A stretch of DNA of 64,000 bases. It comes from Exiguobacterium acetylicum (GTDB lineage: Bacteria; Bacillota; Bacilli; Exiguobacteriales; Exiguobacteriaceae). Position 1 is the first letter of the stretch. Each line of letters starts with the position of its first letter. Below are positions 1 through 64,000 of the stretch, one piece after another. Location: assembly GCF_019890935.1 (NCBI RefSeq), contig NZ_CP082333.1, positions 894,001 to 958,000 of the forward strand, read 5' to 3'. The position numbers and the translations under genes were made by a program. The notes under the pieces are model-generated. The model saw nothing but the letters and a program-made list of their open reading frames with translations. It was not told the origin of the DNA and searched no databases.

Positions 1-1
1 T

Positions 2-619
2 CCACTAACGCCAGTCAAGATGACGTTACAGTTGTTAGCAGCAGAAAAGGATCGTGATCCAGAAATGTTGATTCTCGCTTTATCGGAACTGGATCGAGCA
101 AATGGCATGATTCAAACGATGCTTGATTTATCGAAAGGCGAAAACAATGCACTTCAAAAAACGACGATTGATATGAATGATTTAATGAAGAAGCTGACAT
201 ATATCTTAGAAGCGGAAGCTCATCATTACGAAGCGGACTGCAAGATTTATACACCGTCCTTCATGCCAAAGATTTATGCATCAGAAGAGGGGATTTTGCA
301 GATTTTAGCAAACTGTGTTCGAAATGCCCTTCAAGCTGTCGCGTTTAAAGGACCGGATGGAATCTGTCATCTGCATGTCCACGTTTATCCAGAAGAAGTC
401 GTCTTCATTGTTCAGGATAATGGGGTGGGGATGGATGGAAATCAGATTGATCATGTCGGTCAAGCGTTCAAGACATCAAAAGTCGATGGCAATGGACTTG
501 GACTTTTCATGTCGAAACAAATCGTTCGTGATCATAAAGGCAAGATGATCTTTGACAGCAAGCCGGGTGTCGGTACGACGATTCAAGTCCACTTACCTCG
601 AAAGGAGCAAACGGAATGA
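2..619 (+). CDS. Sensor histidine kinase, C-terminal part (5' end outside window)
   Basis: The reading frame is open from the first bases, and the first visible residues PLTPVK match the end of a histidine kinase H-box (H-E-x-x-x-P-L), so the phospho-acceptor His lies just upstream of the window. The visible part contains the end of the dimerisation/phosphoacceptor helix pair and a full HATPase_c domain: N-box (NCVRNALQAV), G1 box (DNGVGM) and G2 box (GNGLGL). It would autophosphorylate and pass phosphate to an unseen response regulator. The stop overlaps the start of the next gene in an ATGA, so kinase and binding-protein-like gene are translationally coupled, suggesting a joint sensory system. 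The N-terminal sensor part cannot be judged. Confidence 0.9.
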   Translation, partial: PLTPVKMTLQLLAAEKDRDPEMLILALSELDRANGMIQTMLDLSKGENNALQKTTIDMNDLMKKLTYILEAEAHHYEADCKIYTPSFMPKIYASEEGILQILANCVRNALQAVAFKGPDGICHLHVHVYPEEVVFIVQDNGVGMDGNQIDHVGQAFKTSKVDGNGLGLFMSKQIVRDHKGKMIFDSKPGVGTTIQVHLPRKEQTE

Positions 620-1569
620 AATTCAATAAGGCCTGGTTATTCGTCCTGATTGTTTGGATTTCATCCGTTTTGTTCATTTCCAATTTATTCGTCAATCCGG
701 ATCCGAGTCCACGTCGTCATCTCATCGGCTTCACGATCGTCAATGATAAACATGAATTTGCGCAACGGCTCGTCGACGCGTTCAAGACACAAGCCAAACT
801 GAATAAATACGAAGCAGTCGTTGCGACGTCGCATAATTCACGCATCAATGAGCGTGAGCAAATTCAAGAGTTCATTCGAATGAAGGTGGATGCCATCTTC
901 GTGACGACGCTTGATGATGTCTATATCGCTAGTACGTTAGAAGAGGCAGCTCGTGCTGGGATTCCGGTTTTCGCGATCGATCGATTGATTCGCTCCGATG
1001 CAGTCGTCAGTTCGATTACCTCGAATAACCAATTGATCGGGGAACAGCTTGCCTCATTCATCAAACACGAACGCATCAAGCAGACGGGACGAGCTACGGC
1101 CGACATCATTGAAGTCGCGGGTACGGCAAACGTCAATACGACGAATGAACGACACCGGGGATTTTTGACTGGTCTTGAGCGTGAGCCGGAACTTGAAATC
1201 GTCGAATCCGTGAATGGGGATTACGACCCCGTCACTTCAGAAAAGGTCATGACACAGGTCATTGAGTCAGGAATTCCGTTTGATGCTGTCTATTGTCACA
1301 ATGACGATATTGCGCTAGGTGTCCTCGAAGCATTGAAAAAAGCAGGGATCAAAGGAAAAATAATTGTCGGCATAGACGGGAATCGTGCTATATTAGAAGC
1401 TGTTGACATGAAATCGATGGATGCGACGGTCGTCCAGAGTGCTGATGAGATGATGAAAGTCGCCTTCAGTGCATTGAAGCTTCATACGAAAAACAAAAAG
1501 ATTCCAACTCGTTTTTATACGTACTCCTATCTGTATGACGGTAGTAGACCCATAACCATGTTGAACTAA
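616..1569 (+). CDS. Membrane-anchored periplasmic-binding-protein-like sugar sensor/binding protein
   Basis: 317 residues. Residues about 6-26 form one hydrophobic segment without a lipobox Cys, so it looks like a signal anchor or uncleaved signal peptide. The rest is a type-1 periplasmic binding fold of the RbsB/Peripla_BP_4 class: it starts IGFTIVNDKHEFAQRL, has the VDAIFVTTLDD strand and the typical YCHNDDIALGVLEAL segment. No ABC permease or ATPase follows. The gene overlaps the upstream histidine kinase by 4 bp. I infer an extracellular ligand-binding partner for that kinase rather than a transport component. The ligand (ribose- or galactose-like sugar) cannot be told from sequence. The start is fixed by the ATGA overlap. 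Confidence 0.8.
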   Translation: MKFNKAWLFVLIVWISSVLFISNLFVNPDPSPRRHLIGFTIVNDKHEFAQRLVDAFKTQAKLNKYEAVVATSHNSRINEREQIQEFIRMKVDAIFVTTLDDVYIASTLEEAARAGIPVFAIDRLIRSDAVVSSITSNNQLIGEQLASFIKHERIKQTGRATADIIEVAGTANVNTTNERHRGFLTGLEREPELEIVESVNGDYDPVTSEKVMTQVIESGIPFDAVYCHNDDIALGVLEALKKAGIKGKIIVGIDGNRAILEAVDMKSMDATVVQSADEMMKVAFSALKLHTKNKKIPTRFYTYSYLYDGSRPITMLN

Positions 1570-1616
1570 TCGAGAGGCAGAAGCCTCAGCAAATAAGGAA
1601 AGGACGGTGTCAATTC

Positions 1617-2969
1617 ATGAATGGATTCAGCCATTATCAATTACACCCGTTCGTCATCGAAGCACTCGATGACGCCCGCATCACAAAACCGACCGACATT
1701 CAGTCGCGGATCATCCCAGCTGCAGTAAAGGGACGCGATATCATCGGTCAATCACAAACAGGAACAGGAAAAACGTTATCGTTCCTTCTTCCAATCGTTC
1801 AAAACGTCGATCCAAAGCTTCAAGAATTACAAGCAATCATCGTTGCTCCAACGCGCGAACTTGCTTGGCAAATTCATGAAGAACTGAAATCGTTACTCGT
1901 GAAGGAACCAGACTTCATCAAGACGAGTCTTATTACAGGTGGAATGGATCGCGAACGTCAAATCGGTCGTGTGAAAGTCTCACCCCAAATCGTCATCGGA
2001 ACACCGGGACGTATTTTAGACCTATTCAAAGAACAGGCTTTAAAACCGCATTTCGTGAAGCATTATGTCATCGATGAAGCGGATCAAATGCTCGACATGG
2101 GCTTCTTGCCAGAAGTTGACCGGATTGCGCAAGCTCTTCCAGAACAGCTTCAGATGATGGTCTTCTCAGCAACGATTCCTGAGAAATTGCAACCGTTCTT
2201 GAAAAAATACATGAACAACCCGCGTTATGCGCATGTGGATCCAAAACAACAGACAGCGAAGAAAATCGTTCACCATACGATTCCGGTCAAGCATCGTGAG
2301 CGCTCACAATTGACGTTGAAAGTCGCGAAAGCGCTGAATCCGTATATCTGTCTAATCTTTACGAATACAAAAGCAGAAGCAATCGAAGTCGAAGCTTTGT
2401 TCCTAGAAGCAGGACTGAACGTTGGTTCCCTTCACGGAGATCTTCCGGCACGTCGTCGTAAACAAGCCATCAAAGAAATCAACGATGCGAAGTATCAATA
2501 CGTCATCGTGACGGATCTTGCAGCACGCGGAATTGATATTTCAGGTGTCTCACACGTCATCAACCACGGTATTCCAAAAGATTTAGACTTCTACGTCCAC
2601 CGTGTCGGTCGGACAGGTCGCGTCGATCAAGATGGATTGGCATATACACTGTTTGAAGATCACGAGAACGGCATGATCAATCGCTTAGAGGACCGTGGCA
2701 TTCAATTCACGAACGTTGATGTCAAAGGCAGTCAAATCGTCGAAGTCAAAGAACGTCGCCGTGCGAAGCCGCACATGAAGACTGCCGTCTCGAAGACAGC
2801 GCACAGCCGTCTGTCGGGTGAAGCAGCAAAAGCGAAAAAACGTGTTAAACCAGGTTATAAGAAGAAGCATCAATATAAGCTGAAAGAAACAGCAAAACGT
2901 GAACGCATCAAAGAACAACGTGGTGTCGGTCGCGCGCAACGTAAAGAAAACGCACGCAAATCAAAATAA
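1617..2969 (+). CDS. cshB: DEAD-box ATP-dependent RNA helicase CshB-like
   Basis: 450 residues. All superfamily-2 helicase motifs are visible in order: Q-motif region near the N-terminus, motif I (SQTGTGKT, about 44-51), Ia (PTRELAWQ), motif II DEAD (VIDEADQMLDMGF), motif III (SAT), and in the second RecA domain ARGID and HRVGRTGR. The C-terminal 80 residues are rich in Lys/Arg, as expected for an RNA-binding tail. It is followed by nfo, the same order as yqfR (cshB)-yqfS (nfo) in Bacillus subtilis, which supports CshB over CshA. Probable role: RNA unwinding in ribosome assembly, mRNA turnover and cold adaptation. Confidence 0.92.
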   Translation: MNGFSHYQLHPFVIEALDDARITKPTDIQSRIIPAAVKGRDIIGQSQTGTGKTLSFLLPIVQNVDPKLQELQAIIVAPTRELAWQIHEELKSLLVKEPDFIKTSLITGGMDRERQIGRVKVSPQIVIGTPGRILDLFKEQALKPHFVKHYVIDEADQMLDMGFLPEVDRIAQALPEQLQMMVFSATIPEKLQPFLKKYMNNPRYAHVDPKQQTAKKIVHHTIPVKHRERSQLTLKVAKALNPYICLIFTNTKAEAIEVEALFLEAGLNVGSLHGDLPARRRKQAIKEINDAKYQYVIVTDLAARGIDISGVSHVINHGIPKDLDFYVHRVGRTGRVDQDGLAYTLFEDHENGMINRLEDRGIQFTNVDVKGSQIVEVKERRRAKPHMKTAVSKTAHSRLSGEAAKAKKRVKPGYKKKHQYKLKETAKRERIKEQRGVGRAQRKENARKSK

Positions 2970-2979
2970 TTCCATTGAT

Positions 2980-3015
2980 GACACCCGTGAAATGAAAAAA
3001 CATTTTTCGGGTGTC
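2980..3015 (+). terminator. Hairpin between cshB and nfo
   Basis: An 8-bp stem GACACCCG/CGGGTGTC (2980-2987 with 3008-3015) with a partly pairing A/T-rich interior lies 11 nt after the cshB stop. The T-run after it is weak, so it may be a partial terminator or an mRNA-stabilising hairpin. Confidence 0.5.
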
Positions 3016-3067
3016 TTGTCGTTTTCAAGATTTGGTACACTGTAAAAAGAGAAAGGTGGAAAAGAAC

Positions 3068-3970
3068 ATGAAAATAGGTTCACACGTCTCCGTTTCGGGG
3101 AAAAAAATGCTGTTAGGTGCAAGTGAGGAAGCGGCATCTTACGGTGCAACGACGATGATGGTCTATACAGGAGCACCTCAAAATACACGCCGTAAGCCGA
3201 TGGAAGAATTACGGATTCAAGAAGCATTGCAACATATGAGTGCTAATGGAATAGAGGAAATCGTCGTACATGCGCCGTATATCATCAACTTAGGGAATAC
3301 GACGAAACCCGAGACATTCGAACTCGCCGTTTCGTTTTTAGCAGCAGAAATCAAACGAGCAGAAGCGCTTGAAAAGGCGCAACACATCGTATTACATCCT
3401 GGTGCGCATGTCGGTGCTGGGGAAGAAGTCGGAATCAAACGGATCGTCGAGGGACTCAATGAAGTACTGACGGGTGACGAACAGGTCAAGATTGCGCTTG
3501 AGACGATGGCTGGAAAAGGATCGGAAATCGGAAAAACTTTTGAGGAACTTGCTCAGATCATCGAAGGCGTCACACATCATGATCGTCTGTCGGTCTGTCT
3601 CGATACATGTCACGTGCATGACGCAGGATACGATATCGTGCACGACTTAGATGGTGTCCTTGAACAATTCGACCGGATCGTCGGACTGGATCGTCTTGGC
3701 GTCATTCATGTGAATGATTCAAAGAATATCCGCGGTGCTCGAAAGGACCGTCACGAAAATATTGGTTTCGGTGAGATTGGATTTGATGCCTTACATCGTG
3801 TCGTGCATCATCCTGCCCTGGCACATTTACCGAAAATCTTAGAGACGCCATACATCGGGCTCGATCCAAAGAAAAAAGTGGCACCATATAAACAAGAAAT
3901 CGATATGTTACGTTCAGGTGCGTTTGATGCAGACTGGCGTCTACCGATTCTAGGAGCACCGGTCGAATAA
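3068..3970 (+). CDS. nfo: Deoxyribonuclease IV (AP endonuclease)
   Basis: 300 residues. TIM-barrel endonuclease IV that cleaves the phosphodiester bond 5' of abasic sites in base-excision repair. Expected zinc-ligand motifs are present: HPGAHVG (His), ALETMAGKG (Glu), [13 protein letters not shown] (Asp and His), [13 protein letters not shown] and the final ETPY. I chose the ATG at 3068, preceded by GAAAGGTGGA, because the family starts with [11 protein letters not shown]; an in-frame start upstream would lie inside the hairpin. Its position behind cshB matches yqfS in B. subtilis. Confidence 0.95.
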
Positions 3971-3990
3971 TTCATAAAGGGGTGTCTGTG

Positions 3991-4608
3991 ATGTGTCATA
4001 TACTCGTCGTTGATGAGACTAGTTTTGCGATACGACAAGCTGTTGTCCACTACTATGAAACAAAGGAACCATTTTATTTGCCGGCAGAACTGGCAGAGGG
4101 AGAAGAGGTGTTTCTTGCGACGACTGACGGTATCATGGCGTATGCTGAAGCCTTGTTCACCGAGTATACGACACGTCCAGAAGATCCATTTTGGCTGACG
4201 AACGCTGACGACTCAGAAGGGTCGTATGTGTGCCTGGACCTCATCAGTGTGGATTTACGTCATCCGTTACTTGGACGACCACTCGATCAACTTGGTCTTA
4301 AAACCGGATCAGTAGAAGGCGTGGTTCGCACACGTCTGCTCGATTCATGGCAGTATGGGTATTTCGAAACGGATGTACTGACACTCGAACAGTCTAAACA
4401 ACGTCGAATCGAGCGCTTCAAGGAGCGAAATCATCTGGAACAAGTCGCGCGTCAATGTGTTCATTGTGAGGAGTCTAGGCAGTCGTTACTTGAATGGCAT
4501 TTGACACCAGAAGGATATCAGACGGTTTGCCCGACCTGTCACCGATGGTTACATCAACAGATGCTGCATGCGGTGGATACGGCAGCAGCAACGGAAGAAA
4601 GTGAATAA
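3991..4608 (+). CDS. Uncharacterised protein with C-terminal HNH-like Cys/His site
   Basis: 205 residues from the ATG at 3991 (AAAGGGG 8 nt upstream; a GTG at 3982 overlaps that site and is less likely). The first 120 residues are acidic and start MCHILVVDE with no family I can name. The C-terminal part has CVHC, then EWHLTPEG, then VCPTCHRWLH. This is the spacing of a zinc-ribbon HNH nuclease: two CxxC pairs, a WH in the first strand and CH...H in the last helix. Whether it cuts DNA is unknown, and the usual middle Asn is not obvious. It is a monocistronic unit closed by a strong terminator. Confidence 0.75.
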   Translation: MCHILVVDETSFAIRQAVVHYYETKEPFYLPAELAEGEEVFLATTDGIMAYAEALFTEYTTRPEDPFWLTNADDSEGSYVCLDLISVDLRHPLLGRPLDQLGLKTGSVEGVVRTRLLDSWQYGYFETDVLTLEQSKQRRIERFKERNHLEQVARQCVHCEESRQSLLEWHLTPEGYQTVCPTCHRWLHQQMLHAVDTAAATEESE

Positions 4609-4655
4609 AAGCTCTGCTTTTTCCTGATCTCGGTCAGGAAAGCAGAGCTTTTATT
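4607..4655 (+). terminator. Intrinsic terminator
   Basis: Very long stem AAAAGCTCTGC...TCCTGA / TCAGGA...GCAGAGCTTTT with a 6-nt loop and a 2-nt bulge, starting at the stop codon of the HNH-like gene. Confidence 0.85.
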
Positions 4656-4721
4656 ATTGAGGCAAACATATCCAGTTGATTCATTTATTGAATTCCTATG
4701 TAACTAAGGAATCGATGGTGT

Positions 4722-4748
4722 TATAATCAGGAATGATAATTGTTATCA
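4722..4748 (+). promoter_or_regulatory. feo promoter with Fur box
   Basis: A perfect -10 hexamer TATAAT sits at 4722-4727; the -35 is weak (around TGTAAC, 4699-4704). At 4734-4748, over the expected start of transcription, is TGATAATTGTTATCA, which differs at one position from the Bacillus Fur 7-1-7 consensus TGATAATNATTATCA. Fur bound here in iron-replete cells should block the feo operon. Confidence 0.8.
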
Positions 4749-4778
4749 ATGAATGAAAAGATAAATGGGGGAGCAGCT

Positions 4779-5015
4779 ATGATGGATTTAGCTACGGTTT
4801 CAATGAACCAGCCTGTCGTGATGACGAACATGAACCACATCGATGATCGATTACGTCGCCGATTACTCGCGCTTGGTTTTTATGAAGGATGTCCGGTCAT
4901 CGTGCGACGAAAAGCGATATTTCAAGGTCCTATGACAATCGAACAGCAGGATCATCACCAAATGGTTGCTATCCGCCGCAGAGATGCAAAACGAATCGAG
5001 GTGTATGTCCCATGA
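4779..5015 (+). CDS. feoA: Ferrous iron transport protein A
   Basis: 78 residues, a small SH3-like cytosolic protein needed for FeoB activity. Typical FeoA features are a leucine-rich segment RRRLLALGFYEG and a C-terminal RRRDAKRIEVYVP ending, close to the family's 75-85 residues. Start chosen at 4779 (GGGGGAG 5 nt upstream); the adjacent ATG at 4782 is equally possible. Further upstream in-frame starts would lie inside the Fur box. It overlaps feoB by ATGA, so the two are translationally coupled. Confidence 0.92.
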   Translation: MMDLATVSMNQPVVMTNMNHIDDRLRRRLLALGFYEGCPVIVRRKAIFQGPMTIEQQDHHQMVAIRRRDAKRIEVYVP

Positions 5016-6991
5016 CGACGCAACGCATTGCCTTGCTCGGAAATCCGAACACTGGAAAAACGTCTTTGTTTAATCGGTTGACGAATTCCTATGCCCATGT
5101 CGGGAACTGGTCGGGAGTTACGGTAGATAAAAAAATCGGACAGTTGCGTGGGGATCGTGGGCAATTGATTGATTTACCTGGCGTATATGACTTAGATCCA
5201 TTGTCTGCGGATGAAGCAGTCGTCGCCCGATTTTTAATGGAGGAGTCGTTTGACTCGATGATCAACATCATCGATGCGTCACAGCTCGAGCGAAATCTAC
5301 AATTGACCGCTCAGTTGCTTGAAATCGGGAAGCCGCTTCAAATTGGGCTGAATATGATGGATGTAGCCGATCATCGCGGAATGAAAGTCGATCCAGTGCG
5401 TTTAGCAAACGTCTTACACGTTGACGTTTTTCCGATCGTTGCCCGCACGGGTGACGGGTGTGATGTATTATTATCTTCCTTACAACAAAAACCACAGCCC
5501 ATCCTTCGAATCGATTATGGTTCAGAGACCGAACAGGCGATTGAGGATATCCTCGAAATCGTCGACATGCCGGAGATGGAACGGTGGATGGCTGTTCAAT
5601 ATTTAGCGGGGAATCGTGTTTTTGTTGATGTGCTAGAGCAACGGACACCACAGATCGCAACGATTCGTAAACAGCTAGAACAACAGCTAGGACGATTCGT
5701 TCATGCGCATATCACGGAGTGTCGCCGGCACTGGGCAGTGGCGACGAGAGCTGCTGTCGTCACGGAAGAACAGACGACAAGAACGAACTGGACAGAACGG
5801 ATTGATGCCATCGTCACACATCCGATTTTAGGATTACCAATCTTCTTTGCGATTCTTTATCTTTTGTTCCATGTGACGTTCAACTGGATTGGATCGCCGA
5901 TGTCAGATTTGCTGGATGGATTCATCGCTGGACCACTCTCAAAAGGGCTCATTAGTCTATTGAGTACGCTTGGTGCCTCACAGTTCATTCAAGATTTACT
6001 TGTCGAAGGTGTCGTGGCTGGAGTTGGGGGTGTCCTGGTATTCGTCCCGCAAATCTTCGTCCTCTTCTTCTTCATCTCATTTTTGGAGGACTCGGGTTAC
6101 ATGGCACGTGTTGCAATCGTCATGGATCGATTCATGCAAATGGTCGGCTTAAACGGAAAAAGCTTCATTCCAATGATCATCGGCTTCGGTTGTAACGTGC
6201 CAGGAATCATGGCTGCTCGTTCTGTAGAAGAAGAACGAGAGCGTTTAGTGACGATCTTTATCTCACCATTCATGTCCTGTTCTGCTCGTTTACCGATTTA
6301 CGCTGTATTTGCGGGAAGCTTCTTTGCAACGAATCAGGCACTCGTCGTCTTATCGCTCTATATCCTTGGGATTGTACTAGCCCTCATTGCGGCAAAAGTT
6401 TTTTCAAAAGTGTTAGCTGCAGAAGATGCGACGAGCTTGTTCTTAGTCGAACAACCACCATACCGGATTCCGCAAGGGTTAACGCTATGGCGGAGTACAT
6501 GGCAAAAAGGAAAAGGATTTGTTCGAAAGGCGGGAACGTTCATCTTCGGTGGATCAGTCGTCATTTGGTTGCTCGCCTATACAGGACCTGGTGGACTGGA
6601 CGTCAATATGAATGATAGTTTTCTTGCGATGATTGGCGGCGTCATTGCCACGGTGCTCGTACCGCTTGGATTCGGAACATGGCAGGCGGGTGCCGCCCTT
6701 ATTACTGGATTTCTTGCGAAGGAAGTGGTTGTCTCAACGATGGCAATCATTTATGCTGTCAATGAATCGGAACTGGGACGTCATATCGCGCAACAGTTCA
6801 CACCGCTCAGCGCGTATAGTTTCATGGTCTTCGTCTTGCTTTACGTCCCGTGCTTAGCAACAGTCGCTGTCATTCGCCGAGAAGTCGGAAGTGCGAAGTG
6901 GACGTGGATTGCTAGTTTATATGGCTTATTCGTTGCTTACGGGGTGGCGTTCATCATTTATCAAACAGGACATTGGTTGGGATTCGCTTAA
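5012..6991 (+). CDS. feoB: Ferrous iron transporter FeoB
   Basis: 659 residues. N-terminal G-domain: G1 GNPNTGKTS at 10-18, G3 DLPG at 54-57, G4 NMMD at 114-117. A helical linker follows, then a polytopic membrane part from about residue 280 with the conserved GFGCNVPGIMA segment and paired gate regions. It imports Fe2+ across the cytoplasmic membrane under control of GTP binding. The start is the ATG of the ATGA overlap with feoA; a longer in-frame start at 4889 lies inside feoA and is rejected. It is followed 12 bp later by the FeoB-associated small protein, completing a Feo operon under the Fur box at 4734. Confidence 0.96.
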   Translation: MTTQRIALLGNPNTGKTSLFNRLTNSYAHVGNWSGVTVDKKIGQLRGDRGQLIDLPGVYDLDPLSADEAVVARFLMEESFDSMINIIDASQLERNLQLTAQLLEIGKPLQIGLNMMDVADHRGMKVDPVRLANVLHVDVFPIVARTGDGCDVLLSSLQQKPQPILRIDYGSETEQAIEDILEIVDMPEMERWMAVQYLAGNRVFVDVLEQRTPQIATIRKQLEQQLGRFVHAHITECRRHWAVATRAAVVTEEQTTRTNWTERIDAIVTHPILGLPIFFAILYLLFHVTFNWIGSPMSDLLDGFIAGPLSKGLISLLSTLGASQFIQDLLVEGVVAGVGGVLVFVPQIFVLFFFISFLEDSGYMARVAIVMDRFMQMVGLNGKSFIPMIIGFGCNVPGIMAARSVEEERERLVTIFISPFMSCSARLPIYAVFAGSFFATNQALVVLSLYILGIVLALIAAKVFSKVLAAEDATSLFLVEQPPYRIPQGLTLWRSTWQKGKGFVRKAGTFIFGGSVVIWLLAYTGPGGLDVNMNDSFLAMIGGVIATVLVPLGFGTWQAGAALITGFLAKEVVVSTMAIIYAVNESELGRHIAQQFTPLSAYSFMVFVLLYVPCLATVAVIRREVGSAKWTWIASLYGLFVAYGVAFIIYQTGHWLGFA

Positions 6992-7003
6992 GGGGGAGAA
7001 CAG

Positions 7004-7186
7004 ATGCATTTCATCGATATACTCATCGGACTCATCGTCTTTGGTTATGCTGGTTTTTCACTTGTTCGCTTTACGAAAAAAGCGAAAAAAGGGAAATGTG
7101 CGACATGTGAAGTAGAGCCGACATGTGAGACGGCATGTGATGAGGTCAACTGGGATCGTGTGATCGCTGAAGCCTTAAAAAAATAA
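7004..7186 (+). CDS. FeoB-associated Cys-rich membrane protein
   Basis: 60 residues: one N-terminal transmembrane helix (about 4-22), a basic patch KKAKKGK, and a Cys cluster CATCEVEPTCETACDE with four cysteines. This is the layout of the FeoB_associated family, found directly behind feoB in Firmicutes and thought to stand in for FeoC. A Shine-Dalgarno GGGGGAG precedes it. Function is inferred from position and composition. Confidence 0.85.
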   Translation: MHFIDILIGLIVFGYAGFSLVRFTKKAKKGKCATCEVEPTCETACDEVNWDRVIAEALKK

Positions 7187-7188
7187 TC

Positions 7189-7238
7189 AAAAACCCGTTC
7201 TCTTTCTGCGCGAGGCAGTCAGAGAACGGGTTTTGTTT
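7189..7238 (+). terminator. Shared terminator of feo operon and XapX gene
   Basis: Stem AAAACCCGTTCTCT / AGAGAACGGGTTTTG. A-rich on the left and T-rich on the right, so it can serve the feo operon on the plus strand and the convergent minus-strand gene. Confidence 0.85.
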
Positions 7239-7241
7239 GGA

Positions 7242-7412
7242 TTAGAAAAAGCGTTCTACTATAAATAAATAGATTTTCATCCCAAGGAAGACACCAAAGA
7301 TTCCGACGACAGCTGGAAAGACGGGTGGAGCAGGAATCGGCAATTTCAGTGCGGTAAACACGACGCCGCAGATGACGCCGGCGAGAAGGGATAATAAGAT
7401 TTGCTGAAGCAT
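7242..7412 (-). CDS. XapX-domain-like small membrane protein
   Basis: 56 residues in a reading frame other than the longer antisense ORF in this stretch. The protein begins MLQQILLSLLAGVICGVVF and continues ALKLPIPAPPVFPAVVGIFG before a second hydrophobic segment. The pattern LLAGxxxGxxF...LxxPxPAPPxxxGxxGxxG is characteristic of the XapX (DUF1427) family of two-helix membrane proteins. A good Shine-Dalgarno (AAAGGACG) lies upstream of the ATG. Function is not known; a role in transport is only suggested for the family. Confidence 0.8.
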   Translation of the reverse strand: MLQQILLSLLAGVICGVVFTALKLPIPAPPVFPAVVGIFGVFLGMKIYLFIVERFF

Positions 7413-7462
7413 ACACTTCGTCCTTTCTGCTTTAAATCAGCATTTGAAGTAGAGTACGTGGT

Positions 7463-7483
7463 AAAACATGACCAGAATCATGT
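7463..7483 (-). terminator. Weak terminator behind ppk
   Basis: On the minus strand the ppk stop lies in ACATGA-TTCTGG-TCATGT followed by TTTACC: a 6-bp stem with a short T-run. Confidence 0.4.
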
Positions 7484-9631
7484 AGCATTTTGATCAAGAA
7501 TGACTTTGTCCTCTTTCTTTTCGATCGTAATCCACTTGTGTGTTAATGGAGTTGTAAAACTAGGTTTTTGTTTGAGTTTGCCGCTCGTATAGTCTTGAAT
7601 CAGCAACTGGGATTCACAGCTCTGTTTTCCATCCTTCACGTAATGATAGGATCCATCGGCTGCCTGCTCACGCGACTTTACATTATCAGCAAGGGCGAGG
7701 GCAAGACAATCCTTTAAATACTCCTTATGTTCTTCATCCATGATCGGGAACAAGATTTCAATCCGTTTTCTCATGTTGCGTGTCATCCAGTCTGCGCTTG
7801 ATCCATACATCAAATCCTGACCGTTGTGATGGAAGTAGAAGATGCGTGAATGCTCCAAGTAACGATCGACGATCGAGATGACGCGAATGTTCTCTGAAAC
7901 ATCTGGAATTCCAGGACGTAGACAACAGACGCCCCGAACGATGAGTTCGACTTGGACACCGGCGCGCGATGCCTTGTAAAGCCGTAAAATGATGTCTTTT
8001 TCCGTCAGACTATTCATCTTAGCGACGATTCGACCATTTCCGTGCTTTTTATGATGATGAATCTCTTCATCAATCAAGGACAGGAACTTCTCAAGCATCG
8101 CGTTCGGTGAAGTTTGAATGACGTTCCATTCCGGCTGTTCCCCGTATCCAGATAACCAATTGAAGAAGTTCGTCGCATCCTCGGCGATCTCTTCACGAGC
8201 GGTCAATAATCCAACGTCCGTGTATAGTTTCGCCGTCGAATCATTATAGTTGCCGGTACCAAGATGGACGAAACGTTGAATCTTGCCTTCGTGGAGTCGG
8301 ACGACGAGCGTGATCTTTGAGTGTGTCTTTAAATCGCTATATCCGTAAATGACATGAGCGCCGGCCTTCTCCAGTTGCTTCGCCCACTCAATGTTCTTTG
8401 CCTCGTCGAATCGAGCCTTCAGTTCAACGAGAACGGTGACCTGTTTCCCGTTCTCCGCTGCCGTTTTTAAGGCCTTGATGATCGGAGAATCACCAGATAC
8501 ACGATAAAGTGTTTGTTTGATGGCAAGGACGTTCGGGTCATTCGCTGCTTGGACGATGAACCGGACGATCGGATCAAACGTATGATATGGATGATGCAAG
8601 AGATAGTCGCGTTCGAGTAATTGATTGAACAGATTTTTTGAACTATCGAGTGCTGGTGGGTCGACCGGCATGATTGTCTGATAGATCAAATGATCATATT
8701 CAATACCGATTTGACTGTAGAAGGCAAAGGAGAACGTTAAATCAATCGGACCATCCACGGCAAAGATGTCGCGTTCCTGCAGATCCAGTACATCGCGCAA
8801 CATGTTGAGCAGTTCGGTATTGATGGCAGCTTTTTGAACTTCGAGTCGAATCGCGACTCCCCAACGCCGTTTTTTTAATTCTTTCTCAATCAGCTTTAAT
8901 AAATCATGCGTACCTTCCTCATGAAACGGAAGGTCGGCATTCCGCGTAATCCGAAACGGCATGGCAGACAACACACGATAGCCTTTGAATAGACTATCGA
9001 TGAAGGCGATGATGACGTCTTCGAGTAAGATTACAGCCGTCGTCTCATCATCTTCTACCGGTAAATCGACGAATCTCGGTAAGACAGCAGGTACTTGTAC
9101 GAGCGCTAAATTCCGTTTCGTCCCGTCTTCTGCTTCAAGAACCGTCGCGATGTTAAGTGATTTTGACGAGAGCATCGGGAACGGACGATAGGCATCGACG
9201 GCAACGGGGGTGAGTACCGGAAAGACTTGTTCGCGGAAAAAGGATTTTACATAGGTCGTCTGTTCTGAAGTCAGAGCGTCGTATTTCAAGAATGTAATGC
9301 CTTCATCGGATAACGTCTGATTGATTGCTTGAAATGCTTCGTATTGCCGATCGACTAACTCTTTTGTTTTCGCTGCGATCGCACGTAACTGTTGTTTGGG
9401 TGTCATCTGTTGTTTATTTTCTGGTTTATTGAATCCGGCGAGTACTTCATCCTTTAAACCACCGACCCGTACCATATAGAATTCGTCTAGATTGGAACTA
9501 AAGATACCGAGAAACTTAAAACGTTCCATTAACGGATTGCGTGTGTCAAACGCTTCATCCAGTACACGTTTATTGAACTGGAGCCAGCTGAGTTCACGAT
9601 TATTGAAATGTTCCGGTATGTCGAGCTTCAT
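7478..9631 (-). CDS. ppk: Polyphosphate kinase 1
   Basis: 717 residues. Makes long-chain polyphosphate from ATP, reversibly. Seen in order: N-terminal helical domain (NRELSWLQFNKRVLDEA), a head domain, and two phospholipase-D-like C-terminal domains with FVHLGTGNYND (the phosphorylated His of PPK1) and YLEHSRIFYF (second conserved His), then SSADWMTRNM. The start ATG at 9631 has AAAGGAGA 9 nt upstream and overlaps the ppx stop by ATGA; a longer start at 9670 lies inside ppx. Coupling to ppx places synthesis and degradation of polyphosphate in one transcript. Confidence 0.96.
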   Translation of the reverse strand: MKLDIPEHFNNRELSWLQFNKRVLDEAFDTRNPLMERFKFLGIFSSNLDEFYMVRVGGLKDEVLAGFNKPENKQQMTPKQQLRAIAAKTKELVDRQYEAFQAINQTLSDEGITFLKYDALTSEQTTYVKSFFREQVFPVLTPVAVDAYRPFPMLSSKSLNIATVLEAEDGTKRNLALVQVPAVLPRFVDLPVEDDETTAVILLEDVIIAFIDSLFKGYRVLSAMPFRITRNADLPFHEEGTHDLLKLIEKELKKRRWGVAIRLEVQKAAINTELLNMLRDVLDLQERDIFAVDGPIDLTFSFAFYSQIGIEYDHLIYQTIMPVDPPALDSSKNLFNQLLERDYLLHHPYHTFDPIVRFIVQAANDPNVLAIKQTLYRVSGDSPIIKALKTAAENGKQVTVLVELKARFDEAKNIEWAKQLEKAGAHVIYGYSDLKTHSKITLVVRLHEGKIQRFVHLGTGNYNDSTAKLYTDVGLLTAREEIAEDATNFFNWLSGYGEQPEWNVIQTSPNAMLEKFLSLIDEEIHHHKKHGNGRIVAKMNSLTEKDIILRLYKASRAGVQVELIVRGVCCLRPGIPDVSENIRVISIVDRYLEHSRIFYFHHNGQDLMYGSSADWMTRNMRKRIEILFPIMDEEHKEYLKDCLALALADNVKSREQAADGSYHYVKDGKQSCESQLLIQDYTSGKLKQKPSFTTPLTHKWITIEKKEDKVILDQNAT

Positions 9632-11166
9632 GAAGGAAGATCTCCTTTCGTTTCGAAGGTAATCGTACAATCAATGATTCGTTCCAGGTGTTTCTTTTGT
9701 TTTTCCGCCTTTTCGACTTCGAATCCATAATCATGATCGCCTGTATCGAGGACAAACTGGAGTTGATCCTTTTGAAGGAATAGCTCCAAGTGATCGACGG
9801 CTTTTCGCTCCGTCACGTCGAGCGCATGACTTAATTTGAGGAGAGATCCAAGTAGGTCGAAGCGATCCAGCGATTTTTCCGTAAACCAGTCCTTAAAAGG
9901 TTTTGCAAGCTGGTTCATCCGCTTGGCAGAAGAATAGGAACTGACGAGCGAGAGAGCAACGCGATCCTTGTGCGTCATGCCATTCAGTTCGGTATTCGTC
10001 AACAGGTAGAACGTCTGGTCCGATCGTGTATCTGGATTAATGTATTGTCCACAATAAAATAAGCGGCTTGCTGAATCGAGCAGTCGTAGATCAGACGCGC
10101 GTTCTGAAATCAAGTCGAGCGTGACGAGCTGCCGGTACATCGATTTGGCGAGTGTTCCAATATATAACGCACGATCTCGATTGACCTTATAGTCGCTTTC
10201 GAGCTGATAAAGACTTTGCTCACGTACGTTTTCAATCCGACGGTATGCTTCGTCCTGCACATCGAACTCGTAAACAAGACCTTCGCGAAGACCGAGATTA
10301 CTCATGACGAATTCTTCCGCTTCGATGTGATGGGCTAACTCTTGAATCGCAATCAATGCCGGCAGAAAGATATCAATTCGATCTTTTGATAGTCCTTCGA
10401 TTTTCGATAGTTGTTTCGCCGACTTTCCTTCGAGATCGTCGACCATCTTCGTGAGTTCCTTCGCTTTGATTTGATATTGGTGAACACTTCGTAAGGGATA
10501 GTCCTGATTCGACTGATGGATCCGAACGAAATTTCGGGCAGAACCACCGACACCGATTAAAGGAAGCTTTTTGTCACTCAGCCATGGAATCGATTCGAAT
10601 TGTTCCCGTAGGAATTTCACCAATTTCTTCTTATCACTGGCACTTAGTGTCTCGTCGGAAACGAATTGCCGTGTCAAGGTGACGGCACCAAATGGAAAGC
10701 TGTGATACGCCACCATTTCACGATTCTCAATCAAGGTGACCTCCATGGAACCACCACCGATATCAACGGAAAATCCATCTTCAAGGAAGGTCGAATTGAT
10801 GATGGCAAAATAACCATAGTATGCTTCTTGTTCATCTGTCAGAACCTGAATGGAAAAAGGCGTGTTTTCTGTAACGGATTCAACGATGGCATCTCGGTTC
10901 GTCGCATTACGGATCGCTGCTGTCGCGACACAGATCGTTTCTTCGACCTCATGGGTGACGCCAACTTCATAAAAACGATGTAATGTTTCTTCAAGTAAGG
11001 CAATGCCTTCACCATCGAGTGCTCCATCCTCATTGATGTGAGCAGATAACCGGGCGACGACTTTAATATTAATCTTCTCGATATAGCGACCAGAAGCGAT
11101 CGGATGGAAGATGACATAACGAATCGAGTTGGAACCGATATCGATGACTGCAAGTTCTTGTTTCAA
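9628..11166 (-). CDS. ppx: Exopolyphosphatase (Ppx/GppA family)
   Basis: 512 residues from a TTG start at 11166, preceded by GAGAGGAG. This start is chosen because the family begins with the ASKHA phosphate-binding loop AVIDIGSNSIRYVIF; the open frame extends further upstream but that part is not protein-like. A second ATPase-fold motif VDIGGGSMEV is at about 140-150 and GVGGSARN follows. A C-terminal HD-type region holds LSKIEGLSKDR and later helices. It hydrolyses terminal phosphates of polyphosphate or pppGpp. It is translationally coupled to ppk. Confidence 0.92.
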   Translation of the reverse strand: MKQELAVIDIGSNSIRYVIFHPIASGRYIEKINIKVVARLSAHINEDGALDGEGIALLEETLHRFYEVGVTHEVEETICVATAAIRNATNRDAIVESVTENTPFSIQVLTDEQEAYYGYFAIINSTFLEDGFSVDIGGGSMEVTLIENREMVAYHSFPFGAVTLTRQFVSDETLSASDKKKLVKFLREQFESIPWLSDKKLPLIGVGGSARNFVRIHQSNQDYPLRSVHQYQIKAKELTKMVDDLEGKSAKQLSKIEGLSKDRIDIFLPALIAIQELAHHIEAEEFVMSNLGLREGLVYEFDVQDEAYRRIENVREQSLYQLESDYKVNRDRALYIGTLAKSMYRQLVTLDLISERASDLRLLDSASRLFYCGQYINPDTRSDQTFYLLTNTELNGMTHKDRVALSLVSSYSSAKRMNQLAKPFKDWFTEKSLDRFDLLGSLLKLSHALDVTERKAVDHLELFLQKDQLQFVLDTGDHDYGFEVEKAEKQKKHLERIIDCTITFETKGDLPS

Positions 11167-11293
11167 ATGACTCCGACTCCTCTCTGCGATGCGTGCACTA
11201 AAAGAATTCCCTCTCTGAACAAGCCGGAAACAGCTAGCTTCTGTCTTTATTGTACCTTGAATGTTTTCCAAGGAGGATAGGAAGTTGCTAGAG

Positions 11294-11353
11294 TTGCACC
11301 AATAATTGGCGGGCGCTATAATAAGACAGGTGATTAAGGCGTAATTATTCCGT
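11294..11353 (+). promoter_or_regulatory. Promoter and Zur-box-like operator for zinc transport operon
   Basis: TTGCAC (11294-11299), 17-nt spacer, TATAAT (11317-11322). Just downstream, at 11339-11353, is GCGTAATTATTCCGT, which matches 11 of 14 fixed positions of the Bacillus Zur box TCGTAATNATTACGA. Because the last gene of the operon encodes a Zur-type repressor, autoregulation by zinc is likely. Confidence 0.6.
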
Positions 11354-11381
11354 TTTACGAAAACGGAAGGAGTGAAAATAA

Positions 11382-12149
11382 ATGGAAACACCAATCATCG
11401 AGATTGATCAAGTCAGCTATGATTACCCGGATCGTCGGGTATTGAATCAAGTCTCGTTTCAGGTCGAGCAAGGACAATTTTTAGCCATCGTCGGAGAAAA
11501 TGGATCCGGAAAATCGACGCTGATCAAATGTATATTAGGGTTATTGCAACCGAAAGGAACGATTCGTTTATTTGGACAATCCCAATCACAATTCAATGAA
11601 TGGTGGCGAATCAGCTATGTTTCGCAGAAAGCGGCAGCGTTCAACTCCGGTTTTCCGGTGACTGTCGCAGAAGTCGTTGAGATGGGGCTGTACGCCAAAA
11701 AAGGACTCTTTCGTCGCTTATCTCGCGACGATCGAGACAAAGTACGAACGGCCCTTGAAACGGTCGGAATGTGGGAGCGACGCGATTCAAAAGTCGGCGA
11801 CCTATCCGGTGGTCAACAACAACGTGTTTTCATCGCACGTGCGCTCGTCAACGATCCTGATTTAATGATCTTGGATGAACCAACCGTTGGTGTCGATCAG
11901 CGATACGTGAAAGAATTTTATGAAATATTAGAAGAACTTCGTCGAGATAAGCGCCGGACATTCGTTCTTGTCACGCATGATATCCACTTCGTCAGTAAAC
12001 TTGTCACGGATGTGATCCATCTGGTCGATGGACGTTTAGGGTGTAACTGTGGCATCAAAGAATACTGGGAACTAGATGAACAGACGATCCGCTCCCTCTA
12101 TCCGGTTCCGGGACGTGTCCTCGTTCATGAAGGGAAGAGTGTCCAATGA
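11382..12149 (+). CDS. adcC: Zinc ABC transporter ATP-binding protein
   Basis: 255 residues, ABC ATPase. Walker A GENGSGKST at 38-46, signature LSGGQQQR, Walker B LMILDEPTVGVD and the switch His in LVTHDIHFV. It powers uptake through the membrane protein encoded next. Assignment to zinc rather than manganese rests on the zur gene in the same operon; the order ATPase-permease-regulator matches zurA-zurM-zurR of Listeria. The stop overlaps the permease start by ATGA. No solute-binding protein gene is adjacent, so that part must lie elsewhere. Confidence 0.88.
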   Translation: METPIIEIDQVSYDYPDRRVLNQVSFQVEQGQFLAIVGENGSGKSTLIKCILGLLQPKGTIRLFGQSQSQFNEWWRISYVSQKAAAFNSGFPVTVAEVVEMGLYAKKGLFRRLSRDDRDKVRTALETVGMWERRDSKVGDLSGGQQQRVFIARALVNDPDLMILDEPTVGVDQRYVKEFYEILEELRRDKRRTFVLVTHDIHFVSKLVTDVIHLVDGRLGCNCGIKEYWELDEQTIRSLYPVPGRVLVHEGKSVQ

Positions 12150-13015
12150 TTGAAGCGTTCATGACGTTAAAGTTTTTACAGTACGCTTTGGTGGCTGCCA
12201 TTCTGATCGGATTCACGGCACCATTGATTGGTTCGTTCGTTGTTGTCCGGCGGATGAGTCTGATCGCAGATGCACTATCACACGTCACGCTGGCCGGAAT
12301 TGCGCTCAGTCTATTGATTTCTGGAATGGTCGCACAATTAGCGGACTTAAATCCACTGTATTTAGGAATCGTGACATCGGTCATCGCGGCACTGACGATT
12401 GATTGGTTGCGTGCAAAGTACAAGCATTTCCAAGAACTCGCAATCCCGATCATCATGGCGACAGGGATGGGACTTGGGGCAACATTCATCAGTCTCGCGA
12501 ACGGCTTTTCAATGGATCTCGTCTCTTTCTTGTTTGGAACGGTCTCGGCTGTCGCCTTGACGGATGTATATACGATTCTTATCGTGACGGTCGTTGTCGT
12601 CATCTTCGTCTTTGCTTTTTATAAGGAATTGTTGTTCCTTTCCTTTGACGAGGAGCAGGCGCGCGTTTCCGGGATTCGCCTTCGCTTAGTGCATATTCTC
12701 TTTATGATCGTCGTTGCACTTGTCATTGCGATCAGTATGCGAATCGTTGGGATTTTGCTTGTCTCAAGCTTAATCACGTTACCGGTTGCGGCAGCACTTC
12801 GAATTGCGAAGAGTTTTAAGGCGACGATCTTTTTAGCTATCATATTTGGTGAGGTTGCGACAGTACTCGGACTCATCCTGGCCTATCAGTTCGATTTGGC
12901 ACCAGGTGGAATGATCGTCTTGCTTGCGGTACTTGAGCTGATCATCGTGATGCTGTTGGAACGGTTTTGGATAGGAGGGAAAACACATGAAGACGAACAT
13001 CGAACAAGCGCGTGA
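12146..13015 (+). CDS. adcB: Zinc ABC transporter permease
   Basis: 289 residues, ABC-3 family permease with about eight hydrophobic segments. Family hallmarks are PLIGSFVVVRRMSLIADALSH near the N-terminus and the later RIVGILLVSSLITLPVAAA segment. The C-terminus ends in a His/Asp/Glu-containing tail GGKTHEDEH that could touch metal, but this tail overlaps the next gene and may be incidental. Coupled to the ATPase gene by a 4-bp overlap and to zur by a 29-bp overlap. Confidence 0.9.
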   Translation: MIEAFMTLKFLQYALVAAILIGFTAPLIGSFVVVRRMSLIADALSHVTLAGIALSLLISGMVAQLADLNPLYLGIVTSVIAALTIDWLRAKYKHFQELAIPIIMATGMGLGATFISLANGFSMDLVSFLFGTVSAVALTDVYTILIVTVVVVIFVFAFYKELLFLSFDEEQARVSGIRLRLVHILFMIVVALVIAISMRIVGILLVSSLITLPVAAALRIAKSFKATIFLAIIFGEVATVLGLILAYQFDLAPGGMIVLLAVLELIIVMLLERFWIGGKTHEDEHRTSA

Positions 13016-13418
13016 ACGCATGAAGGCTTCCGGGTTTAAAATGACACCGAAGCGTCTCGATTTGCTATCGTATCTATTTGAAGTCAATCGTTATGTCAGT
13101 GCGCGGGAAGTAGCAGAAGCTCTTCGAACGTCTCATCCTTCGTTAAGTTATGATACAATCTATCGAAACTTGAATGACTTTTCGGAAATCGACTTATTAG
13201 AAGTGACGGAATTAGACGGTGAGATGAAATACCGAGCAGCTTGTGCTTCAGGACACCATCATCATCATTTAATATGCCGAATCTGCGGCAAGACGGAAAC
13301 ATTGAATGTTTGTCCGATGGAATGGGTTTCTCCGGTCCAAGAGACTGGCTTTGAAGTCGAGGATCATAAGTTCGAAATTTATGGACGCTGTGCGAATTGT
13401 CAACGCATGACATCTTAA
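12987..13418 (+). CDS. zur: Zinc uptake regulator, Fur family
   Basis: 143 residues. Winged-helix N-terminal half (MTPKRLDLLSYLFE...SYDTIYRNLNDF) and a C-terminal metal-binding half with HHHHHLICRICGKTE and CANCQ: two CxxC pairs form the structural zinc site, and the His-rich stretch supplies sensory ligands. It represses zinc uptake when zinc is plentiful. GGAGGG lies 7-8 nt before the ATG, inside the permease gene. The zinc-specific name is inferred from the operon partners; a Fur or PerR role cannot be fully excluded by sequence alone. Confidence 0.88.
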   Translation: MKTNIEQARERMKASGFKMTPKRLDLLSYLFEVNRYVSAREVAEALRTSHPSLSYDTIYRNLNDFSEIDLLEVTELDGEMKYRAACASGHHHHHLICRICGKTETLNVCPMEWVSPVQETGFEVEDHKFEIYGRCANCQRMTS

Positions 13419-13424
13419 ATGAAA

Positions 13425-13453
13425 GAGGATGCCCGGTCGGGCGTCCTTTTTTC
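13425..13453 (+). terminator. Terminator of zinc operon
   Basis: GGATGCCCG-GT-CGGGCGTCC stem followed by TTTTTTCGTTTT. Confidence 0.85.
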
Positions 13454-13510
13454 GTTTTAGAAGACTAGTCCTGTTCAAAACGGGAATAGTCGAACAGAGG
13501 TGATGAGAAG

Positions 13511-14941
13511 ATGATTTATGATACACAAGAAGCGCGACAAATCGATGAGTGGGCACGGACATCCGGACTGCCACTTGAAGTGCTGATGGAACGAGCCGGA
13601 AGTCACATCGCAACACGTATCAAAGAGCGTCATAGGAAGACGGAGCGAATCTTGATTTTATGTGGGACAGGCAATAACGGTGGGGATGGGTATGTCATTG
13701 GACGCGAATTGATACGCGACGGATTTGATGTCACACTACATGCACCATTTGGAGAGAATCGTTCGGATACATCCATCGTCCATGTTCATTATGCAGAAGC
13801 ATTTGGACTCGTGACCGAACAACCGTGTGGTCAATATGATGTCATTCTAGATGCCTTATATGGAACGGGATTTGATCCAAAGCGGGTGAATCAAGTGTTC
13901 GAAGCGCAATGTGAATTCGTATCGGAACAAAAGCGACAAGGGGCACGTATCTATGCAGTGGATGTGCCGAGCGGAGTACCGACGGATCACGCAACGGAAT
14001 TTAAGGAGACAGCGGTTCGCGCAGACGTGACATTTCAACTGCATGCAATGAAACGATCTGCCTTTTTAATACGGACAGCACCGTTTTATGGCGAATCAGA
14101 AACGATTGATATCGGATTACCGACATTTGGTGAATGGCGCGTATCACCTAATGGTGTGACCGCCTTGTTCAAGCGGGAACCATACGGTCATAAAGGAACG
14201 TACGGGACGGCTCTATTGATTGGTGGAAGTGAGACGATGCCGGGTTCCATTCAACTCGCGACACGGGCAGCCTTACGAACAGGAGTCGGTAAACTACAAG
14301 TGGCAACGACGGCACTTGCGAAACATGGAATCATCGTCCAAGCGCCGGAAGCGATGGTCATTGATCAGACATTACCAGCAATTCAGGAGATGCTCCCCTC
14401 CATCTCAGCAGTTGGAATCGGTCCCGGATTATCGCAAGAGGCAGTCGAAACATGGGTGGACTATCTGCTTGAGAGTGATTTGCCGGTTGTACTAGATGCT
14501 GCAGCTCTAGTAAAAGAAAGTTATCCCGAGCGAACCGCGCCGATCATCGTCACACCGCATATCGGTGAATTCGCCCGGATGACGAATCAGAGTGTCGCAA
14601 GTATTCAAGATGATCTTTTCGGTCAAGCAACCGACTATGCCATCTTGCATCAAGTAACTGTCGTCTTGAAGTCTCATGTCATCTTAATCGCGAAACCGGA
14701 TGGAGGCGGATTCGTCGTCTCGGGTGCATCAAGTGGTCTCGCCAAAGGAGGAAGTGGGGATACGCTGTTTGGTATATTAACCAGCCTTCTTGCACAACAT
14801 CCAACAGGAGACATTGAAAGAACATTAGCGTTAGGAGCAGAGTGGTATGCACGTGCTTCTCGGCAAGTTGAACGACGTTTACATCCGAGCAGCTTGCTAG
14901 CAACGGATGTCATCGAGGAGTTAGGAAGAGTCGAGCTATAA
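13511..14941 (+). CDS. nnr: Bifunctional NAD(P)H-hydrate epimerase / ADP-dependent dehydratase
   Basis: 476 residues, fusion of two repair enzymes. N-terminal YjeF_N epimerase (about 1-205) with GTGNNGGDGYV and ILDALYGTGF; C-terminal ribokinase-like dehydratase with HKGTYGTALLIGG, the VTPHIGEFARM motif and the catalytic GGSGDTL. Together they convert damaged NADHX/NADPHX of both epimers back to NAD(P)H. Length fits the fused family. GAGGTGATGAGAAG precedes the ATG. The gene is its own unit between two terminators. Confidence 0.95.
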   Translation: MIYDTQEARQIDEWARTSGLPLEVLMERAGSHIATRIKERHRKTERILILCGTGNNGGDGYVIGRELIRDGFDVTLHAPFGENRSDTSIVHVHYAEAFGLVTEQPCGQYDVILDALYGTGFDPKRVNQVFEAQCEFVSEQKRQGARIYAVDVPSGVPTDHATEFKETAVRADVTFQLHAMKRSAFLIRTAPFYGESETIDIGLPTFGEWRVSPNGVTALFKREPYGHKGTYGTALLIGGSETMPGSIQLATRAALRTGVGKLQVATTALAKHGIIVQAPEAMVIDQTLPAIQEMLPSISAVGIGPGLSQEAVETWVDYLLESDLPVVLDAAALVKESYPERTAPIIVTPHIGEFARMTNQSVASIQDDLFGQATDYAILHQVTVVLKSHVILIAKPDGGGFVVSGASSGLAKGGSGDTLFGILTSLLAQHPTGDIERTLALGAEWYARASRQVERRLHPSSLLATDVIEELGRVEL

Positions 14942-14961
14942 AAACATCAATTTGAAAGAAC

Positions 14962-15000
14962 AGTCTTCCACGATACGTATGAGGGAAGACTTTTCTTTTT
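14962..15000 (+). terminator. Terminator of nnr
   Basis: AGTCTTCC / GGAAGACT stem followed by TTTCTTTTT. Confidence 0.8.
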
Positions 15001-15093
15001 AGGAAAGAATTGACACATTCCATTTGACAGGAGTATCATCAAGCGATGTCGAAACCTTTATACGGAAAATCAGACGGAAAGGAGGGAGAAAGC

Positions 15094-16923
15094 ATGGAGG
15101 ATATCGTTCGGAAACAACAATGGTGGATTGGAAATTTTGCCTTATTCATGATGTTCGTTGGTGCTTTGATCATTTATACGACGACAGAAGAGACAATTAA
15201 GAATGCGTATTTGAGTCGTTCTGTCATCATTTCATTTTTAATCGTCATGGGTCTATTTATTTTTTATATTAGTCGTCGCAAAATGGAAACCGTTTTGCAA
15301 ACGCACTTATTGTCTTTGATGTTGCTCGTCGTTCCGATTACATCGATTAGCTTTTTACCTTATGCGGCAGTTACCGTTTGGGCAAGTAGCTTTTTGTTTT
15401 TGATGATCGCTTTAATCTCGTATCAACGAATCATGATGTGGTACGCCATCGCGATTGCCATCGCAACTAGTTTTTATGTCATGTGGAATGCCGATACCGT
15501 GACGGTAGAAATTGATCCGACAGACCATTATGGACGGATTGGCATGATTGTGATTGGCGTATCGATTGCGCTTGTCATCAATCACTTGCATATTCGCAAT
15601 TTAAATCGGTTAAATGACCTTGCGATACAATTACACGATACGGCGCGACGTGATGAAGAAACAGGTGTCTTGAATCGCCAAGGATTAAACGAAATTGATT
15701 TTCCAAGACCCGAACAACAGCTCATTTTTGTCGGGATTCATTTAGAAAACTACTATGAGCTGGCACGTTATTTTGGAGAAGATATTCAGTTACAAGTACT
15801 ACGCGCCTGTATCGAGCGACTCAAGAGACAACTACCTCCTTATCAAGCTTTTGCTCGGATTGAAGCAGGTACGTTATTGATCGTCATGGAAAAGCCGGAC
15901 GAGGTGGCGTGTAAGGAAGCGATGGAAGAATTGAGTCAAGAAATCTCCATACCATACGAAATCGAGGGGCACCATGTCTATGTCAACATATCCATCGTCA
16001 TTGATAACGGCGAAGGGGCGACCAACAATCGAAAGCGTCGGGTGCAACAATTATTGACTGCCTTACAAGAAGCAGCGCAACAAAACGAACGTGTGATGTG
16101 TATTGACAAAGAATGGCGTAAGGATCAAGAATTACGAGTCAAAGCAGCACAATCCCTAGCCCAAGCTAATATCGAAACGGATTTTCATCTAGTTTATCAA
16201 TTACAATACGATGTTCAATCAGAGCGATTTATTGGTCTTGAGGCCTTAGTTCGCTGGAAGACCCCGTTACAAGGAGCTGATCGACCATCCGTATTCATTC
16301 CGATTGCTGAAAAAAGTGATTTAATCATTCGTCTAGGAGAATGGATTTTTGAGGAAAGCTGTAAGACGCGCAAAGCATTGGTCGATCTTGTTCCAGACGA
16401 GTTTACGTTATCTGTCAACGTATCACCACGCCAGTTGACGAGTGAGTCGTTCATGCCTTTCATCGAACGAACGCTACTGAAGTATGCCTTAAAACCGCAA
16501 CAGATTAAAATTGAAATCACCGAGAGTCAGTCACTTGATTTTGAGAGCCAATCGATTCATCGAGCGCTCAAACGAATCAAAACGCTCGATTTCCCGTTGT
16601 CACTTGATGATTTCGGAACCGGTCATGCGTCCTATCATGTTCTCGAGCGTTTGTTACCGTTACGTCAATTAAAGATTCCAAAGCAATTCATCGAACAAAT
16701 CGGTGAATCGGAGAAACGACAATCCATTCTCGAGTCGATTTTTCAACTGAGCCAGTCGATGCATGTCGAATGTATCGTCGAAGGAGTTGAGACAGGAGAA
16801 GAAGTACGCATTGCCAAGGAAATCGGTATTCATCTATTCCAAGGTTATTTCTTCGCTAAACCGGTACCACTTGAAGAAATCATCTGTCTACTGCAAAAGA
16901 CGAATGAAGGAACGGTCCGTTGA
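15094..16923 (+). CDS. Membrane protein with degenerate GGDEF and EAL domains
   Basis: 609 residues from the ATG at 15094, which has GGAGGGAG at good distance. Residues about 10-170 hold five or six hydrophobic segments. A GGDEF-type domain begins at ARRDEETGVLNR, but where the GGDEF signature should be there is ARIEAGTLLIVM, so cyclase activity is unlikely. The EAL domain has LEALVRW, NVSPRQL, EITES, DDFGTG, EGVETG and FQGYFFAKP, yet the usual K-I-D after the sixth strand reads KIPKQFI. It is therefore a likely c-di-GMP phosphodiesterase or a catalytically impaired c-di-GMP binder. It faces a GGDEF gene. Confidence 0.85.
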   Translation: MEDIVRKQQWWIGNFALFMMFVGALIIYTTTEETIKNAYLSRSVIISFLIVMGLFIFYISRRKMETVLQTHLLSLMLLVVPITSISFLPYAAVTVWASSFLFLMIALISYQRIMMWYAIAIAIATSFYVMWNADTVTVEIDPTDHYGRIGMIVIGVSIALVINHLHIRNLNRLNDLAIQLHDTARRDEETGVLNRQGLNEIDFPRPEQQLIFVGIHLENYYELARYFGEDIQLQVLRACIERLKRQLPPYQAFARIEAGTLLIVMEKPDEVACKEAMEELSQEISIPYEIEGHHVYVNISIVIDNGEGATNNRKRRVQQLLTALQEAAQQNERVMCIDKEWRKDQELRVKAAQSLAQANIETDFHLVYQLQYDVQSERFIGLEALVRWKTPLQGADRPSVFIPIAEKSDLIIRLGEWIFEESCKTRKALVDLVPDEFTLSVNVSPRQLTSESFMPFIERTLLKYALKPQQIKIEITESQSLDFESQSIHRALKRIKTLDFPLSLDDFGTGHASYHVLERLLPLRQLKIPKQFIEQIGESEKRQSILESIFQLSQSMHVECIVEGVETGEEVRIAKEIGIHLFQGYFFAKPVPLEEIICLLQKTNEGTVR

Positions 16924-16928
16924 CCAAC

Positions 16929-16973
16929 AAAAGCCACTTCAGTCCGAATCGCTCGGAGGAGAAGTGGCTTTTT
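16929..16973. terminator. Bidirectional terminator between EAL and GGDEF genes
   Basis: Perfect 12-bp stem AAAAGCCACTTC / GAAGTGGCTTTT, with A-run on one side and T-run on the other, between convergent genes. Confidence 0.85.
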
Positions 16974-16978
16974 AGTAT

Positions 16979-18061
16979 TCATTTCGATCGATACAGGCGA
17001 TACTGATTTCTTCCTTGCGCTTTTGCTTCGTACAAAGCACTATCCGCTTGCTTAAATACTGTTTCAGCTGGTTGTTGATGAGCGTAAGCAATTCCTGCGG
17101 ATACCGTAATGGATACGGCATGATCTTGCATGACGAACGGTGTTTGCTGAACGGCTGTTACGATTGTTTCAGCTAGGACGACAGGAGGATGCAGTTCAAT
17201 GTCTGGAACGATGACGATGAATTCTTCACCACCATATCGACCGACCGTAACGGGTGCCGGACAATGTTCGTTCAATAAGATTGAAAAGTGGCGCAAGACA
17301 GCGTCTCCGATTGCGTGACCATGTGTATCATTTACATTCTTAAAGTGATCCAAATCAAACAAGATGACTCCCCAAGAATCTTTACTCCTTTCGAGCGTCG
17401 TGACTTTTTCTAAAATGACATGGCGATTCGCGAGCCGCGTCAATTGATCGGTCGAAGCAAGGTAGGATTGATAAGAATAAAGAACGAAATGCTGCTGAAG
17501 GAGTGAAGACAAACGATAAAACAAAAGAGCTCCACCAATCGTTAAAATGAAATAAGGAATATAAATCGTTCCCCAGGCATCTGCTGGGGAGTTACTCATA
17601 ATCAATCGCGAGAGTACGAGTAGGGAACCGACCGTGACGATTGCAGAAAAGAAGTACCCTTGCCTTTTGATGAATCGACGACAAATAAAAGAAAGTACTA
17701 GAAATCCAAGTAGTGTGATGACGGAACTAAATAGAGCACTTAGTGAATCTCCGCTATCAATCACGAATCGGTAGATCAAGAGCATCAGCCCTGTCACGGC
17801 AATACTGATATTACCACCGAACAAAGCGGACAAAGCGAGAGGTAATAACCGTAAATCAATCAATGCTCCATTTAAGTCGATTGCATTATGCATAAGTAGA
17901 ATGCCAGTCATACCATTGGAAAGTCCGAAATAGAGACGAGTAGATATTTTTGAGTCAGGTTGAATTGGTAAACGATCACGAAGTAGGTAAAAGGTGAACG
18001 TAGAAACGAGAAAAATAATACAGATATTAATAAAAAAGATATTCACTGTCGCAAGCATCAT
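16979..18061 (-). CDS. Membrane diguanylate cyclase (5TM + GGDEF)
   Basis: 360 residues. About six hydrophobic segments in residues 1-190, similar in layout to the 5TMR-LYT sensor region (RLYFGLSNGMTGILLMHN near residues 41-58). The C-terminal GGDEF domain starts at ASTDQLTRLANR and has the intact signature GRYGGEEF with FDLDHFKNVND and YEAKAQGRNQY. It should make c-di-GMP. The residues before the signature are CPAPVTVGR, so there is no RxxD inhibitory site. Its 3' end faces the EAL gene, suggesting a paired make/break or make/sense module. Confidence 0.88.
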   Translation of the reverse strand: MMLATVNIFFINICIIFLVSTFTFYLLRDRLPIQPDSKISTRLYFGLSNGMTGILLMHNAIDLNGALIDLRLLPLALSALFGGNISIAVTGLMLLIYRFVIDSGDSLSALFSSVITLLGFLVLSFICRRFIKRQGYFFSAIVTVGSLLVLSRLIMSNSPADAWGTIYIPYFILTIGGALLFYRLSSLLQQHFVLYSYQSYLASTDQLTRLANRHVILEKVTTLERSKDSWGVILFDLDHFKNVNDTHGHAIGDAVLRHFSILLNEHCPAPVTVGRYGGEEFIVIVPDIELHPPVVLAETIVTAVQQTPFVMQDHAVSITVSAGIAYAHQQPAETVFKQADSALYEAKAQGRNQYRLYRSK

Positions 18062-18137
18062 GAAGCCCTTCCTATATCAAAGTTTCAATCTATCGTCATT
18101 GTACGATATCGAGTCATGCAATGACATGAAAATGGAA

Positions 18138-18160
18138 AAAACAGCCTAATCGGCTGTTTT
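18138..18160 (-). terminator. Terminator of yqfW-like gene
   Basis: AAAACAGCC / GGCTGTTTT stem overlapping the stop codon, followed on the minus strand by TTTTTTCC. Confidence 0.75.
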
Positions 18161-18728
18161 AACGAATCGGTGCAAATTTTTGAATCTCTTGAACGGCTTC
18201 ATTCCATGAAGCGACACGAATGACATTATTCGGTACAGCTTTACGGTTATAAGGTGCGTCGAACAAGATTACAGGAATAGATGTGTCTTCTGCGATTTGC
18301 ACAGCATTCTCTAATCGATCTTCCATGAATAAATCGAGTGATAAATCACGGACGACTTGTACTTTGTCGTGTGATCCCGTCATGATCAAAGAATCAAGAG
18401 GAAGTTCGTGTTGTTTGATCCACTCTTCTGTTACAGGACGAACAAGCTCCGATCGTGCTGTTACGTAATGGAGATCATATTGTTTCCGCAAATTCCATAA
18501 GTGATGACGAACATGTTCTTGAGGGATGGATTCACGATAAATGCCGGTCTCGTGACCGGAGTTCACCATGTAGTCCCAAAATTCGATTTGATTCATATCG
18601 GTATACGTATGCAATTCATACTCGGACGCCTGATTGAAGTCAATCGACGTTCCAAGATGCTTATTCATGTAAGTGAAGCAAGAGGATGGATGTGTGATCG
18701 TTCCATCAATGTCGATTCCAATTTTCAT
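18159..18728 (-). CDS. yqfW: HAD-family 5' nucleotidase, YqfW-like
   Basis: 189 residues. HAD hydrolase of the NT5C/5'(3')-deoxyribonucleotidase type: motif I DIDGTITHP at 5-13, motif II (Y-V-T-A-R-S at VTARSE), the conserved Lys in SHDKVQVV, and motif IV LFMEDRLENA. Acts in the cytoplasm and probably removes phosphate from nucleotides. Length matches YqfW of B. subtilis, which lies near ispG and cshB/nfo on that chromosome. Its own terminator overlaps the stop. Confidence 0.8.
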   Translation of the reverse strand: MKIGIDIDGTITHPSSCFTYMNKHLGTSIDFNQASEYELHTYTDMNQIEFWDYMVNSGHETGIYRESIPQEHVRHHLWNLRKQYDLHYVTARSELVRPVTEEWIKQHELPLDSLIMTGSHDKVQVVRDLSLDLFMEDRLENAVQIAEDTSIPVILFDAPYNRKAVPNNVIRVASWNEAVQEIQKFAPIR

Positions 18729-18798
18729 TTACAGTCACCAACGTTCTAAAAATTTTTCTTCACTTAGTATAACATAGTCGAAATCGAGATAGGAAAAA

Positions 18799-18824
18799 AG
18801 ACTCCTCGCGAGGGAGGAGTCTTC
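18799..18824 (-). terminator. Terminator of ispG
   Basis: AAGACTCCTC / GAGGAGTCTT stem, followed on the minus strand by TTTTTTCC. Confidence 0.85.
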
Positions 18825-18827
18825 CAC

Positions 18828-19937
18828 TTATGCATGGTTTGCTTTTTCGGCTTCTTTTTCAGCCTGTTTTTCGAGAACGATCGCATCGATTTCTTTCTTC
18901 AATTCTTCGACCATCGTTGCTTCCGGTACTTTACGGATGATTTCTCCGTGACGGAATAACAATCCTTCGTTGCGTGCACCAGCGATACCGATATCAGCTT
19001 CACGTGCTTCACCAGGACCGTTGACCGCACATCCGAGAACCGCAACTTTGATGTTCGCTTGGATGTTTTCGATATAGTCTTCGATTTCTGCAGCGATCGA
19101 CATTAAATCGATTTCGATCCGACCACATGTTGGACATGAGATCAATGTCGCTGCGTTCGCTGCGAGACCAAATGATTTCAAGACTTCTTTTGCGACTTTT
19201 ACTTCTTCGACAGGGTCCGCTGAAAGAGATACACGAACTGTATTTCCGATTCCGCGTGACAAGATCGCGCCAAGTCCCGCTGCTGATTTTAATGAACCAG
19301 AGCGAAGTGGACCAGATTCCGTAATCCCGACGTGAAGTGGATAGTCGAATGATTCAGAAGCGAGCTGATACGCTTCAAGCGCCAACTGTACGTCTGATGC
19401 CTTAAGCGAGACGATGATATCATGGAAGTCGAGATCTTCGAGAATCTTAATGTGGTGCAACGCACTCTCGACCATACCACGAGCAGTTGGGTAGCCATAC
19501 TTTTCAAGAATATGCTTTTCAAGTGAACCGGCATTTACCCCAATCCGGATTGGGATATTTTTTGCTTTTGCTGCTGTAACGACGGCTTCGACCTTTTCGC
19601 GGCGACCGATGTTACCCGGGTTGATCCGGATTTTATCAACGCCAGCTTCGATTGCCATAAGCGCAAGTTTATAGTTGAAGTGGATGTCTACGACAAGCGG
19701 AATGTTAATTCGGCTTTTGATTTCTGCAAGTGCGAGCGCATCACGTTCTTCTGGACAAGCGACGCGGACGATTTGGCAACCAGCTTCTTCAAGGCGTAGG
19801 ATTTCAGCGACTGTCGCTTCGACGTCGTGTGTTTTAGTTGTCGTCATACTTTGGATGATGACTTCATTATTTCCACCAATGACAAGGTCCCCTACACGAA
19901 CGGGACGAGTCTTAGAGCGATGGACCATTTTCGGCAT
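18828..19937 (-). CDS. ispG: 4-hydroxy-3-methylbut-2-en-1-yl diphosphate synthase (IspG/GcpE)
   Basis: 369 residues. Radical-type 4Fe-4S enzyme of the MEP isoprenoid pathway that converts MEcPP to HMBPP. Visible are the N-terminal TIM-barrel stretch ([16 protein letters not shown]), HFNYKLAL, and the cluster ligands CPTCGR and [10 protein letters not shown] with its catalytic Glu. The start at 19937 is preferred because AAAGGAGAT lies 7 nt upstream of it; an earlier ATG 24 nt upstream has that site inside the coding part. The C-terminus is Lys/Glu/Ala-rich. Confidence 0.94.
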
Positions 19938-20067
19938 ATCGAAAATCTCCTTTTGTGGCATACCGCCATATTGTTTATGTTTACCTTTTCTATCATATCG
20001 AACTATTCCCTAAAAATCGAGAAACAAGAACGAAAATTGAACATTTACAATTGTTTAATGAAAGAAG

Positions 20068-20092
20068 GGCGTCCGTCAATCCGTCGGACGCC
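20068..20092 (-). terminator. Hairpin behind membrane-protein gene
   Basis: GGCGTCCG / CGGACGCC stem downstream (minus strand) of the gene ending at 20105, followed by a weak CTTCTTTC tract. Confidence 0.6.
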
Positions 20093-20104
20093 TGATTTTA
20101 ATAC

Positions 20105-20590
20105 TCATTGAGGTTTACGTGAAGAACGTGGCTTCGAGGAACGGGCAATCCATAATGGCACTAATGTGTAGACGAAGTGTCCGATTACGAGTATCCCGAT
20201 TCCGAAGCGAGGATAATCAAGTTGGTATAGAAGCATACCGATTGGGAAAGACCAGAGGTTCGTTGCGACTGTATAAGGAAACGTTTGGCGATATGCCCAC
20301 GGACGGGGAAGTAACAATCGGACAAACCCTTTTGTTAGATACGCCATAAACAATACGTAAAGTAATACAGCGATTGCGATAAAGATGAAATGAAGGATGA
20401 ACCAGACGACGATCGGAATGTTTTTTTGTAAAAAGAAGGAATCAATGACCGTCGTCCAAAATGAAATCCAAGCTAATCCACAAAAATAAAGGGAAACATC
20501 TGCTAAACGAAGACGCAAAAACGGACGATTTGGAATTAAGGAAGTTTGTAAGTAATTAATCAGTTGACGTAAAAATGACAAGTGAATCAC
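20105..20590 (-). CDS. Integral membrane protein of unknown function
   Basis: 161 residues with four to five hydrophobic segments and a basic tail (RSSKPRSSRKP). Residues about 50-70 and 100-140 suggest a Yip1-like arrangement, but I cannot name a family with confidence. The start given is a GTG at 20590 next to an AGAAAGAG; a TTG three codons on is also possible. It is a single gene on the minus strand, transcribed away from the Na/Pi symporter. Confidence 0.65.
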   Translation of the reverse strand: MIHLSFLRQLINYLQTSLIPNRPFLRLRLADVSLYFCGLAWISFWTTVIDSFFLQKNIPIVVWFILHFIFIAIAVLLYVLFMAYLTKGFVRLLLPRPWAYRQTFPYTVATNLWSFPIGMLLYQLDYPRFGIGILVIGHFVYTLVPLWIARSSKPRSSRKPQ

Positions 20591-20667
20591 TCTTTCTAAT
20601 GTTTTATAACAGATTTAAATTATTTGATTTGTGTTTGTAATAAAGGTTTTTTGTGTAATGGTACAGA

Positions 20668-20733
20668 TTAATAAAAGCTTAACAAACGGATATTGAAAAA
20701 ACTATTTACAAGTTCACTAGACCTTTACATAAT
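20668..20733 (+). promoter_or_regulatory. Promoter of Na/Pi symporter with PhoP-like dimer
   Basis: TTTACA (20705-20710), 17-nt spacer, CATAAT (20728-20733) is a plausible SigA promoter. Upstream, TTAATA (20668-20673) and TTAACA (20679-20684) are 11 bp apart, like a PhoP half-array. Only two hexamers are seen. Confidence 0.45.
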
Positions 20734-20797
20734 GGGGGAGTTGAGAAAATAAACTTTACAAACACATCAATCCACATGAAATAAAGGAGCTGGCAAG

Positions 20798-22441
20798 ATG
20801 AACTATGATTTGCAGGAAATGATTTTCACCTTCATCGGTGGACTCGGGATTTTCCTATTCGGTATTAAGTATATGGGAGATGGGCTCCAAAAAACAGCCG
20901 GAGACCGATTACGTTACATCCTCGATAAATATACGACGAATCCACTATTAGGTATTTTAGCAGGTATCGTCGTCACGATTTTAATTCAGTCGTCGTCAGG
21001 AACGACCGTCATCGTCGTCGGTCTCGTTAGTGCGGGTCTGATGAATTTAAGACAGGCAATCGGAGTCGTCATGGGGGCAAATATCGGAACAACGATTACG
21101 GCATTCATCATCGGCTTTAACGTCAAGGAAGCTGCGCTTCCAGCGATCGCAATTGGTGCTTTCTTAATCTTCTTCTTCAATAAAGAACGGGTTCAATACA
21201 TTGGACAGATTTTCTTTGGCTTCGGTGCATTGTTCTATGGTCTCACATTGATGGGCGACGGAATGGCTCCACTCGAGTCAAGTGTCTGGTTCCGTGAGTT
21301 GACTGTATCGATGTCGGATAACCCATTGCTTGGTGTATTCGTCGGAACGATCTTTACTGTTCTCGTCCAATCGTCTTCTGCGACGATCGGTATCTTACAA
21401 GAGTTGTATGCTGGTGGCATGATCGATATCAAAGCAGCACTTCCGGTCTTGTTCGGTGATAACATCGGAACGACGATCACAGCAGTACTTGCAGCACTTG
21501 GTGCGTCGATTGCAGCTAAACGGACAGCGGCAGCACACGTCATCTTCAATATTATCGGAACGATTTTATTCTTGATTGCTTTACCGATCTTCTCGAATTT
21601 CATCGCATGGATCACGGGTACGCTTGATTTAGGTCCAAAGATGCAAATCGCCTTTGCACACGGAACATTCAACGTCGTCAATACGTTGATTCAATGTTGG
21701 TTCATTGCACAAATCGCATGGTTGGTACAAAAAATCGTACCGGGAACGGATACGACGATTGATTCAAAACCGCGTCATCTGGATCAAAATATCTTGAACC
21801 AATCTTCGGCACTCGCATTAAACCAAGCAAAGCTCGAAGTATTGCGAATGGGAGAATTCTCGAAAGACGCACTTTCAAAAGCACACCGTTACACGCAATC
21901 GCATGATAAGAAAGATGTATCGGAATCACAACAGATTGAATATGCAATCAACCATTTAAATACAGAAGTCACGAGTTATCTCGTTAAAGTAGCAGCACAT
22001 GATTTATCAGAACGTGAATCAAATGAGCACTCGTTACTGATGCACGCTGTAAATGATTTTGAACGAATCGGTGACCATGTCGAAAACATCGTCGAATTGG
22101 TCGACTTCCAAATCGTCAACCGAATCCAGTTCACATCAGCTGCGAAGAAAGAGCTTGATGACATGTATGCCTTAACGCAAGAAATCGTCGATTGTGCTGT
22201 TCGCGCTGTCGAAGAGGATGATGTTACACGAGCTCGTAAGGTTCTGGAACTCGAAGGAAAACTCGATGCGCTCGAACGGTCATTCCGGAAGCATCACGTC
22301 CTTCGTGTTAACGCTGGCGAATGTACGGGACAAGCAGGGATGATCTTCGTCGATCTCTTGTCGAACCTCGAACGAATTGGCGATCACGCTGTTAACATTA
22401 CGGATCTCGTCCTAGAACAGCGGACGGCTTTAACGAACTAA
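20798..22441 (+). CDS. Na/Pi cotransporter family protein (NptA/YjbB type)
   Basis: 547 residues. N-terminal Na_Pi_cotrans repeat pair with the hallmark serine-rich QSSSGTT (near 65) and QSSSATIG (near 190) loops and matching GDNIGTTITA / GANIGTTITA segments, about nine hydrophobic helices up to residue 310. The C-terminal 200 residues hold two PhoU-like helical repeats with DFERIGDHVENI and LERIGDHAVNI. Likely a Na-driven phosphate carrier (import or export) regulated through its PhoU part. AAAGGAG precedes the ATG. Confidence 0.92.
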   Translation: MNYDLQEMIFTFIGGLGIFLFGIKYMGDGLQKTAGDRLRYILDKYTTNPLLGILAGIVVTILIQSSSGTTVIVVGLVSAGLMNLRQAIGVVMGANIGTTITAFIIGFNVKEAALPAIAIGAFLIFFFNKERVQYIGQIFFGFGALFYGLTLMGDGMAPLESSVWFRELTVSMSDNPLLGVFVGTIFTVLVQSSSATIGILQELYAGGMIDIKAALPVLFGDNIGTTITAVLAALGASIAAKRTAAAHVIFNIIGTILFLIALPIFSNFIAWITGTLDLGPKMQIAFAHGTFNVVNTLIQCWFIAQIAWLVQKIVPGTDTTIDSKPRHLDQNILNQSSALALNQAKLEVLRMGEFSKDALSKAHRYTQSHDKKDVSESQQIEYAINHLNTEVTSYLVKVAAHDLSERESNEHSLLMHAVNDFERIGDHVENIVELVDFQIVNRIQFTSAAKKELDDMYALTQEIVDCAVRAVEEDDVTRARKVLELEGKLDALERSFRKHHVLRVNAGECTGQAGMIFVDLLSNLERIGDHAVNITDLVLEQRTALTN

Positions 22442-22460
22442 GTGAAATACGATTTTCTTA

Positions 22461-22503
22461 TAACAGCTGATTTCAAAAAATGAAATCAGCTGTTTATTTT
22501 TTT
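22461..22503 (+). terminator. Terminator of Na/Pi symporter gene
   Basis: AACAGCTGATTTCA / TGAAATCAGCTGTT stem followed by TATTTTTTTG. Confidence 0.85.
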
Positions 22504-22568
22504 GAAATAGCATATTGACAAGTTTCGCCACATCTCGTAATCTAGTAAGAGTAAGAAACATACATCAT

Positions 22569-22642
22569 GGCGGTGTAGCTCAGCTGGCTAGAGCGTACGG
22601 TTCATACCCGTGAGGTCGTGGGTTCGACTCCCTCCGCCGCTA
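22569..22642 (+). tRNA. tRNA-Met (CAU)
   Basis: 74 nt cloverleaf. Acceptor GGCGGTG/CGCCGCT, D-arm GCTCAGCTGGCTAGAGC, anticodon loop TTCATAC (CAU), T-loop TTCGACT. The acceptor and anticodon arms match the elongator tRNA-Met of B. subtilis. One T:T mismatch is in the T-stem (GTGGG/CCCTC). The 3' CCA is not encoded (CTATT follows the discriminator A). TTGACA at 22515-22520 could be the -35. Confidence 0.92.
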
Positions 22643-22653
22643 CTATTACTTAA

Positions 22654-22727
22654 GGACCCTTAGCTCAGCTGGTTAGAGCTGACGGCTCATAACCGTCCGG
22701 TCGCAGGTTCGAGCCCTGCAGGGTCCA
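22654..22727 (+). tRNA. tRNA-Ile2 (CAU, lysidine type)
   Basis: 74 nt cloverleaf. Acceptor GGACCCT/AGGGTCC, anticodon stem GACGG/CCGTC, loop CTCATAA. The CAU anticodon together with the CTTAGCTCAG context and the CTCATAA loop resembles tRNA-Ile2, whose C34 is changed to lysidine by TilS so that it reads AUA. CCA is not encoded. A second tRNA-Met cannot be ruled out without a covariance model. Confidence 0.85.
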
Positions 22728-22735
22728 TTCAGTAG

Positions 22736-22773
22736 AACGCTTCTCGTTGAAAAACGGGAAGCGTTTATTTTTG
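22736..22773 (+). terminator. Terminator of tRNA pair
   Basis: AACGCTTCTCGTT / AACGGGAAGCGTT stem followed by TATTTTTG. Confidence 0.85.
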
Positions 22774-22843
22774 TTCCCCCGGGGAATAGTAAAGATATTG
22801 TAATAATATTCATACTATAGTAACTAAGGGAGAGCGAAGAGAG

Positions 22844-24304
22844 ATGGAACGTAACCATACGATGATGCAGTTTTTTGAGTGGCATGTAGAGAATGATGGG
22901 AAGCACTGGCAACGCTTGAAAGAGCGGGCGCCTGAATTACGTGCTGCCGGCATCACGTCCGTGTGGATTCCACCGGCGTCAAAAGGTCAATCGGATGAAG
23001 ATACAGGATATGGCATCTATGACGTCTATGATTTAGGCGAATTTGATCAAAAAGGAACGGTCCGTACGAAATACGGTACGAAAGATGAACTCGTCGAAGC
23101 GATCCAGGTTGCTCGTGAGAACGATATCGCTGTTTACGCGGATGTCGTCATGAACCATAAAGCAGCAGCCGATGAACTCGAGACGATCAATGTCGTCGAG
23201 GTCCATCCAGAAGATCGTTCGAAAGAAATTTCAGAAGAGTTTGAAATCGAAGCTTGGACGAAGTTTACGTTCCCAGGACGTAACGGAAAATATTCAGATT
23301 TCATCTGGACACATGAATTTTTCAATGGAACGGATTTTGATGCCCGTGAAGAAAAGACGGGTGTCTTTAAAATTTCCGGTAAAAATAAAGATTGGAATGA
23401 TCAAGTCGATGATGAATTCGGAAACTATGACTATTTGATGTTCGCGAACATCGATTATAATCACCCGGAAGTCCGAGAAGAAATGATCCGCTGGGGACAT
23501 TGGTTCCAAGAAACAATTGATTGCCAAGGTTTCCGACTCGATGCCATCAAACATATCAACTATGAATTCGTTCATGAATTCGCAAAATCAATGATTGAAA
23601 AAAGTGAAGGTGATTTCTATATGGTCGGCGAGTTCTGGAAATCAGATCTCGATGATTGTCGTCATTTCCTCGATAGCGTCGACTATACGATCGATTTGTT
23701 CGATGTTCCGCTTCATTACAAGTTCCATGAAGCTTCGAAGCAGGGACAAGACTTTGATATGACGACGTTGTTTGCGGACACCCTTGTCGAATCACACCCG
23801 ACGAATGCCGTCACGTTCGTCGACAATCACGATTCTCAACCGGGGGAATCACTTGAGTCGTGGGTGGATGACTGGTTCAAACAACACGCTTACGCGGCGA
23901 TTTTACTTCGTAAAGACGGTTACCCATGTGTCTTCTACGGTGACTATTATGGAGTGCAAGGACCACATCCGGTAGAAGGAAAAAAAGAAATGATCGATGC
24001 TTTACTCTATGCACGGTATCACAAAGCATATGGTGAGCAAGAAGATTATCTCGATGATCCTCATTGTGTCGGTTGGGTTCGCCGTGGAGTTGAGGAAATC
24101 GAGAACTCTGGCTGTGCGGTCTTATTGTCGAATGCCGATATGTGTGAAAAACGGATGTTCGTCGGTGAAGAACGTGCAGGTCAAGAATGGTTCGACTATA
24201 CGAACCATCAAGATCACCCTGTCGTGATCGACGATGAAGGATTTGGTGTCTTCCCGGTTCCAGGTGGTGGTGTCTCAGTTTTTGCTCCGCGAGAAGTCGA
24301 GTAA
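22844..24304 (+). CDS. Cytoplasmic alpha-amylase, GH13
   Basis: 486 residues, no signal peptide. GH13 conserved regions in order: ADVVMNHKA (region I), GFRLDAIKH (nucleophile Asp, region II), MVGEFW (acid/base Glu, region III), FVDNHDS (transition-state Asp, region IV). The opening NHTMMQFFEWH and TGYGIYDVYDLGEFDQKG are typical for the GH13_5 alpha-amylases of Bacillus. It hydrolyses internal alpha-1,4 bonds of starch, glycogen or maltodextrins inside the cell. Monocistronic; no CcpA site was recognised upstream. Confidence 0.93.
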   Translation: MERNHTMMQFFEWHVENDGKHWQRLKERAPELRAAGITSVWIPPASKGQSDEDTGYGIYDVYDLGEFDQKGTVRTKYGTKDELVEAIQVARENDIAVYADVVMNHKAAADELETINVVEVHPEDRSKEISEEFEIEAWTKFTFPGRNGKYSDFIWTHEFFNGTDFDAREEKTGVFKISGKNKDWNDQVDDEFGNYDYLMFANIDYNHPEVREEMIRWGHWFQETIDCQGFRLDAIKHINYEFVHEFAKSMIEKSEGDFYMVGEFWKSDLDDCRHFLDSVDYTIDLFDVPLHYKFHEASKQGQDFDMTTLFADTLVESHPTNAVTFVDNHDSQPGESLESWVDDWFKQHAYAAILLRKDGYPCVFYGDYYGVQGPHPVEGKKEMIDALLYARYHKAYGEQEDYLDDPHCVGWVRRGVEEIENSGCAVLLSNADMCEKRMFVGEERAGQEWFDYTNHQDHPVVIDDEGFGVFPVPGGGVSVFAPREVE

Positions 24305-24334
24305 ATCCGAGGGTCTTGACTTGCGTCAACACAG

Positions 24335-24360
24335 GTTCTTTTGCTAGTCTTAAAGGGTAT
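24335..24360 (+). promoter_or_regulatory. SigB-like promoter of sodA
   Basis: GTTCTT, 14-nt spacer, GGGTAT. The -10 matches the SigB consensus GGGTAT exactly; the -35 matches only the GTT of GTTTAA. Transcription would start about 30 nt before the sodA start codon. Confidence 0.4.
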
Positions 24361-24397
24361 TGAAGTTTTCGAAAATAGCACAAAGGGGGACATGAAC

Positions 24398-25006
24398 ATG
24401 TCAAAATTTGAATTACCAGAACTCGGCTACGCTTATGATGCGCTTGAGCCACATATCGATGCTCGTACGATGGAGATTCACCACACGAAACACCACAACA
24501 CGTATGTCACGAACGTGAATGCGGCGCTTGAGGGTACAGAACATGAAGGAAAGTCACTTGAAGAACTTCTTCAAAACTTGGATGCTCTCCCAGCAAACAT
24601 TCAAACTGCAGTCCGTAACAACGGTGGCGGTCATTGGAACCACTCATTCTTCTGGAAACTGTTGAAGAAGAACGACGGTGCTGCTCCAACAGGCGAACTC
24701 GCGACAGCAATCGACGAAGCATTCGGATCATTCGATGCATTCAAAGATGCGTTCGCAAAAGCAGCAACAACTCGTTTTGGTTCAGGTTGGGCTTGGTTAA
24801 TCGTTGACGGTGGAAAATTGGCGGTCGTTTCGACACCAAACCAAGATACACCAGTCATGGAAGGCAAAACACCAATCCTCGGTCTTGATGTTTGGGAACA
24901 TGCATACTATCTTAACTATCAAAACCGTCGTCCTGATTACATCAATGCGTTCTTCAACGTCGTTGATTGGGATCACGTAGCGAAGCTTTACGCTGACGCG
25001 AAGTAA
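24398..25006 (+). CDS. sodA: Superoxide dismutase, manganese type
   Basis: 202 residues. Converts superoxide to peroxide and oxygen in the cytoplasm. Metal ligands: His in EIHHTKHH, His in [10 protein letters not shown], and Asp/His in [11 protein letters not shown]. The STPNQDTP segment carries the Gln that marks Mn-type enzymes. The start at 24398 has AAAGGGGGA 7 nt upstream. The order sodA-pbpA-pst is shared with B. subtilis, where yqgE lies between the first two. Confidence 0.95.
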
Positions 25007-25017
25007 TGTGAAAACGA

Positions 25018-25052
25018 GCGTGTCGTTCAATTGTGAACGATACGCTTTTTTT
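25018..25052 (+). terminator. Terminator of sodA
   Basis: GCGTGTCGTTCA / GTGAACGATACGC stem followed by seven T. Confidence 0.85.
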
Positions 25053-25141
25053 AATGCGGAAAATGATGGGATAGGTTGTTATGGAAAGTTTCCTTCTATA
25101 TAATGAAACAAGATGACTTTTGAACGATAGGGGAGTACGCC

Positions 25142-27214
25142 ATGGCTAAACGAATCACCGTACGAGGAAGACGGCGTAATCATCTGCCGCTTCGTCTGAA
25201 TTTAATGTTCTTCGTCGTTTTTTTATTGTTTGCGATTTTGATTTTCCGTTTAGGAGTCGTGCAAATCGTCAATGGTGAGAAAATTTCGCGGGAAGTTCAA
25301 AAAACAGAAATGATCGCATCAAAATATGAAGTGCCACGCGGAAAGATTTATGACCGGGATGGTCGTCTTTTGGTTGATACGATTTCTAAATACTCCATCG
25401 TCTACCGTCGAGCACAAACGACGAAAGTCGATGAACGCATTGAGATTGCACAACGCCTTGCGGCAATCATTGATTTGCCTAAAAAAGATTGGAAAGTCAC
25501 AGAACGTGATATTAAGGACTTCTGGATCGCGACAAACACGAAAGAGTCTGATCGTCGTTATCAAGAAGCCGTCAAACAGAAATATCCTTCAGCAGAAGCA
25601 CAAAGTAAACTATCAATCGCAGAACAGGATCAAATCCGATTAGATGCGATTACGAAAGACGATATCGATTATGACGATCAAACGATGGAAGTCATTGCGA
25701 TCAAACACAACATGGAAGTCGGATATGCGCTTGATCCACAACTCGTCAAACTCGGTGCTTCCGCAAAAGAGATGGCGATCATCGATGAAAATCTAGAAGA
25801 TTTAAAAGGTATATCGGTGGAACCGTTCTATGAGCGTTCTTATCCATATGAAGGAACACTTCGAAACATCTTCGGGAAGTATTCGAAGATTCCAGCAGAA
25901 CAACAAGCGGAGTTCAAAGCAAAAGGTTACAGCTTGAATGACCGTGTCGGAACATCATTCCTTGAACAACAGTATGAGGATCTTCTGCGCGGGAAACCCG
26001 CGTACGATGTGTATGAGACGTTCAATGGAGAGCCGGTCGGTGATCCAAAACGCGAAGAAGGCGAGTCCGGTAAAGATCTCGTTCTGACCGTGGATGCAGA
26101 GTACAACAAACAAGTCGACCAAATCATGCAACAAGCGATTAAAATGGGGCGTGGCATGGGTAGTCGTTATCTAAAAGAAGGTTACGCCGTCGTCATGAAC
26201 CCACAGACTGGTGAGATTCTTGCGATGTCTGGTCAAAAGCTGGATCCAGCAACCGGTAAGTTTTCGGATGTCGCAATCAATAACGTGTTGACGTCCCTTC
26301 AGATCGGTTCGACGATCAAAGGTGCAACGGTTGCGATGGGACTCGAGGAGGGCGTCATCCGTCAAAACGAAGTCATCAATGATGCGCCGATCACAATCGG
26401 GGGAACGAAAAAAGCATCGTACGTCAATATGGGAGCAATCACGGACTTGACGGCACTTGAGCGTTCATCAAACGTTTATATGTTCAACATTGCGATGCGG
26501 ATGGCGAAGTACCCAAGTAACGGTATTGCCGGAGCGAGTGTAGACGGAGCAGCTGCCATCATGCAGAATTACTATAGCCAATTCGGTCTTGGGGTGACGA
26601 CAGGTGTTGATTTGCCATACGAAGCAAAAGGTGTTCAAGGGACACCTGACCGTGTCACGCTACTCATGGACCGAGTCATCGGACAGTATGATGCTTTTAC
26701 ACCGCTACAAGTCGCACAGTATATTTCAACACTTGCCAACGGTGGCTATCGTGTTCAGCCGCACTTCTTAAAAGAAGTTCTCGCGTCGAATTCGATTGAA
26801 AAAGGAACGAAACAAGTTGATTATAGCTTTAAGACGAATTACCTGAATCGGATTGAAGTCAGTCAAGATAACATTGATCATGTCCGAGAAGGATTGCATC
26901 GTGTCGTCAAGGGAGAACGTGGTACAGCAAAAATCATCGCACAAACCGGTATTGATGCAGCTGCGAAAACAGGTACAGCGCAGGTCAGTGTCTATGGTGA
27001 TGATGGGATCGCCTTACGTGACGGAAGTGGTCAACCGGTTCGTTCATTGAACTCGAACCTTGTTGGCTGGGCACCGTACGATAATCCAGAGATGGCATGG
27101 GCCGTGTTCCTTCCTTATATGGAACAAGAAACCGTCAACTCAAAAATCGGTCACGATCTTGTCAAAGCGTACTTTAATGTCAAAGATATCCCGTGGCAAA
27201 CTAAGCCAAATTAA
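25142..27214 (+). CDS. pbpA: Class B penicillin-binding protein 2 (PbpA type)
   Basis: 690 residues. Short basic cytosolic start (KRITVRGRRRN), one membrane helix (about 20-42), dimerisation domain with VPRGKIYDRDGRLL, and a C-terminal transpeptidase domain with the three active-site motifs S-T-I-K (IGSTIKGAT), S-S-N (ERSSNVYMF) and K-T-G (AAKTGTAQV). It cross-links peptidoglycan, most likely for lateral wall growth and rod shape. Position between sodA and pst corresponds to pbpA of B. subtilis. Confidence 0.93.
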   Translation: MAKRITVRGRRRNHLPLRLNLMFFVVFLLFAILIFRLGVVQIVNGEKISREVQKTEMIASKYEVPRGKIYDRDGRLLVDTISKYSIVYRRAQTTKVDERIEIAQRLAAIIDLPKKDWKVTERDIKDFWIATNTKESDRRYQEAVKQKYPSAEAQSKLSIAEQDQIRLDAITKDDIDYDDQTMEVIAIKHNMEVGYALDPQLVKLGASAKEMAIIDENLEDLKGISVEPFYERSYPYEGTLRNIFGKYSKIPAEQQAEFKAKGYSLNDRVGTSFLEQQYEDLLRGKPAYDVYETFNGEPVGDPKREEGESGKDLVLTVDAEYNKQVDQIMQQAIKMGRGMGSRYLKEGYAVVMNPQTGEILAMSGQKLDPATGKFSDVAINNVLTSLQIGSTIKGATVAMGLEEGVIRQNEVINDAPITIGGTKKASYVNMGAITDLTALERSSNVYMFNIAMRMAKYPSNGIAGASVDGAAAIMQNYYSQFGLGVTTGVDLPYEAKGVQGTPDRVTLLMDRVIGQYDAFTPLQVAQYISTLANGGYRVQPHFLKEVLASNSIEKGTKQVDYSFKTNYLNRIEVSQDNIDHVREGLHRVVKGERGTAKIIAQTGIDAAAKTGTAQVSVYGDDGIALRDGSGQPVRSLNSNLVGWAPYDNPEMAWAVFLPYMEQETVNSKIGHDLVKAYFNVKDIPWQTKPN

Positions 27215-27221
27215 CTAGATG

Positions 27222-27253
27222 AAAAACGAGAGTGAGCAATCACTCTCGTTTTT
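27222..27253 (+). terminator. Terminator of pbpA
   Basis: AAAACGAGAGTG / CACTCTCGTTTT stem with T-run. Confidence 0.88.
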
Positions 27254-27313
27254 TTGTTTGCATTGACCTTTTTTTCTAATGGATTTCGAATTGTAAACAC
27301 TAAAAAACACGCC

Positions 27314-27370
27314 TTTACAATTCTTTTACGTTGGATTCATTTCGTTTTAATAGTTCATCCGTAGTATAAG
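27314..27370 (+). promoter_or_regulatory. PhoP-box array and promoter of pst operon
   Basis: Four hexamers in strict 11-bp phase: TTTACA (27314), TTTACG (27325), TTCATT (27336), TTAATA (27347), close to the Bacillus PhoP repeat TT(A/T/C)ACA-N5. A -10 like TATAAG lies at 27365-27370, so the array covers the -35 position, as in PhoP-activated promoters. Confidence 0.65.
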
Positions 27371-27439
27371 TCTTGTAAGGAAAACGGATAAAAAGTCGTA
27401 GCATCGTCAGCGACATACTTTCGAGGAGGAAAATTAATC

Positions 27440-28384
27440 ATGTCTTGGATGAAAAAAACAGCACTCATCACAACGGTAGCATCAATCGCAGTAGTGGGGG
27501 CAGCATGTGGTAACGATAAAGGCGGTTCTGCTAGTTCATCTGATTTAAAAGGAAAAATCGCAATCGACGGTTCTTCTACTGTCTTCCCGATCATGGAAGC
27601 TGTCGGTGAAGAATATTCAATGGAACAACCTGACGTAGATGTCACAGTCGGTGTCTCTGGTACAGGTGGCGGATTCAAACGCTTCGTCGTTGGTGAAACA
27701 GATCTTTCGAATGCGTCGCGTGAAATTAAAGAAGAAGAAGCAGCTGAAGCGAAAAAGAACAATATTGAATTCACAAAAATGGCACTCGCATATGACGGTT
27801 TGACTGTCGCAGTCAGCAAAGAAAATACATGGGTAAAAGAGCTCACAATGGAGCAACTCGAGAAAATCTGGCTCGACCCGAACATCAAGACTTGGAAAGA
27901 TGTCGATTCTTCTTATCCGGCTGAACCACTTAAATTCTTCAGCCCAGGGAAAGATTCAGGAACATTCGACTTCTTCTCTGAGGAAGTACTTGAGAAAAAA
28001 GATATGCGTAAAGATGTTCAATTATCAGAAGACGATAACGTTCTCGTCAAAGGTGTTGAAGGAACGAAAGGCGCAATCGGATACTTCGGTTATGCGTACT
28101 ACGCTGAGAATAAAGATAAGTTGAAGGAAGTACCACTTTCTGCTGAAGGAAAAGACGCAGTCGATCCAACACCAGAAACGATCAAAGATCTTTCTTATCC
28201 ACTATCACGTGAAATCTACACGTACATCAATAACAAATCGATGAAAGACAAAAAACAAGTCGCTGACTTCGTTCAGTTCACGAACGAAAACGCTGGTGAT
28301 CTTGCTGAAGAAGTCGGATATATCAAAATGCCGCAAGATCGTTACGATGAAAACGCAAAAGCAATTGAAGACGCAATGAAATAA
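27440..28384 (+). CDS. pstS: Phosphate ABC transporter, phosphate-binding lipoprotein
   Basis: 314 residues. Signal peptide with lipobox (VGAAC, Cys near residue 23) and a Ser/Gly linker, then the PstS fold: IDGSSTVFPI, GVSGTGGGFKRF, SPGKDSGTFDFF bind the phosphate. It captures Pi outside the membrane for the PstCAB importer. AGGAGG precedes the ATG. A strong intercistronic hairpin separates it from pstC, as expected for the most highly made subunit. Confidence 0.96.
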   Translation: MSWMKKTALITTVASIAVVGAACGNDKGGSASSSDLKGKIAIDGSSTVFPIMEAVGEEYSMEQPDVDVTVGVSGTGGGFKRFVVGETDLSNASREIKEEEAAEAKKNNIEFTKMALAYDGLTVAVSKENTWVKELTMEQLEKIWLDPNIKTWKDVDSSYPAEPLKFFSPGKDSGTFDFFSEEVLEKKDMRKDVQLSEDDNVLVKGVEGTKGAIGYFGYAYYAENKDKLKEVPLSAEGKDAVDPTPETIKDLSYPLSREIYTYINNKSMKDKKQVADFVQFTNENAGDLAEEVGYIKMPQDRYDENAKAIEDAMK

Positions 28385-28395
28385 ATCATCGAGTC

Positions 28396-28445
28396 ATGAG
28401 GATGGCCCAACCGGGGAAGTCTGTACCGGTTGGGTCCCGTTCTCA
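28396..28445 (+). other. Intercistronic hairpin pstS-pstC
   Basis: CCCAACCGG / CCGGTTGGG stem inside an outer ATGAG/CTCAT pairing. No T-run follows. Probably stabilises the pstS part of a processed transcript or attenuates downstream expression. Confidence 0.6.
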
Positions 28446-28474
28446 TGTCAAGAAGGAGTAGGGAGTGAAGAAGG

Positions 28475-29416
28475 ATGAGTTCAACACAAAATAAATCGGT
28501 TCGCGAGCTGATTCAACAGAACCGACAGCAAAAATATAGTATGAAAAACGTCATGGAACGCGTCATGCCAATCGTGTTATTCCTTTGTGCGTTCGTCTCG
28601 GTCGTTACGACCATCGGCATCATTCTCACGTTAGTCATTGAAACAGAGCACTTCTTCGAAGTCGTTCCGTTCAAGGAATTCTTCGGCAGTACGAGCTGGT
28701 ATCCACTCAACTCACAACCAGAGTATGGAATTTGGCCACTTGTCGTCGGGACGCTTGAGATTACCGTGATTGCGATGCTAGTTGCCGTGCCGATCGGTCT
28801 CACATCAGCGATTTATTTAAGTGAGTACGCGTCAGACCGCGCACGCCGTATCTTAAAACCAATTCTTGAAGTGTTAGCAGGTGTTCCAACAATCGTCTTC
28901 GGATTCTTCGCGTTGACGTTCGTTACACCATTACTCGTAAAATTGATTCCAGGAATTCAAATTTACAATGCGCTTAGCCCAGGGATTGTCGTCGGAATCA
29001 TGATCATTCCGATGATCGCTTCGATTTCTGAGGATGCGATGAGCTCTGTCCCGAAAAAGATTCGTGATGGTGCGCTTGCACTCGGTTCGACACGTCTTGA
29101 AGTTGCATTGAAAGTCGTCGTTCCAGCTGCTTTATCAGGTATCATTGCATCGATCGTACTCGGTATGTCACGGGCAATCGGTGAGACGATGATCGTAACA
29201 ATCGCTGGTGGTTCGAATCCGACAGCTGCGATCGATCCACTCGAGCCAGTCCAAACGATGACAGCGTATATCGTTCAGGTCGCCTTAGGTGATGCTGGAT
29301 TTGGAACTGTCGAATATTACAGTATCTATGCGGTTGGTACACTCTTGTTCGTCTTCACATTAGTGATGAACTTACTTGCGAACTGGATCACACGCCGCTT
29401 CAGAGAGGAGTACTAA
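28475..29416 (+). CDS. pstC: Phosphate ABC transporter permease PstC
   Basis: 313 residues, six membrane helices, with the binding-protein-dependent permease (EAA-type) loop near [18 protein letters not shown] and the PstC-typical [11 protein letters not shown]. Forms the channel for phosphate with PstA. Ends one base before the pstA start codon. Confidence 0.95.
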
Positions 29417-29417
29417 G

Positions 29418-30326
29418 ATGGCCTTACCAGAAAAGCAACCTGTCTCAAAGAAATTCATTGATCCGGTCGCGGTGAAGAAATCCATTAGCCAGCGACTCGT
29501 CGTCAACAACGTCACAAAAGTCATTTTCCTTGCTGGACTGTTCTTCGGTCTCGTCGTCTTAGGTATTCTCTTGTTCGGCGTCATCCGTGACGGTGCATCA
29601 TGGTTATCACTTGAGTTTCTACAAAATGCACCATCACGCCGTTCGGAACGTGCCGGGATTTATCCGGCGTTAATGGGCTCCATCTTCTTGATGCTCCTCA
29701 TCATCCCGATGATTTTCATCATTGGTGTCGGGGCAGCGATTTACCTAGAAGAGTACGCGAAAAAGAGTCGGATGACTTCATTCATCGAAGTCAACATCTC
29801 AAACCTTGCTGGTGTTCCGTCAATCGTCTTCGGTTTACTTGGTTTGACGTTCTTCGTACGTAACATGGGCTTCGGTTCAACATTGATTGCAGGAGCATTG
29901 ACACTCGCGTTGATGAGTCTTCCGGTCGTCATTGTCTCGTCCCAAGAGGCAATCCGTGCCGTTCCACAAGCGATGCGTCATGCATCACTTGCACTCGGTG
30001 CTTCGAAATGGCAAACAACGTTCAAAGTCGTTCTTCCGGCGTCACTACCGGGTGTCATCACTGGGATCATCTTGGCTGTATCTCGAGCGATTGGTGAGAC
30101 AGCACCACTCATCATGGTCGGAGCTGCGATTTTCATTGCTCGTGCGCCAGAAAGTATTTTCTCAGAGTTCACAGCATTACCGATTCAAATCTACAACTGG
30201 ACAAGTCGTCCACAAGCGGACTTCCAAGGACTTGCAGCAGCAGGCATCATCGTCTTAATGGTTATCCTCTTGACGATGAACTCACTTGCAATCTGGATCC
30301 GGAACCGATTCTCAAAACGCTACTAA
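29418..30326 (+). CDS. pstA: Phosphate ABC transporter permease PstA
   Basis: 302 residues, six hydrophobic segments, EAA-type loop at ALGASKWQTTFKVVLPASLPG and the PstA-typical GETAPLIMVGAA. The ATG at 29418 has AGAGAGGAG upstream; a longer frame beginning inside pstC is not supported. Partner of PstC in the importer. Confidence 0.95.
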   Translation: MALPEKQPVSKKFIDPVAVKKSISQRLVVNNVTKVIFLAGLFFGLVVLGILLFGVIRDGASWLSLEFLQNAPSRRSERAGIYPALMGSIFLMLLIIPMIFIIGVGAAIYLEEYAKKSRMTSFIEVNISNLAGVPSIVFGLLGLTFFVRNMGFGSTLIAGALTLALMSLPVVIVSSQEAIRAVPQAMRHASLALGASKWQTTFKVVLPASLPGVITGIILAVSRAIGETAPLIMVGAAIFIARAPESIFSEFTALPIQIYNWTSRPQADFQGLAAAGIIVLMVILLTMNSLAIWIRNRFSKRY

Positions 30327-30371
30327 TCGAACGAGATAGATAGAAGGGATTTCTTTTAAGGAGGAAGACAG

Positions 30372-31202
30372 ATGATGGATACGAAGCTGAATACGAAATC
30401 AGTCGTTACAGAAGGGACAGAGCGTATGAATCAACCAGTAGCAGCACGTGAGAGCGTCTATAACGTCAAAGACTTAAACTTATGGTACGGTGACGATCAT
30501 GCGCTGAAAGATGTCAATCTCGACATTAAGAAAAATGAAGTCACGGCAATCATTGGACCGTCTGGCTGCGGGAAATCGACATTCATCAAAACATTGAATC
30601 GAATGGTCGAACTCGTTCCGATCGTACGGACGAATGGTGCAATCGAGTATCACGGACGTAATATCTTTGATAAAGAATACGGTGTCGAAGAATTACGGAC
30701 ATCGGTCGGAATGGTCTTCCAGCAACCGAACCCATTTCCAAAATCAATTTATGACAACATCGCTTATGGTCCTCGTGTCCACGGTGTTAAAAACAAAAAA
30801 ATCCTCGACGAGATCGTCGAACGTAGTTTACGCCGTGCAGCGATCTGGGATGAAGTCAAAGATCGTTTGAACGAAAATGCCTATGGTCTTTCTGGTGGTC
30901 AGCAACAACGTCTTTGTATCGCGCGTTGTCTTGCAATCGAGCCAGATGTCATCTTGATGGATGAGCCGACATCGGCACTTGACCCGATTTCTACATTAAA
31001 AGTAGAAGAACTCGTCCAAGAGTTGAAATCAGACTACTCGATCATCATCGTGACACACAACATGCAACAGGCTGCACGTGTTTCAGACAAAACAGCGTTC
31101 TTCTTGAATGGTGAAGTCGTCGAGTTCGATCAAACAGACCGGATCTTTGGCAATCCGAGTGACAAACGGACGGAAGATTACATTTCAGGACGATTCGGAT
31201 AA
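30372..31202 (+). CDS. pstB: Phosphate ABC transporter ATP-binding protein PstB
   Basis: 276 residues. Walker [11 protein letters not shown]-loop [15 protein letters not shown] (typical for PstB), signature [16 protein letters not shown], Walker [14 protein letters not shown], and [15 protein letters not shown]. The first 30 residues are an unconserved leader, so a start at 30426 (second Met region) is possible, but AAGGAGGAAGACAG before 30372 supports the longer form. Confidence 0.95.
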
Positions 31203-31220
31203 GAAGGGGAGACGAGACGA

Positions 31221-31883
31221 ATGGCAGCGAACCGTACGATTTTTGGAGAAAATCTTGCAATACTCGATCAAAAGGTCTTTTTACTGGCTCGTAAGACGAT
31301 GCAACAGATCGCAACAACGGCAGAAGCACTCGAAAAATATGATCAAGACATCGCGCGTGGTGTCATCGAAAATGATAATGAACTCGATGATCTTGAACTT
31401 GAAATCAACGATGATGCGATTTTATTAATCGCGAAGCAACAACCCGTTGCGACGGATTTACGACGAATTATCACCGCGATGAAAATTTCGTCGGATCTTG
31501 AACGGATTGCAGATTATGCGGGGAATATCTCAAAAGCGGTTCTACGTGTCGAAACATTCCCGTATGTCATCGATATTTCGTTGTTGAAGGAAGCATTCGA
31601 GACATTACTGGATATGACGGAAACTGCAATCGTTGCCTATCGTGACGGAGATGTCGAGAAAGCAAAAGCCTTGTCTGATCTCGATAACGTCATTGATGAG
31701 ACGACATATAAGGCACTTCGCCAGTACATGCGTCATATGTCACTTCAGCCGATCGTCGTCGATGAAGTCATGCAATTCACGAATATTTGCCGCTACATCG
31801 AGCGGATGGGTGATCATTTGACGAACGTCGGGGAGCATCTGATCTATCTCGAAAAAGGAAAACATTATGATTTAAACGGATGA
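31221..31883 (+). CDS. phoU: Phosphate transport regulator PhoU
   Basis: 220 residues, two three-helix PhoU repeats, each with a metal-binding E/D-rich motif (SDLERIADYAGNI, CRYIERMGDHLTN). Damps phosphate uptake and Pho signalling by contacting PstB and the PhoR-type kinase. Last gene of the pst operon, followed by a strong terminator. Confidence 0.95.
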   Translation: MAANRTIFGENLAILDQKVFLLARKTMQQIATTAEALEKYDQDIARGVIENDNELDDLELEINDDAILLIAKQQPVATDLRRIITAMKISSDLERIADYAGNISKAVLRVETFPYVIDISLLKEAFETLLDMTETAIVAYRDGDVEKAKALSDLDNVIDETTYKALRQYMRHMSLQPIVVDEVMQFTNICRYIERMGDHLTNVGEHLIYLEKGKHYDLNG

Positions 31884-31888
31884 ATCAA

Positions 31889-31925
31889 GTAGGCAGGAGG
31901 AATTTCCTCTGCCTACTTTTTTTGT
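31889..31925 (+). terminator. Terminator of pst-phoU operon
   Basis: GTAGGCAGAGGAA-type stem (AAGTAGGCAGGAGG / CCTCTGCCTACTT) followed by TTTTTTT. Confidence 0.88.
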
Positions 31926-31990
31926 AAAGGGATTCGAAACACGTTTGTAGAATAGGAAAGAAGTGAATAATGACAGAGAGGTGATTGGGA

Positions 31991-32716
31991 ATGCTTGAGC
32001 AAATCATTAAAATGAAGGAACAAGGGCTGACAACAAAACAAATCGCAGCTCAATTGGATACGACTGAAGGAAAAATCAAATATGCTTGGACTAAATATCG
32101 TAAATCGTTAACAGAACAACCTTCTGTAGCAGCGCCGAAAGTAAAATCAAAAACGGTCAAGCAGACGAAAAAGTCGACTGCACCGGTATTAGACGTCGTA
32201 CCGTCTGTGCAAGTGGTACCTTCGCTAGAACGCGATGCGTTTGGAATGGCGACACATTACGAGGATGACATCCTCCACGCCATCGTTCAGTCACCGACAG
32301 CGTTATACGTCTACTGGGAATTATCTGAACTGTCGAAACAGTTGCTAGAGACGCACTATCACACGACGTTTGATTCGTTCCGTAAAGAATTACGCATCAT
32401 TGATATTACGCTTGTTGAATACGAACAAGGACAGGCAAATCGGACGTATCAGTTCGAGCTACCAGAAATGACGAATGCTTGGTTCGTTCGACCAGTCGCC
32501 CCGAATACTACATACATCATTGAATGGGGCATTCAAACGATCGACGGGGACTTTGTCCCAGTACTGCGTTCAAAACCAGTCGAAACGCCACGTGACGAGC
32601 CAGTCACGGACGGACGGTTCGCGGAAGTCGTGCATCATTGGCAATATGGAGAGGTCGAACAACCGGAATGGGTCGAAGTATTACGTCCTTATTCCTATTT
32701 CGATCGCGTCCGGTAA
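31991..32716 (+). CDS. DUF4912 domain protein with N-terminal HTH-like segment
   Basis: 241 residues from the ATG at 31991 (AGAGGTG 7 nt upstream). Residues 1-35 look like a helix-turn-helix or resolvase-type hinge (QGLTTKQIAAQLDTTEGKIKYAW). A Lys/Pro/Val linker follows, then a DUF4912 domain (about 95-215) with ALYVYWELSE and TTYIIEWGIQTIDGDF. The family is found near carbohydrate genes but lacks an assigned function. It sits 32 bp upstream of the GH57 gene, surely in one transcript. Confidence 0.8.
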   Translation: MLEQIIKMKEQGLTTKQIAAQLDTTEGKIKYAWTKYRKSLTEQPSVAAPKVKSKTVKQTKKSTAPVLDVVPSVQVVPSLERDAFGMATHYEDDILHAIVQSPTALYVYWELSELSKQLLETHYHTTFDSFRKELRIIDITLVEYEQGQANRTYQFELPEMTNAWFVRPVAPNTTYIIEWGIQTIDGDFVPVLRSKPVETPRDEPVTDGRFAEVVHHWQYGEVEQPEWVEVLRPYSYFDRVR

Positions 32717-32748
32717 TGGAATTAGAGAGAGGGAAAGGAAGAGAAGCT

Positions 32749-34932
32749 ATGCGAAAAGGATATTTTTCACTCGTCTTACATGCACATTTACCATATATCC
32801 GTCATGAAGAGGCACATCGTCTAGAAGAGCGGTGGATGTATGAAGCGATTTCAGAAACCTACATCCCATTATTGTGGGAGGTCGATCGCTTATCACGTCC
32901 GCTCGGCTGGACGGTCAGCATTTCACCACCCGTCATCGAGATGCTTGCCGATCCATTGATTCAAGAGCGGTATATCGAGCATATCGAGGATACGTTACGT
33001 TTGATTCGCCAGGAACTAAAACGAGAGCTTGCTCAAAAGGAACGAGATGCGCTTCTTTTCTATCAAGACCGTTATCAAGACTTATTGAATACGTTCCTTC
33101 ACTGGGAAAAAGATTTGAACCGCGCATTCCGTCATTACAAGGAGCAAGGTTATCTTGATTTGATTACGTGTACGGCGACGCACGGATTCAGTCCGCACAT
33201 GTTGTCCGAACAAGCGGCACGTTCTGAAATTCAGACAGGATTGAACTGTTTTGAACGTCATTACGGATTCCGTCCAACTGGTCTTTGGATGCCAGAGTGT
33301 GCGTATACGCCAGGACTTGACCGTATTTTGTACGAAGAGGGTATTCGTTATACATTCGTTGACGAACATTCAATCTTAAACGCGGATCCGTCACCGAAAC
33401 ACGGAATCGGAGCACCTGTCTATTCGCCGCACGGTGTGGCACTCTTCCCCCGTGATCAAATCATTTCCGGGAAGATTTGGAGCTCTGCCATCGGATACCC
33501 GGGTCATCCGGATTACCGTGAGTTTTATCGTGACCTTGCGTACGATCGAGAGTGGGATCAAATCGCTGAGTTCATGCACCCAGAAGGACTACGTTATGAT
33601 ACAGGATTGAAATTGCATCGCGTAACAGGAGAAACGGATCAAAAAGACTATTATGTCCGTGATTGGGCATGGCAACGGACAAGTGAGCACGCAGCAGACT
33701 TCGCACAAGCACTCGGTGAACATTTAGATGCGCATCAAGGACAAGACTTCCCACCATTCCTTGTCACAGCACCATTTGATGCCGAATTGTTCGGTCACTG
33801 GTGGTTTGAAGGTCCCGACTTCCTCGGTAAAGCGATGGAACGTTTAGAAGATCAAGGAATTGAGTCGATTTCACCGGCAATCTTCCTCGAACGTCACTTC
33901 CAAGACATCGACACGGCACACGTCGCGATGGGAACGTGGGGACGAAAAGGCTACGCGGAAGTCTGGATCAATGAACGGAATGACTGGATGATTCGTCATC
34001 TCCATCAACTTGAGAAGAGACTAGCAGGTATCGTAGCCCGAAATCGTCATCAAGATGCATTGACTGTCAAAGCGAAGCGTCAACTCATTCGAGAATACCT
34101 CCTCGCTGTCTCGAGCGACTGGCCGTTCATCCTCGATGGACAGACGACAGCGCAATATGCTGCGAATCGTTTCCGTGAGCACATCCTACGTTTTGAAGAA
34201 ACTGAGCGTCGCCTGGATGCTGAGGAGCTGACGGTGGAATGGTTGGATGATCGATATCGCGAATATCCTTTCCTTCAAGATTCAGATATTGAACCGGATG
34301 TCTTCTTGACGGCACATGATTACTACGTGGCAGTGAAGCGTGAGAAATCTTGGAATACGGATGCCATCTTGTTATTCGTCCGACAATATGATGCGTCAGA
34401 CCGGCCAGCTTCGGAGCTCGCTCGACGACTTGCTGCTGCTGGTGAGAACGTCTATGTCGTCACGGAACATCCGGAAGCGTATCGATTTGAAGAAGGTGTT
34501 CACGTTTACGGAGTGCAAGTGACGGGTCTACCGCTGGTTCAGACCTATAACCAACTGGCGGCACTAAATTTAGCCTTCTTACGCCAAGCGCAAGCCTTGA
34601 GTAAGATCGTTGATTTCGCAGTCATTCACAACTTCAACATGGAAACCGCATCAGCTGCCCAAGCTATCGCGAAGATCAAAGAGTTGCCACTCGTCAGTAA
34701 CGTCTACGATGTCGAAAGTGAGCGTTCTCCTGATCGTTCAGGTGGTTTGGTCGTTGCCTTAAAACGACTTGAAGGAGATGCGTTGCGCCAATCAGCGGTC
34801 GTTTATCTAGAACGAGAAGAGTCACGTCACGGGGTGGAACAAGAGTATCACGTCGAAAAGAAGCCACTGCGTTTTGAAGAGAACCTTGAAAAACCATATC
34901 AACACGTGACGAATCCGAAAAAGAACGGATGA
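32749..34932 (+). CDS. GH57 family protein (1,4-alpha-glucan branching type) with GT4-like tail
   Basis: 727 residues from the ATG at 32749 (AGGGAAAGGAAG upstream). The GH57 barrel starts YFSLVLHAHLPYIRH, has the nucleophile Glu in GLWMPECAY and the acid/base Asp in TAPFDAELFGHWWFEG, and a C-terminal helical domain with SSDWPFIL. This matches GH57 branching enzymes that form alpha-1,6 links. From about residue 538 comes an extra Rossmann-like segment (DAILLFVRQYD, HNFNMETASAAQAIAK, PLVSNVYDVESERS) that resembles the N-terminal half of a GT4/GT5 glucan synthase; the donor-binding half is missing. Coupled to the DUF4912 gene. Confidence 0.88.
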   Translation: MRKGYFSLVLHAHLPYIRHEEAHRLEERWMYEAISETYIPLLWEVDRLSRPLGWTVSISPPVIEMLADPLIQERYIEHIEDTLRLIRQELKRELAQKERDALLFYQDRYQDLLNTFLHWEKDLNRAFRHYKEQGYLDLITCTATHGFSPHMLSEQAARSEIQTGLNCFERHYGFRPTGLWMPECAYTPGLDRILYEEGIRYTFVDEHSILNADPSPKHGIGAPVYSPHGVALFPRDQIISGKIWSSAIGYPGHPDYREFYRDLAYDREWDQIAEFMHPEGLRYDTGLKLHRVTGETDQKDYYVRDWAWQRTSEHAADFAQALGEHLDAHQGQDFPPFLVTAPFDAELFGHWWFEGPDFLGKAMERLEDQGIESISPAIFLERHFQDIDTAHVAMGTWGRKGYAEVWINERNDWMIRHLHQLEKRLAGIVARNRHQDALTVKAKRQLIREYLLAVSSDWPFILDGQTTAQYAANRFREHILRFEETERRLDAEELTVEWLDDRYREYPFLQDSDIEPDVFLTAHDYYVAVKREKSWNTDAILLFVRQYDASDRPASELARRLAAAGENVYVVTEHPEAYRFEEGVHVYGVQVTGLPLVQTYNQLAALNLAFLRQAQALSKIVDFAVIHNFNMETASAAQAIAKIKELPLVSNVYDVESERSPDRSGGLVVALKRLEGDALRQSAVVYLEREESRHGVEQEYHVEKKPLRFEENLEKPYQHVTNPKKNG

Positions 34933-35036
34933 ACAGTTGCAATTCCTTTCCTTTCTTGGTACGATACTTGAGTATGCTTAACCTTATGTAAAGCAAAATC
35001 ACTTGATACATCGAGAGCTAGATAGGAGGGAATCCC

Positions 35037-35186
35037 ATGCGCGTTAAAATCACATTAGCTTGCACTGAAACTGGTGACCGTACTTATATCACTAAAAAGA
35101 ACAAGCGTAACAACCCAGAGCGTCTTGAGTTGAAGAAATACAACCCACGTCTCCGTAAGCACACACTTCACCGTGAAGTGAAATAA
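35037..35186 (+). CDS. rpmG: Ribosomal protein L33, cysteine-poor form
   Basis: 49 residues, too short for many ORF finders: [19 protein letters not shown], then [18 protein letters not shown] and the final HTLHREVK. This is bacterial L33 of the 50S subunit. Only one Cys is present, so the two CxxC pairs of the zinc-binding form are lost (C-minus type). AGGAGGG precedes the ATG. It lies just before fthC (yqgN), as rpmGA does in B. subtilis. Confidence 0.93.
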
Positions 35187-35243
35187 TTGAGATGGAAGCC
35201 GTCACTTCGTGTGATGGCTTTTTTTGTGGAAAGGAAGACAGTC

Positions 35244-35789
35244 ATGAATAAACAAGAAGTACGCCGTCTGATCAAAGAACGACTCGATGTGATGGAGAAC
35301 CGTGCGGAGAAGGAACGATTGATTCACGAACATGTTTTGTTGTTACCTGAGTGGCAACAAGCGACCTGTGTCGCGATCACATTAGCTTTTCGAAATGAAT
35401 GTGATACAAGAATGCTGATTGAACAGGCGTGGCAAGAGGGCAAGACGGTCTTGATACCAAAAGTAGTGGGAGACGAGATGGTCTTTTATGAACATGGACC
35501 AGAAGATCAACTGCAAGCAAATCAGATGGGGATTGCTGAACCGACCGCTTCAGCACGTCGGGCTTCACTTGCTCAAGCAGAGCTTTGTCTCGTTCCGGGT
35601 CGCGCCTATCGACGGGACGGATATCGTTTAGGGTGGGGAGGAGGCTATTACGATCGTGCACTCGTGACCTATGCAGGACGTAAAGTATCGATTGCCTTTT
35701 CTGAACAACTTCTTTCCGATTTTGAAGTCGAAGCCTTTGATATCCCAGTTGACTTGATCGTCACTGACTTAGAGGTCATCCGATGTTGA
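35244..35789 (+). CDS. fthC: 5-formyltetrahydrofolate cyclo-ligase
   Basis: 181 residues. ATP-dependent conversion of 5-formyl-THF to 5,10-methenyl-THF. N-terminal MNKQEVRRLIKERLD, the EWQQATCVAITLAFRNECDT region and the C-terminal phosphate-binding motif LGWGGGYYDRAL are all typical (B. subtilis YqgN). Start at 35244 with GGAAAGGAAGACAGTC upstream. Overlaps the next gene by 7 bp. Confidence 0.93.
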   Translation: MNKQEVRRLIKERLDVMENRAEKERLIHEHVLLLPEWQQATCVAITLAFRNECDTRMLIEQAWQEGKTVLIPKVVGDEMVFYEHGPEDQLQANQMGIAEPTASARRASLAQAELCLVPGRAYRRDGYRLGWGGGYYDRALVTYAGRKVSIAFSEQLLSDFEVEAFDIPVDLIVTDLEVIRC

Positions 35790-36562
35790 GTGCTACCATT
35801 TTGTTTTGTCTATTGCTTGCTTGGACCGGACGATCTTTTCGTTTATTGACGACAAGTGGTGCGATCATGACCCTGCTCGTCGGTAGTGGTGTCTCATTCG
35901 GATTTAGTTGGCAAGGATTAGTAGTACTTTTGCTCTTCTTTGGTAGCTCGAGCTTGTTATCGAAGGTCGGACGGTCCAGAAAACAATCGGTCGATTCCAT
36001 CGTTGAGAAAGACGGCGCGCGTGACGGATGGCAGGTCCTTGCGAATGGAGGGGTAGCGTTTGTTGCTGCTTTAGCGTATGCCATGACGATGGATTTTGCG
36101 TATCTCTTGTTATTTCTATTCGTCATCGCAGCATCGAATGCTGATACGTGGGCATCCGAAATCGGACCGCTCTCAAAACGTGATCCATGGTCTCTCAAAA
36201 CGTTACGACGGGTACCAGCAGGAACGAGTGGAGCGATGTCGCTGATTGGGACGGTCGGTACGATCGTAGGAGCTGCGTTCATCGCGATAGCAGCGCATTG
36301 GATATTTTCTCTTTCTTTAAGGGACGTCTTACTCGTAACAAGCATCGGTGTACTCGGGAGTCTGCTGGATACACTATTTGGAGCAGTAGGGCAACGTGTT
36401 TACCGATGTACGGTTTGTGGAGAATACACGGAAAAGCGAGAGCACCATGGTCAACCGACCGCTTATGTTTCGGGCATTCGATTTTTAGGGAATGATGCTG
36501 TCAATGTCTTAACGAGCGGTTTGGCAAGTGGAATCGGGTTTATCATCGTTCGATTCTGGTAA
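35783..36562 (+). CDS. DUF92 (TMEM19-like) membrane protein
   Basis: 259 residues with about six hydrophobic helices. Family hallmarks: SSSLLSKVGRSRK, GARDGWQVLANGGVAF, SNADTWASEIGPLSK and GTSGAMSLIGTVG, followed by a conserved GSLLDTLFGAVGQ and RYxCxxC-like YRCTVCGEYTEK. Eukaryotic and cyanobacterial relatives (VTE6) act as phytyl-phosphate or isoprenoid kinases, so a CTP-dependent lipid-phosphate role is possible, but this is inference. Translationally coupled to fthC. Confidence 0.82.
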   Translation: MLSATILFCLLLAWTGRSFRLLTTSGAIMTLLVGSGVSFGFSWQGLVVLLLFFGSSSLLSKVGRSRKQSVDSIVEKDGARDGWQVLANGGVAFVAALAYAMTMDFAYLLLFLFVIAASNADTWASEIGPLSKRDPWSLKTLRRVPAGTSGAMSLIGTVGTIVGAAFIAIAAHWIFSLSLRDVLLVTSIGVLGSLLDTLFGAVGQRVYRCTVCGEYTEKREHHGQPTAYVSGIRFLGNDAVNVLTSGLASGIGFIIVRFW

Positions 36563-36623
36563 CTGGAAAGTATATGAGTATGTAATTCCTTATGTTAGGA
36601 TATCAATGACACAAAATGGACAA

Positions 36624-36692
36624 ATGTGATTAATTTCACATGATACAAAGAATGTGAAAGATGTTACAATTTACTTGTGAGATAGTTAACAA
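36624..36692 (+). promoter_or_regulatory. Three tandem Rex-like operators upstream of ldh
   Basis: Three 18-bp inverted repeats of the form WTGTGA-N6-TNACAW: ATGTGATTAATTTCACAT (36624-36641), ATGTGAAAGATGTTACAA (36652-36669), TTGTGAGATAGTTAACAA (36675-36692). They fit the Rex (NADH/NAD-sensing repressor) operator; the first also fits a Crp/Fnr site (TGTGA-N6-TCACA). A -10 TACAAT (36665-36670) lies inside the second. Confidence 0.7.
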
Positions 36693-36727
36693 ACTCTTAG
36701 GACGAATGAAAGGGTGGACATAACGAT

Positions 36728-37684
36728 ATGGAATTACATGCGAAAGTGACACGGGTAGCCCTCATTGGAGCTGGTGCAGTCGGTTCAAGCTTTGCCTATC
36801 AGATGTCAACAGCTGGACTTTGTGAAGAACTTGTCATCATTGATGTCAACAAAGCCAAAGCAGAGGGCGAGGCAATGGACTTAAACCACGGAACACCATT
36901 TAGCTCTTCACCGATGCGAATATGGGCTGGTGACTACGCGGACTGCCGCGAAGCGGAAGTCGTCGTCATCACGGCAGGCGCTCCACAAAAACCAGGTGAG
37001 ACAAGACTCGATCTCGTTGCAAAGAATGCCTTGATCATGAAAGAAATGATTCGTCAAATCATGGATTCTGGTTTTGATGGGATCATCGTTGTGGCTTCCA
37101 ATCCGGTTGATATCATGGCGCATCTTGCCTGGAAATATTCTGGTCTTCCGAAATCCCGCGTATTTGGATCAGGAACGGTGCTGGATACAGCACGTCTGCG
37201 TCAAATGCTTGGAGAATACTTTCACATTGATTCCCGAAATGCCCATGCCTATATTCTTGGCGAACATGGTGACACGGAATTTGCAGCCTGGAGTAACAGC
37301 CGCATTTATGGAAAAACGATTGATGAACTACTTGCTGAAGACGATCGTTATTCTCAAGCAGATCTTGATCAAATCTACATCAACGTCCGAGATGCTGCTT
37401 ATCATATCATCGAGCGCAAAGGGGCAACCTACTATGCGATTGGGCTTGGACTCGTTCGGATCGTTCGTGCCATCCTCGGAAATGAGAACTGTCTATTGAC
37501 GGTCGGCGCCCATGTCGATGGGCAGTACGGCATTTCTGGTATCCATATTGGAGTTCCCGCCATCATCAATCGTCAAGGTGTGCGTGAAATCATTGAAGTT
37601 TCATTGACGGAAGAAGAGTTGAAGAAATTCCATCATTCTGCTGATGTATTACGTCAGACGCTTGAACCCGTCTTGCAAGGATAA
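36728..37684 (+). CDS. ldh: L-lactate dehydrogenase
   Basis: 318 residues. NAD-binding [11 protein letters not shown] at about 15-25, substrate-loop Arg in [20 protein letters not shown], catalytic His in [10 protein letters not shown], and the C-terminal helix [14 protein letters not shown]. Reduces pyruvate to L-lactate and reoxidises NADH in fermentation. GAAAGGGTGG precedes the ATG. Three Rex-like sites upstream suggest release from repression when NADH accumulates. Confidence 0.95.
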
Positions 37685-37724
37685 GCGTACGTATCATGAT
37701 GAAGGTATTACGAAATAAAGTAGC

Positions 37725-37787
37725 AAAAAACTTAAGTGTCGGACTTGCTTCATATTGTCCACACTTGAGTTTTTTTGATGTAGAGAA
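37725..37787 (+). terminator. Terminator of ldh
   Basis: AAAAAACTTAAGTGT / ACACTTGAGTTTTTTT long stem with a large loop. Confidence 0.8.
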
Positions 37788-37940
37788 CGAATACATAAAA
37801 AATCACATCTATTCGTCCAGTAGTAAAAAGAAAAAAATCTAGGTTTTATTTTACTAGAAAAGGGTTAAGTAAGAGATAGAAGCATTTTTACGTCATTTTT
37901 TTGTACGTCATGATACCCAAAAAGGAGAGAACCGACAGTC

Positions 37941-38450
37941 ATGTATACTTTTCGAAAACTAACTAAAGAGGATGCAGAACAATACTGGAATCTACGCCTT
38001 GAGGGATTAAAAAATCATCCAGATGCATTCGGTCATTCGTTTGATGATGAACAGCAAACCCCGCTCCGCGAAGTACAAGAAGGACTTGAGGGAGAACCCG
38101 ACTCCGATGAGGTTTGGCTTGGTATGTTCGACGGTGATACATTGTTTGGGTTTGGTCAGGTCAAACCATATGAATTGTCACGTGAATCGCATAAAGCGAT
38201 GATTTCTGGAGTATACGTATCACCTGAATATCGCGGTGGTACTGGTCGCGCTTTAATGGAAGCCTTAATCGAGGAAGCGAAGAAGTTACCGGACGTCGAG
38301 CAAGTCATTCTTGCCGTTTTATCAGGGAACGAGGCCGCGCAAAATCTTTATGAGTCGCTCGGTTTTGAAGTATATGCCGAAGATCCAGATTCCGTAAAAT
38401 TAGAAGACGGCACATATCGTGATGATATTTGGATGAAGAAGTACGTCTAA
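37941..38450 (+). CDS. GNAT family N-acetyltransferase
   Basis: 169 residues. GNAT fold: MYTFRKLTKEDAEQYWNLR start, the acetyl-CoA binding motif A GVYVSPEYRGGTGRALMEALIEEA (Q/R-x-x-G-x-G/A is RGGTGRA), and motif B AAQNLYESLGFEVY. Substrate unknown. AAAGGAGAGAACC precedes the ATG. The 150 bp upstream contain a TAGTAAAA/TTTTACTA inverted repeat (37821-37856). Confidence 0.88.
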   Translation: MYTFRKLTKEDAEQYWNLRLEGLKNHPDAFGHSFDDEQQTPLREVQEGLEGEPDSDEVWLGMFDGDTLFGFGQVKPYELSRESHKAMISGVYVSPEYRGGTGRALMEALIEEAKKLPDVEQVILAVLSGNEAAQNLYESLGFEVYAEDPDSVKLEDGTYRDDIWMKKYV

Positions 38451-38469
38451 TTTCTTCAGATGATGTGGA

Positions 38470-38505
38470 AAGAAGCTGTAGCAAAAAAAAGTGCTACAGC
38501 TTTTT
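38470..38505 (+). terminator. Terminator of GNAT gene
   Basis: AGCTGTAGC / GCTACAGCT stem, A-rich loop, then TTTTTC. Confidence 0.82.
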
Positions 38506-38611
38506 CGCATGGTATCCGTAGGATATCAGTATCGGCAAAGAATGAATATTTGTTATCATGAGAACAAAGCGGATGTCACGTCGTAGTCCGATTGAAAGGG
38601 AGCGAATGAAC

Positions 38612-39649
38612 ATGAAAGAAGTCATACGTACGATTGAAGAGCTTGTCTCGATTCCGAGTCCAACAGGTTCGACAAAAGAAGCGATTACATATGTAGAAAA
38701 GCGATTGATCGCAGAAGGGGTCACGTATCGAAAACTTGAAAAAGGAGCGATTTTAGCGACACTACCTGGTGCTTCAACGCGTACGCGGTTACTGACGGCA
38801 CACGTCGACACACTAGGAGCGATGGTGAAAGAGATTCTACCAACAGGACGACTTCGTTTATCACAACTAGGGGGATATGCTTGGACAGCGATCGAAGGTG
38901 AGAACTGTCTCATTCACAAGATGGACGGTCAAACGGTTTCAGGTACGATCGTGTTCCATCATTCGAGTGTTCATACGTCGCGCGAGACGAACAAAACGGA
39001 ACGATCCGCTGATAATATCGAAGTACGATTAGACATTCGTTCGACGACAGCAGAAGAGACGCGCGTTGCGGGGATTGAAGTAGGAGACATCGTAACGTTT
39101 GATCCGCGATTCCTCTATACGGAAACGGGATTCGTGAAGTCGCGCCATCTCGATGATAAAGCATCCGTTGCTTTGTTACTTGAATTGATCAAGGAATGGA
39201 AAACAATCGAGTTGCCACACACGATCCAGATTCTGATTTCAAATTACGAAGAAGTTGGATTCGGTGGGAATGCTGGATTCACGGACGAGGTCGCAGAATA
39301 CATCGCGGTCGACATGGGGGCACTAGGAGACGGTCAGCATTCGGATGAATTCACGGTCTCGATCTGTGCGAAAGATGGTTCAGGTCCATATGACTTAGCT
39401 TTACGCCACCAGTTAACGCGTTTAGCACAACGTAACAGTATTCCATATAAGGTTGATATCTATCCGTTCTATAGCTCGGATGCCTCAGCGGCAGTAAGTG
39501 CGGGACACGACGTCCGGCACGGATTGTTCGGTCCGGGAATCGAATCGAGTCATTCGTACGAACGTACACATGAGACGTCGTTACAAGCGACATATGATTT
39601 GCTACATGCCTATGTAAAGGAGCCGATGGTCGATGAAGACACTGTATGA
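38612..39649 (+). CDS. M42 family metallopeptidase
   Basis: 345 residues from the ATG at 38612 (AAAGGGAGCG upstream; 38606 is a close alternative). Two-metal M42 aminopeptidase/FrvX type: TAHVDTLGAM (His), the bridging Asp in RHLDDKAS, the Glu pair in NYEEVGFGG, VDMGALGD (Asp) and SSHSYERTH (His). Such enzymes form tetrahedral complexes that trim peptides in the cytoplasm. Its 3' end overlaps yqgQ by 17 bp. Confidence 0.9.
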   Translation: MKEVIRTIEELVSIPSPTGSTKEAITYVEKRLIAEGVTYRKLEKGAILATLPGASTRTRLLTAHVDTLGAMVKEILPTGRLRLSQLGGYAWTAIEGENCLIHKMDGQTVSGTIVFHHSSVHTSRETNKTERSADNIEVRLDIRSTTAEETRVAGIEVGDIVTFDPRFLYTETGFVKSRHLDDKASVALLLELIKEWKTIELPHTIQILISNYEEVGFGGNAGFTDEVAEYIAVDMGALGDGQHSDEFTVSICAKDGSGPYDLALRHQLTRLAQRNSIPYKVDIYPFYSSDASAAVSAGHDVRHGLFGPGIESSHSYERTHETSLQATYDLLHAYVKEPMVDEDTV

Positions 39650-39836
39650 CGTACAGCAATTACTCAAGACATACGGGACTTTCATCTATCTTGGGGACCG
39701 GGCGTCCGATATCGCGATGATGATGCTTGAACTCGATGAATTACAAGAAGCAGGCGTTTTGGAACAGCGACAGTATGATTCAGCAAAACTAATCTTGCGA
39801 CATGAATTAAAGCGTTCACAATCCGATAACATTTAA
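39633..39836 (+). CDS. yqgQ: YqgQ family protein (DUF910)
   Basis: 67 residues: MKTLYDVQQLLKTYGTFIY, LGDRASDIAMMMLELDELQ and a helical end. This is the YqgQ family of small three-helix proteins, always found next to glucokinase in Bacillales; function unknown, possibly nucleic-acid binding. Overlaps the M42 peptidase gene and precedes glcK. Confidence 0.9.
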   Translation: MKTLYDVQQLLKTYGTFIYLGDRASDIAMMMLELDELQEAGVLEQRQYDSAKLILRHELKRSQSDNI

Positions 39837-39919
39837 GGTTGTGCAACCCTTTGCGCAAACGGGTTATGTCCGGTAAAATGAGGAAGCAGACATTATATGA
39901 GTATAGGGGAGACGAAGCA

Positions 39920-40870
39920 ATGAAATGGTTACTCGGCATTGATATCGGCGGAACGACAGTCAAGATGGCAATTTTGGATTTGCAAGGGATCATCGTAGAG
40001 AAATGGGAAATCGAGACGGTCGTTTTGAATGATGGCGTACAAATTCCTGGAGATATCGCAAAATCCTTCTTTGAGAAGTGTCAAGAGAGCAACAAACGCC
40101 CAGAAGATTTCGTCGGAGCGGGCATCGGTGCGCCGGGATTCATTGATTTCAATACAGGTGTCGTCGAGAAAGCGGTCAATATCGGTTGGAATAACTTTGA
40201 ACTCATCGGTGAATTCGAACGTTTGACGGGTTTACCGGCTGTTCTTGAAAATGATGCGAACGCAGCGGCAATCGGTGAGATGTGGAAAGGTGCCGGTAGT
40301 GGAGCAACCGAACTCCTTGCGGTCACACTCGGTACGGGCGTCGGTGGTGGTCTGATCACGAACGGACAAATCGTGCATGGTACAGTCGGAATGGCTGGAG
40401 AAATCGGTCATATCACGATGTTGCCTGAAGGTGGCGTCCTATGTGGATGTGGTCGCAAAGGGTGTCTTGAGACGATCGCGTCAGCAACAGGGATTGCCCG
40501 TCTTGGTCTTGAGAAGCGTAAAGGGAAGGAAACGTTACTTAACGACATCAAGGCAGTGACGGCGAAAGACGTATTCGAAGCGTATGAAAAAGGGGACCGG
40601 GTCGCAACGGAAGTCGTAGAAGAAGTGACGTTCCACCTCGGTCTTGCCATCTCCAACTTAGCGAACAGTATCAATCCGGAAATCATCGTCATCGGCGGTG
40701 GTGTCTCAAAAGCGGGCGAGACATTGCTTGCACCACTGCGTCAACAGTTCGAACGCTTTGCTTTACCACGGGTTTTCGGATCGACGACGTTCAAGATTGC
40801 CGAGCTTGGAAACGATGCCGGAGTCATCGGCTGTGCATGGCTTGCGAAGCAGATGTTTCTCAAAAAATGA
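39920..40870 (+). CDS. glcK: ROK family glucokinase
   Basis: 316 residues from the ATG at 39920 (GGGGAGACGAAGCA upstream). ATP-binding DIGGTTVKMAILD at the start, sugar-binding ENDANAAAIGEMW, GTGVGGGLI, and the ROK zinc motif CGCGRKGCLE. Phosphorylates free glucose, e.g. from maltodextrin breakdown. In B. subtilis glcK (yqgR) likewise follows yqgQ. Confidence 0.95.
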   Translation: MKWLLGIDIGGTTVKMAILDLQGIIVEKWEIETVVLNDGVQIPGDIAKSFFEKCQESNKRPEDFVGAGIGAPGFIDFNTGVVEKAVNIGWNNFELIGEFERLTGLPAVLENDANAAAIGEMWKGAGSGATELLAVTLGTGVGGGLITNGQIVHGTVGMAGEIGHITMLPEGGVLCGCGRKGCLETIASATGIARLGLEKRKGKETLLNDIKAVTAKDVFEAYEKGDRVATEVVEEVTFHLGLAISNLANSINPEIIVIGGGVSKAGETLLAPLRQQFERFALPRVFGSTTFKIAELGNDAGVIGCAWLAKQMFLKK

Positions 40871-40888
40871 TAATATTCAATTTCAGTA

Positions 40889-40918
40889 AAAGGTTCGCTT
40901 CGGCGAATCTTTTTTTTG
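40889..40918 (+). terminator. Terminator of glcK
   Basis: AGGTTCGC-TTCG-GCGAATCT stem with a TTCG tetraloop, followed by eight T. Confidence 0.88.
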
Positions 40919-41086
40919 TTTACAAACGTACAGTAATTATGTGATTGTTAAGTATCTTCCGGATTCCAGTTGCATTTTTGTAAAACTAAGCGTAAAATTT
41001 TCACGTGATATGGGTATATGTAAATTATGATGTAAGTTGTGTGAACTGAAAGCAGAAAGCACATGTAAATTAGGAGGCAGGTTTTT

Positions 41087-43012
41087 ATGCAGCAAGACGC
41101 AAACATCTGGTCGCGAATGCGCCTAAAGATGGGTCAAGGCGTTCGCAGCACCTATAAAGAGCACAAGCTCTTTTGGATTGCGACCATATTGATTTGGTTA
41201 AAAACGTATTTAGCGTATACACTTTTCTTTAACGTTCCCGTAACAAACTCTGCGCAAGCATTCATTCTACTAATTAACCCAATTAGTTCAGCGCTCTTCA
41301 TGTTTGGGTTCAGCTTCTTCTTCCGGGGAAATGTTCAAAAATGGTTCATCTACGGCACATTGTTCGTCGCGACACTCATTTTATATGCGGACATCATTTT
41401 CTTCCGCTTCTTTAATGACTATCTGACGTTGCCGGTATTGTTCCAAACATCGAATGCAGAGACCGTTTCTGCATCGCTCGGTTCACTCTTGAACTGGTCC
41501 GATTTATTGATCGTCGGTGACTTGATCATCTTACCGTTCTTCCTACGGAAAATGGACATGTCAAAAAATGTGGCGTCACGTGGACGCGCAATTCTTGCAT
41601 TCGTTGCAGCAGTCGTCGTTTTCCTTGGAAACTTGACGCTCGCTGAGACAGAACGTCCAGAATTGCTCACACGTGCCTTCGACCGAGAATTGCTCGTTAA
41701 AAACATCGGAACATTTAACTTCCATATGTATGATGCACTCATTCAGTCGAAGACATCTGCGCAAAAAGCACTCGCAGACAGTTCTGAACTGTCGGAAGTT
41801 CAAAGCTTCATTGATTCAAAACATGCCGAACCGAACCCAGCTATGTTCGGAAAGTACAAGGGAAAGAACGTCATCGTCGTTTCCTTTGAGTCGGCACAAT
41901 CCTTTGCAGTTGGATTAAAAGCACCAAACGGACAAGAGATTACACCGAACCTGAATAAGTTGATCAAGGAATCGCATTCATGGGATAACTTCTATCACAA
42001 CACAGGACAAGGGAAAACGGCAGATGCTGAATTCATTCTCGAAAACTCGATCTATCCACTTGGGCGCGGTGCAGCATTCTTTACGAACGGAGAAAACGAA
42101 TTCCGGGCAACTCCTGAAATGTTGAAAGAAGACGGCTATTATTCAGCTGTTTTCCATGCAAACAACAAATCGTTCTGGAACCGAGACATCGTCTACAATA
42201 GCTTTGGCGTCGATCGTTTCTTCTCAGAGACGGATTATGACCTAGGTGATCCAGCAGATTTGACGGAGTGGGGCTTGCTCGATGATAAATTCTTTGAGCA
42301 GTCATTGCCGATGTTGAAAGATTTACCACGTCCGTTCTACTCGAAGTTCATCACATTGACGAACCACTATCCATTTGAGATGCCAAAACCAGAAGATGAA
42401 CTCGTACCACCGCTTGAGACAAGTTCTACTACGCTCAACCATTACGTCCAGGCACTAGCGTATCAAGATATGGCACTCGGTAAATTCATCGAGGGTCTGA
42501 AAAAAGATGGTACGTGGGATGACACGATCTTCATGGTCTATGGCGACCACTATGGTATCTCGACGAACCACAATGCTGCGATGGCAGAACTCATGAACAA
42601 AGATGAGTTGACGCCGTATGATGTCGCACAATTGCAACGTGTACCATTCGTGATCCATTTACCGGGTCAAACGAAAGGTGTCAAACATGAAGACGTCGCG
42701 AGTCAAATCGACATTAAACCGACATTGCTACATCTGTTAGGACAAGACTTCAAGAATGAAGTATTGTTCGGTACCGATCTTTTCTCGAAGCAGCACAAGG
42801 ATTATGCGCTGTTCCGCGATGGTTCCGTCATAACAGACAAAACGGTCTATACGCAGGAAACATGTTATGACCGCAAGACAGGTGAAGAAGTAAAAGATGG
42901 AGAGTTAGCGGAGATGTGTAAACAATCTACGAAACAATCCGAGAAGGAGTTAGGACTTTCGGATAAAGTCATCTATGGTGATTTGCTCCGTTTCCTTCAA
43001 ACTTCAAAATAA
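41087..43012 (+). CDS. ltaS: Lipoteichoic acid synthase family protein (LtaS)
   Basis: 641 residues. Five N-terminal membrane helices (to about 195), then an extracellular sulfatase-type domain. Catalytic Thr in NTGQGKTADAEF, metal ligands in FESAQS (Glu) and YGDHYG (Asp/His). Polymerises glycerol-phosphate from phosphatidylglycerol into the LTA backbone. Length fits B. subtilis LtaS/YfnI/YqgS; YqgS lies in this same chromosome region there, so yqgS is the likely orthologue. AGGAGG precedes the ATG. Confidence 0.93.
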   Translation: MQQDANIWSRMRLKMGQGVRSTYKEHKLFWIATILIWLKTYLAYTLFFNVPVTNSAQAFILLINPISSALFMFGFSFFFRGNVQKWFIYGTLFVATLILYADIIFFRFFNDYLTLPVLFQTSNAETVSASLGSLLNWSDLLIVGDLIILPFFLRKMDMSKNVASRGRAILAFVAAVVVFLGNLTLAETERPELLTRAFDRELLVKNIGTFNFHMYDALIQSKTSAQKALADSSELSEVQSFIDSKHAEPNPAMFGKYKGKNVIVVSFESAQSFAVGLKAPNGQEITPNLNKLIKESHSWDNFYHNTGQGKTADAEFILENSIYPLGRGAAFFTNGENEFRATPEMLKEDGYYSAVFHANNKSFWNRDIVYNSFGVDRFFSETDYDLGDPADLTEWGLLDDKFFEQSLPMLKDLPRPFYSKFITLTNHYPFEMPKPEDELVPPLETSSTTLNHYVQALAYQDMALGKFIEGLKKDGTWDDTIFMVYGDHYGISTNHNAAMAELMNKDELTPYDVAQLQRVPFVIHLPGQTKGVKHEDVASQIDIKPTLLHLLGQDFKNEVLFGTDLFSKQHKDYALFRDGSVITDKTVYTQETCYDRKTGEEVKDGELAEMCKQSTKQSEKELGLSDKVIYGDLLRFLQTSK

Positions 43013-43018
43013 GATGAG

Positions 43019-43057
43019 GAAAACGAATCTACTTTCGAGTGGATTCGTTTTTTTTTG
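43019..43057 (+). terminator. Terminator of ltaS
   Basis: AAAACGAATC...TTTCGA...GGATTCGTTTT stem followed by TTTTTT. Confidence 0.85.
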
Positions 43058-43073
43058 TAGAAAGGCAAATAAA

Positions 43074-43100
43074 AAGAGAGATGCGCGAGGCATCTCTCTT
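43074..43100 (-). terminator. Hairpin, terminator on minus strand
   Basis: AAGAGAGATGC / GCATCTCTCTT perfect 11-bp stem with a 5-nt loop. On the minus strand it is followed by TTTTATTT, so it can end a transcript that runs leftward through the structured element. Confidence 0.6.
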
Positions 43101-43126
43101 CAGATTTTAGACAAAAGGGCTGACAC

Positions 43127-43285
43127 CAAAAAATGACGCATCTTTTCACGCCCTTTCCTCAGGCGAGACACAAGCCAGTTTTCCTGCTTCATTTAAGCAG
43201 GAAAGCGGGTCTTGTTCGTCTCTGACAGCGCATAAATGCGCTTTTCCCTGTAGGAGTGGCGTGTGACGCGTCATTCTTTTTATTA
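43127..43285. ncRNA. Unexplained three-way-junction element (candidate ncRNA or MITE-like repeat)
   Basis: Nested pairings span about 150 nt: AATGACGC (43132) with GCGTCATT (43268); CACGCC (43147) with GGCGTG (43258); TCCTCAGG (43156) with CCTG-T-AGGA (43247); GAGACACAAG (43165) with CTTGT-TC-GTCTC (43211); apical hairpin TTTCCTGCTT/AAGCAGGAAA (43180-43204); side hairpin AGCGCAT/ATGCGCT (43227-43242). Both ends are flanked by A/T runs, so either strand could be expressed. No coding potential seen. It does not have the large central bubble of 6S RNA. Strand and function unknown. Confidence 0.55.
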
Positions 43286-43287
43286 CG

Positions 43288-43332
43288 AGATAAGGTAAGG
43301 GAGGCAGATCATCAATCTGCCTCCCTTATCTT
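43288..43332 (-). terminator. Strong hairpin downstream of yqgW
   Basis: GATAAG...GGGAGGCAGAT / ATCTGCCTCCC...TTATC, 13 or more base pairs. Most likely the 3' hairpin of the minus-strand yqgW transcript, although no T-run follows. Confidence 0.5.
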
Positions 43333-43340
43333 TGTAGATA

Positions 43341-43365
43341 CTGACTTTTGAGTCAGCCTCTTTTT
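43341..43365 (+). other. Small hairpin with T-run
   Basis: CTGACT-TTTG-AGTCAG followed by CCTCTTTTT; terminator-like on the plus strand, 12 nt before the end of yqgW. Confidence 0.4.
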
Positions 43366-43377
43366 AGCGTATCTTGA

Positions 43378-43557
43378 TTACGATGGAATACCGCCGTAAA
43401 TCAATGTCGCAATCCCGAACCAGCCGAATAAGACGACAGTCAGACCTGCGAATACGAGTGGAAACATTTGGCGTTTCTTAAGTGAACGAACGACGGCCCA
43501 AACGCCGACGAGTGCGACGAAGAAGAAAAGCCAACCGATTGGTTGATCCAAATGCAT
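43378..43557 (-). CDS. yqgW: DUF2759 small membrane protein (YqgW-like)
   Basis: 59 residues from the ATG at 43557 (GGGGGA upstream; a longer start at 43578 would swallow that site). Two membrane helices: PIGWLFFFVALVGVWAVV and FAGLTVVLFGWFGIATLIY, separated by RSLKKRQ. Size, topology and neighbourhood (divergent from yqgX) match YqgW. Function unknown. Confidence 0.82.
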   Translation of the reverse strand: MHLDQPIGWLFFFVALVGVWAVVRSLKKRQMFPLVFAGLTVVLFGWFGIATLIYGGIPS

Positions 43558-43725
43558 GACGTACTCCCCCTTAAACAATCACGTTATGAATTTCACGAAG
43601 ATTTCACTTAAATCTCACTTTTTAGTTTATCCGACTCGCGGGATAAAGTCGAGAGGGCGTTGCAGGAACTTTCGACAATTTCGTGTATAGTAGGAGAAGA
43701 GTCTATTGTAAAGGGGTTTTATAGA

Positions 43726-44343
43726 ATGGAAATCGTAATGATCACTTCCGGTATGGCATCTGAGAATGGTTATTTGTTATTTAAAGATAAGGAATGTCTC
43801 GTCATTGATCCGGGTACAGAAGATATGCGGTTTTTCGATGAGATTGAAAGTCGGGGAGCAACATTAAAAGCGATTTTGTTGACGCATGCGCATTTTGACC
43901 ACATTGGTGGTGTGGATATGTTACGACGCTTCACGGAAGCCCCTGTCTACGTGCATCCGGAAGAAGCAGGATGGCTTGGTAATCCAGAATGGAATGGTTC
44001 AGCAAAATTCGGAATGCCACCGATGCGGATGAAACCAGCGGATCATTTGTTGCAACCAGGACGATTGACGATCGGTAGCTTTTCGATGCATGTACTTGAG
44101 ACGCCAGGACACTCACCAGGAAGTGTGACGTTTTACTTTAAAGGAGAGCGGATCGCGTTCGGTGGAGATCTCCTGTTCCAGCAAGGCGTCGGACGAACGG
44201 ATCTACACGGTGGAGATCAAGACGTATTGATGCGTTCACTGGATCGACTCATCGCGGAACTACCGGCAGATACGACGGTTTATCCAGGGCATGGTTCGAG
44301 TACGACGATTCGTCAAGAAATGAAATCGAATCCATTCCTCTGA
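43726..44343 (+). CDS. yqgX: MBL-fold hydrolase YqgX
   Basis: 205 residues from the ATG at 43726 (AAGGGG upstream). Metallo-beta-lactamase fold: THAHFDHIGG (H-x-H-x-D-H), ETPGHSPGS, GGDLLFQQGVGRTD and YPGHGSST give the full metal site. Resembles glyoxalase II; B. subtilis YqgX is the orthologue, possibly acting in bacillithiol-dependent methylglyoxal detoxification. That role is taken from the family. Confidence 0.9.
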   Translation: MEIVMITSGMASENGYLLFKDKECLVIDPGTEDMRFFDEIESRGATLKAILLTHAHFDHIGGVDMLRRFTEAPVYVHPEEAGWLGNPEWNGSAKFGMPPMRMKPADHLLQPGRLTIGSFSMHVLETPGHSPGSVTFYFKGERIAFGGDLLFQQGVGRTDLHGGDQDVLMRSLDRLIAELPADTTVYPGHGSSTTIRQEMKSNPFL

Positions 44344-44344
44344 C

Positions 44345-44384
44345 TAAAAAAACTCGCCATCCAAAAGGATGACGAGTTTTTTTC
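44345..44384. terminator. Bidirectional terminator yqgX / yqgY
   Basis: AAAAAAACTCGCCATCC / GGATGACGAGTTTTTTT stem between convergent genes. Confidence 0.85.
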
Positions 44385-44385
44385 A

Positions 44386-44649
44386 TTACATCTGGAAGTT
44401 CGACCAGTACGTAAAGACGATGAAAAATACAGTTAAGTAAGCTCCAAAGATATAGACATACGTTTTTTCAGTTAAGCGCAAGTAACCGAGCGCTGCAAAA
44501 AATACAGTTTGTGCTAAGAAGACGAAGCCCATGACTAAAAATGAATCCGTATGCTCACTTGAGCTTGCATCGCCACCCAATGCGCCGATAAATGCCATGA
44601 CTGCGATGATACCAGTCCAGAAACCGAGTACGCGGTACATTCTCCCCAT
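44386..44649 (-). CDS. yqgY: DUF2626 membrane protein (YqgY-like)
   Basis: 87 residues, three hydrophobic segments (VLGFWTGIIAVMAFIGAL, FLVMGFVFLAQTVFFAAL, YVYIFGAYLTVFFIVFTYW). Size and place between yqgX and mgsR match YqgY. A start at the second Met (44640) is possible. Function unknown. Confidence 0.8.
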   Translation of the reverse strand: MGRMYRVLGFWTGIIAVMAFIGALGGDASSSEHTDSFLVMGFVFLAQTVFFAALGYLRLTEKTYVYIFGAYLTVFFIVFTYWSNFQM

Positions 44650-44781
44650 TCCTATAACCCCCTAAATCCGACAGATAGTCAATATACGTACTTATTTTAC
44701 CAAGCAAACAATCATCCGTCCATCCTGTTCTAGTGATTGTTAAGGAATAACTGTGAACAAAAGATGAAGTTTCAAAAAAAG

Positions 44782-44833
44782 TTGTACAATAGTTGTACAA
44801 AAGGTGTACAAAGTCAAATTGACGTGCTATAGT
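44782..44833 (+). promoter_or_regulatory. mgsR promoter with three 11-bp repeats
   Basis: TTGTACAA (44782), TTGTACAA (44793) and GTGTACAA (44804) recur every 11 bp. TGTACA of the last copy (44805-44810) lies 17 nt before TATAGT (44828-44833) and may be the -35. An unknown regulator could bind one face of the helix here. Confidence 0.5.
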
Positions 44834-44873
44834 AACTGTAATGAAACCCCACACTTTGAGAGGAGGAGCAAAA

Positions 44874-45260
44874 ATGACGAATGAGTTAGTCTTTTTCACA
44901 TACCCAAGCTGTACATCATGTCGTAAAACGAAATCATGGTTAAAAGAGGAACATGTTGATGTAGAGGAACGTCATCTGTTCAGAAATGCTCCAACAGTTG
45001 ATGAACTCATGGAACTGTTGAAATTATCGACGGATGGGATTGAAAGTTTGCTCGCAACACGCAGTCAAGCCTTCAAGGATCTCGGCATTGATATTGAAGA
45101 CATGAAACTCAGTGAGTTATTACGCCTCATGAGTGACAATCCGAAATTATTACGCCGTCCAATCATCACTGATGGAAAACAACTTGTTATCGGATACGAT
45201 AAACCAGGTCTTGAGACATTGGCGAAGCGTAAACATCGGACAATCGCACACGTATCGTAA
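44874..45260 (+). CDS. mgsR: Spx/MgsR family regulator
   Basis: 128 residues from the ATG at 44874 (AGAGGAGG upstream). ArsC-like thioredoxin fold with the redox pair YPSCTSCRKTKSWL (CxxC at about 13-16), IDIEDMKLSELLRLM and the cis-Pro segment RRPIITDGKQLVIGYD. Binds the RNA polymerase alpha C-terminal domain to change transcription under thiol or general stress. Position next to comGA matches mgsR (yqgZ) in B. subtilis. Confidence 0.9.
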   Translation: MTNELVFFTYPSCTSCRKTKSWLKEEHVDVEERHLFRNAPTVDELMELLKLSTDGIESLLATRSQAFKDLGIDIEDMKLSELLRLMSDNPKLLRRPIITDGKQLVIGYDKPGLETLAKRKHRTIAHVS

Positions 45261-45291
45261 AGAAGCCGGTTTGGTCGGCTTCTTTTTTTTG
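45259..45291 (+). terminator. Terminator of mgsR
   Basis: AAAGAAGCCG / CGGCTTCTTTTTTTT, 30 bp before the comGA start. Confidence 0.85.
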
Positions 45292-45322
45292 TGTATTGTT
45301 TGCGGTAGGGAGGTGAAGAGAA

Positions 45323-46165
45323 ATGAAGGAATGGACGACACAACTCATGGAACGATTCGAATCACTTGGTGCAACAGATGTTCATTTCGTACCGAATGAA
45401 GCTTGCGTCCGAATCGTTTGTCGAACGGGTGATGGTTTGTGTAAACAAGAAGAGGTGGAACTGACGCGTTACCGGACACTTGTCAGTCATGTCCGCTATG
45501 AGGCGAACTTAAAGGAACAGAATGAGCGGATTCCGCAAAGTGGTTTGTATCCGCATGGGAAAAAGGGCATGCGTGTCTCGTTGTTGCCGAGTCGACAAGG
45601 GGATGCGATGTCGTGGCGCTTCTATCGTTCAACGGTCTCTCGAGAGACGGCTTTACGAACATTACACAATCAATTGGACTTCGCTTGGTTAGCTGAACAA
45701 CGACACGGGTGTATCGTCATTTCTGGATCGACAGGTGCAGGAAAGACGACGATGTTATATTCCTTGATGAGTGCAATGGAAGAAAAGCGAATCATCTCGA
45801 TTGAAGATCCGGTGGAATGTACGGTACCAAACGTCTTACAACTGGAACTAAATGAAAAGGCAGGCTTCACTGCTACGCGATGTTTTGAGGAAATATTGCG
45901 AGCGGATCCGGATTGGATTGCTTTTGGTGAGGTGCGGACGAGAGAGGCAGCACGTTTGACGATGAATGCCGCACTTAGTGGTCACGTCGTGTTATTTACG
46001 TTACACGCTGGAAGTATTGATGAGGCGCGATTGCGATTGCGCAGTTTAGGGATCGAAGAGTCAGAACTAGCTGTCTGTCAACGCATCATTCATCTCGAGC
46101 GAAAAGGAGAGGATGTCCACTGTACCGTCAGAAACTTACAAGCCGCGATCAAAGTCGGTTCTTAA
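45323..46165 (+). CDS. comGA: Competence traffic ATPase ComGA
   Basis: 280 residues, short for the family because the N-terminal GSPII_E part is small. Walker A SGSTGAGKTTML at about 137-148, Asp box SIEDPVE, Walker B IAFGEVRTREAARL, and LFTLHAGS (His box). Drives assembly of the ComGC pseudopilus for DNA uptake. First gene of the com operon; GGGAGGTGAAGAG precedes the ATG. No ComK-type box was recognised in the 30 bp before it. Confidence 0.93.
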   Translation: MKEWTTQLMERFESLGATDVHFVPNEACVRIVCRTGDGLCKQEEVELTRYRTLVSHVRYEANLKEQNERIPQSGLYPHGKKGMRVSLLPSRQGDAMSWRFYRSTVSRETALRTLHNQLDFAWLAEQRHGCIVISGSTGAGKTTMLYSLMSAMEEKRIISIEDPVECTVPNVLQLELNEKAGFTATRCFEEILRADPDWIAFGEVRTREAARLTMNAALSGHVVLFTLHAGSIDEARLRLRSLGIEESELAVCQRIIHLERKGEDVHCTVRNLQAAIKVGS

Positions 46166-46179
46166 AACGATATCACCGT

Positions 46180-47121
46180 TTGTTATCAAAAGGCATTTCC
46201 GCGAAAGAGACGTTACTCATTTTAAAACGATTCGAGCGCCAGCCGTTCGCGGAAGTAGTCGGAGAAATGGAACAACGTCTTGAAAAAGGAGACTCCTTTG
46301 CAGCATCCCTTGAACCGCTTGCGTTAACGAATACCTTAAAACGACTTCTTTTTGTTGGAGAAAGGACAGAGCGACCGTTGCTCGTTCTTCGCCAAATCGT
46401 GAAACTGCTCGACCTCGAAACAGAAATGCGATCGAAGTTTTGGAAGATGATTCGGTATCCGCTTGTTCTAGCGACCAGTCTATTCCTTCTGTTCTTCTTT
46501 TATGCCCTCTACGTATTTCCGTCTCTCCTCGAGATGTCGGACCCGAAGACTCTCCCCTCATTTCTTCATCTCCTTCTTCACCCCTCTGCGAAGTATCTAC
46601 TCGCAAGTATTCCCGTTATTTTGTTGACCTCCGGTTACCTCTTTTTTCGCTTCTTTCCGTTAAACCGTATTTTACGACTGAAACCGCTACAGCGATTGAT
46701 TCGCCTCTACTACAGCTATTTATTCACGATCGAAGTAGGATCGTTCATCGATGCTGGCTTCTCGCTCGAAGAGACCTTTCGTCATCTGGAGCAAGGACAA
46801 GCGAATAAAAAAGGACATCTCTATGCTCGTCTACATGCTAAACAACAGGCAGGGGAACCACTTGCAGAAGCGCTTGGCGAAGATGAGATCATCGAAGCCG
46901 AGACGATTGGAATCGTCCATTTGGCGCGGGAAAGTGGTGATCTTGGGCCGTTGTTGCTTGAACAAGCGACACTCTTACATGAGTCGATGGAAGAGGAACT
47001 AGAGAAAAAGTTGTTATGGATCGAGCCGATTTTGTACGGCGGATTGACGATCATGACGGGAACGTTATTTCTCATCTTGTATTATCCAATTCAGCTAGCG
47101 ATACAGCAGCTTCCATTCTAA
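46180..47121 (+). CDS. comGB: Competence membrane protein ComGB
   Basis: 313 residues as given (TTG start), GSPII_F type with three long hydrophobic segments around 100-125, 145-165 and 285-305. It is the membrane platform for the pseudopilus. The TTG at 46180 has no Shine-Dalgarno. The frame is open further upstream and reads LYRQKLTSRDQSRFLKRYHR; a CTG at 46120 preceded by AAGGAGAGG gives the usual ComGB N-terminus (about 333 residues). The real start is therefore probably 46120, inside comGA. Confidence 0.85.
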   Translation: MLSKGISAKETLLILKRFERQPFAEVVGEMEQRLEKGDSFAASLEPLALTNTLKRLLFVGERTERPLLVLRQIVKLLDLETEMRSKFWKMIRYPLVLATSLFLLFFFYALYVFPSLLEMSDPKTLPSFLHLLLHPSAKYLLASIPVILLTSGYLFFRFFPLNRILRLKPLQRLIRLYYSYLFTIEVGSFIDAGFSLEETFRHLEQGQANKKGHLYARLHAKQQAGEPLAEALGEDEIIEAETIGIVHLARESGDLGPLLLEQATLLHESMEEELEKKLLWIEPILYGGLTIMTGTLFLILYYPIQLAIQQLPF

Positions 47122-47138
47122 ACAGAGGAGACGATACG

Positions 47139-47450
47139 ATGAAACAATTCTTAAAGCGACAGGATGGATTCACCTTACTTGAGATGGCAGCCGTCTTATT
47201 GATCATTTCGTTATTACTGCTCGTTTTGATTCCAACGATGACAAGTGGAAAGGACCAGGCGAAAGGTGTGAGTTGTGAGGCGAACATTCGAGTCATTCGG
47301 TCAGAGGTTAATTTGTATTACGCGAAAGAGAAAAAGTACCCAGAATCACTTCAGACGATCAATCGCGGAACAGCCGATAAACCGAATGCTCTCGTCTGTG
47401 ATCAGGAGACGTATACGTATGATTCGAAGACTGGCGAACTTACGAAGTGA
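47139..47450 (+). CDS. comGC: Major pseudopilin ComGC
   Basis: 103 residues from the ATG at 47139 (CAGAGGAG upstream). Type IV prepilin signature: KRQDGFTLLEMAAVLLI with cleavage after Gly and Glu at +5, then a hydrophobic helix. Two Cys (VSCEANI, LVCDQET) likely form the intramolecular disulfide. Main subunit of the DNA-uptake pseudopilus. Confidence 0.94.
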   Translation: MKQFLKRQDGFTLLEMAAVLLIISLLLLVLIPTMTSGKDQAKGVSCEANIRVIRSEVNLYYAKEKKYPESLQTINRGTADKPNALVCDQETYTYDSKTGELTK

Positions 47451-47880
47451 ACGAGGGTTTACCTTATTTGAGATGACGGCGGTGCTGACGATCATTGCTT
47501 GTTTACTTGTTTTTTTATTACCGGCACTGTTTGAAAAACGACCGGACTGGATTCCGCTTGAACAAGAGGTTCGTCTGATGGAACAAGATATTCAGACACT
47601 TCGACTCATGCAGTACTCAAAGCAAGATCAAGCATTGATGCAGTTTCGATTTCGAGGAGACGGTACAGGATACCTTGTCCTTGCGGATGACCGGTTGTTA
47701 TGGCAACGGACATTCCAAAATGGTCATACGTGTACCGTTCCGCCCTCGAATCGCATCATCTATTTTAAAAGCTATCACTCGATCTATGCAGCGACCTGGT
47801 CTTGCCGTTCGGCAACAGCCGAATATGAAATCAAATTCTTACTTGGGAACTATCAAATGGCAATCCGTAAAGTGAGGTGA
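47419..47880 (+). CDS. comGD: Minor pseudopilin ComGD
   Basis: 153 residues from the ATG at 47419 (AGGAGA 9 nt upstream), overlapping comGC by 32 bp. Prepilin motif SERGFTLFEMTAVLTII with Glu at +5. The globular part has two Cys (HTCTVPP, WSCRS). Confidence 0.9.
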   Translation: MIRRLANLRSERGFTLFEMTAVLTIIACLLVFLLPALFEKRPDWIPLEQEVRLMEQDIQTLRLMQYSKQDQALMQFRFRGDGTGYLVLADDRLLWQRTFQNGHTCTVPPSNRIIYFKSYHSIYAATWSCRSATAEYEIKFLLGNYQMAIRKVR

Positions 47881-47885
47881 GAAGT

Positions 47886-48245
47886 ATGCAGAACGAACGC
47901 CAAGCGGGCTTCTCTTTGCTTGAAGTGATGCTCTCGATCGTTGCAATCGGTATCTTCATGATGTTAGCGATTGATCCTTATCTCGATTTACGGACGAAAC
48001 AAATGAAATGGGAACAAGAGACGGAACAGCTTGAGCAGATGGCGACGGATCAAGTTGAAAACCGAACAGCGTCCTATGTCCTGAAACAAGGAGCGTGGTG
48101 TAATGAAACGATGTGTCTTGCGAGCGGAATCCGGAATGACCCTTCTCGAACTGTCATTCGTCCTATGGCTGAGTCCACTTCTTCTGCTAGCAATCTTGAC
48201 ATTGACCCCACTCGTTCGTCCGCCGGAAGTCAACCGAATGAATGA
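47886..48245 (+). CDS. comGE: Minor pseudopilin ComGE
   Basis: 119 residues from the ATG at 47886 (GAGGTG 6 nt upstream). Prepilin motif QAGFSLLEVMLSIVAIG. The last 47 residues are encoded in the same DNA as the start of comGF in another frame and are Ser/Pro/Asn-rich. Length is close to the 115 residues of B. subtilis ComGE, so the overlap looks genuine. Confidence 0.82.
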   Translation: MQNERQAGFSLLEVMLSIVAIGIFMMLAIDPYLDLRTKQMKWEQETEQLEQMATDQVENRTASYVLKQGAWCNETMCLASGIRNDPSRTVIRPMAESTSSASNLDIDPTRSSAGSQPNE

Positions 48246-48531
48246 AGAATTGTTCTTTCATACCGTGGAACGACTGATGTGGCGAAGTACGATGTGCGAG
48301 CGCGTCGGAGACGAGATTCGTGGAATGGACGTCAACCCGGGAGAGACGGCTGAAAAGTGGCGTCTCGTCCGTGTGCAAGATCAACTACGTCTCAAAAAAG
48401 AACAGGGAGGTGAACTGACATACGCTCGCGATGTCAAACAATACACGGTGACAGATCATGCCGAGATCATCTCGATTCAGTTGAACGACAGCAGACGTTC
48501 CTTCCGATGCGTCAGGAAGGATTCATCTTGA
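48103..48531 (+). CDS. comGF: Minor pseudopilin ComGF
   Basis: 142 residues, ATG at 48103 with AAGGAG 9 nt upstream. Prepilin motif AESGMTLLELSFVLWL with Met replacing Phe at +1 after Gly. One Cys pair (MCERV, FRCVRK). Begins 143 bp before comGE ends. Confidence 0.85.
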   Translation: MKRCVLRAESGMTLLELSFVLWLSPLLLLAILTLTPLVRPPEVNRMNEELFFHTVERLMWRSTMCERVGDEIRGMDVNPGETAEKWRLVRVQDQLRLKKEQGGELTYARDVKQYTVTDHAEIISIQLNDSRRSFRCVRKDSS

Positions 48532-48800
48532 TTCAAACGTTACTGTTACTTCTAGGAATGGGAGTCGTGCTCTTGATTTCTTGCCAGCAGATTGACGAAG
48601 AGATGCGGCATCATCAGTTAGAGCGAGAAGCGCTCCAACTCGAGTCTCTAATCCGAGCGGCGAAAACAGATTGTACGAAGGACGAGACCCTCCGCTACCC
48701 AATCGGACAAGTCAGCTGTACAGCGACCGATAAAGGCTTTAAAATGGAAGCGAGATTAGAGAATGGTCAAAGAATCGAGGCGGTCGTCACACATGAGTAA
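48507..48800 (+). CDS. comGG: Minor pseudopilin ComGG
   Basis: 97 residues, ATG at 48507, overlapping comGF by 25 bp. MRQEGFILIQTLLLLLG resembles a prepilin N-terminus with Gln instead of Glu at +5, as in other ComGG proteins, which are not cleaved like the others. Last gene of the com set. Confidence 0.82.
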   Translation: MRQEGFILIQTLLLLLGMGVVLLISCQQIDEEMRHHQLEREALQLESLIRAAKTDCTKDETLRYPIGQVSCTATDKGFKMEARLENGQRIEAVVTHE

Positions 48801-49278
48801 GGTTTATTTGATTGGGTTTATGGGAACTGGTAAAACAGCCGTCGGACATCGATTGGGTACCCAATACGAGGTCGACGAACTGGATGAACGGTTCGAACAG
48901 GAACATGGACAAACGATTACTGCTTTTTTCGCTGAGCATGGCGAAGCAGGGTTTCGTACACATGAAAGCGAATTGTTGAAGAGTAGCAATGCGGAAGTAA
49001 TCGTCACGGGTGGCGGTATCGTCGAACGAGAAGAAAACCGACTGTACATGCAGGAGTCCGGAACAGTCGTCTGGATCGATACACCCTTTGATTTGATTTG
49101 GGAACGGATCGCCTCTGATCCGAATCGTCCACTCGTGACAGAACGGGAACAGGTGAGACGATTGTTTGAACGTCGCTATTCCTTATATGCTGGAGTAGCT
49201 ACTGTCCGACTCGAAGGAACGGCATCAATCGAAGAATTAACGCGTGCGATTGAAACTGTATTGGAGGAGAAGTCATGA
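48793..49278 (+). CDS. aroK: Shikimate kinase
   Basis: 161 residues. Walker A GFMGTGKTAVG at about 7-17, EQEHGQTITAFFAEHGEAGFR with shikimate-binding Arg, VTGGGIV, and the lid SDPNRPLVTEREQVRRLFERR. Fifth-step kinase of aromatic amino acid synthesis. Start at 48793 overlaps the comGG stop; a start 30 nt earlier lies inside comGG. Confidence 0.93.
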   Translation: MSKVYLIGFMGTGKTAVGHRLGTQYEVDELDERFEQEHGQTITAFFAEHGEAGFRTHESELLKSSNAEVIVTGGGIVEREENRLYMQESGTVVWIDTPFDLIWERIASDPNRPLVTEREQVRRLFERRYSLYAGVATVRLEGTASIEELTRAIETVLEEKS

Positions 49279-49589
49279 TTTGGATTACGTTAGGTATTAT
49301 TTTACTGGCTATCATAGGACTCGTGTTGTTCGGATTCAGTCTTTACAAAAAGAAGCTGTCTCAGGATATTCGGCAGTTAAAACAACTGATGGAGCGCTTT
49401 ACGATTCGTCAGCAAACCTTGCAGACGAACATTGATCATACGACGCAGCGAATCGATCAAATCAAAGGGAATATTAATCGAATCACTGAAGAAGGAAATC
49501 GTGTGAAGCAAGGAGCGAGCCAATTGGTGACGGAAGGTTGTCGACTCCAGGAGGAAATCAAACGAACTGCCGGAATCAAACAATTTTGA
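49275..49589 (+). CDS. Single-pass membrane protein with coiled coil
   Basis: 104 residues. Helix TLGIILLAIIGLVLFGFSLY, then a predicted coiled coil over residues 30-95 with heptad-like LKQLMERF...LQTNIDHTTQRIDQIKGNI. Resembles DUF948-type or YtxG-like proteins but no family is certain. Coupled to aroK by ATGA. Occupies the place where B. subtilis has tapA-sipW-tasA and sin genes. Confidence 0.72.
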   Translation: MIWITLGIILLAIIGLVLFGFSLYKKKLSQDIRQLKQLMERFTIRQQTLQTNIDHTTQRIDQIKGNINRITEEGNRVKQGASQLVTEGCRLQEEIKRTAGIKQF

Positions 49590-49620
49590 AATGGCTTTCA
49601 TGGGAAGAATATGAAACAAT

Positions 49621-49655
49621 AGGAGAGAAGGGACAGGGTCCTTTCTCTCTTTTCG
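49621..49655 (+). terminator. Terminator before gcvT
   Basis: AGAGAAGGGAC-AGG-GTCCTTTCTCT followed by CTTTT. Confidence 0.85.
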
Positions 49656-49772
49656 TATGTTCCTTTTTCCGAATAATACTAGATAATTATGATCTTAATT
49701 GGTAAGATGGATTTGAAAATGGAACATTAAAGAGAAGAGAGAGTGAAAACGTTCGTAAATAGGGGGATTTGT

Positions 49773-50855
49773 ATGAGTCAAACGACATTGAAAAGAACAC
49801 CGTTATTCGAAACGGTTTCGCAAACCGGTAAGATGGTGGATTTTGCGGGATTTGAAATGCCAGTTTTGTTTTCCTCGATTAAAGAAGAACACGTTGCAGT
49901 AAGGGAGAACGTCGGCATGTTCGATGTCTCGCACATGGGAGAACTGTTCGTCAGCGGACCGGATGCTCTGACGTTTTTACAAGCTACATTATCGAACGAT
50001 ATTTCGAAGATTGCGGTGGGGCAAGCGCAATATAACGTCTTATGCCAAGAAGACGGTGGGACAGTGGATGATTTACTCGTCTATCGTTTGGCAGAAACGG
50101 ACTATCTTCTCGTCGTCAATGCTTCGAACATTGAAAAAGACGAACAACATTTACGTCACTATCTAACAGGGGACGTCACGCTTGAGAATCAATCGGAACA
50201 ATATGGTCAAATTGCGGTCCAAGGACCACGTGCGGAAGCCATCCTTTCCGGCATGACACCACTTGCTTTATCAGAGATCGGATTTTTCAAGTTCCAACGG
50301 GGGACGGTTGCAGGAGTGGAAATGATCGTCTCACGCAGTGGGTACACAGGGGAAGATGGATTCGAACTCTACATGGCAGCTGGTGACGCACCTGCTGTCT
50401 GGCAAGCACTGCTTGAGCAAGGTGTCGTACCATGCGGGCTCGGGGCACGTGACACATTACGTTTTGAGGCATGTCTTCCACTTTATGGACATGAATTATC
50501 AGCAACGATTTCACCCATCGAAGCGGGAATGGGCTTTGCGGTCAAACCACAAGTCAAACCGTTCGTCGGTTCAGAAGTCTTGTTGCAACAGAAAGAACAA
50601 GGAGCACCGCGTCGCTTGATCGGTCTTGAATTACTCGATAAAGGGATTGCGCGTCAAGATGCACCGGTTTGGCATGACGGGGAAGTCGTTGGTGTGGTGA
50701 CGACAGGTACGTTGCCACCGACAGTCGGAAAAGCGATTGCTTGGGCACTCGTTCCTGCAGAAGTAGCGGAACAAGAGCAATTTGAAGTGGAAGTACGCGG
50801 AAAACGTTTAGCAGCGAAACGAACAGCGACACCGTTTTATCGTCGCACGAAATAA
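49773..50855 (+). CDS. gcvT: Glycine cleavage system aminomethyltransferase (T protein)
   Basis: 360 residues from the ATG at 49773 (AGGGGGA upstream). Folate-binding GCV_T: GMFDVSHMGEL, the catalytic Asp in NDISKI, ARDTLRFEACLPLYGHEL and a C-terminal barrel with VGVVTTGTLPPTVGKAIAW. Transfers the methylene group of the H-protein lipoyl arm to THF. No glycine riboswitch is seen in the 120 bp before it, unlike in B. subtilis. Confidence 0.95.
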   Translation: MSQTTLKRTPLFETVSQTGKMVDFAGFEMPVLFSSIKEEHVAVRENVGMFDVSHMGELFVSGPDALTFLQATLSNDISKIAVGQAQYNVLCQEDGGTVDDLLVYRLAETDYLLVVNASNIEKDEQHLRHYLTGDVTLENQSEQYGQIAVQGPRAEAILSGMTPLALSEIGFFKFQRGTVAGVEMIVSRSGYTGEDGFELYMAAGDAPAVWQALLEQGVVPCGLGARDTLRFEACLPLYGHELSATISPIEAGMGFAVKPQVKPFVGSEVLLQQKEQGAPRRLIGLELLDKGIARQDAPVWHDGEVVGVVTTGTLPPTVGKAIAWALVPAEVAEQEQFEVEVRGKRLAAKRTATPFYRRTK

Positions 50856-50868
50856 GGGGGATATTTCT

Positions 50869-52215
50869 ATGGATTTTCGTTATTTACCAATGACAGCAGA
50901 AGATGAGCAGGCGATGTTACAGACGATCGGTGCAGCATCGATCGAAGATTTACTTGCTGATATCCCGGCATCCGTCCGTGATAACGGTACGTTGGAAGAA
51001 GTCGGTGTACCACTTCCGGAAACGGACTTGATTCGGACGCTATCGAAGCTTGCCGACCAAAACATGAATACGAAACAATATCCATCGTTCCTTGGCGCCG
51101 GTATCTATGATCACTATGCACCTGCTGTCGTCAACCATATGTTACTGCGCTCAGAGTTTTACACTGCCTATACACCATATCAGCCAGAGATTTCGCAAGG
51201 TGAGCTACAAGCGATTTTTGAATTTCAATCGATGATTTGTGAATTGACAGGGATGGATGTCGCAAACTCGTCGATGTATGACGGGATCACGGCGTTAGCG
51301 GAAGCGGCCATGCTTGCGTGTGCCCATACGAAGAAAAAGACGATCGTTCTTTCGGACGGTGTTCACCCGGAAGCACACGATGTCGTTCGGACGTATGCGA
51401 ACGGTCCGGGACTAAACGTCGAGACATTATCGCTTGAGCAAGGTGTCACACGGATCGATCAACTCGATGCCATCGAAGACGTCGCCTGTGTCATCGTGCA
51501 GTATCCGAACTTCTACGGTCGTGTCGAAGAACTACAAGCATTGGCCGATGCGACACATGCACGTGGTGCGCTCTTCATCGTCTCTGCGAATCCACTGGCA
51601 CTCGGTATCTTAGAAGCGCCAGGTAAACTTGGCGCTGACATTACGATCGGAGATTGCCAACCGTTCGGAATTCCACAAAGCTTTGGTGGACCGACATGTG
51701 GTTATTTCACGACGACAAAAGCGTTGATGCGTAAGATTCCGGGGCGTCTCGTTGGACAGACCGTCGATGAGAATGGAAAACGCGGTTTCGTTCTGACGTT
51801 ACAAGCACGTGAACAACACATTCGCCGCGACAAGGCGACATCTAACATCTGTTCGAACCAAGCGTTGAATGCACTCGCTGCTTCGATCGCGATGAGTGCA
51901 CTCGGAAAACGGGGGATCCGGGAACTCGCGACACGCAACTTGCAAACGGCACATGCCTTAAAACAAAAGCTGAAACAGGCTGGTTTTACGATCGTTGACG
52001 ATGGACCGAGCTTCAATGAATTCGTCGTTACGCTACCAATCGACGCGACACGTGCGAGTCAACAATTGCTCGATCACGGGATCATCGGCGGTTTGCCGTT
52101 AGGATCGTATGACGCGGCGCGTCAAAATGAAATGCTTGTTTGTGCAACGGAATTACGGACGAATGAAGAGTTGGATCAATTCGTGACAGCGTTAGGGGGA
52201 CTCACACATGAATGA
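50869..52215 (+). CDS. gcvPA: Glycine dehydrogenase (decarboxylating) subunit 1
   Basis: 448 residues. N-terminal half of the split P protein: [15 protein letters not shown] start, [26 protein letters not shown], the [20 protein letters not shown] motif and NPLALGILE. Works with GcvPB to decarboxylate glycine and load the H protein. GGGGGATAT precedes the ATG. Overlaps gcvPB by 8 bp. Confidence 0.95.
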
Positions 52216-53677
52216 GCAAACATTGATCTTTGAAATTTCTAAACCGGGTCGTATCGCCTATAGCTTACCGTTACCGACTGTCGATGAGGTGGCAGTAGAA
52301 GAATTGTTACCGACCTCGATGTTACGGAAGGAAGACGTGGCGCTACCGGAAGTATCTGAACTGGATCTCGTCCGTCACTACACGGCACTCTCGAATCGTA
52401 ACCATGGTGTGGATTCTGGATTCTATCCACTCGGGTCATGTACGATGAAATACAACCCGAAAATCAATGAAGATATGGCACGCCTCCCTGGGTTTGCACA
52501 CATTCACCCGCTTCAACCAGTCGAAAGTGTCCAAGGGGCACTCGGTTTAATGTTTGATCTGCAAGAAAAACTCGCAGTCATCACTGGAATGGATGAAGTG
52601 ACGCTCCAGCCGGCAGCGGGAGCACACGGTGAATGGACAGGCTTGATGCTGATTAAGGCCTACCATCATGCACGCGGTGACTTTAAACGGACGAAAGTCC
52701 TCGTACCGGACTCGGCACACGGAACGAACCCGGCATCGGCATCAGTCGCTGGATTTGATACCGTGACGGTCTTATCGGATGAACGTGGTCTCGTTGATTT
52801 AGCAGACTTAAAGAAAAAAGTCGGTGACGATACAGCGGCACTCATGTTGACGAATCCAAACACGCTCGGTTTATTCGAGTCGGATATCGTCGAAATCGCA
52901 AAAGCGGTTCATGAGGCAGGCGGAAAACTGTACTACGATGGTGCGAACTCGAATGCGATCATGGGCATTGCTCGTCCAGGAGACATGGGCTTTGATGTCG
53001 TCCACTTGAACTTGCATAAGACGTTCACAGGACCGCACGGTGGTGGCGGACCAGGGTCGGGTCCAGTAGGGGTCAAACAAGATTTGATTCCGTATTTACC
53101 GAAACCGATTGTCCGCAAAGAGGAAGAGCGTTATGTCCTCGACTACGATCGCCCGGAAGCAATCGGTCGTGTCAAACCATTCTACGGTAACTTCGGCATC
53201 AACGTGCGTGCCTATAGCTATATTCGGACGATGGGTGGAGCAGGTCTCGCTCGCGTCTCGAAAGAAGCGGTCTTGAATGCGAACTATATGTTGGCTCGTC
53301 TCAAAGGTGCGTATGACGCGCCATACGACGTCTATTGCAAGCACGAATTCGTCTTGTCGGGTAAACGTCAAAAAGCACTAGGTGTCCGGACGCTTGACAT
53401 CGCTAAACGTCTGCTTGACTTTGGATACCATCCACCAACGATCTACTTCCCGTTGAACGTCGAGGAGTGTATCATGATCGAACCGACGGAAACAGAGTCG
53501 AAAGAAACGCTCGATGCCTTCTGTGATGCGATGCTCCAGATTGCAAAAGAGGTCGAAGAGACACCGGATGTCGTCTTGAACGCACCACACACGACGGTCG
53601 TCAAACGGATGGACGAGACACTTGCTGCTCGAAAACCGGTCTTACGCTACGAACCAAAACAAGAAGTACACGCATAA
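52208..53677 (+). CDS. gcvPB: Glycine dehydrogenase (decarboxylating) subunit 2
   Basis: 489 residues, PLP-carrying half. PLP Lys in [18 protein letters not shown], substrate-side [27 protein letters not shown], and C-terminal [17 protein letters not shown]. Partner of GcvPA; the H protein gene is not in the window. Closes the gcv operon. Confidence 0.95.
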
Positions 53678-53687
53678 GCTGTTTCAT

Positions 53688-53729
53688 AAAAAAGAGGACC
53701 TCTCCGACGAAGGAGAGATCCTCTTTTTG
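53688..53729. terminator. Bidirectional terminator gcvPB / yqhL
   Basis: AAAAAGAGGACCTCTCC / AGGAGAGATCCTCTTTTT stem between convergent genes. Confidence 0.88.
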
Positions 53730-53743
53730 CGATGAACGAAGCA

Positions 53744-54124
53744 TTAGCTCCGTTTGATTTTTCCTGACCACTGCTTGAATCCGCCTTTTAACTGATACAG
53801 ATTCGTATAGCCTGCTTTTTTCAAGACTTTTGCAGCCTGTGAAGAACGCATGCTCCCTTGACAATACAAGTAAATCGGCATGTCTTTTCGTAATTCCTTC
53901 GAGCGCATCTTCATTTGGCTGACCGGGATGTTACGGGCACCAACGATGTGTCCACCTTTGAATTCCTGTGTTTCGCGAACATCGACGATTTGTGCTTTAC
54001 GGTAGTTCGCACGGAATTCTTCTTGCGACAATTTCGTGATGCCTTTGACCGGCATGAAACGCCAAGCGATGTAGGCGATCAGCGCGACCCATAATACGAT
54101 CGTAATGATAGTTCCAGTTTCCAT
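53744..54124 (-). CDS. yqhL: Membrane-anchored rhodanese-like protein (YqhL)
   Basis: 126 residues from the ATG at 54124, same length as B. subtilis YqhL. One N-terminal helix (ITIVLWVALIAYIAW), then a rhodanese domain: IVDVRETQEFKGGHI, the active-site loop YLYCQGSMRS with catalytic Cys, and YTNLYQLKGGFKQW. Probably handles sulfane sulfur at the membrane. A longer start at 54193 lacks family support. Confidence 0.9.
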   Translation of the reverse strand: METGTIITIVLWVALIAYIAWRFMPVKGITKLSQEEFRANYRKAQIVDVRETQEFKGGHIVGARNIPVSQMKMRSKELRKDMPIYLYCQGSMRSSQAAKVLKKAGYTNLYQLKGGFKQWSGKIKRS

Positions 54125-54262
54125 ATTCGACTTCCAACCCCTTCGTTCGTTTAACCTCTGTTTCATTATAGTCAACGAAATCGATTTCGGCAATCGACTC
54201 GTGATTGCGCGACCGAGAATGGGTTTGATACACTAAGACGGAAACGTTTTGGGGGTGCTCAA

Positions 54263-55093
54263 GTGAACAGAGAGTGGCAAGTGTTGACGACGCCGGCGAT
54301 GGAGCCGGCAATGAACATGGCAATCGATGAAGCATTGATTCAGTTCGTCGGGCGGGGGGAGATCGCACCGACGCTTCGTTTTTACTCATGGGAACCACGT
54401 GGATTAAGTGTTGGTCATTTTCAACGGGCAACCCGTGATATCGATCGAAAGCGGATTGCAGAGCTCGGGATTCCGATCGTGCGTCGGATGACAGGAGGGC
54501 GCGCTGTCTTGCATGCAGACGAGTTGACATACAGTGTCGTCATCCCGGAAGATACAGAAGGTTTACCACGCACGGTCATCGAAAGTTATCGGATGTTGAC
54601 GGAAGGGATTCGCAAAGGATACCATCACCTCGGCATTCCGGTCGAATTTTCCGTTCCGTTGACGGAAGAGGAAAAAGAAGAATTACGGAAGCCGAAATCA
54701 GCCGTCTGTTTTGATGCAGCATCGTATTATGAACTCGCTGTCGGAAAACGGAAAGTCGCTGGAAGTGCACAAGTCCGCCATCAAGGCGTTGTCTTACAGC
54801 ACGGTTCGGTCCCACTCTCTGTCGATGAAGGTGAATTATTTGATTGTTTCTTGTATGATGATGAGTCGATGCGCGAGCGGATGAAAGCGCGTTTCTCAGG
54901 AAAAGCTGTCGCTTTGAATGAGCTAGCAGGTCGCGCTGTCGCATTTGACGAGGTACGAGAAGCGTTCACGAAAGGCTTCGAAGAGGCGCTTGATTTGTCG
55001 TTCGTTCCGTTGACGTTCACGAGTGAGCAGTGGCAGGAGATTGAGCGTCTTGCCGAGAAATACCGTAGTGATGAGTGGAACTGGAAACGCTAA
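54263..55093 (+). CDS. lipM: Octanoyltransferase LipM
   Basis: 276 residues, GTG start at 54263 (GGGGGTGCTC upstream). LplA/LipB fold: MNMAIDEALIQF, RRMTGGRAVLH, the conserved Lys in KVAGSAQVRHQG, and the catalytic Cys in SAVCFDAASYYEL that marks LipM. Moves octanoate from ACP to GcvH to start lipoate assembly, which fits its place beside gcv genes. Confidence 0.93.
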   Translation: MNREWQVLTTPAMEPAMNMAIDEALIQFVGRGEIAPTLRFYSWEPRGLSVGHFQRATRDIDRKRIAELGIPIVRRMTGGRAVLHADELTYSVVIPEDTEGLPRTVIESYRMLTEGIRKGYHHLGIPVEFSVPLTEEEKEELRKPKSAVCFDAASYYELAVGKRKVAGSAQVRHQGVVLQHGSVPLSVDEGELFDCFLYDDESMRERMKARFSGKAVALNELAGRAVAFDEVREAFTKGFEEALDLSFVPLTFTSEQWQEIERLAEKYRSDEWNWKR

Positions 55094-55117
55094 TGAATGA
55101 AATGGGAAGGTGATGTC

Positions 55118-55540
55118 GTGCCAACTCCGAGTATGGAAGATTATTTGGAACAAATTTATAAACTGATCGAAGATAAGGGATATGCCCGCGTGTCGGATAT
55201 AGCGGAGTCGTTAGGAGTTCACCCGTCCTCGGTAACGAAGATGGTTCAAAAGCTCGACCGGGAGACGTACCTCGTTTATGAAAAGTATCGGGGTCTCATG
55301 CTGACGCCTAAAGGACGCAAAATCGGAAAGCGTCTCGTGGAACGACACGCTTTACTTGAAGATTTTCTTCGTCTCGTTGGTGTAGATGAAGAACTGATCT
55401 ATAAAGATGTCGAAGGAATCGAGCATCATATCAGTATCGAAGCGTTGGATAAGATTAACGGAATGATTCAGTTCTTTGCGGAACGTCCTGGTTTGAAAGA
55501 GGAACTGCATCGCTATCAACAAGCCCATCCAGAGGATTGA
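55118..55540 (+). CDS. mntR: Manganese transport regulator MntR
   Basis: 140 residues, DtxR family. GTG start at 55118 gives the residue numbering of B. subtilis Mnt[14 protein letters not shown] with Asp8 and Glu11, then His77, Glu99, Glu102 and His103 ([18 protein letters not shown]) at the metal site. Winged helix: [24 protein letters not shown]. Represses manganese uptake genes when Mn is high. AAGGTGATGTC precedes the GTG. Confidence 0.93.
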
Positions 55541-55553
55541 GGCTTGTTTTTTT
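55518..55553 (+). terminator. Terminator overlapping mntR 3' end
   Basis: AACAAGCC / GGCTTGTT stem whose left arm is inside the last mntR codons, then seven T in total. Confidence 0.8.
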
Positions 55554-55580
55554 ATATTTCCTTACTAATAAAAAGTTCTT

Positions 55581-55593
55581 AAACACGAACAAT
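55581..55593 (+). promoter_or_regulatory. PurBox-like sequence upstream of hpt
   Basis: AAACACGAACAAT matches 11 of 13 positions of the B. subtilis PurR PurBox (AWWWCCGAACWWT). Only one box is seen; a functional PurR site usually has two. Confidence 0.4.
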
Positions 55594-55690
55594 TCATTAT
55601 ATTTTTATGATAAAGTGCGCATTTTAAGGAGGATATGCTATACTGAGCCTGAAAATGGACGAAGGGGGTGGCGGGTGTTCGCACCTTGTC

Positions 55691-56218
55691 ATGGAAATCA
55701 CGATTAAAGAAAAATTAGTGTCGGAGTCACAACTGAAAGAAAAGGTTCGTGAATTAGCACAACAGATCGAAGAAGATGCGGCTGGGCGTCAAATCGTTCT
55801 CGTCGTCGTGTTAAAAGGATCGATGGTCTTTGCTGCAGATTTGATGCGCGAAATCAAAGGAAGCGTTCAAATTGATACAGTCGCGTGCTCTTCTTACGGC
55901 ACAAAGACCGTCTCTTCCGGGCGTGTTCAGTTGAAGAAAGATCTCGATCTCGATGTGCAAGGGAAATATGTCGTCGTCATCGAAGATATCATCGACACAG
56001 GGCGGACGCTCCATTTCTTATGTGATCATATGAAATTGCATCAACCTGGAGTTCTCAAAGTATGTACATTGCTTGATAAACCAGCACGTCGTGAAGTAGA
56101 ACTCGACGCAGACTATGTCGGTTTCGAGATTCCGGATTACTTCGTTGTTGGATACGGAATCGATTGTGCGGAGGAATACCGCAATCTACCGTATATCGGT
56201 TGGGTCGAAACGGATTGA
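55691..56218 (+). CDS. hpt: Hypoxanthine-guanine phosphoribosyltransferase
   Basis: 175 residues from the ATG at 55691. Phosphoribosyltransferase fold: VLKGSMVFAADLMREI, the PRPP loop VVIEDIIDTGRTL and DYVGFEIPDYFVVGYGID. Salvages hypoxanthine and guanine with PRPP. The ATG is separated from its GGGGGTGG by a GGTG-TTCG-CACC hairpin; an in-frame start at 55655 is possible but its extra residues are not family-like. Usual Bacillales hpt lies between tilS and ftsH, so this may be a second copy. Confidence 0.9.
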   Translation: MEITIKEKLVSESQLKEKVRELAQQIEEDAAGRQIVLVVVLKGSMVFAADLMREIKGSVQIDTVACSSYGTKTVSSGRVQLKKDLDLDVQGKYVVVIEDIIDTGRTLHFLCDHMKLHQPGVLKVCTLLDKPARREVELDADYVGFEIPDYFVVGYGIDCAEEYRNLPYIGWVETD

Positions 56219-56223
56219 GCACG

Positions 56224-56262
56224 AAAAAAGGAGGTTCGTCGCATGACGAACCTCCTTTTTAA
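56224..56262. terminator. Terminator of hpt (also faces yqhP)
   Basis: AAAAAAGGAGGTTCGTC-GCAT-GACGAACCTCCTTTTT perfect long stem. Confidence 0.9.
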
Positions 56263-56275
56263 TGTACTTCTGAAA

Positions 56276-56677
56276 TTAGAAAGCACGTTTTTTCTTTTTG
56301 CCTTTTTTTCCTTCGATGACTGTCAGATGAGGCGCTTTTGAACGATCGCGCAACGGTCTGACTTTATTCGATGCCGGCGCTTTTGAAGACTTGACCGGTC
56401 TTTTCTTAAAGTCTGTCCGGCGAACAGAATTCGAAGAGCCATGCATTTTTTTTGATTGAGCGACGGATTTTCGGTACTGAGCATTTGCTCCCGTTCCGAC
56501 GCTTCGATTACGAGTCAGGAACTTAAAGAGCAAGAAGATGATCCCGGCGGTAATCCCGAAGAACAGCAATTGTGAAAACAGACTACTTGGATTATTGACG
56601 AGTTTATATCCGAAGCCGACAAAAGCGAACAGTAACACGACGAGTGCAAATGTAGAACCAATGCGTTGTCTGATCAT
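56276..56677 (-). CDS. yqhP: SA1362/YqhP family membrane protein
   Basis: 133 residues. Two membrane helices (ALVVLLFAFVGFGYKL and LLFFGITAGIIFLLFKFL) followed by a long Lys/Arg/Ser-rich tail ending GKKGKKKKRAF. Matches YqhP in order and layout, next to yqhQ. Function unknown. Confidence 0.82.
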   Translation of the reverse strand: MIRQRIGSTFALVVLLFAFVGFGYKLVNNPSSLFSQLLFFGITAGIIFLLFKFLTRNRSVGTGANAQYRKSVAQSKKMHGSSNSVRRTDFKKRPVKSSKAPASNKVRPLRDRSKAPHLTVIEGKKGKKKKRAF

Positions 56678-56697
56678 AATATCACCCCTGTTATCGA

Positions 56698-57642
56698 TTA
56701 ACCCAGTGCATTCTCATGTAGGTTATGTTCCTGTTTTTCCAATGCTTCAAACGCATAAATCGCAACCTCGATCTGTGCATCGTCCGGTTCTTTCGTCGTC
56801 AAGTACTGTAACCATAGACCAGGCAAGGCGATGACGCGAAGTCCTTTGATGTGCTGTGCTTTATTCGTCAGCTGTAACACTTCAAATGAAAGACCGATGA
56901 CGACCGGTAATAAGGCGATCCGGCAGACGAGACGCAACCAAAGCGGATCCGTTGGCACGATCAGATAGACGAAAAATCCGACGATGACGGTGAAGATCAA
57001 GAAACTCGAGCCACATCGATAATGAAGACGACTGCTGACGCGAACGTTTTCGACCGTGAGTGGGCGTCCTGATTCGACGCAGTTGATGACCTTATGCTCT
57101 GCACCGTGATATTGAAAGAGTCGTTTAACGAGCGGAGTCAATGAAATCACGTAGAGGTAACTAAACAAAAGCGTTAATTTGATTGTTGCTTCGATGACAT
57201 TTTGAATGACATGTCCCGATAAAGCAGGGAACACATCGAATAGTGACGCAAGGAAAGCCGGTAGTAACGTAAAGAGTAATTTACCGAAGAAGAATGATAG
57301 GATCCCGACGACAGCTACGCCGAGCCATTTAGTCAAAGGGCTGGCAGTCGTCTCTTCCGGCTCTTCTTCACCAGGTTTGACACCGTATCGGTCACTTGCG
57401 AAGTTCATATGACTGGCGCCATTCGCTGAGGACTCCATCAAAGCAAACAAGCCACGTAGAAGTGGGATTTTTTTGCCTTTAGCGATTCGTGGTCGAACCG
57501 GCTTTTGTTGGGCGAACGTCTCGATCGAATCATCATTTCGACGAATCGCCGAGACCGCATGGGTCGCATTTTGGAACATGACGCCTTCGACGATGGCTTG
57601 ACCACCGACCGGCGGATTAGTCGTTTTCATAATAGAACGCAT
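56698..57642 (-). CDS. yqhQ: DUF1385 membrane protein YqhQ
   Basis: 314 residues. DUF1385 hallmarks: PVGGQAIVEGVMFQ, PLLRGLFALMES, YHGAEHKVINCVESG and RLHYRCGSSFL, plus about four membrane helices. Conserved across Bacillales; biochemical function not known. A start 12 nt further in (57630) is an alternative. Confidence 0.88.
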   Translation of the reverse strand: MRSIMKTTNPPVGGQAIVEGVMFQNATHAVSAIRRNDDSIETFAQQKPVRPRIAKGKKIPLLRGLFALMESSANGASHMNFASDRYGVKPGEEEPEETTASPLTKWLGVAVVGILSFFFGKLLFTLLPAFLASLFDVFPALSGHVIQNVIEATIKLTLLFSYLYVISLTPLVKRLFQYHGAEHKVINCVESGRPLTVENVRVSSRLHYRCGSSFLIFTVIVGFFVYLIVPTDPLWLRLVCRIALLPVVIGLSFEVLQLTNKAQHIKGLRVIALPGLWLQYLTTKEPDDAQIEVAIYAFEALEKQEHNLHENALG

Positions 57643-57786
57643 CCCGTCTTCATTAAAATTAGGTGTATCGTCAGTGTACTTGATTTACGACAAAAAAACT
57701 ATGTTCGACTCGTCAAAACGAGGTAATCTTTAGGAGTCGGAAATCGGGTTATGATACAATGAAAAGGAATTCGAGGAGGTGTTTTT

Positions 57787-58233
57787 TTGCGTGTCTTGAT
57801 ATTAAACGGACCAAACTTGAATTTACTCGGAACACGCGAACCGGATACATATGGAACGGCGACATTAGCCGACTTAGAACACGATCTTCGCACTTATTTT
57901 CCGAACATTCAGTTTCGGTTTGAACAATCGAACCATGAAGGACGACTGATTGATGTTCTTCACGAGGAACGGGGGGCGGACGGTATCGTCTTCAATGCGG
58001 CTGCCTACACGCATACGAGTATCGCGTTACGTGACGCGATTGCCGCGATCGAAGCACCCGTCATCGAGGTCCATCTATCGAATGTCCATGCACGTGAATC
58101 CTTCCGTCATCATTCGATGATTGCACCTGTCTGTCAAGGAGTCATTGCTGGACTTGGCATGACGGGATATCGTCTGGCAACAGAAGCACTCCAAGCTTTA
58201 CAACAATCGGAACAAGGGGGAAATCAATCATGA
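57787..58233 (+). CDS. aroQ: 3-dehydroquinate dehydratase, type II
   Basis: 148 residues, TTG start at 57787 with GAGGAGGTG upstream. Family motifs: [19 protein letters not shown] (flexible lid with catalytic Arg/Tyr), [43 protein letters not shown] (catalytic His). Third step of the shikimate pathway; orthologue of YqhS. Confidence 0.95.
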
Positions 58234-59294
58234 AACAACGGATCGAGGCGTTACAAGCAGCTTTAAAGGAACGGGACCTTCCAGGATTACTCGTCACGAA
58301 GGCAGAGAACATTCGATACATTTCCGGCTTCACGGGCTCAAGCGGTGCATGTCTCGTAACAGAAGAGCAAGCGTACTTCGTGACGGATTTCCGTTACACG
58401 GAGCAAGCGGCAGACCAAGTCAAAGGAATGGAGATCGTTCAAATCGAACGGTCGATTCCAGAGACGATGGGCGAATTGATGGCAGGAGCGCGTGTTCGCG
58501 CGGTTGGTGTCGAAAAGGATGCGATGACACTCGGTGCTTTTGAAGCATACGATCAAGCTTCGGCAATCGAGCTTGTTCCGACGACAGGAATCATTGAAAA
58601 CCTACGCTTGATTAAGGATTCGTCAGAGATTAAGATGATTAAGGAAGCGGTGGAGCTCGCAGACGCGACCTTCCAACACATCTTGACGTACATTCAACCA
58701 GGACGAACGGAACTTGAAGTATCAAATGAACTAGAATTCTTCATGCGTAAGCATGGAGCGACGTCTTCTTCTTTCGATACGATCGTGGCATCGGGCTATC
58801 GTTCTGCTTTGCCGCACGGTGTTGCCAGCTCGAAGGTCATTGCGACGGGTGAACTCGTCACGCTTGATTTCGGAGCGCTCTTGAACGGTTATGTTTCAGA
58901 TATCACACGGACTGTCGCAGTCGGTCCGATCAATGCCGAGTTGCAGAAGATCTACGATACAGTCTTGCAAGCGCAACTAGCGGGTGTCGACGGCTTAAAA
59001 CCAGGCATCACTGGGATCGAAGCGGACGCATTGACGCGTGATATCATCAAAGAAGCAGGTTACGGTGAGTACTTCGGTCACTCGACGGGACACGGCATTG
59101 GTCTAGAAGTACATGAAGGACCTGGCTTGTCGTTCCGCTCTGAGACAAAACTTGAACCGGGCATGATCGTTACGGTCGAACCAGGTATCTACGTGCCGCA
59201 AGTTGGCGGATGCCGGATTGAAGATGACGTCTTGATCACGGAAACAGGTCGAGAAATTCTTTCGTCTTCACCAAAAGAACTGATCACTCTCTAA
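58230..59294 (+). CDS. yqhT: Xaa-Pro aminopeptidase-like M24 peptidase (YqhT)
   Basis: 354 residues. Creatinase N-terminal domain (to about 125), then the pita-bread fold with metal ligands in [12 protein letters not shown] (Asp), VSDITRTV (Asp), [16 protein letters not shown] (His), TVEPGIYV (Glu) and CRIEDDVLI (Glu). Removes N-terminal residues before proline. Coupled to aroQ by a 4-bp overlap; precedes efp as in B. subtilis. Confidence 0.93.
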
Positions 59295-59329
59295 TTCAGA
59301 GTGACGGAACATTTTAGGAGGAACCATTC

Positions 59330-59896
59330 ATGGTATCAGTAAACGATTTAAAAACAGGATTAACGATTAAGACTTCAGACGGTATGATTTGGCAAGTACT
59401 TGAATTCCAACATGTTAAACCAGGTAAAGGGGCAGCGTTCGTTCGGACGAAAATGCGTAACATCCGTAACGGAAACATCCAAGAGATGACATTCCGTGGT
59501 GGTGAGCGTGTCGAACGTGCACACATCGAGCGTAACAAGATGCAATACCTTTACCCAATGGGCGAAACTTACGTCTTCATGGACACAGAATCGTATGAGC
59601 AATTGGAATTGACCACAGCACAAGTCGAAGCAGCTCTTCCATACTTGCTTGAAAACATGGAAGTTCAAATCGCGGTTTACAACGGCGAAATCCTCGGTCT
59701 TGAATTACCGAACACAGTCGTCATGACGATCGTTGAAGCAGAGCCTGGTGTTAAGGGTGATACAGCTTCGAACGTCAAGAAAAATGCAACAGTGGAGACA
59801 GGTCATATCATTCAAGTCCCACTCTTCATCGAAGCAGGCGAAAAAGTAACGGTTGATACACGTACAGGTGATTTCACAGGTCGTTACAACGGATAA
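59330..59896 (+). CDS. efp: Elongation factor P
   Basis: 188 residues, three beta-barrel domains. Modification-site loop [10 protein letters not shown] with Lys33 at the tip, then [12 protein letters not shown] and [20 protein letters not shown]. Rescues ribosomes at polyproline stretches. AGGAGG precedes the ATG. Stands in front of accB with no spoIIIA genes between. Confidence 0.95.
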
Positions 59897-59908
59897 TATT
59901 GAAACGAC

Positions 59909-59951
59909 AAGACGTCTCTCACCTTTTATCAGGTCGAGAGACGTCTTTTTT
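59909..59951 (+). terminator. Terminator of efp
   Basis: AAGACGTCTCTC / GAGAGACGTCTT stem with inner ACCT/AGGT pairing, then TTTT. Confidence 0.88.
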
Positions 59952-59999
59952 CATCCAGCTTGACTTGCATCCAATGGTATGACCAGTTAATATAAGTAT

Positions 60000-60027
60000 T
60001 TGAGTAGGCATTAGCACCTGGTATAAT
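60000..60027 (+). promoter_or_regulatory. accB promoter with FapR-like operator
   Basis: TTGAGT (60000-60005), 16 nt, TATAAT (60022-60027). TTAGCACCTGGTATAAT (60011-60027) agrees with 13 of 17 positions of the FapR site TTAGTACCTRGTACTAA and covers the -10. Confidence 0.55.
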
Positions 60028-60064
60028 AATTGTGAATACAGCATAGATGGGGGAAGAATGACAG

Positions 60065-60514
60065 ATGAAAATCGATCAGTTGAAACAAGTACTCGAAATG
60101 CTCGATCAGTCGAGTGTAAATGAACTCTCACTCGAGACGGATACGTATAAATTAAAGTTGAAGAAACAAGGAGAAACAGTGACGGTCTCGCATCAAGCAC
60201 CTGCTACTCCAGTGGCGGCACCTGCTCCTGTGAAGCAAGCGGCAGCACCAGTCGCGGAAGAGGCGACTACGGATGATACAGTCACGATCAATGCCTTGAT
60301 GGTCGGAACGTTTTATTCGCGTCCGAATCCAGATAAACCGGCATACGTCAAAGTCGGTGATCAGATTGAAGTAGGTCAGATCGTTTGTGTCCTTGAAGCA
60401 ATGAAACTCTTCAATAACTTAAACTCGGAAGTATCTGGAACGGTCGTCGAGATTCTTGTCGCCGATGGAGATCTCGTTGAATTCGGTCAACCACTCTTCC
60501 GGATCCGTCCGTAA
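60065..60514 (+). CDS. accB: Acetyl-CoA carboxylase biotin carboxyl carrier protein
   Basis: 149 residues. N-terminal helical part, an Ala/Pro-rich linker (PATPVAAPAPVKQAAAPVA), and the biotinyl domain with EAMKLFNNL, where the Lys carries biotin, and the thumb-like FYSRPNPDKPAYVKVGD. Carries CO2 from AccC to AccAD for malonyl-CoA. Directly upstream of accC. Confidence 0.95.
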   Translation: MKIDQLKQVLEMLDQSSVNELSLETDTYKLKLKKQGETVTVSHQAPATPVAAPAPVKQAAAPVAEEATTDDTVTINALMVGTFYSRPNPDKPAYVKVGDQIEVGQIVCVLEAMKLFNNLNSEVSGTVVEILVADGDLVEFGQPLFRIRP

Positions 60515-60529
60515 ACGGGGGTGAACAGC

Positions 60530-61882
<1,353 letters not shown>

Positions 61883-61887
61883 ATCAG

Positions 61888-61924
61888 GACGGGAGTTTGT
61901 GCGACGAACTCCCGTCTTTTTTTG
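61888..61924 (+). terminator. Terminator of accBC
   Basis: GACGGGAGTTTGT-GCG-ACGAACTCCCGTC stem followed by seven T. Confidence 0.9.
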
Positions 61925-62002
61925 GCGTTCTCTATGTTTTTTAAAAGAGGAATGTGCTAAACTAACTGATTGAGAACGACAAAAAAAGGAGCACGCAAAA
62001 TC

Positions 62003-62407
62003 ATGATGAAACGACACATGGCACGCGAACTCGCAGTCCAATCTTTGTTCCAAATGGAGCTTTCGGATCTGACTGCACAAGAGGCCATTGAATTCGCGGT
62101 AGAAGGTAAGGAATATGACACATTCGTCGAGCAATTGGTGAACGGTGTCGAAACGAACAAAGCAACGATTGACCAACACATCCGAGAAGCACTGGTCAAC
62201 TGGTCATTCGAACGACTCGGAAACATCGAGCGGACGATTCTTCGCTTAGCCGTCTACGAATTATTATTCGAAACGAACATTCCAGTTCGAGTGACGATCA
62301 ACGAAGCGATTGAATTGACGAAGGCGTTTGCTGACGAAGAAGCGACAAAAATCGTGAACGGTGTTCTCGGTAAGGTCGCACAAGGCGTCGTCAAAGAAAA
62401 TTCATAA
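62003..62407 (+). CDS. nusB: Transcription antitermination factor NusB
   Basis: 134 residues from the ATG at 62003 (AAAGGAG 11 nt upstream; 62006 also possible). All-helical NusB: RHMARELAVQSLFQMEL, WSFERLGNIERTILRLAVYELLF, and VTINEAIELTKAFADEEATKIVNGVLGKV. Part of the rRNA antitermination complex. In B. subtilis yqhY stands between accC and nusB; it is missing here. Confidence 0.95.
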   Translation: MMKRHMARELAVQSLFQMELSDLTAQEAIEFAVEGKEYDTFVEQLVNGVETNKATIDQHIREALVNWSFERLGNIERTILRLAVYELLFETNIPVRVTINEAIELTKAFADEEATKIVNGVLGKVAQGVVKENS

Positions 62408-62476
62408 ACGTGTAAAACCGAATAGAGACAAACAGACAGAAGAGTGAATCGAACTTTTTGGGGGAGTGGACAAATC

Positions 62477-63310
62477 ATGGCAGTAGTAATCGATGGAAAA
62501 CAGGTAGCCCATTCATATCGTATGAAGCTGAAAGAAGAAGTCGCACGTCTGAAAGAACAGCGGATTCAACCGCAATTGACTGTCATCCTGATTGGCGAAG
62601 ATCCTGCTAGTCAGTCCTATGTACGTGGTAAAGAAAAGGCGGCGAAGGAAATCGGCATGGATTCGGAGTTGATCCGACTTCCGGCAGAAACAACGGAATC
62701 AGAGCTTCTTCACTTGATTGACCGTCTGAACGTTGATGCGAGTGTCCATGGGATTCTCGTCCAATTGCCGTTGCCTGACCACATTGATGAGAGTAAGGTC
62801 ATTTTTGCGATTTCTCCTGAAAAGGACGTCGATGGTTTTCATCCTGTCTCTGTCGGGAAAATGATGATTGGTGAACCGACATTTTTACCGTGTACACCAA
62901 ACGGCATTCTTCATCTCGTCAAAGAGATGAACGTACCGATTGCCGGTCAACACGTCGTTGTCGTCGGTCGTAGCCAAATCGTCGGTAAACCCGTCGGCAT
63001 GTTGTTCTTGAATGAATCGGCTACCGTGTCCTATTGTCATTCCAAGACAAAAGATCTCGGTGCGATGACGCGTCAAGCGGATATTTTGATCGTCGCAGTC
63101 GGCGTACCGAAGCTGATTACGGCGGATATGGTGAAACCGGATGCTGTCGTCATTGACGTTGGTGTCAACCGTGTCGATGGCAAACTCGTCGGTGATGTCG
63201 AGTTTGATACGGTACAAGACGTTGCATCGATGATCACACCTGTTCCAGGTGGCGTTGGTCCGATGACGATCACGATGCTACTGCATAACACGATCGAGGC
63301 CGCGAAATGA
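62477..63310 (+). CDS. folD: Methylenetetrahydrofolate dehydrogenase / cyclohydrolase
   Basis: 277 residues from the ATG at 62477 (GGGGGAG upstream). VILIGEDPASQSYVRGKEKAA with the catalytic Tyr/Lys, VQLPLPDHIDE, PCTPNGILHLV, VVGRSQIVGKPVGMLF for NADP, and the end PVPGGVGPMTITMLL. Links one-carbon units to purine and Met synthesis. Coupled to xseA by ATGA. Confidence 0.95.
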   Translation: MAVVIDGKQVAHSYRMKLKEEVARLKEQRIQPQLTVILIGEDPASQSYVRGKEKAAKEIGMDSELIRLPAETTESELLHLIDRLNVDASVHGILVQLPLPDHIDESKVIFAISPEKDVDGFHPVSVGKMMIGEPTFLPCTPNGILHLVKEMNVPIAGQHVVVVGRSQIVGKPVGMLFLNESATVSYCHSKTKDLGAMTRQADILIVAVGVPKLITADMVKPDAVVIDVGVNRVDGKLVGDVEFDTVQDVASMITPVPGGVGPMTITMLLHNTIEAAK

Positions 63311-64000
63311 GCGAACCTCTTCACGTTTCCGATTTAGTCCACTATGTCAAACGTGAACTAGAAGGCGACGCCCTTCTGCAACAAGTCCAGGTGGTGGGAG
63401 AAGTGTCGAACTTTAAACGACACTCTTCCGGTCACCTTTATTTTACGTTGAAGGACGAGCAGTCACGGATGAAAGCCGTCATGTTTGCCCGGGATGCGAG
63501 TCGAGTCAAAGCAGACGTTCGCGATGGGATGCGTGTCGTCGTCACCGCGCGCTTATCCGTATACGTCTCTTCTGGAGAGATGCAACTCTATGTCGAACGG
63601 ATGACGGAAGACGGCGTAGGAGCGCTATATGAGGCGTTCTCACGCTTGAAGGTGGATCTTGAAGAGCGTGGTTGGTTTGATCCAGCGATCAAACAATCGT
63701 TGCCAGCGTTTCCCGAGCGCATCGGAATCATCACGTCGCCAAAAGGAGCAGCGCTTCATGATATCGCAACGACACTCCGGCGCCGTTACCCGCAAGCAGC
63801 CATCGTCTTTGCCCCGGTCCTTGTACAGGGAGCGGACGCGGCACCACAAATCAGTCGTGCCATTCAGCTGATGAATGAGCATGCTGCCTGTGATGTGTTG
63901 ATCATTGGTCGTGGTGGTGGTTCGATTGAGGAGCTGTGGGCATTCAATGAAATGTCTGTCGTGACTGCCGTGTTTGAATCACGCATTCCGATCGTCTCTG
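63307..64000 (+). CDS. xseA: Exodeoxyribonuclease VII large subunit, N-terminal part (cut by window end)
   Basis: Reading frame from the ATG at 63307 (ATGA overlap with folD) stays open to the last base, 231 codons. OB-fold DNA-binding start (HVSDLVHYVKRELEGD, VVGEVSNFKRHSSGHLYFTLKD), then the beginning of the nuclease domain with PERIGIITSPKGAALHDI and GRGGGSIEELWAFNE. Degrades single-stranded DNA with XseB. The full protein would be about 450 residues; the rest is outside the window. Confidence 0.94.
   Translation, partial: MSEPLHVSDLVHYVKRELEGDALLQQVQVVGEVSNFKRHSSGHLYFTLKDEQSRMKAVMFARDASRVKADVRDGMRVVVTARLSVYVSSGEMQLYVERMTEDGVGALYEAFSRLKVDLEERGWFDPAIKQSLPAFPERIGIITSPKGAALHDIATTLRRRYPQAAIVFAPVLVQGADAAPQISRAIQLMNEHAACDVLIIGRGGGSIEELWAFNEMSVVTAVFESRIPIVS

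Follow-up and report, generated by a model that had tools for sequence, protein, structure and literature searches.

A probable composite of two IS1182-family MITEs in the terminator between convergent Exiguobacterium genes, and a structured module of wider occurrence in the Bacilli

The DNA with which this account is concerned is a window of 64,000 nucleotides from Exiguobacterium acetylicum (contig NZ_CP082333.1), the whole stretch that we analysed, and the feature of interest lies where two of its genes meet tail to tail. On the left is a gene named ltaS-like in a preliminary description of this DNA (41087–43012, plus strand). Convergent with it on the right is a 66-amino-acid open reading frame that the same description named yqgW-like (43378–43578, minus strand); both are taken from the list of open reading frames. 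Two open reading frames of at least 50 amino acids (53 and 50) reach into the 365-bp gap between them. Five terminator-like sites fall within 42900–43500, against 0.7 expected. A terminator-like hairpin can be read in the sequence 3′ of the ltaS-like gene, at 43021–43057 (plus strand), and it is also there in three relatives (G001, G004 and G005) that have nothing inserted at this junction. A second hairpin, at 43074–43100, is a bidirectional terminator of the host and is found without an insert in seven genomes (G001, G002, G004, G005, G012, G016 and G018). The preliminary description had placed a minus-strand terminator here, and a terminator-like site does run from 43101 to 43073.

This second hairpin is the insertion target of what we call a type II element. 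Adjoining it is the left terminus of a type II MITE (TCAGATTTTAGACAAA, 43100–43115, plus strand), and ends of the same kind are found in IS1182 insertion sequences and behind terminator hairpins at four other loci (L079, L080, L082 and L083). Inside the type II MITE, at 43117–43131 (plus strand), comparison of the genome's own copies picks out a left-end sequence of a different element, type I (GGGCTGAC...). An outer palindromic stem, AATGACGC/GCGTCATT (43132–43275, plus strand), is seen in the fold and encloses a structured module with a three-way junction (43145–43265, plus strand), which is supported by two covariance models, R1 and R2, and by covariation. Next comes a presumed recombination joint between a type II left part and a type I right part (43266–43288), placed there from a relative, G015 (E. 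indicum HHS 31), in which both elements lie side by side. The right-hand hairpin of a type I MITE (GATAAGG..CCTTATC, 43289–43330) is evident in sequence, fold and own copies. The right terminal inverted repeat of type I (ACTGACTTTTGAGTCAGCCTC, 43340–43360, plus strand) is itself a terminator-like site, resembles the right end of an IS1182 element in G007 (E. flavidum HF60; ACTTTTGAGTCACCCTC), and adjoins a T tract of the host at 43361–43365.

The predicted fold of 43113–43365 is very stable, at −119.5 kcal/mol on the plus strand (shuffles −65.6, s.d. 5.3; z −10.3) and −119.2 kcal/mol on the minus strand (z −11.5), with none of 200 shuffles matching it on either strand. The nested element at 43132–43275 is present in that fold together with its three-way junction, and the helices that the preliminary description had named in its hairpin cluster are all where it put them. 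Such stability, alongside the strong covariation described below, favours a structured ncRNA gene or a 3′ UTR regulator of ltaS or yqgW, a reading that we nevertheless hold to be very improbable. Against it, no sigma-70-like promoter was found in 42900–43500, and the feature has no match in Rfam 15 at gathering score, with nothing but sub-threshold chance hits nearby. (The sole gathering-score matches of the window are two tRNA genes at 22569–22727.) Plasmid records contain no match to 43113–43365.

The distribution of the sequence also tells against an RNA gene. Searched with 43066–43365, the own genome returned 60 matches, short and reverse-palindromic ones included, and the 40 places that we fetched and read establish 43100–43360 as an interspersed repeat. 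Four further places in the same genome (C1:1310442, 1901730, 2705460 and 2990958) have a match to type II elements in the second (E2) module region alone. Among 41 genomes, the repeat is in the own genome and in all 18 others of the Exiguobacterium-type genus, and in none of 6 from the second genus of the family or 16 from other families. When named genomes were scanned with a 21-base core, 96 stretches matched, and all 80 of the matches listed are from Exiguobacterium, a genus of the class Bacilli.

The junction itself can be compared across the genus. Orthologues of the ltaS-like gene are present in 19 of 19 genus genomes, and we read the ltaS/yqgW junction in 18 of them (all except E. flavidum). 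Only the own genome and E. indicum carry an insert. In the remaining 16 of the 17 other genomes both genes end with plain hairpins, the more distant genomes having diverged; in G001, for example, the site is AAATAAAAAGAGAGATGCACGAGGCATCTCTCTTTTTAACG with nothing inside. An RNA gene conserved at the locus should be present in close relatives, and its absence from 16 of 17, along with its presence at many unrelated places, speaks against one. Of the three readings that the preliminary description offered (an ncRNA, a 3′ UTR of yqgW or ltaS, or a MITE-like repeat), the last is therefore the right one, and the copy search that it proposed returned many copies, the mark of a mobile or repeat element, instead of one conserved copy at this locus. 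Its extent needs redrawing. The hairpins are real; the empty sites show that the one at 43074–43100 belongs to the host and predates the insert, and that the insert runs not from 43120 to 43290 but from 43100 to about 43360, just before the T tract.

We give a probability of about 0.9 to the reading of 43100 to about 43360 as two non-autonomous IS1182-family elements (MITEs) joined into a composite in the terminator between the convergent genes. The observations behind it are an empty terminator in relatives, ends like those of autonomous IS1182 elements, and many copies with no transposase gene. For type II the shared ends are seen at four loci (L154, L155, L177 and L196); for type I they are seen at L184, where they are similar with several base differences. 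Sites lacking the insert are found in relatives at the window locus and at two type I loci, L004 and L020. These, with one junction of a solo module, make up our comparisons of empty and filled sites. Partner transposases score above the curated IS1182 cut-off (NF033551) in E. flavidum, in G008 (E. antarcticum DSM 14480), in G011 (E. undae DSM 14481) and in others. In the own genome as it now stands there is no match to an IS1182 transposase, so the transposase must have acted in trans. A hairpin element of the REP/RAYT or IS200/IS605 type, moved by a Y1 transposase, shares short palindromic repeats with what we see and nothing else; the ends, the handling of the target and the partner elements all match IS1182, leaving that explanation a negligible chance.

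How might such a composite have come about? A type II MITE would have entered the ltaS/yqgW terminator, with the whole hairpin copied to both sides as in relatives, probably because each 3′ element end was joined at the 5′ foot of the extruded hairpin. The right-hand copy of the hairpin would then have been replaced by a type I MITE. Finally, recombination between identical palindromes would have deleted the middle, leaving a type II left end, a module and a type I right end. The junction in E. indicum is longer: a type II element in which the module occurs twice comes first, and after it a type I element with a module-less palindrome (AAAAGAATGACGCGTCATTCTTTT). This state fits the second stage of the history. 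Our account of the own copy as the product of recombination between two shared palindromes is drawn from the sequences of these two genomes. The new inverted repeats, lying beside the A and T tracts of the host, probably serve as replacement bidirectional terminators.

Type II elements leave a characteristic trace of their insertion. They are 356–366 bp long (four own copies), starting with [T]CAGATTGTAGACAAA and finishing with GTCTTCAGTCTC, with small variations, and autonomous insertion sequences having such ends and a transposase above the NF033551 cut-off are found in E. antarcticum and E. undae. We collected 21 type II-like elements from Exiguobacterium, a sister genus and other Bacilli, and 17 of them are flanked by a direct repeat of 18–33 bp that folds as a hairpin; all 21 were picked for recognisable ends on both sides, and the fraction is therefore not an unbiased rate. 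The four exceptions have a repeat of 8 bp only (L236), none (L238), a partial inner repeat (L082), or a matching stem with a diverged loop (L360). The target hairpin is thus duplicated by type II elements and not removed. ISfinder is said to list variable direct repeats for IS1182.

Type I elements treat the same kind of target differently. They are about 250 bp long, with ends GAGGCTGACTC..GAGTCAGCCTC. The nearest autonomous element that we found, that of E. flavidum (GAGGGTGACTC and GAGTCACCCTC), differs by several bases, and no insertion sequence turned up whose ends are identical to those of type I in the own genome. At L004 the hairpin AAGGTCTCTTCCGTATGACGGGAGAGACCTT is gone in the two filled genomes (G000 and E. 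indicum), and the 12 other genomes listed (G001, G016, G012, G018, G002 and others) have a plain hairpin. At L020 the hairpin tip AGGATGGACCGCGGTCCATCCT has been replaced in G000 and G016 and the base of the stem, AATGAC/GTCATT, is kept; here the 10 other genomes listed have a plain hairpin. Among the genomes listed, filled and empty sites thus number 2 and 12 at L004 and 2 and 10 at L020. The target hairpin is removed at both loci and no duplication is made, as in the inverted-repeat-replacing mode known from IS1272.

The genomic setting of the type I elements follows from a count of 25 among our 40 own places, the others being a recombinant (L001) and other types (L044, L046–L052 and L054–L059). 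By simple ORF calls, 17 of the 25 lie between convergent genes, 8 between co-directional genes and none between divergent genes. In a control set of 41 window gaps of at least 20 bp, 6 were convergent and 3 divergent, and the lack of divergent settings for type I is not significant alone (p 0.15). In all copies but one (24 of 25), one or more facing stop codons stand no more than 20 bases away, and 18 of the 20 copies whose right end is readable (it is unreadable in 5 of the 25) have at least four T in the next 12 bases. Their place near facing stops and convergent genes thus indicates that these elements take over terminators. At the junction of L054, G013 and G009 (E. sibiricum 255-15) carry type I-like elements in opposite orientations. 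It is possible, though on balance somewhat unlikely, that selection keeps the elements as portable bidirectional terminators of convergent pairs and that they are not simply neutral passengers, an idea compatible with a composite MITE at our locus. The proximity of facing stop codons, the T-rich right flanks and the loss of the original hairpin at L004 (it is cut down at L020) are all in its favour, but terminator targeting alone would yield the same picture.

That the two kinds of element handle hairpins in opposite ways led back to their transposases. We read 41 IS1182 loci for repeats (L243 and L255, at contig edges, and some other fetched loci were left unread), and placed one with a broken gene, L187, in the short group by its ends. 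A direct repeat of at least 18 bp with hairpin symmetry flanks 12 of 25 short-type loci (ends CAGNCTGTNGACAAA) and none of 16 long-type loci; the other 13 short-type loci lack one. A tree of 28 transposases was built from 26 of the 41 loci plus L171 and L184, leaving aside repeat copies, broken genes and near copies (L159, L167–L169, L177–L179, L186–L188, L193, L196, L235, L238 and L244). Its nine hairpin-duplicating rows all fall in one clade of 15 (support 96/97), where the other six rows show no repeat; some of these short-type loci and rows without one are nested, broken or recombined. A second clade of 12 rows (support 100/99) shows no duplication and includes the type I partner, and L171 sits on a very long branch outside both. 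All the duplicating transposases that we examined thus belong to one of two clades, and on these sequences the mode of insertion would appear to follow the transposase. The absence of a repeat is no proof of replacement by itself; replacement is seen for type I, at two loci.

The module deserves a place of its own in this account. It forms the conserved core of the feature, and RNAalifold keeps its three-way junction across an alignment (A1) that took in 30 of the 46 copies collected by that point, with at least one compensatory change in 18 of 37 pairs. In a second alignment (A2, 18 matches) the figure is 17 of 23 pairs. In A4 (63 matches, 55 distinct) 17 of 23 pairs are changed on both sides, which 2 of 500 shuffles reach, and the covariation score, from an alignment that was fitted to the structure, is 0.516 against 0.160 in shuffles (none of 500 as high; slid controls at most 0.115). 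The compensatory changes for which the preliminary description had proposed to look are accordingly real, although they belong to a mobile module and not to an RNA conserved at the locus.

Across the Bacilli the reach of the module depends on the model. R1 finds it in 21 of 299 Bacilli genomes, and R2 in 84 of the 299, in 27 of 118 genera; copies per genome are lower bounds because at most 14 candidates were scored in each. In 28 IS1182 loci of the class outside Exiguobacterium, R1 gives one weak match (L242, E 0.18) and R2 gives five (L237, L238, L242, L254 and L260), four of them in its training alignment and L238 a near copy of L237. In the 11 Exiguobacterium IS1182 loci R2 finds it in seven (L154, L155, L184, L186, L187, L188 and L193, four of them in training) and finds none in L156, L158, L190 and L191. 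L252 and L257 have a different long, structured-looking stretch left of the transposase, with no R2 match at E 1. Wherever an insertion sequence has the module (12 loci, 8 of them in training), it sits after the left end and before the transposase; L238 has two further copies elsewhere in the locus, and in G187 modules stand directly upstream of all five transposases listed.

The module is carried by IS1182 elements of both transposase clades and it also occurs alone, often inside inverted repeats of the host. Could it be an independent mobile hairpin with hairpins as its insertion sites, those of IS1182 elements among them, and not a native part of the element? We consider this unlikely, if less so than an RNA gene. 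Pointing that way are the solo copies inside split host inverted repeats (L054, L059, L218 and L221), the sharing between clades, the module-less palindrome of E. indicum, and the module's many copies in genomes where a search at E 1e-60 gives no IS1182 match (G019, G284, G297 and G032). Its constant place in the 12 insertion-sequence loci argues the other way; moreover, some copies in the transposase-less genomes belong to MITEs that have IS1182 ends (L361 and L217), the module-less form may be a deletion, and the one solo copy examined, L054, gave no empty site: the nearest genomes share the copy, and at that junction further species show different insertions, bare terminators or different neighbours.

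Modules also come in pairs. Three MITEs of the sister genus (L361, L217 and L360; 578–588 bp) carry one module at either end, the two being inverted and pointing inward, with what look by eye like remnants of a transposase gene start between the two. Inverted pairs of solo modules about 75–125 bp apart occur in L055 (501–841), L358, L362 and L372, with a terminator hairpin between them in L055 and L362. Tandem modules in the same orientation are found in L378 (1501–1833) and L436 (992–1395), at start-to-start distances of 213 and 276 bp.

Whether the module acts as RNA or as DNA can be approached through its rarer pair types. On the transposase-sense strand, and setting one constant pair aside, G-U and A-C pairs number 45 and 80 in alignment A3 and 32 and 34 in A4, in cells that are not independent. 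The constant pair is almost always U-G (99 of 100 rows in A3, 50 of 55 in A4), which is permissible for RNA and counts towards an RNA gene; the lack of any excess of G-U over A-C elsewhere counts against it. Set against each other, the two lean weakly towards a DNA structure or the opposite strand. The chances seem to us evenly balanced that the module serves its element as a DNA cruciform or insulator. A broader proposal, which we offer tentatively and rate appreciably lower, is that the module is a widespread mobile cruciform-forming DNA of Bacilli, carried by both IS1182 clades and spreading solo inside terminator hairpins, where it would mark or insulate the ends of terminator-dwelling elements; with it, one transposase family may have evolved two opposite uses, copying and replacing, of the same structural target.

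Some of this was known before. MITEs, IS1182 and the targeting of hairpins by IS1182 members are all published. IS1272 and TnSha1, of the IS1182 family, are described as targeting stem-loops and terminators by inverted-repeat-replacing transposition (PMC5678879, PMC4923244, in the portions available to us). Type I elements replace a stem-loop in the same way; unlike IS1272 and TnSha1, the elements here are non-autonomous and carry a module, and the other clade duplicates the whole hairpin. Whole-hairpin duplication is drawn in PMC5678879 as a possible pathway (b, in the legend of its Fig 13), without examples in the available text. A survey that found IS1182 among the families over-represented between convergent genes (PMC9208149) agrees with the convergent setting seen here, but its accessible part describes no MITEs of this kind, no hairpin duplication and no module. 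The ISMac2 MITEs of Methanosarcina acetivorans (160 and 169 bp) are likewise short non-autonomous IS1182 derivatives in several copies (PMC3852290); the last columns of their table, 26/4 and 25/0, we take to be inverted and direct repeat sizes, and the part of that paper at hand contains no hairpin duplication or structured module. Compared by description alone, bcr1 of the Bacillus cereus group and Bhal-1 of B. halodurans are also interspersed structured repeats of Bacilli, and Bhal-1 (74 bp) might, on the excerpted description, be the same module (PMC2267715). An open-access search for Exiguobacterium repeats, MITEs and IS1182 found nothing that looked related. Within the open-access literature searched, some of it available in part, whole-hairpin duplication as an observed rule, its split between clades and the module seem new.

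What does it all mean for these bacteria and their mobile DNA? The type II elements are natural cases of insertion in which the terminator hairpin has been duplicated in its entirety, the outcome drawn as a possible pathway in the available part of the IS1272 study (PMC5678879), and they connect this outcome with a single one of the two transposase clades. The link between clade and mode makes structure-guided transposition testable by transposase swaps. An abundant, strongly covarying repeat of the Bacilli, which might easily be taken for a conserved RNA, is explained as well. For Exiguobacterium itself, the elements suggest that many genes may end in terminators brought to them by jumping DNA.
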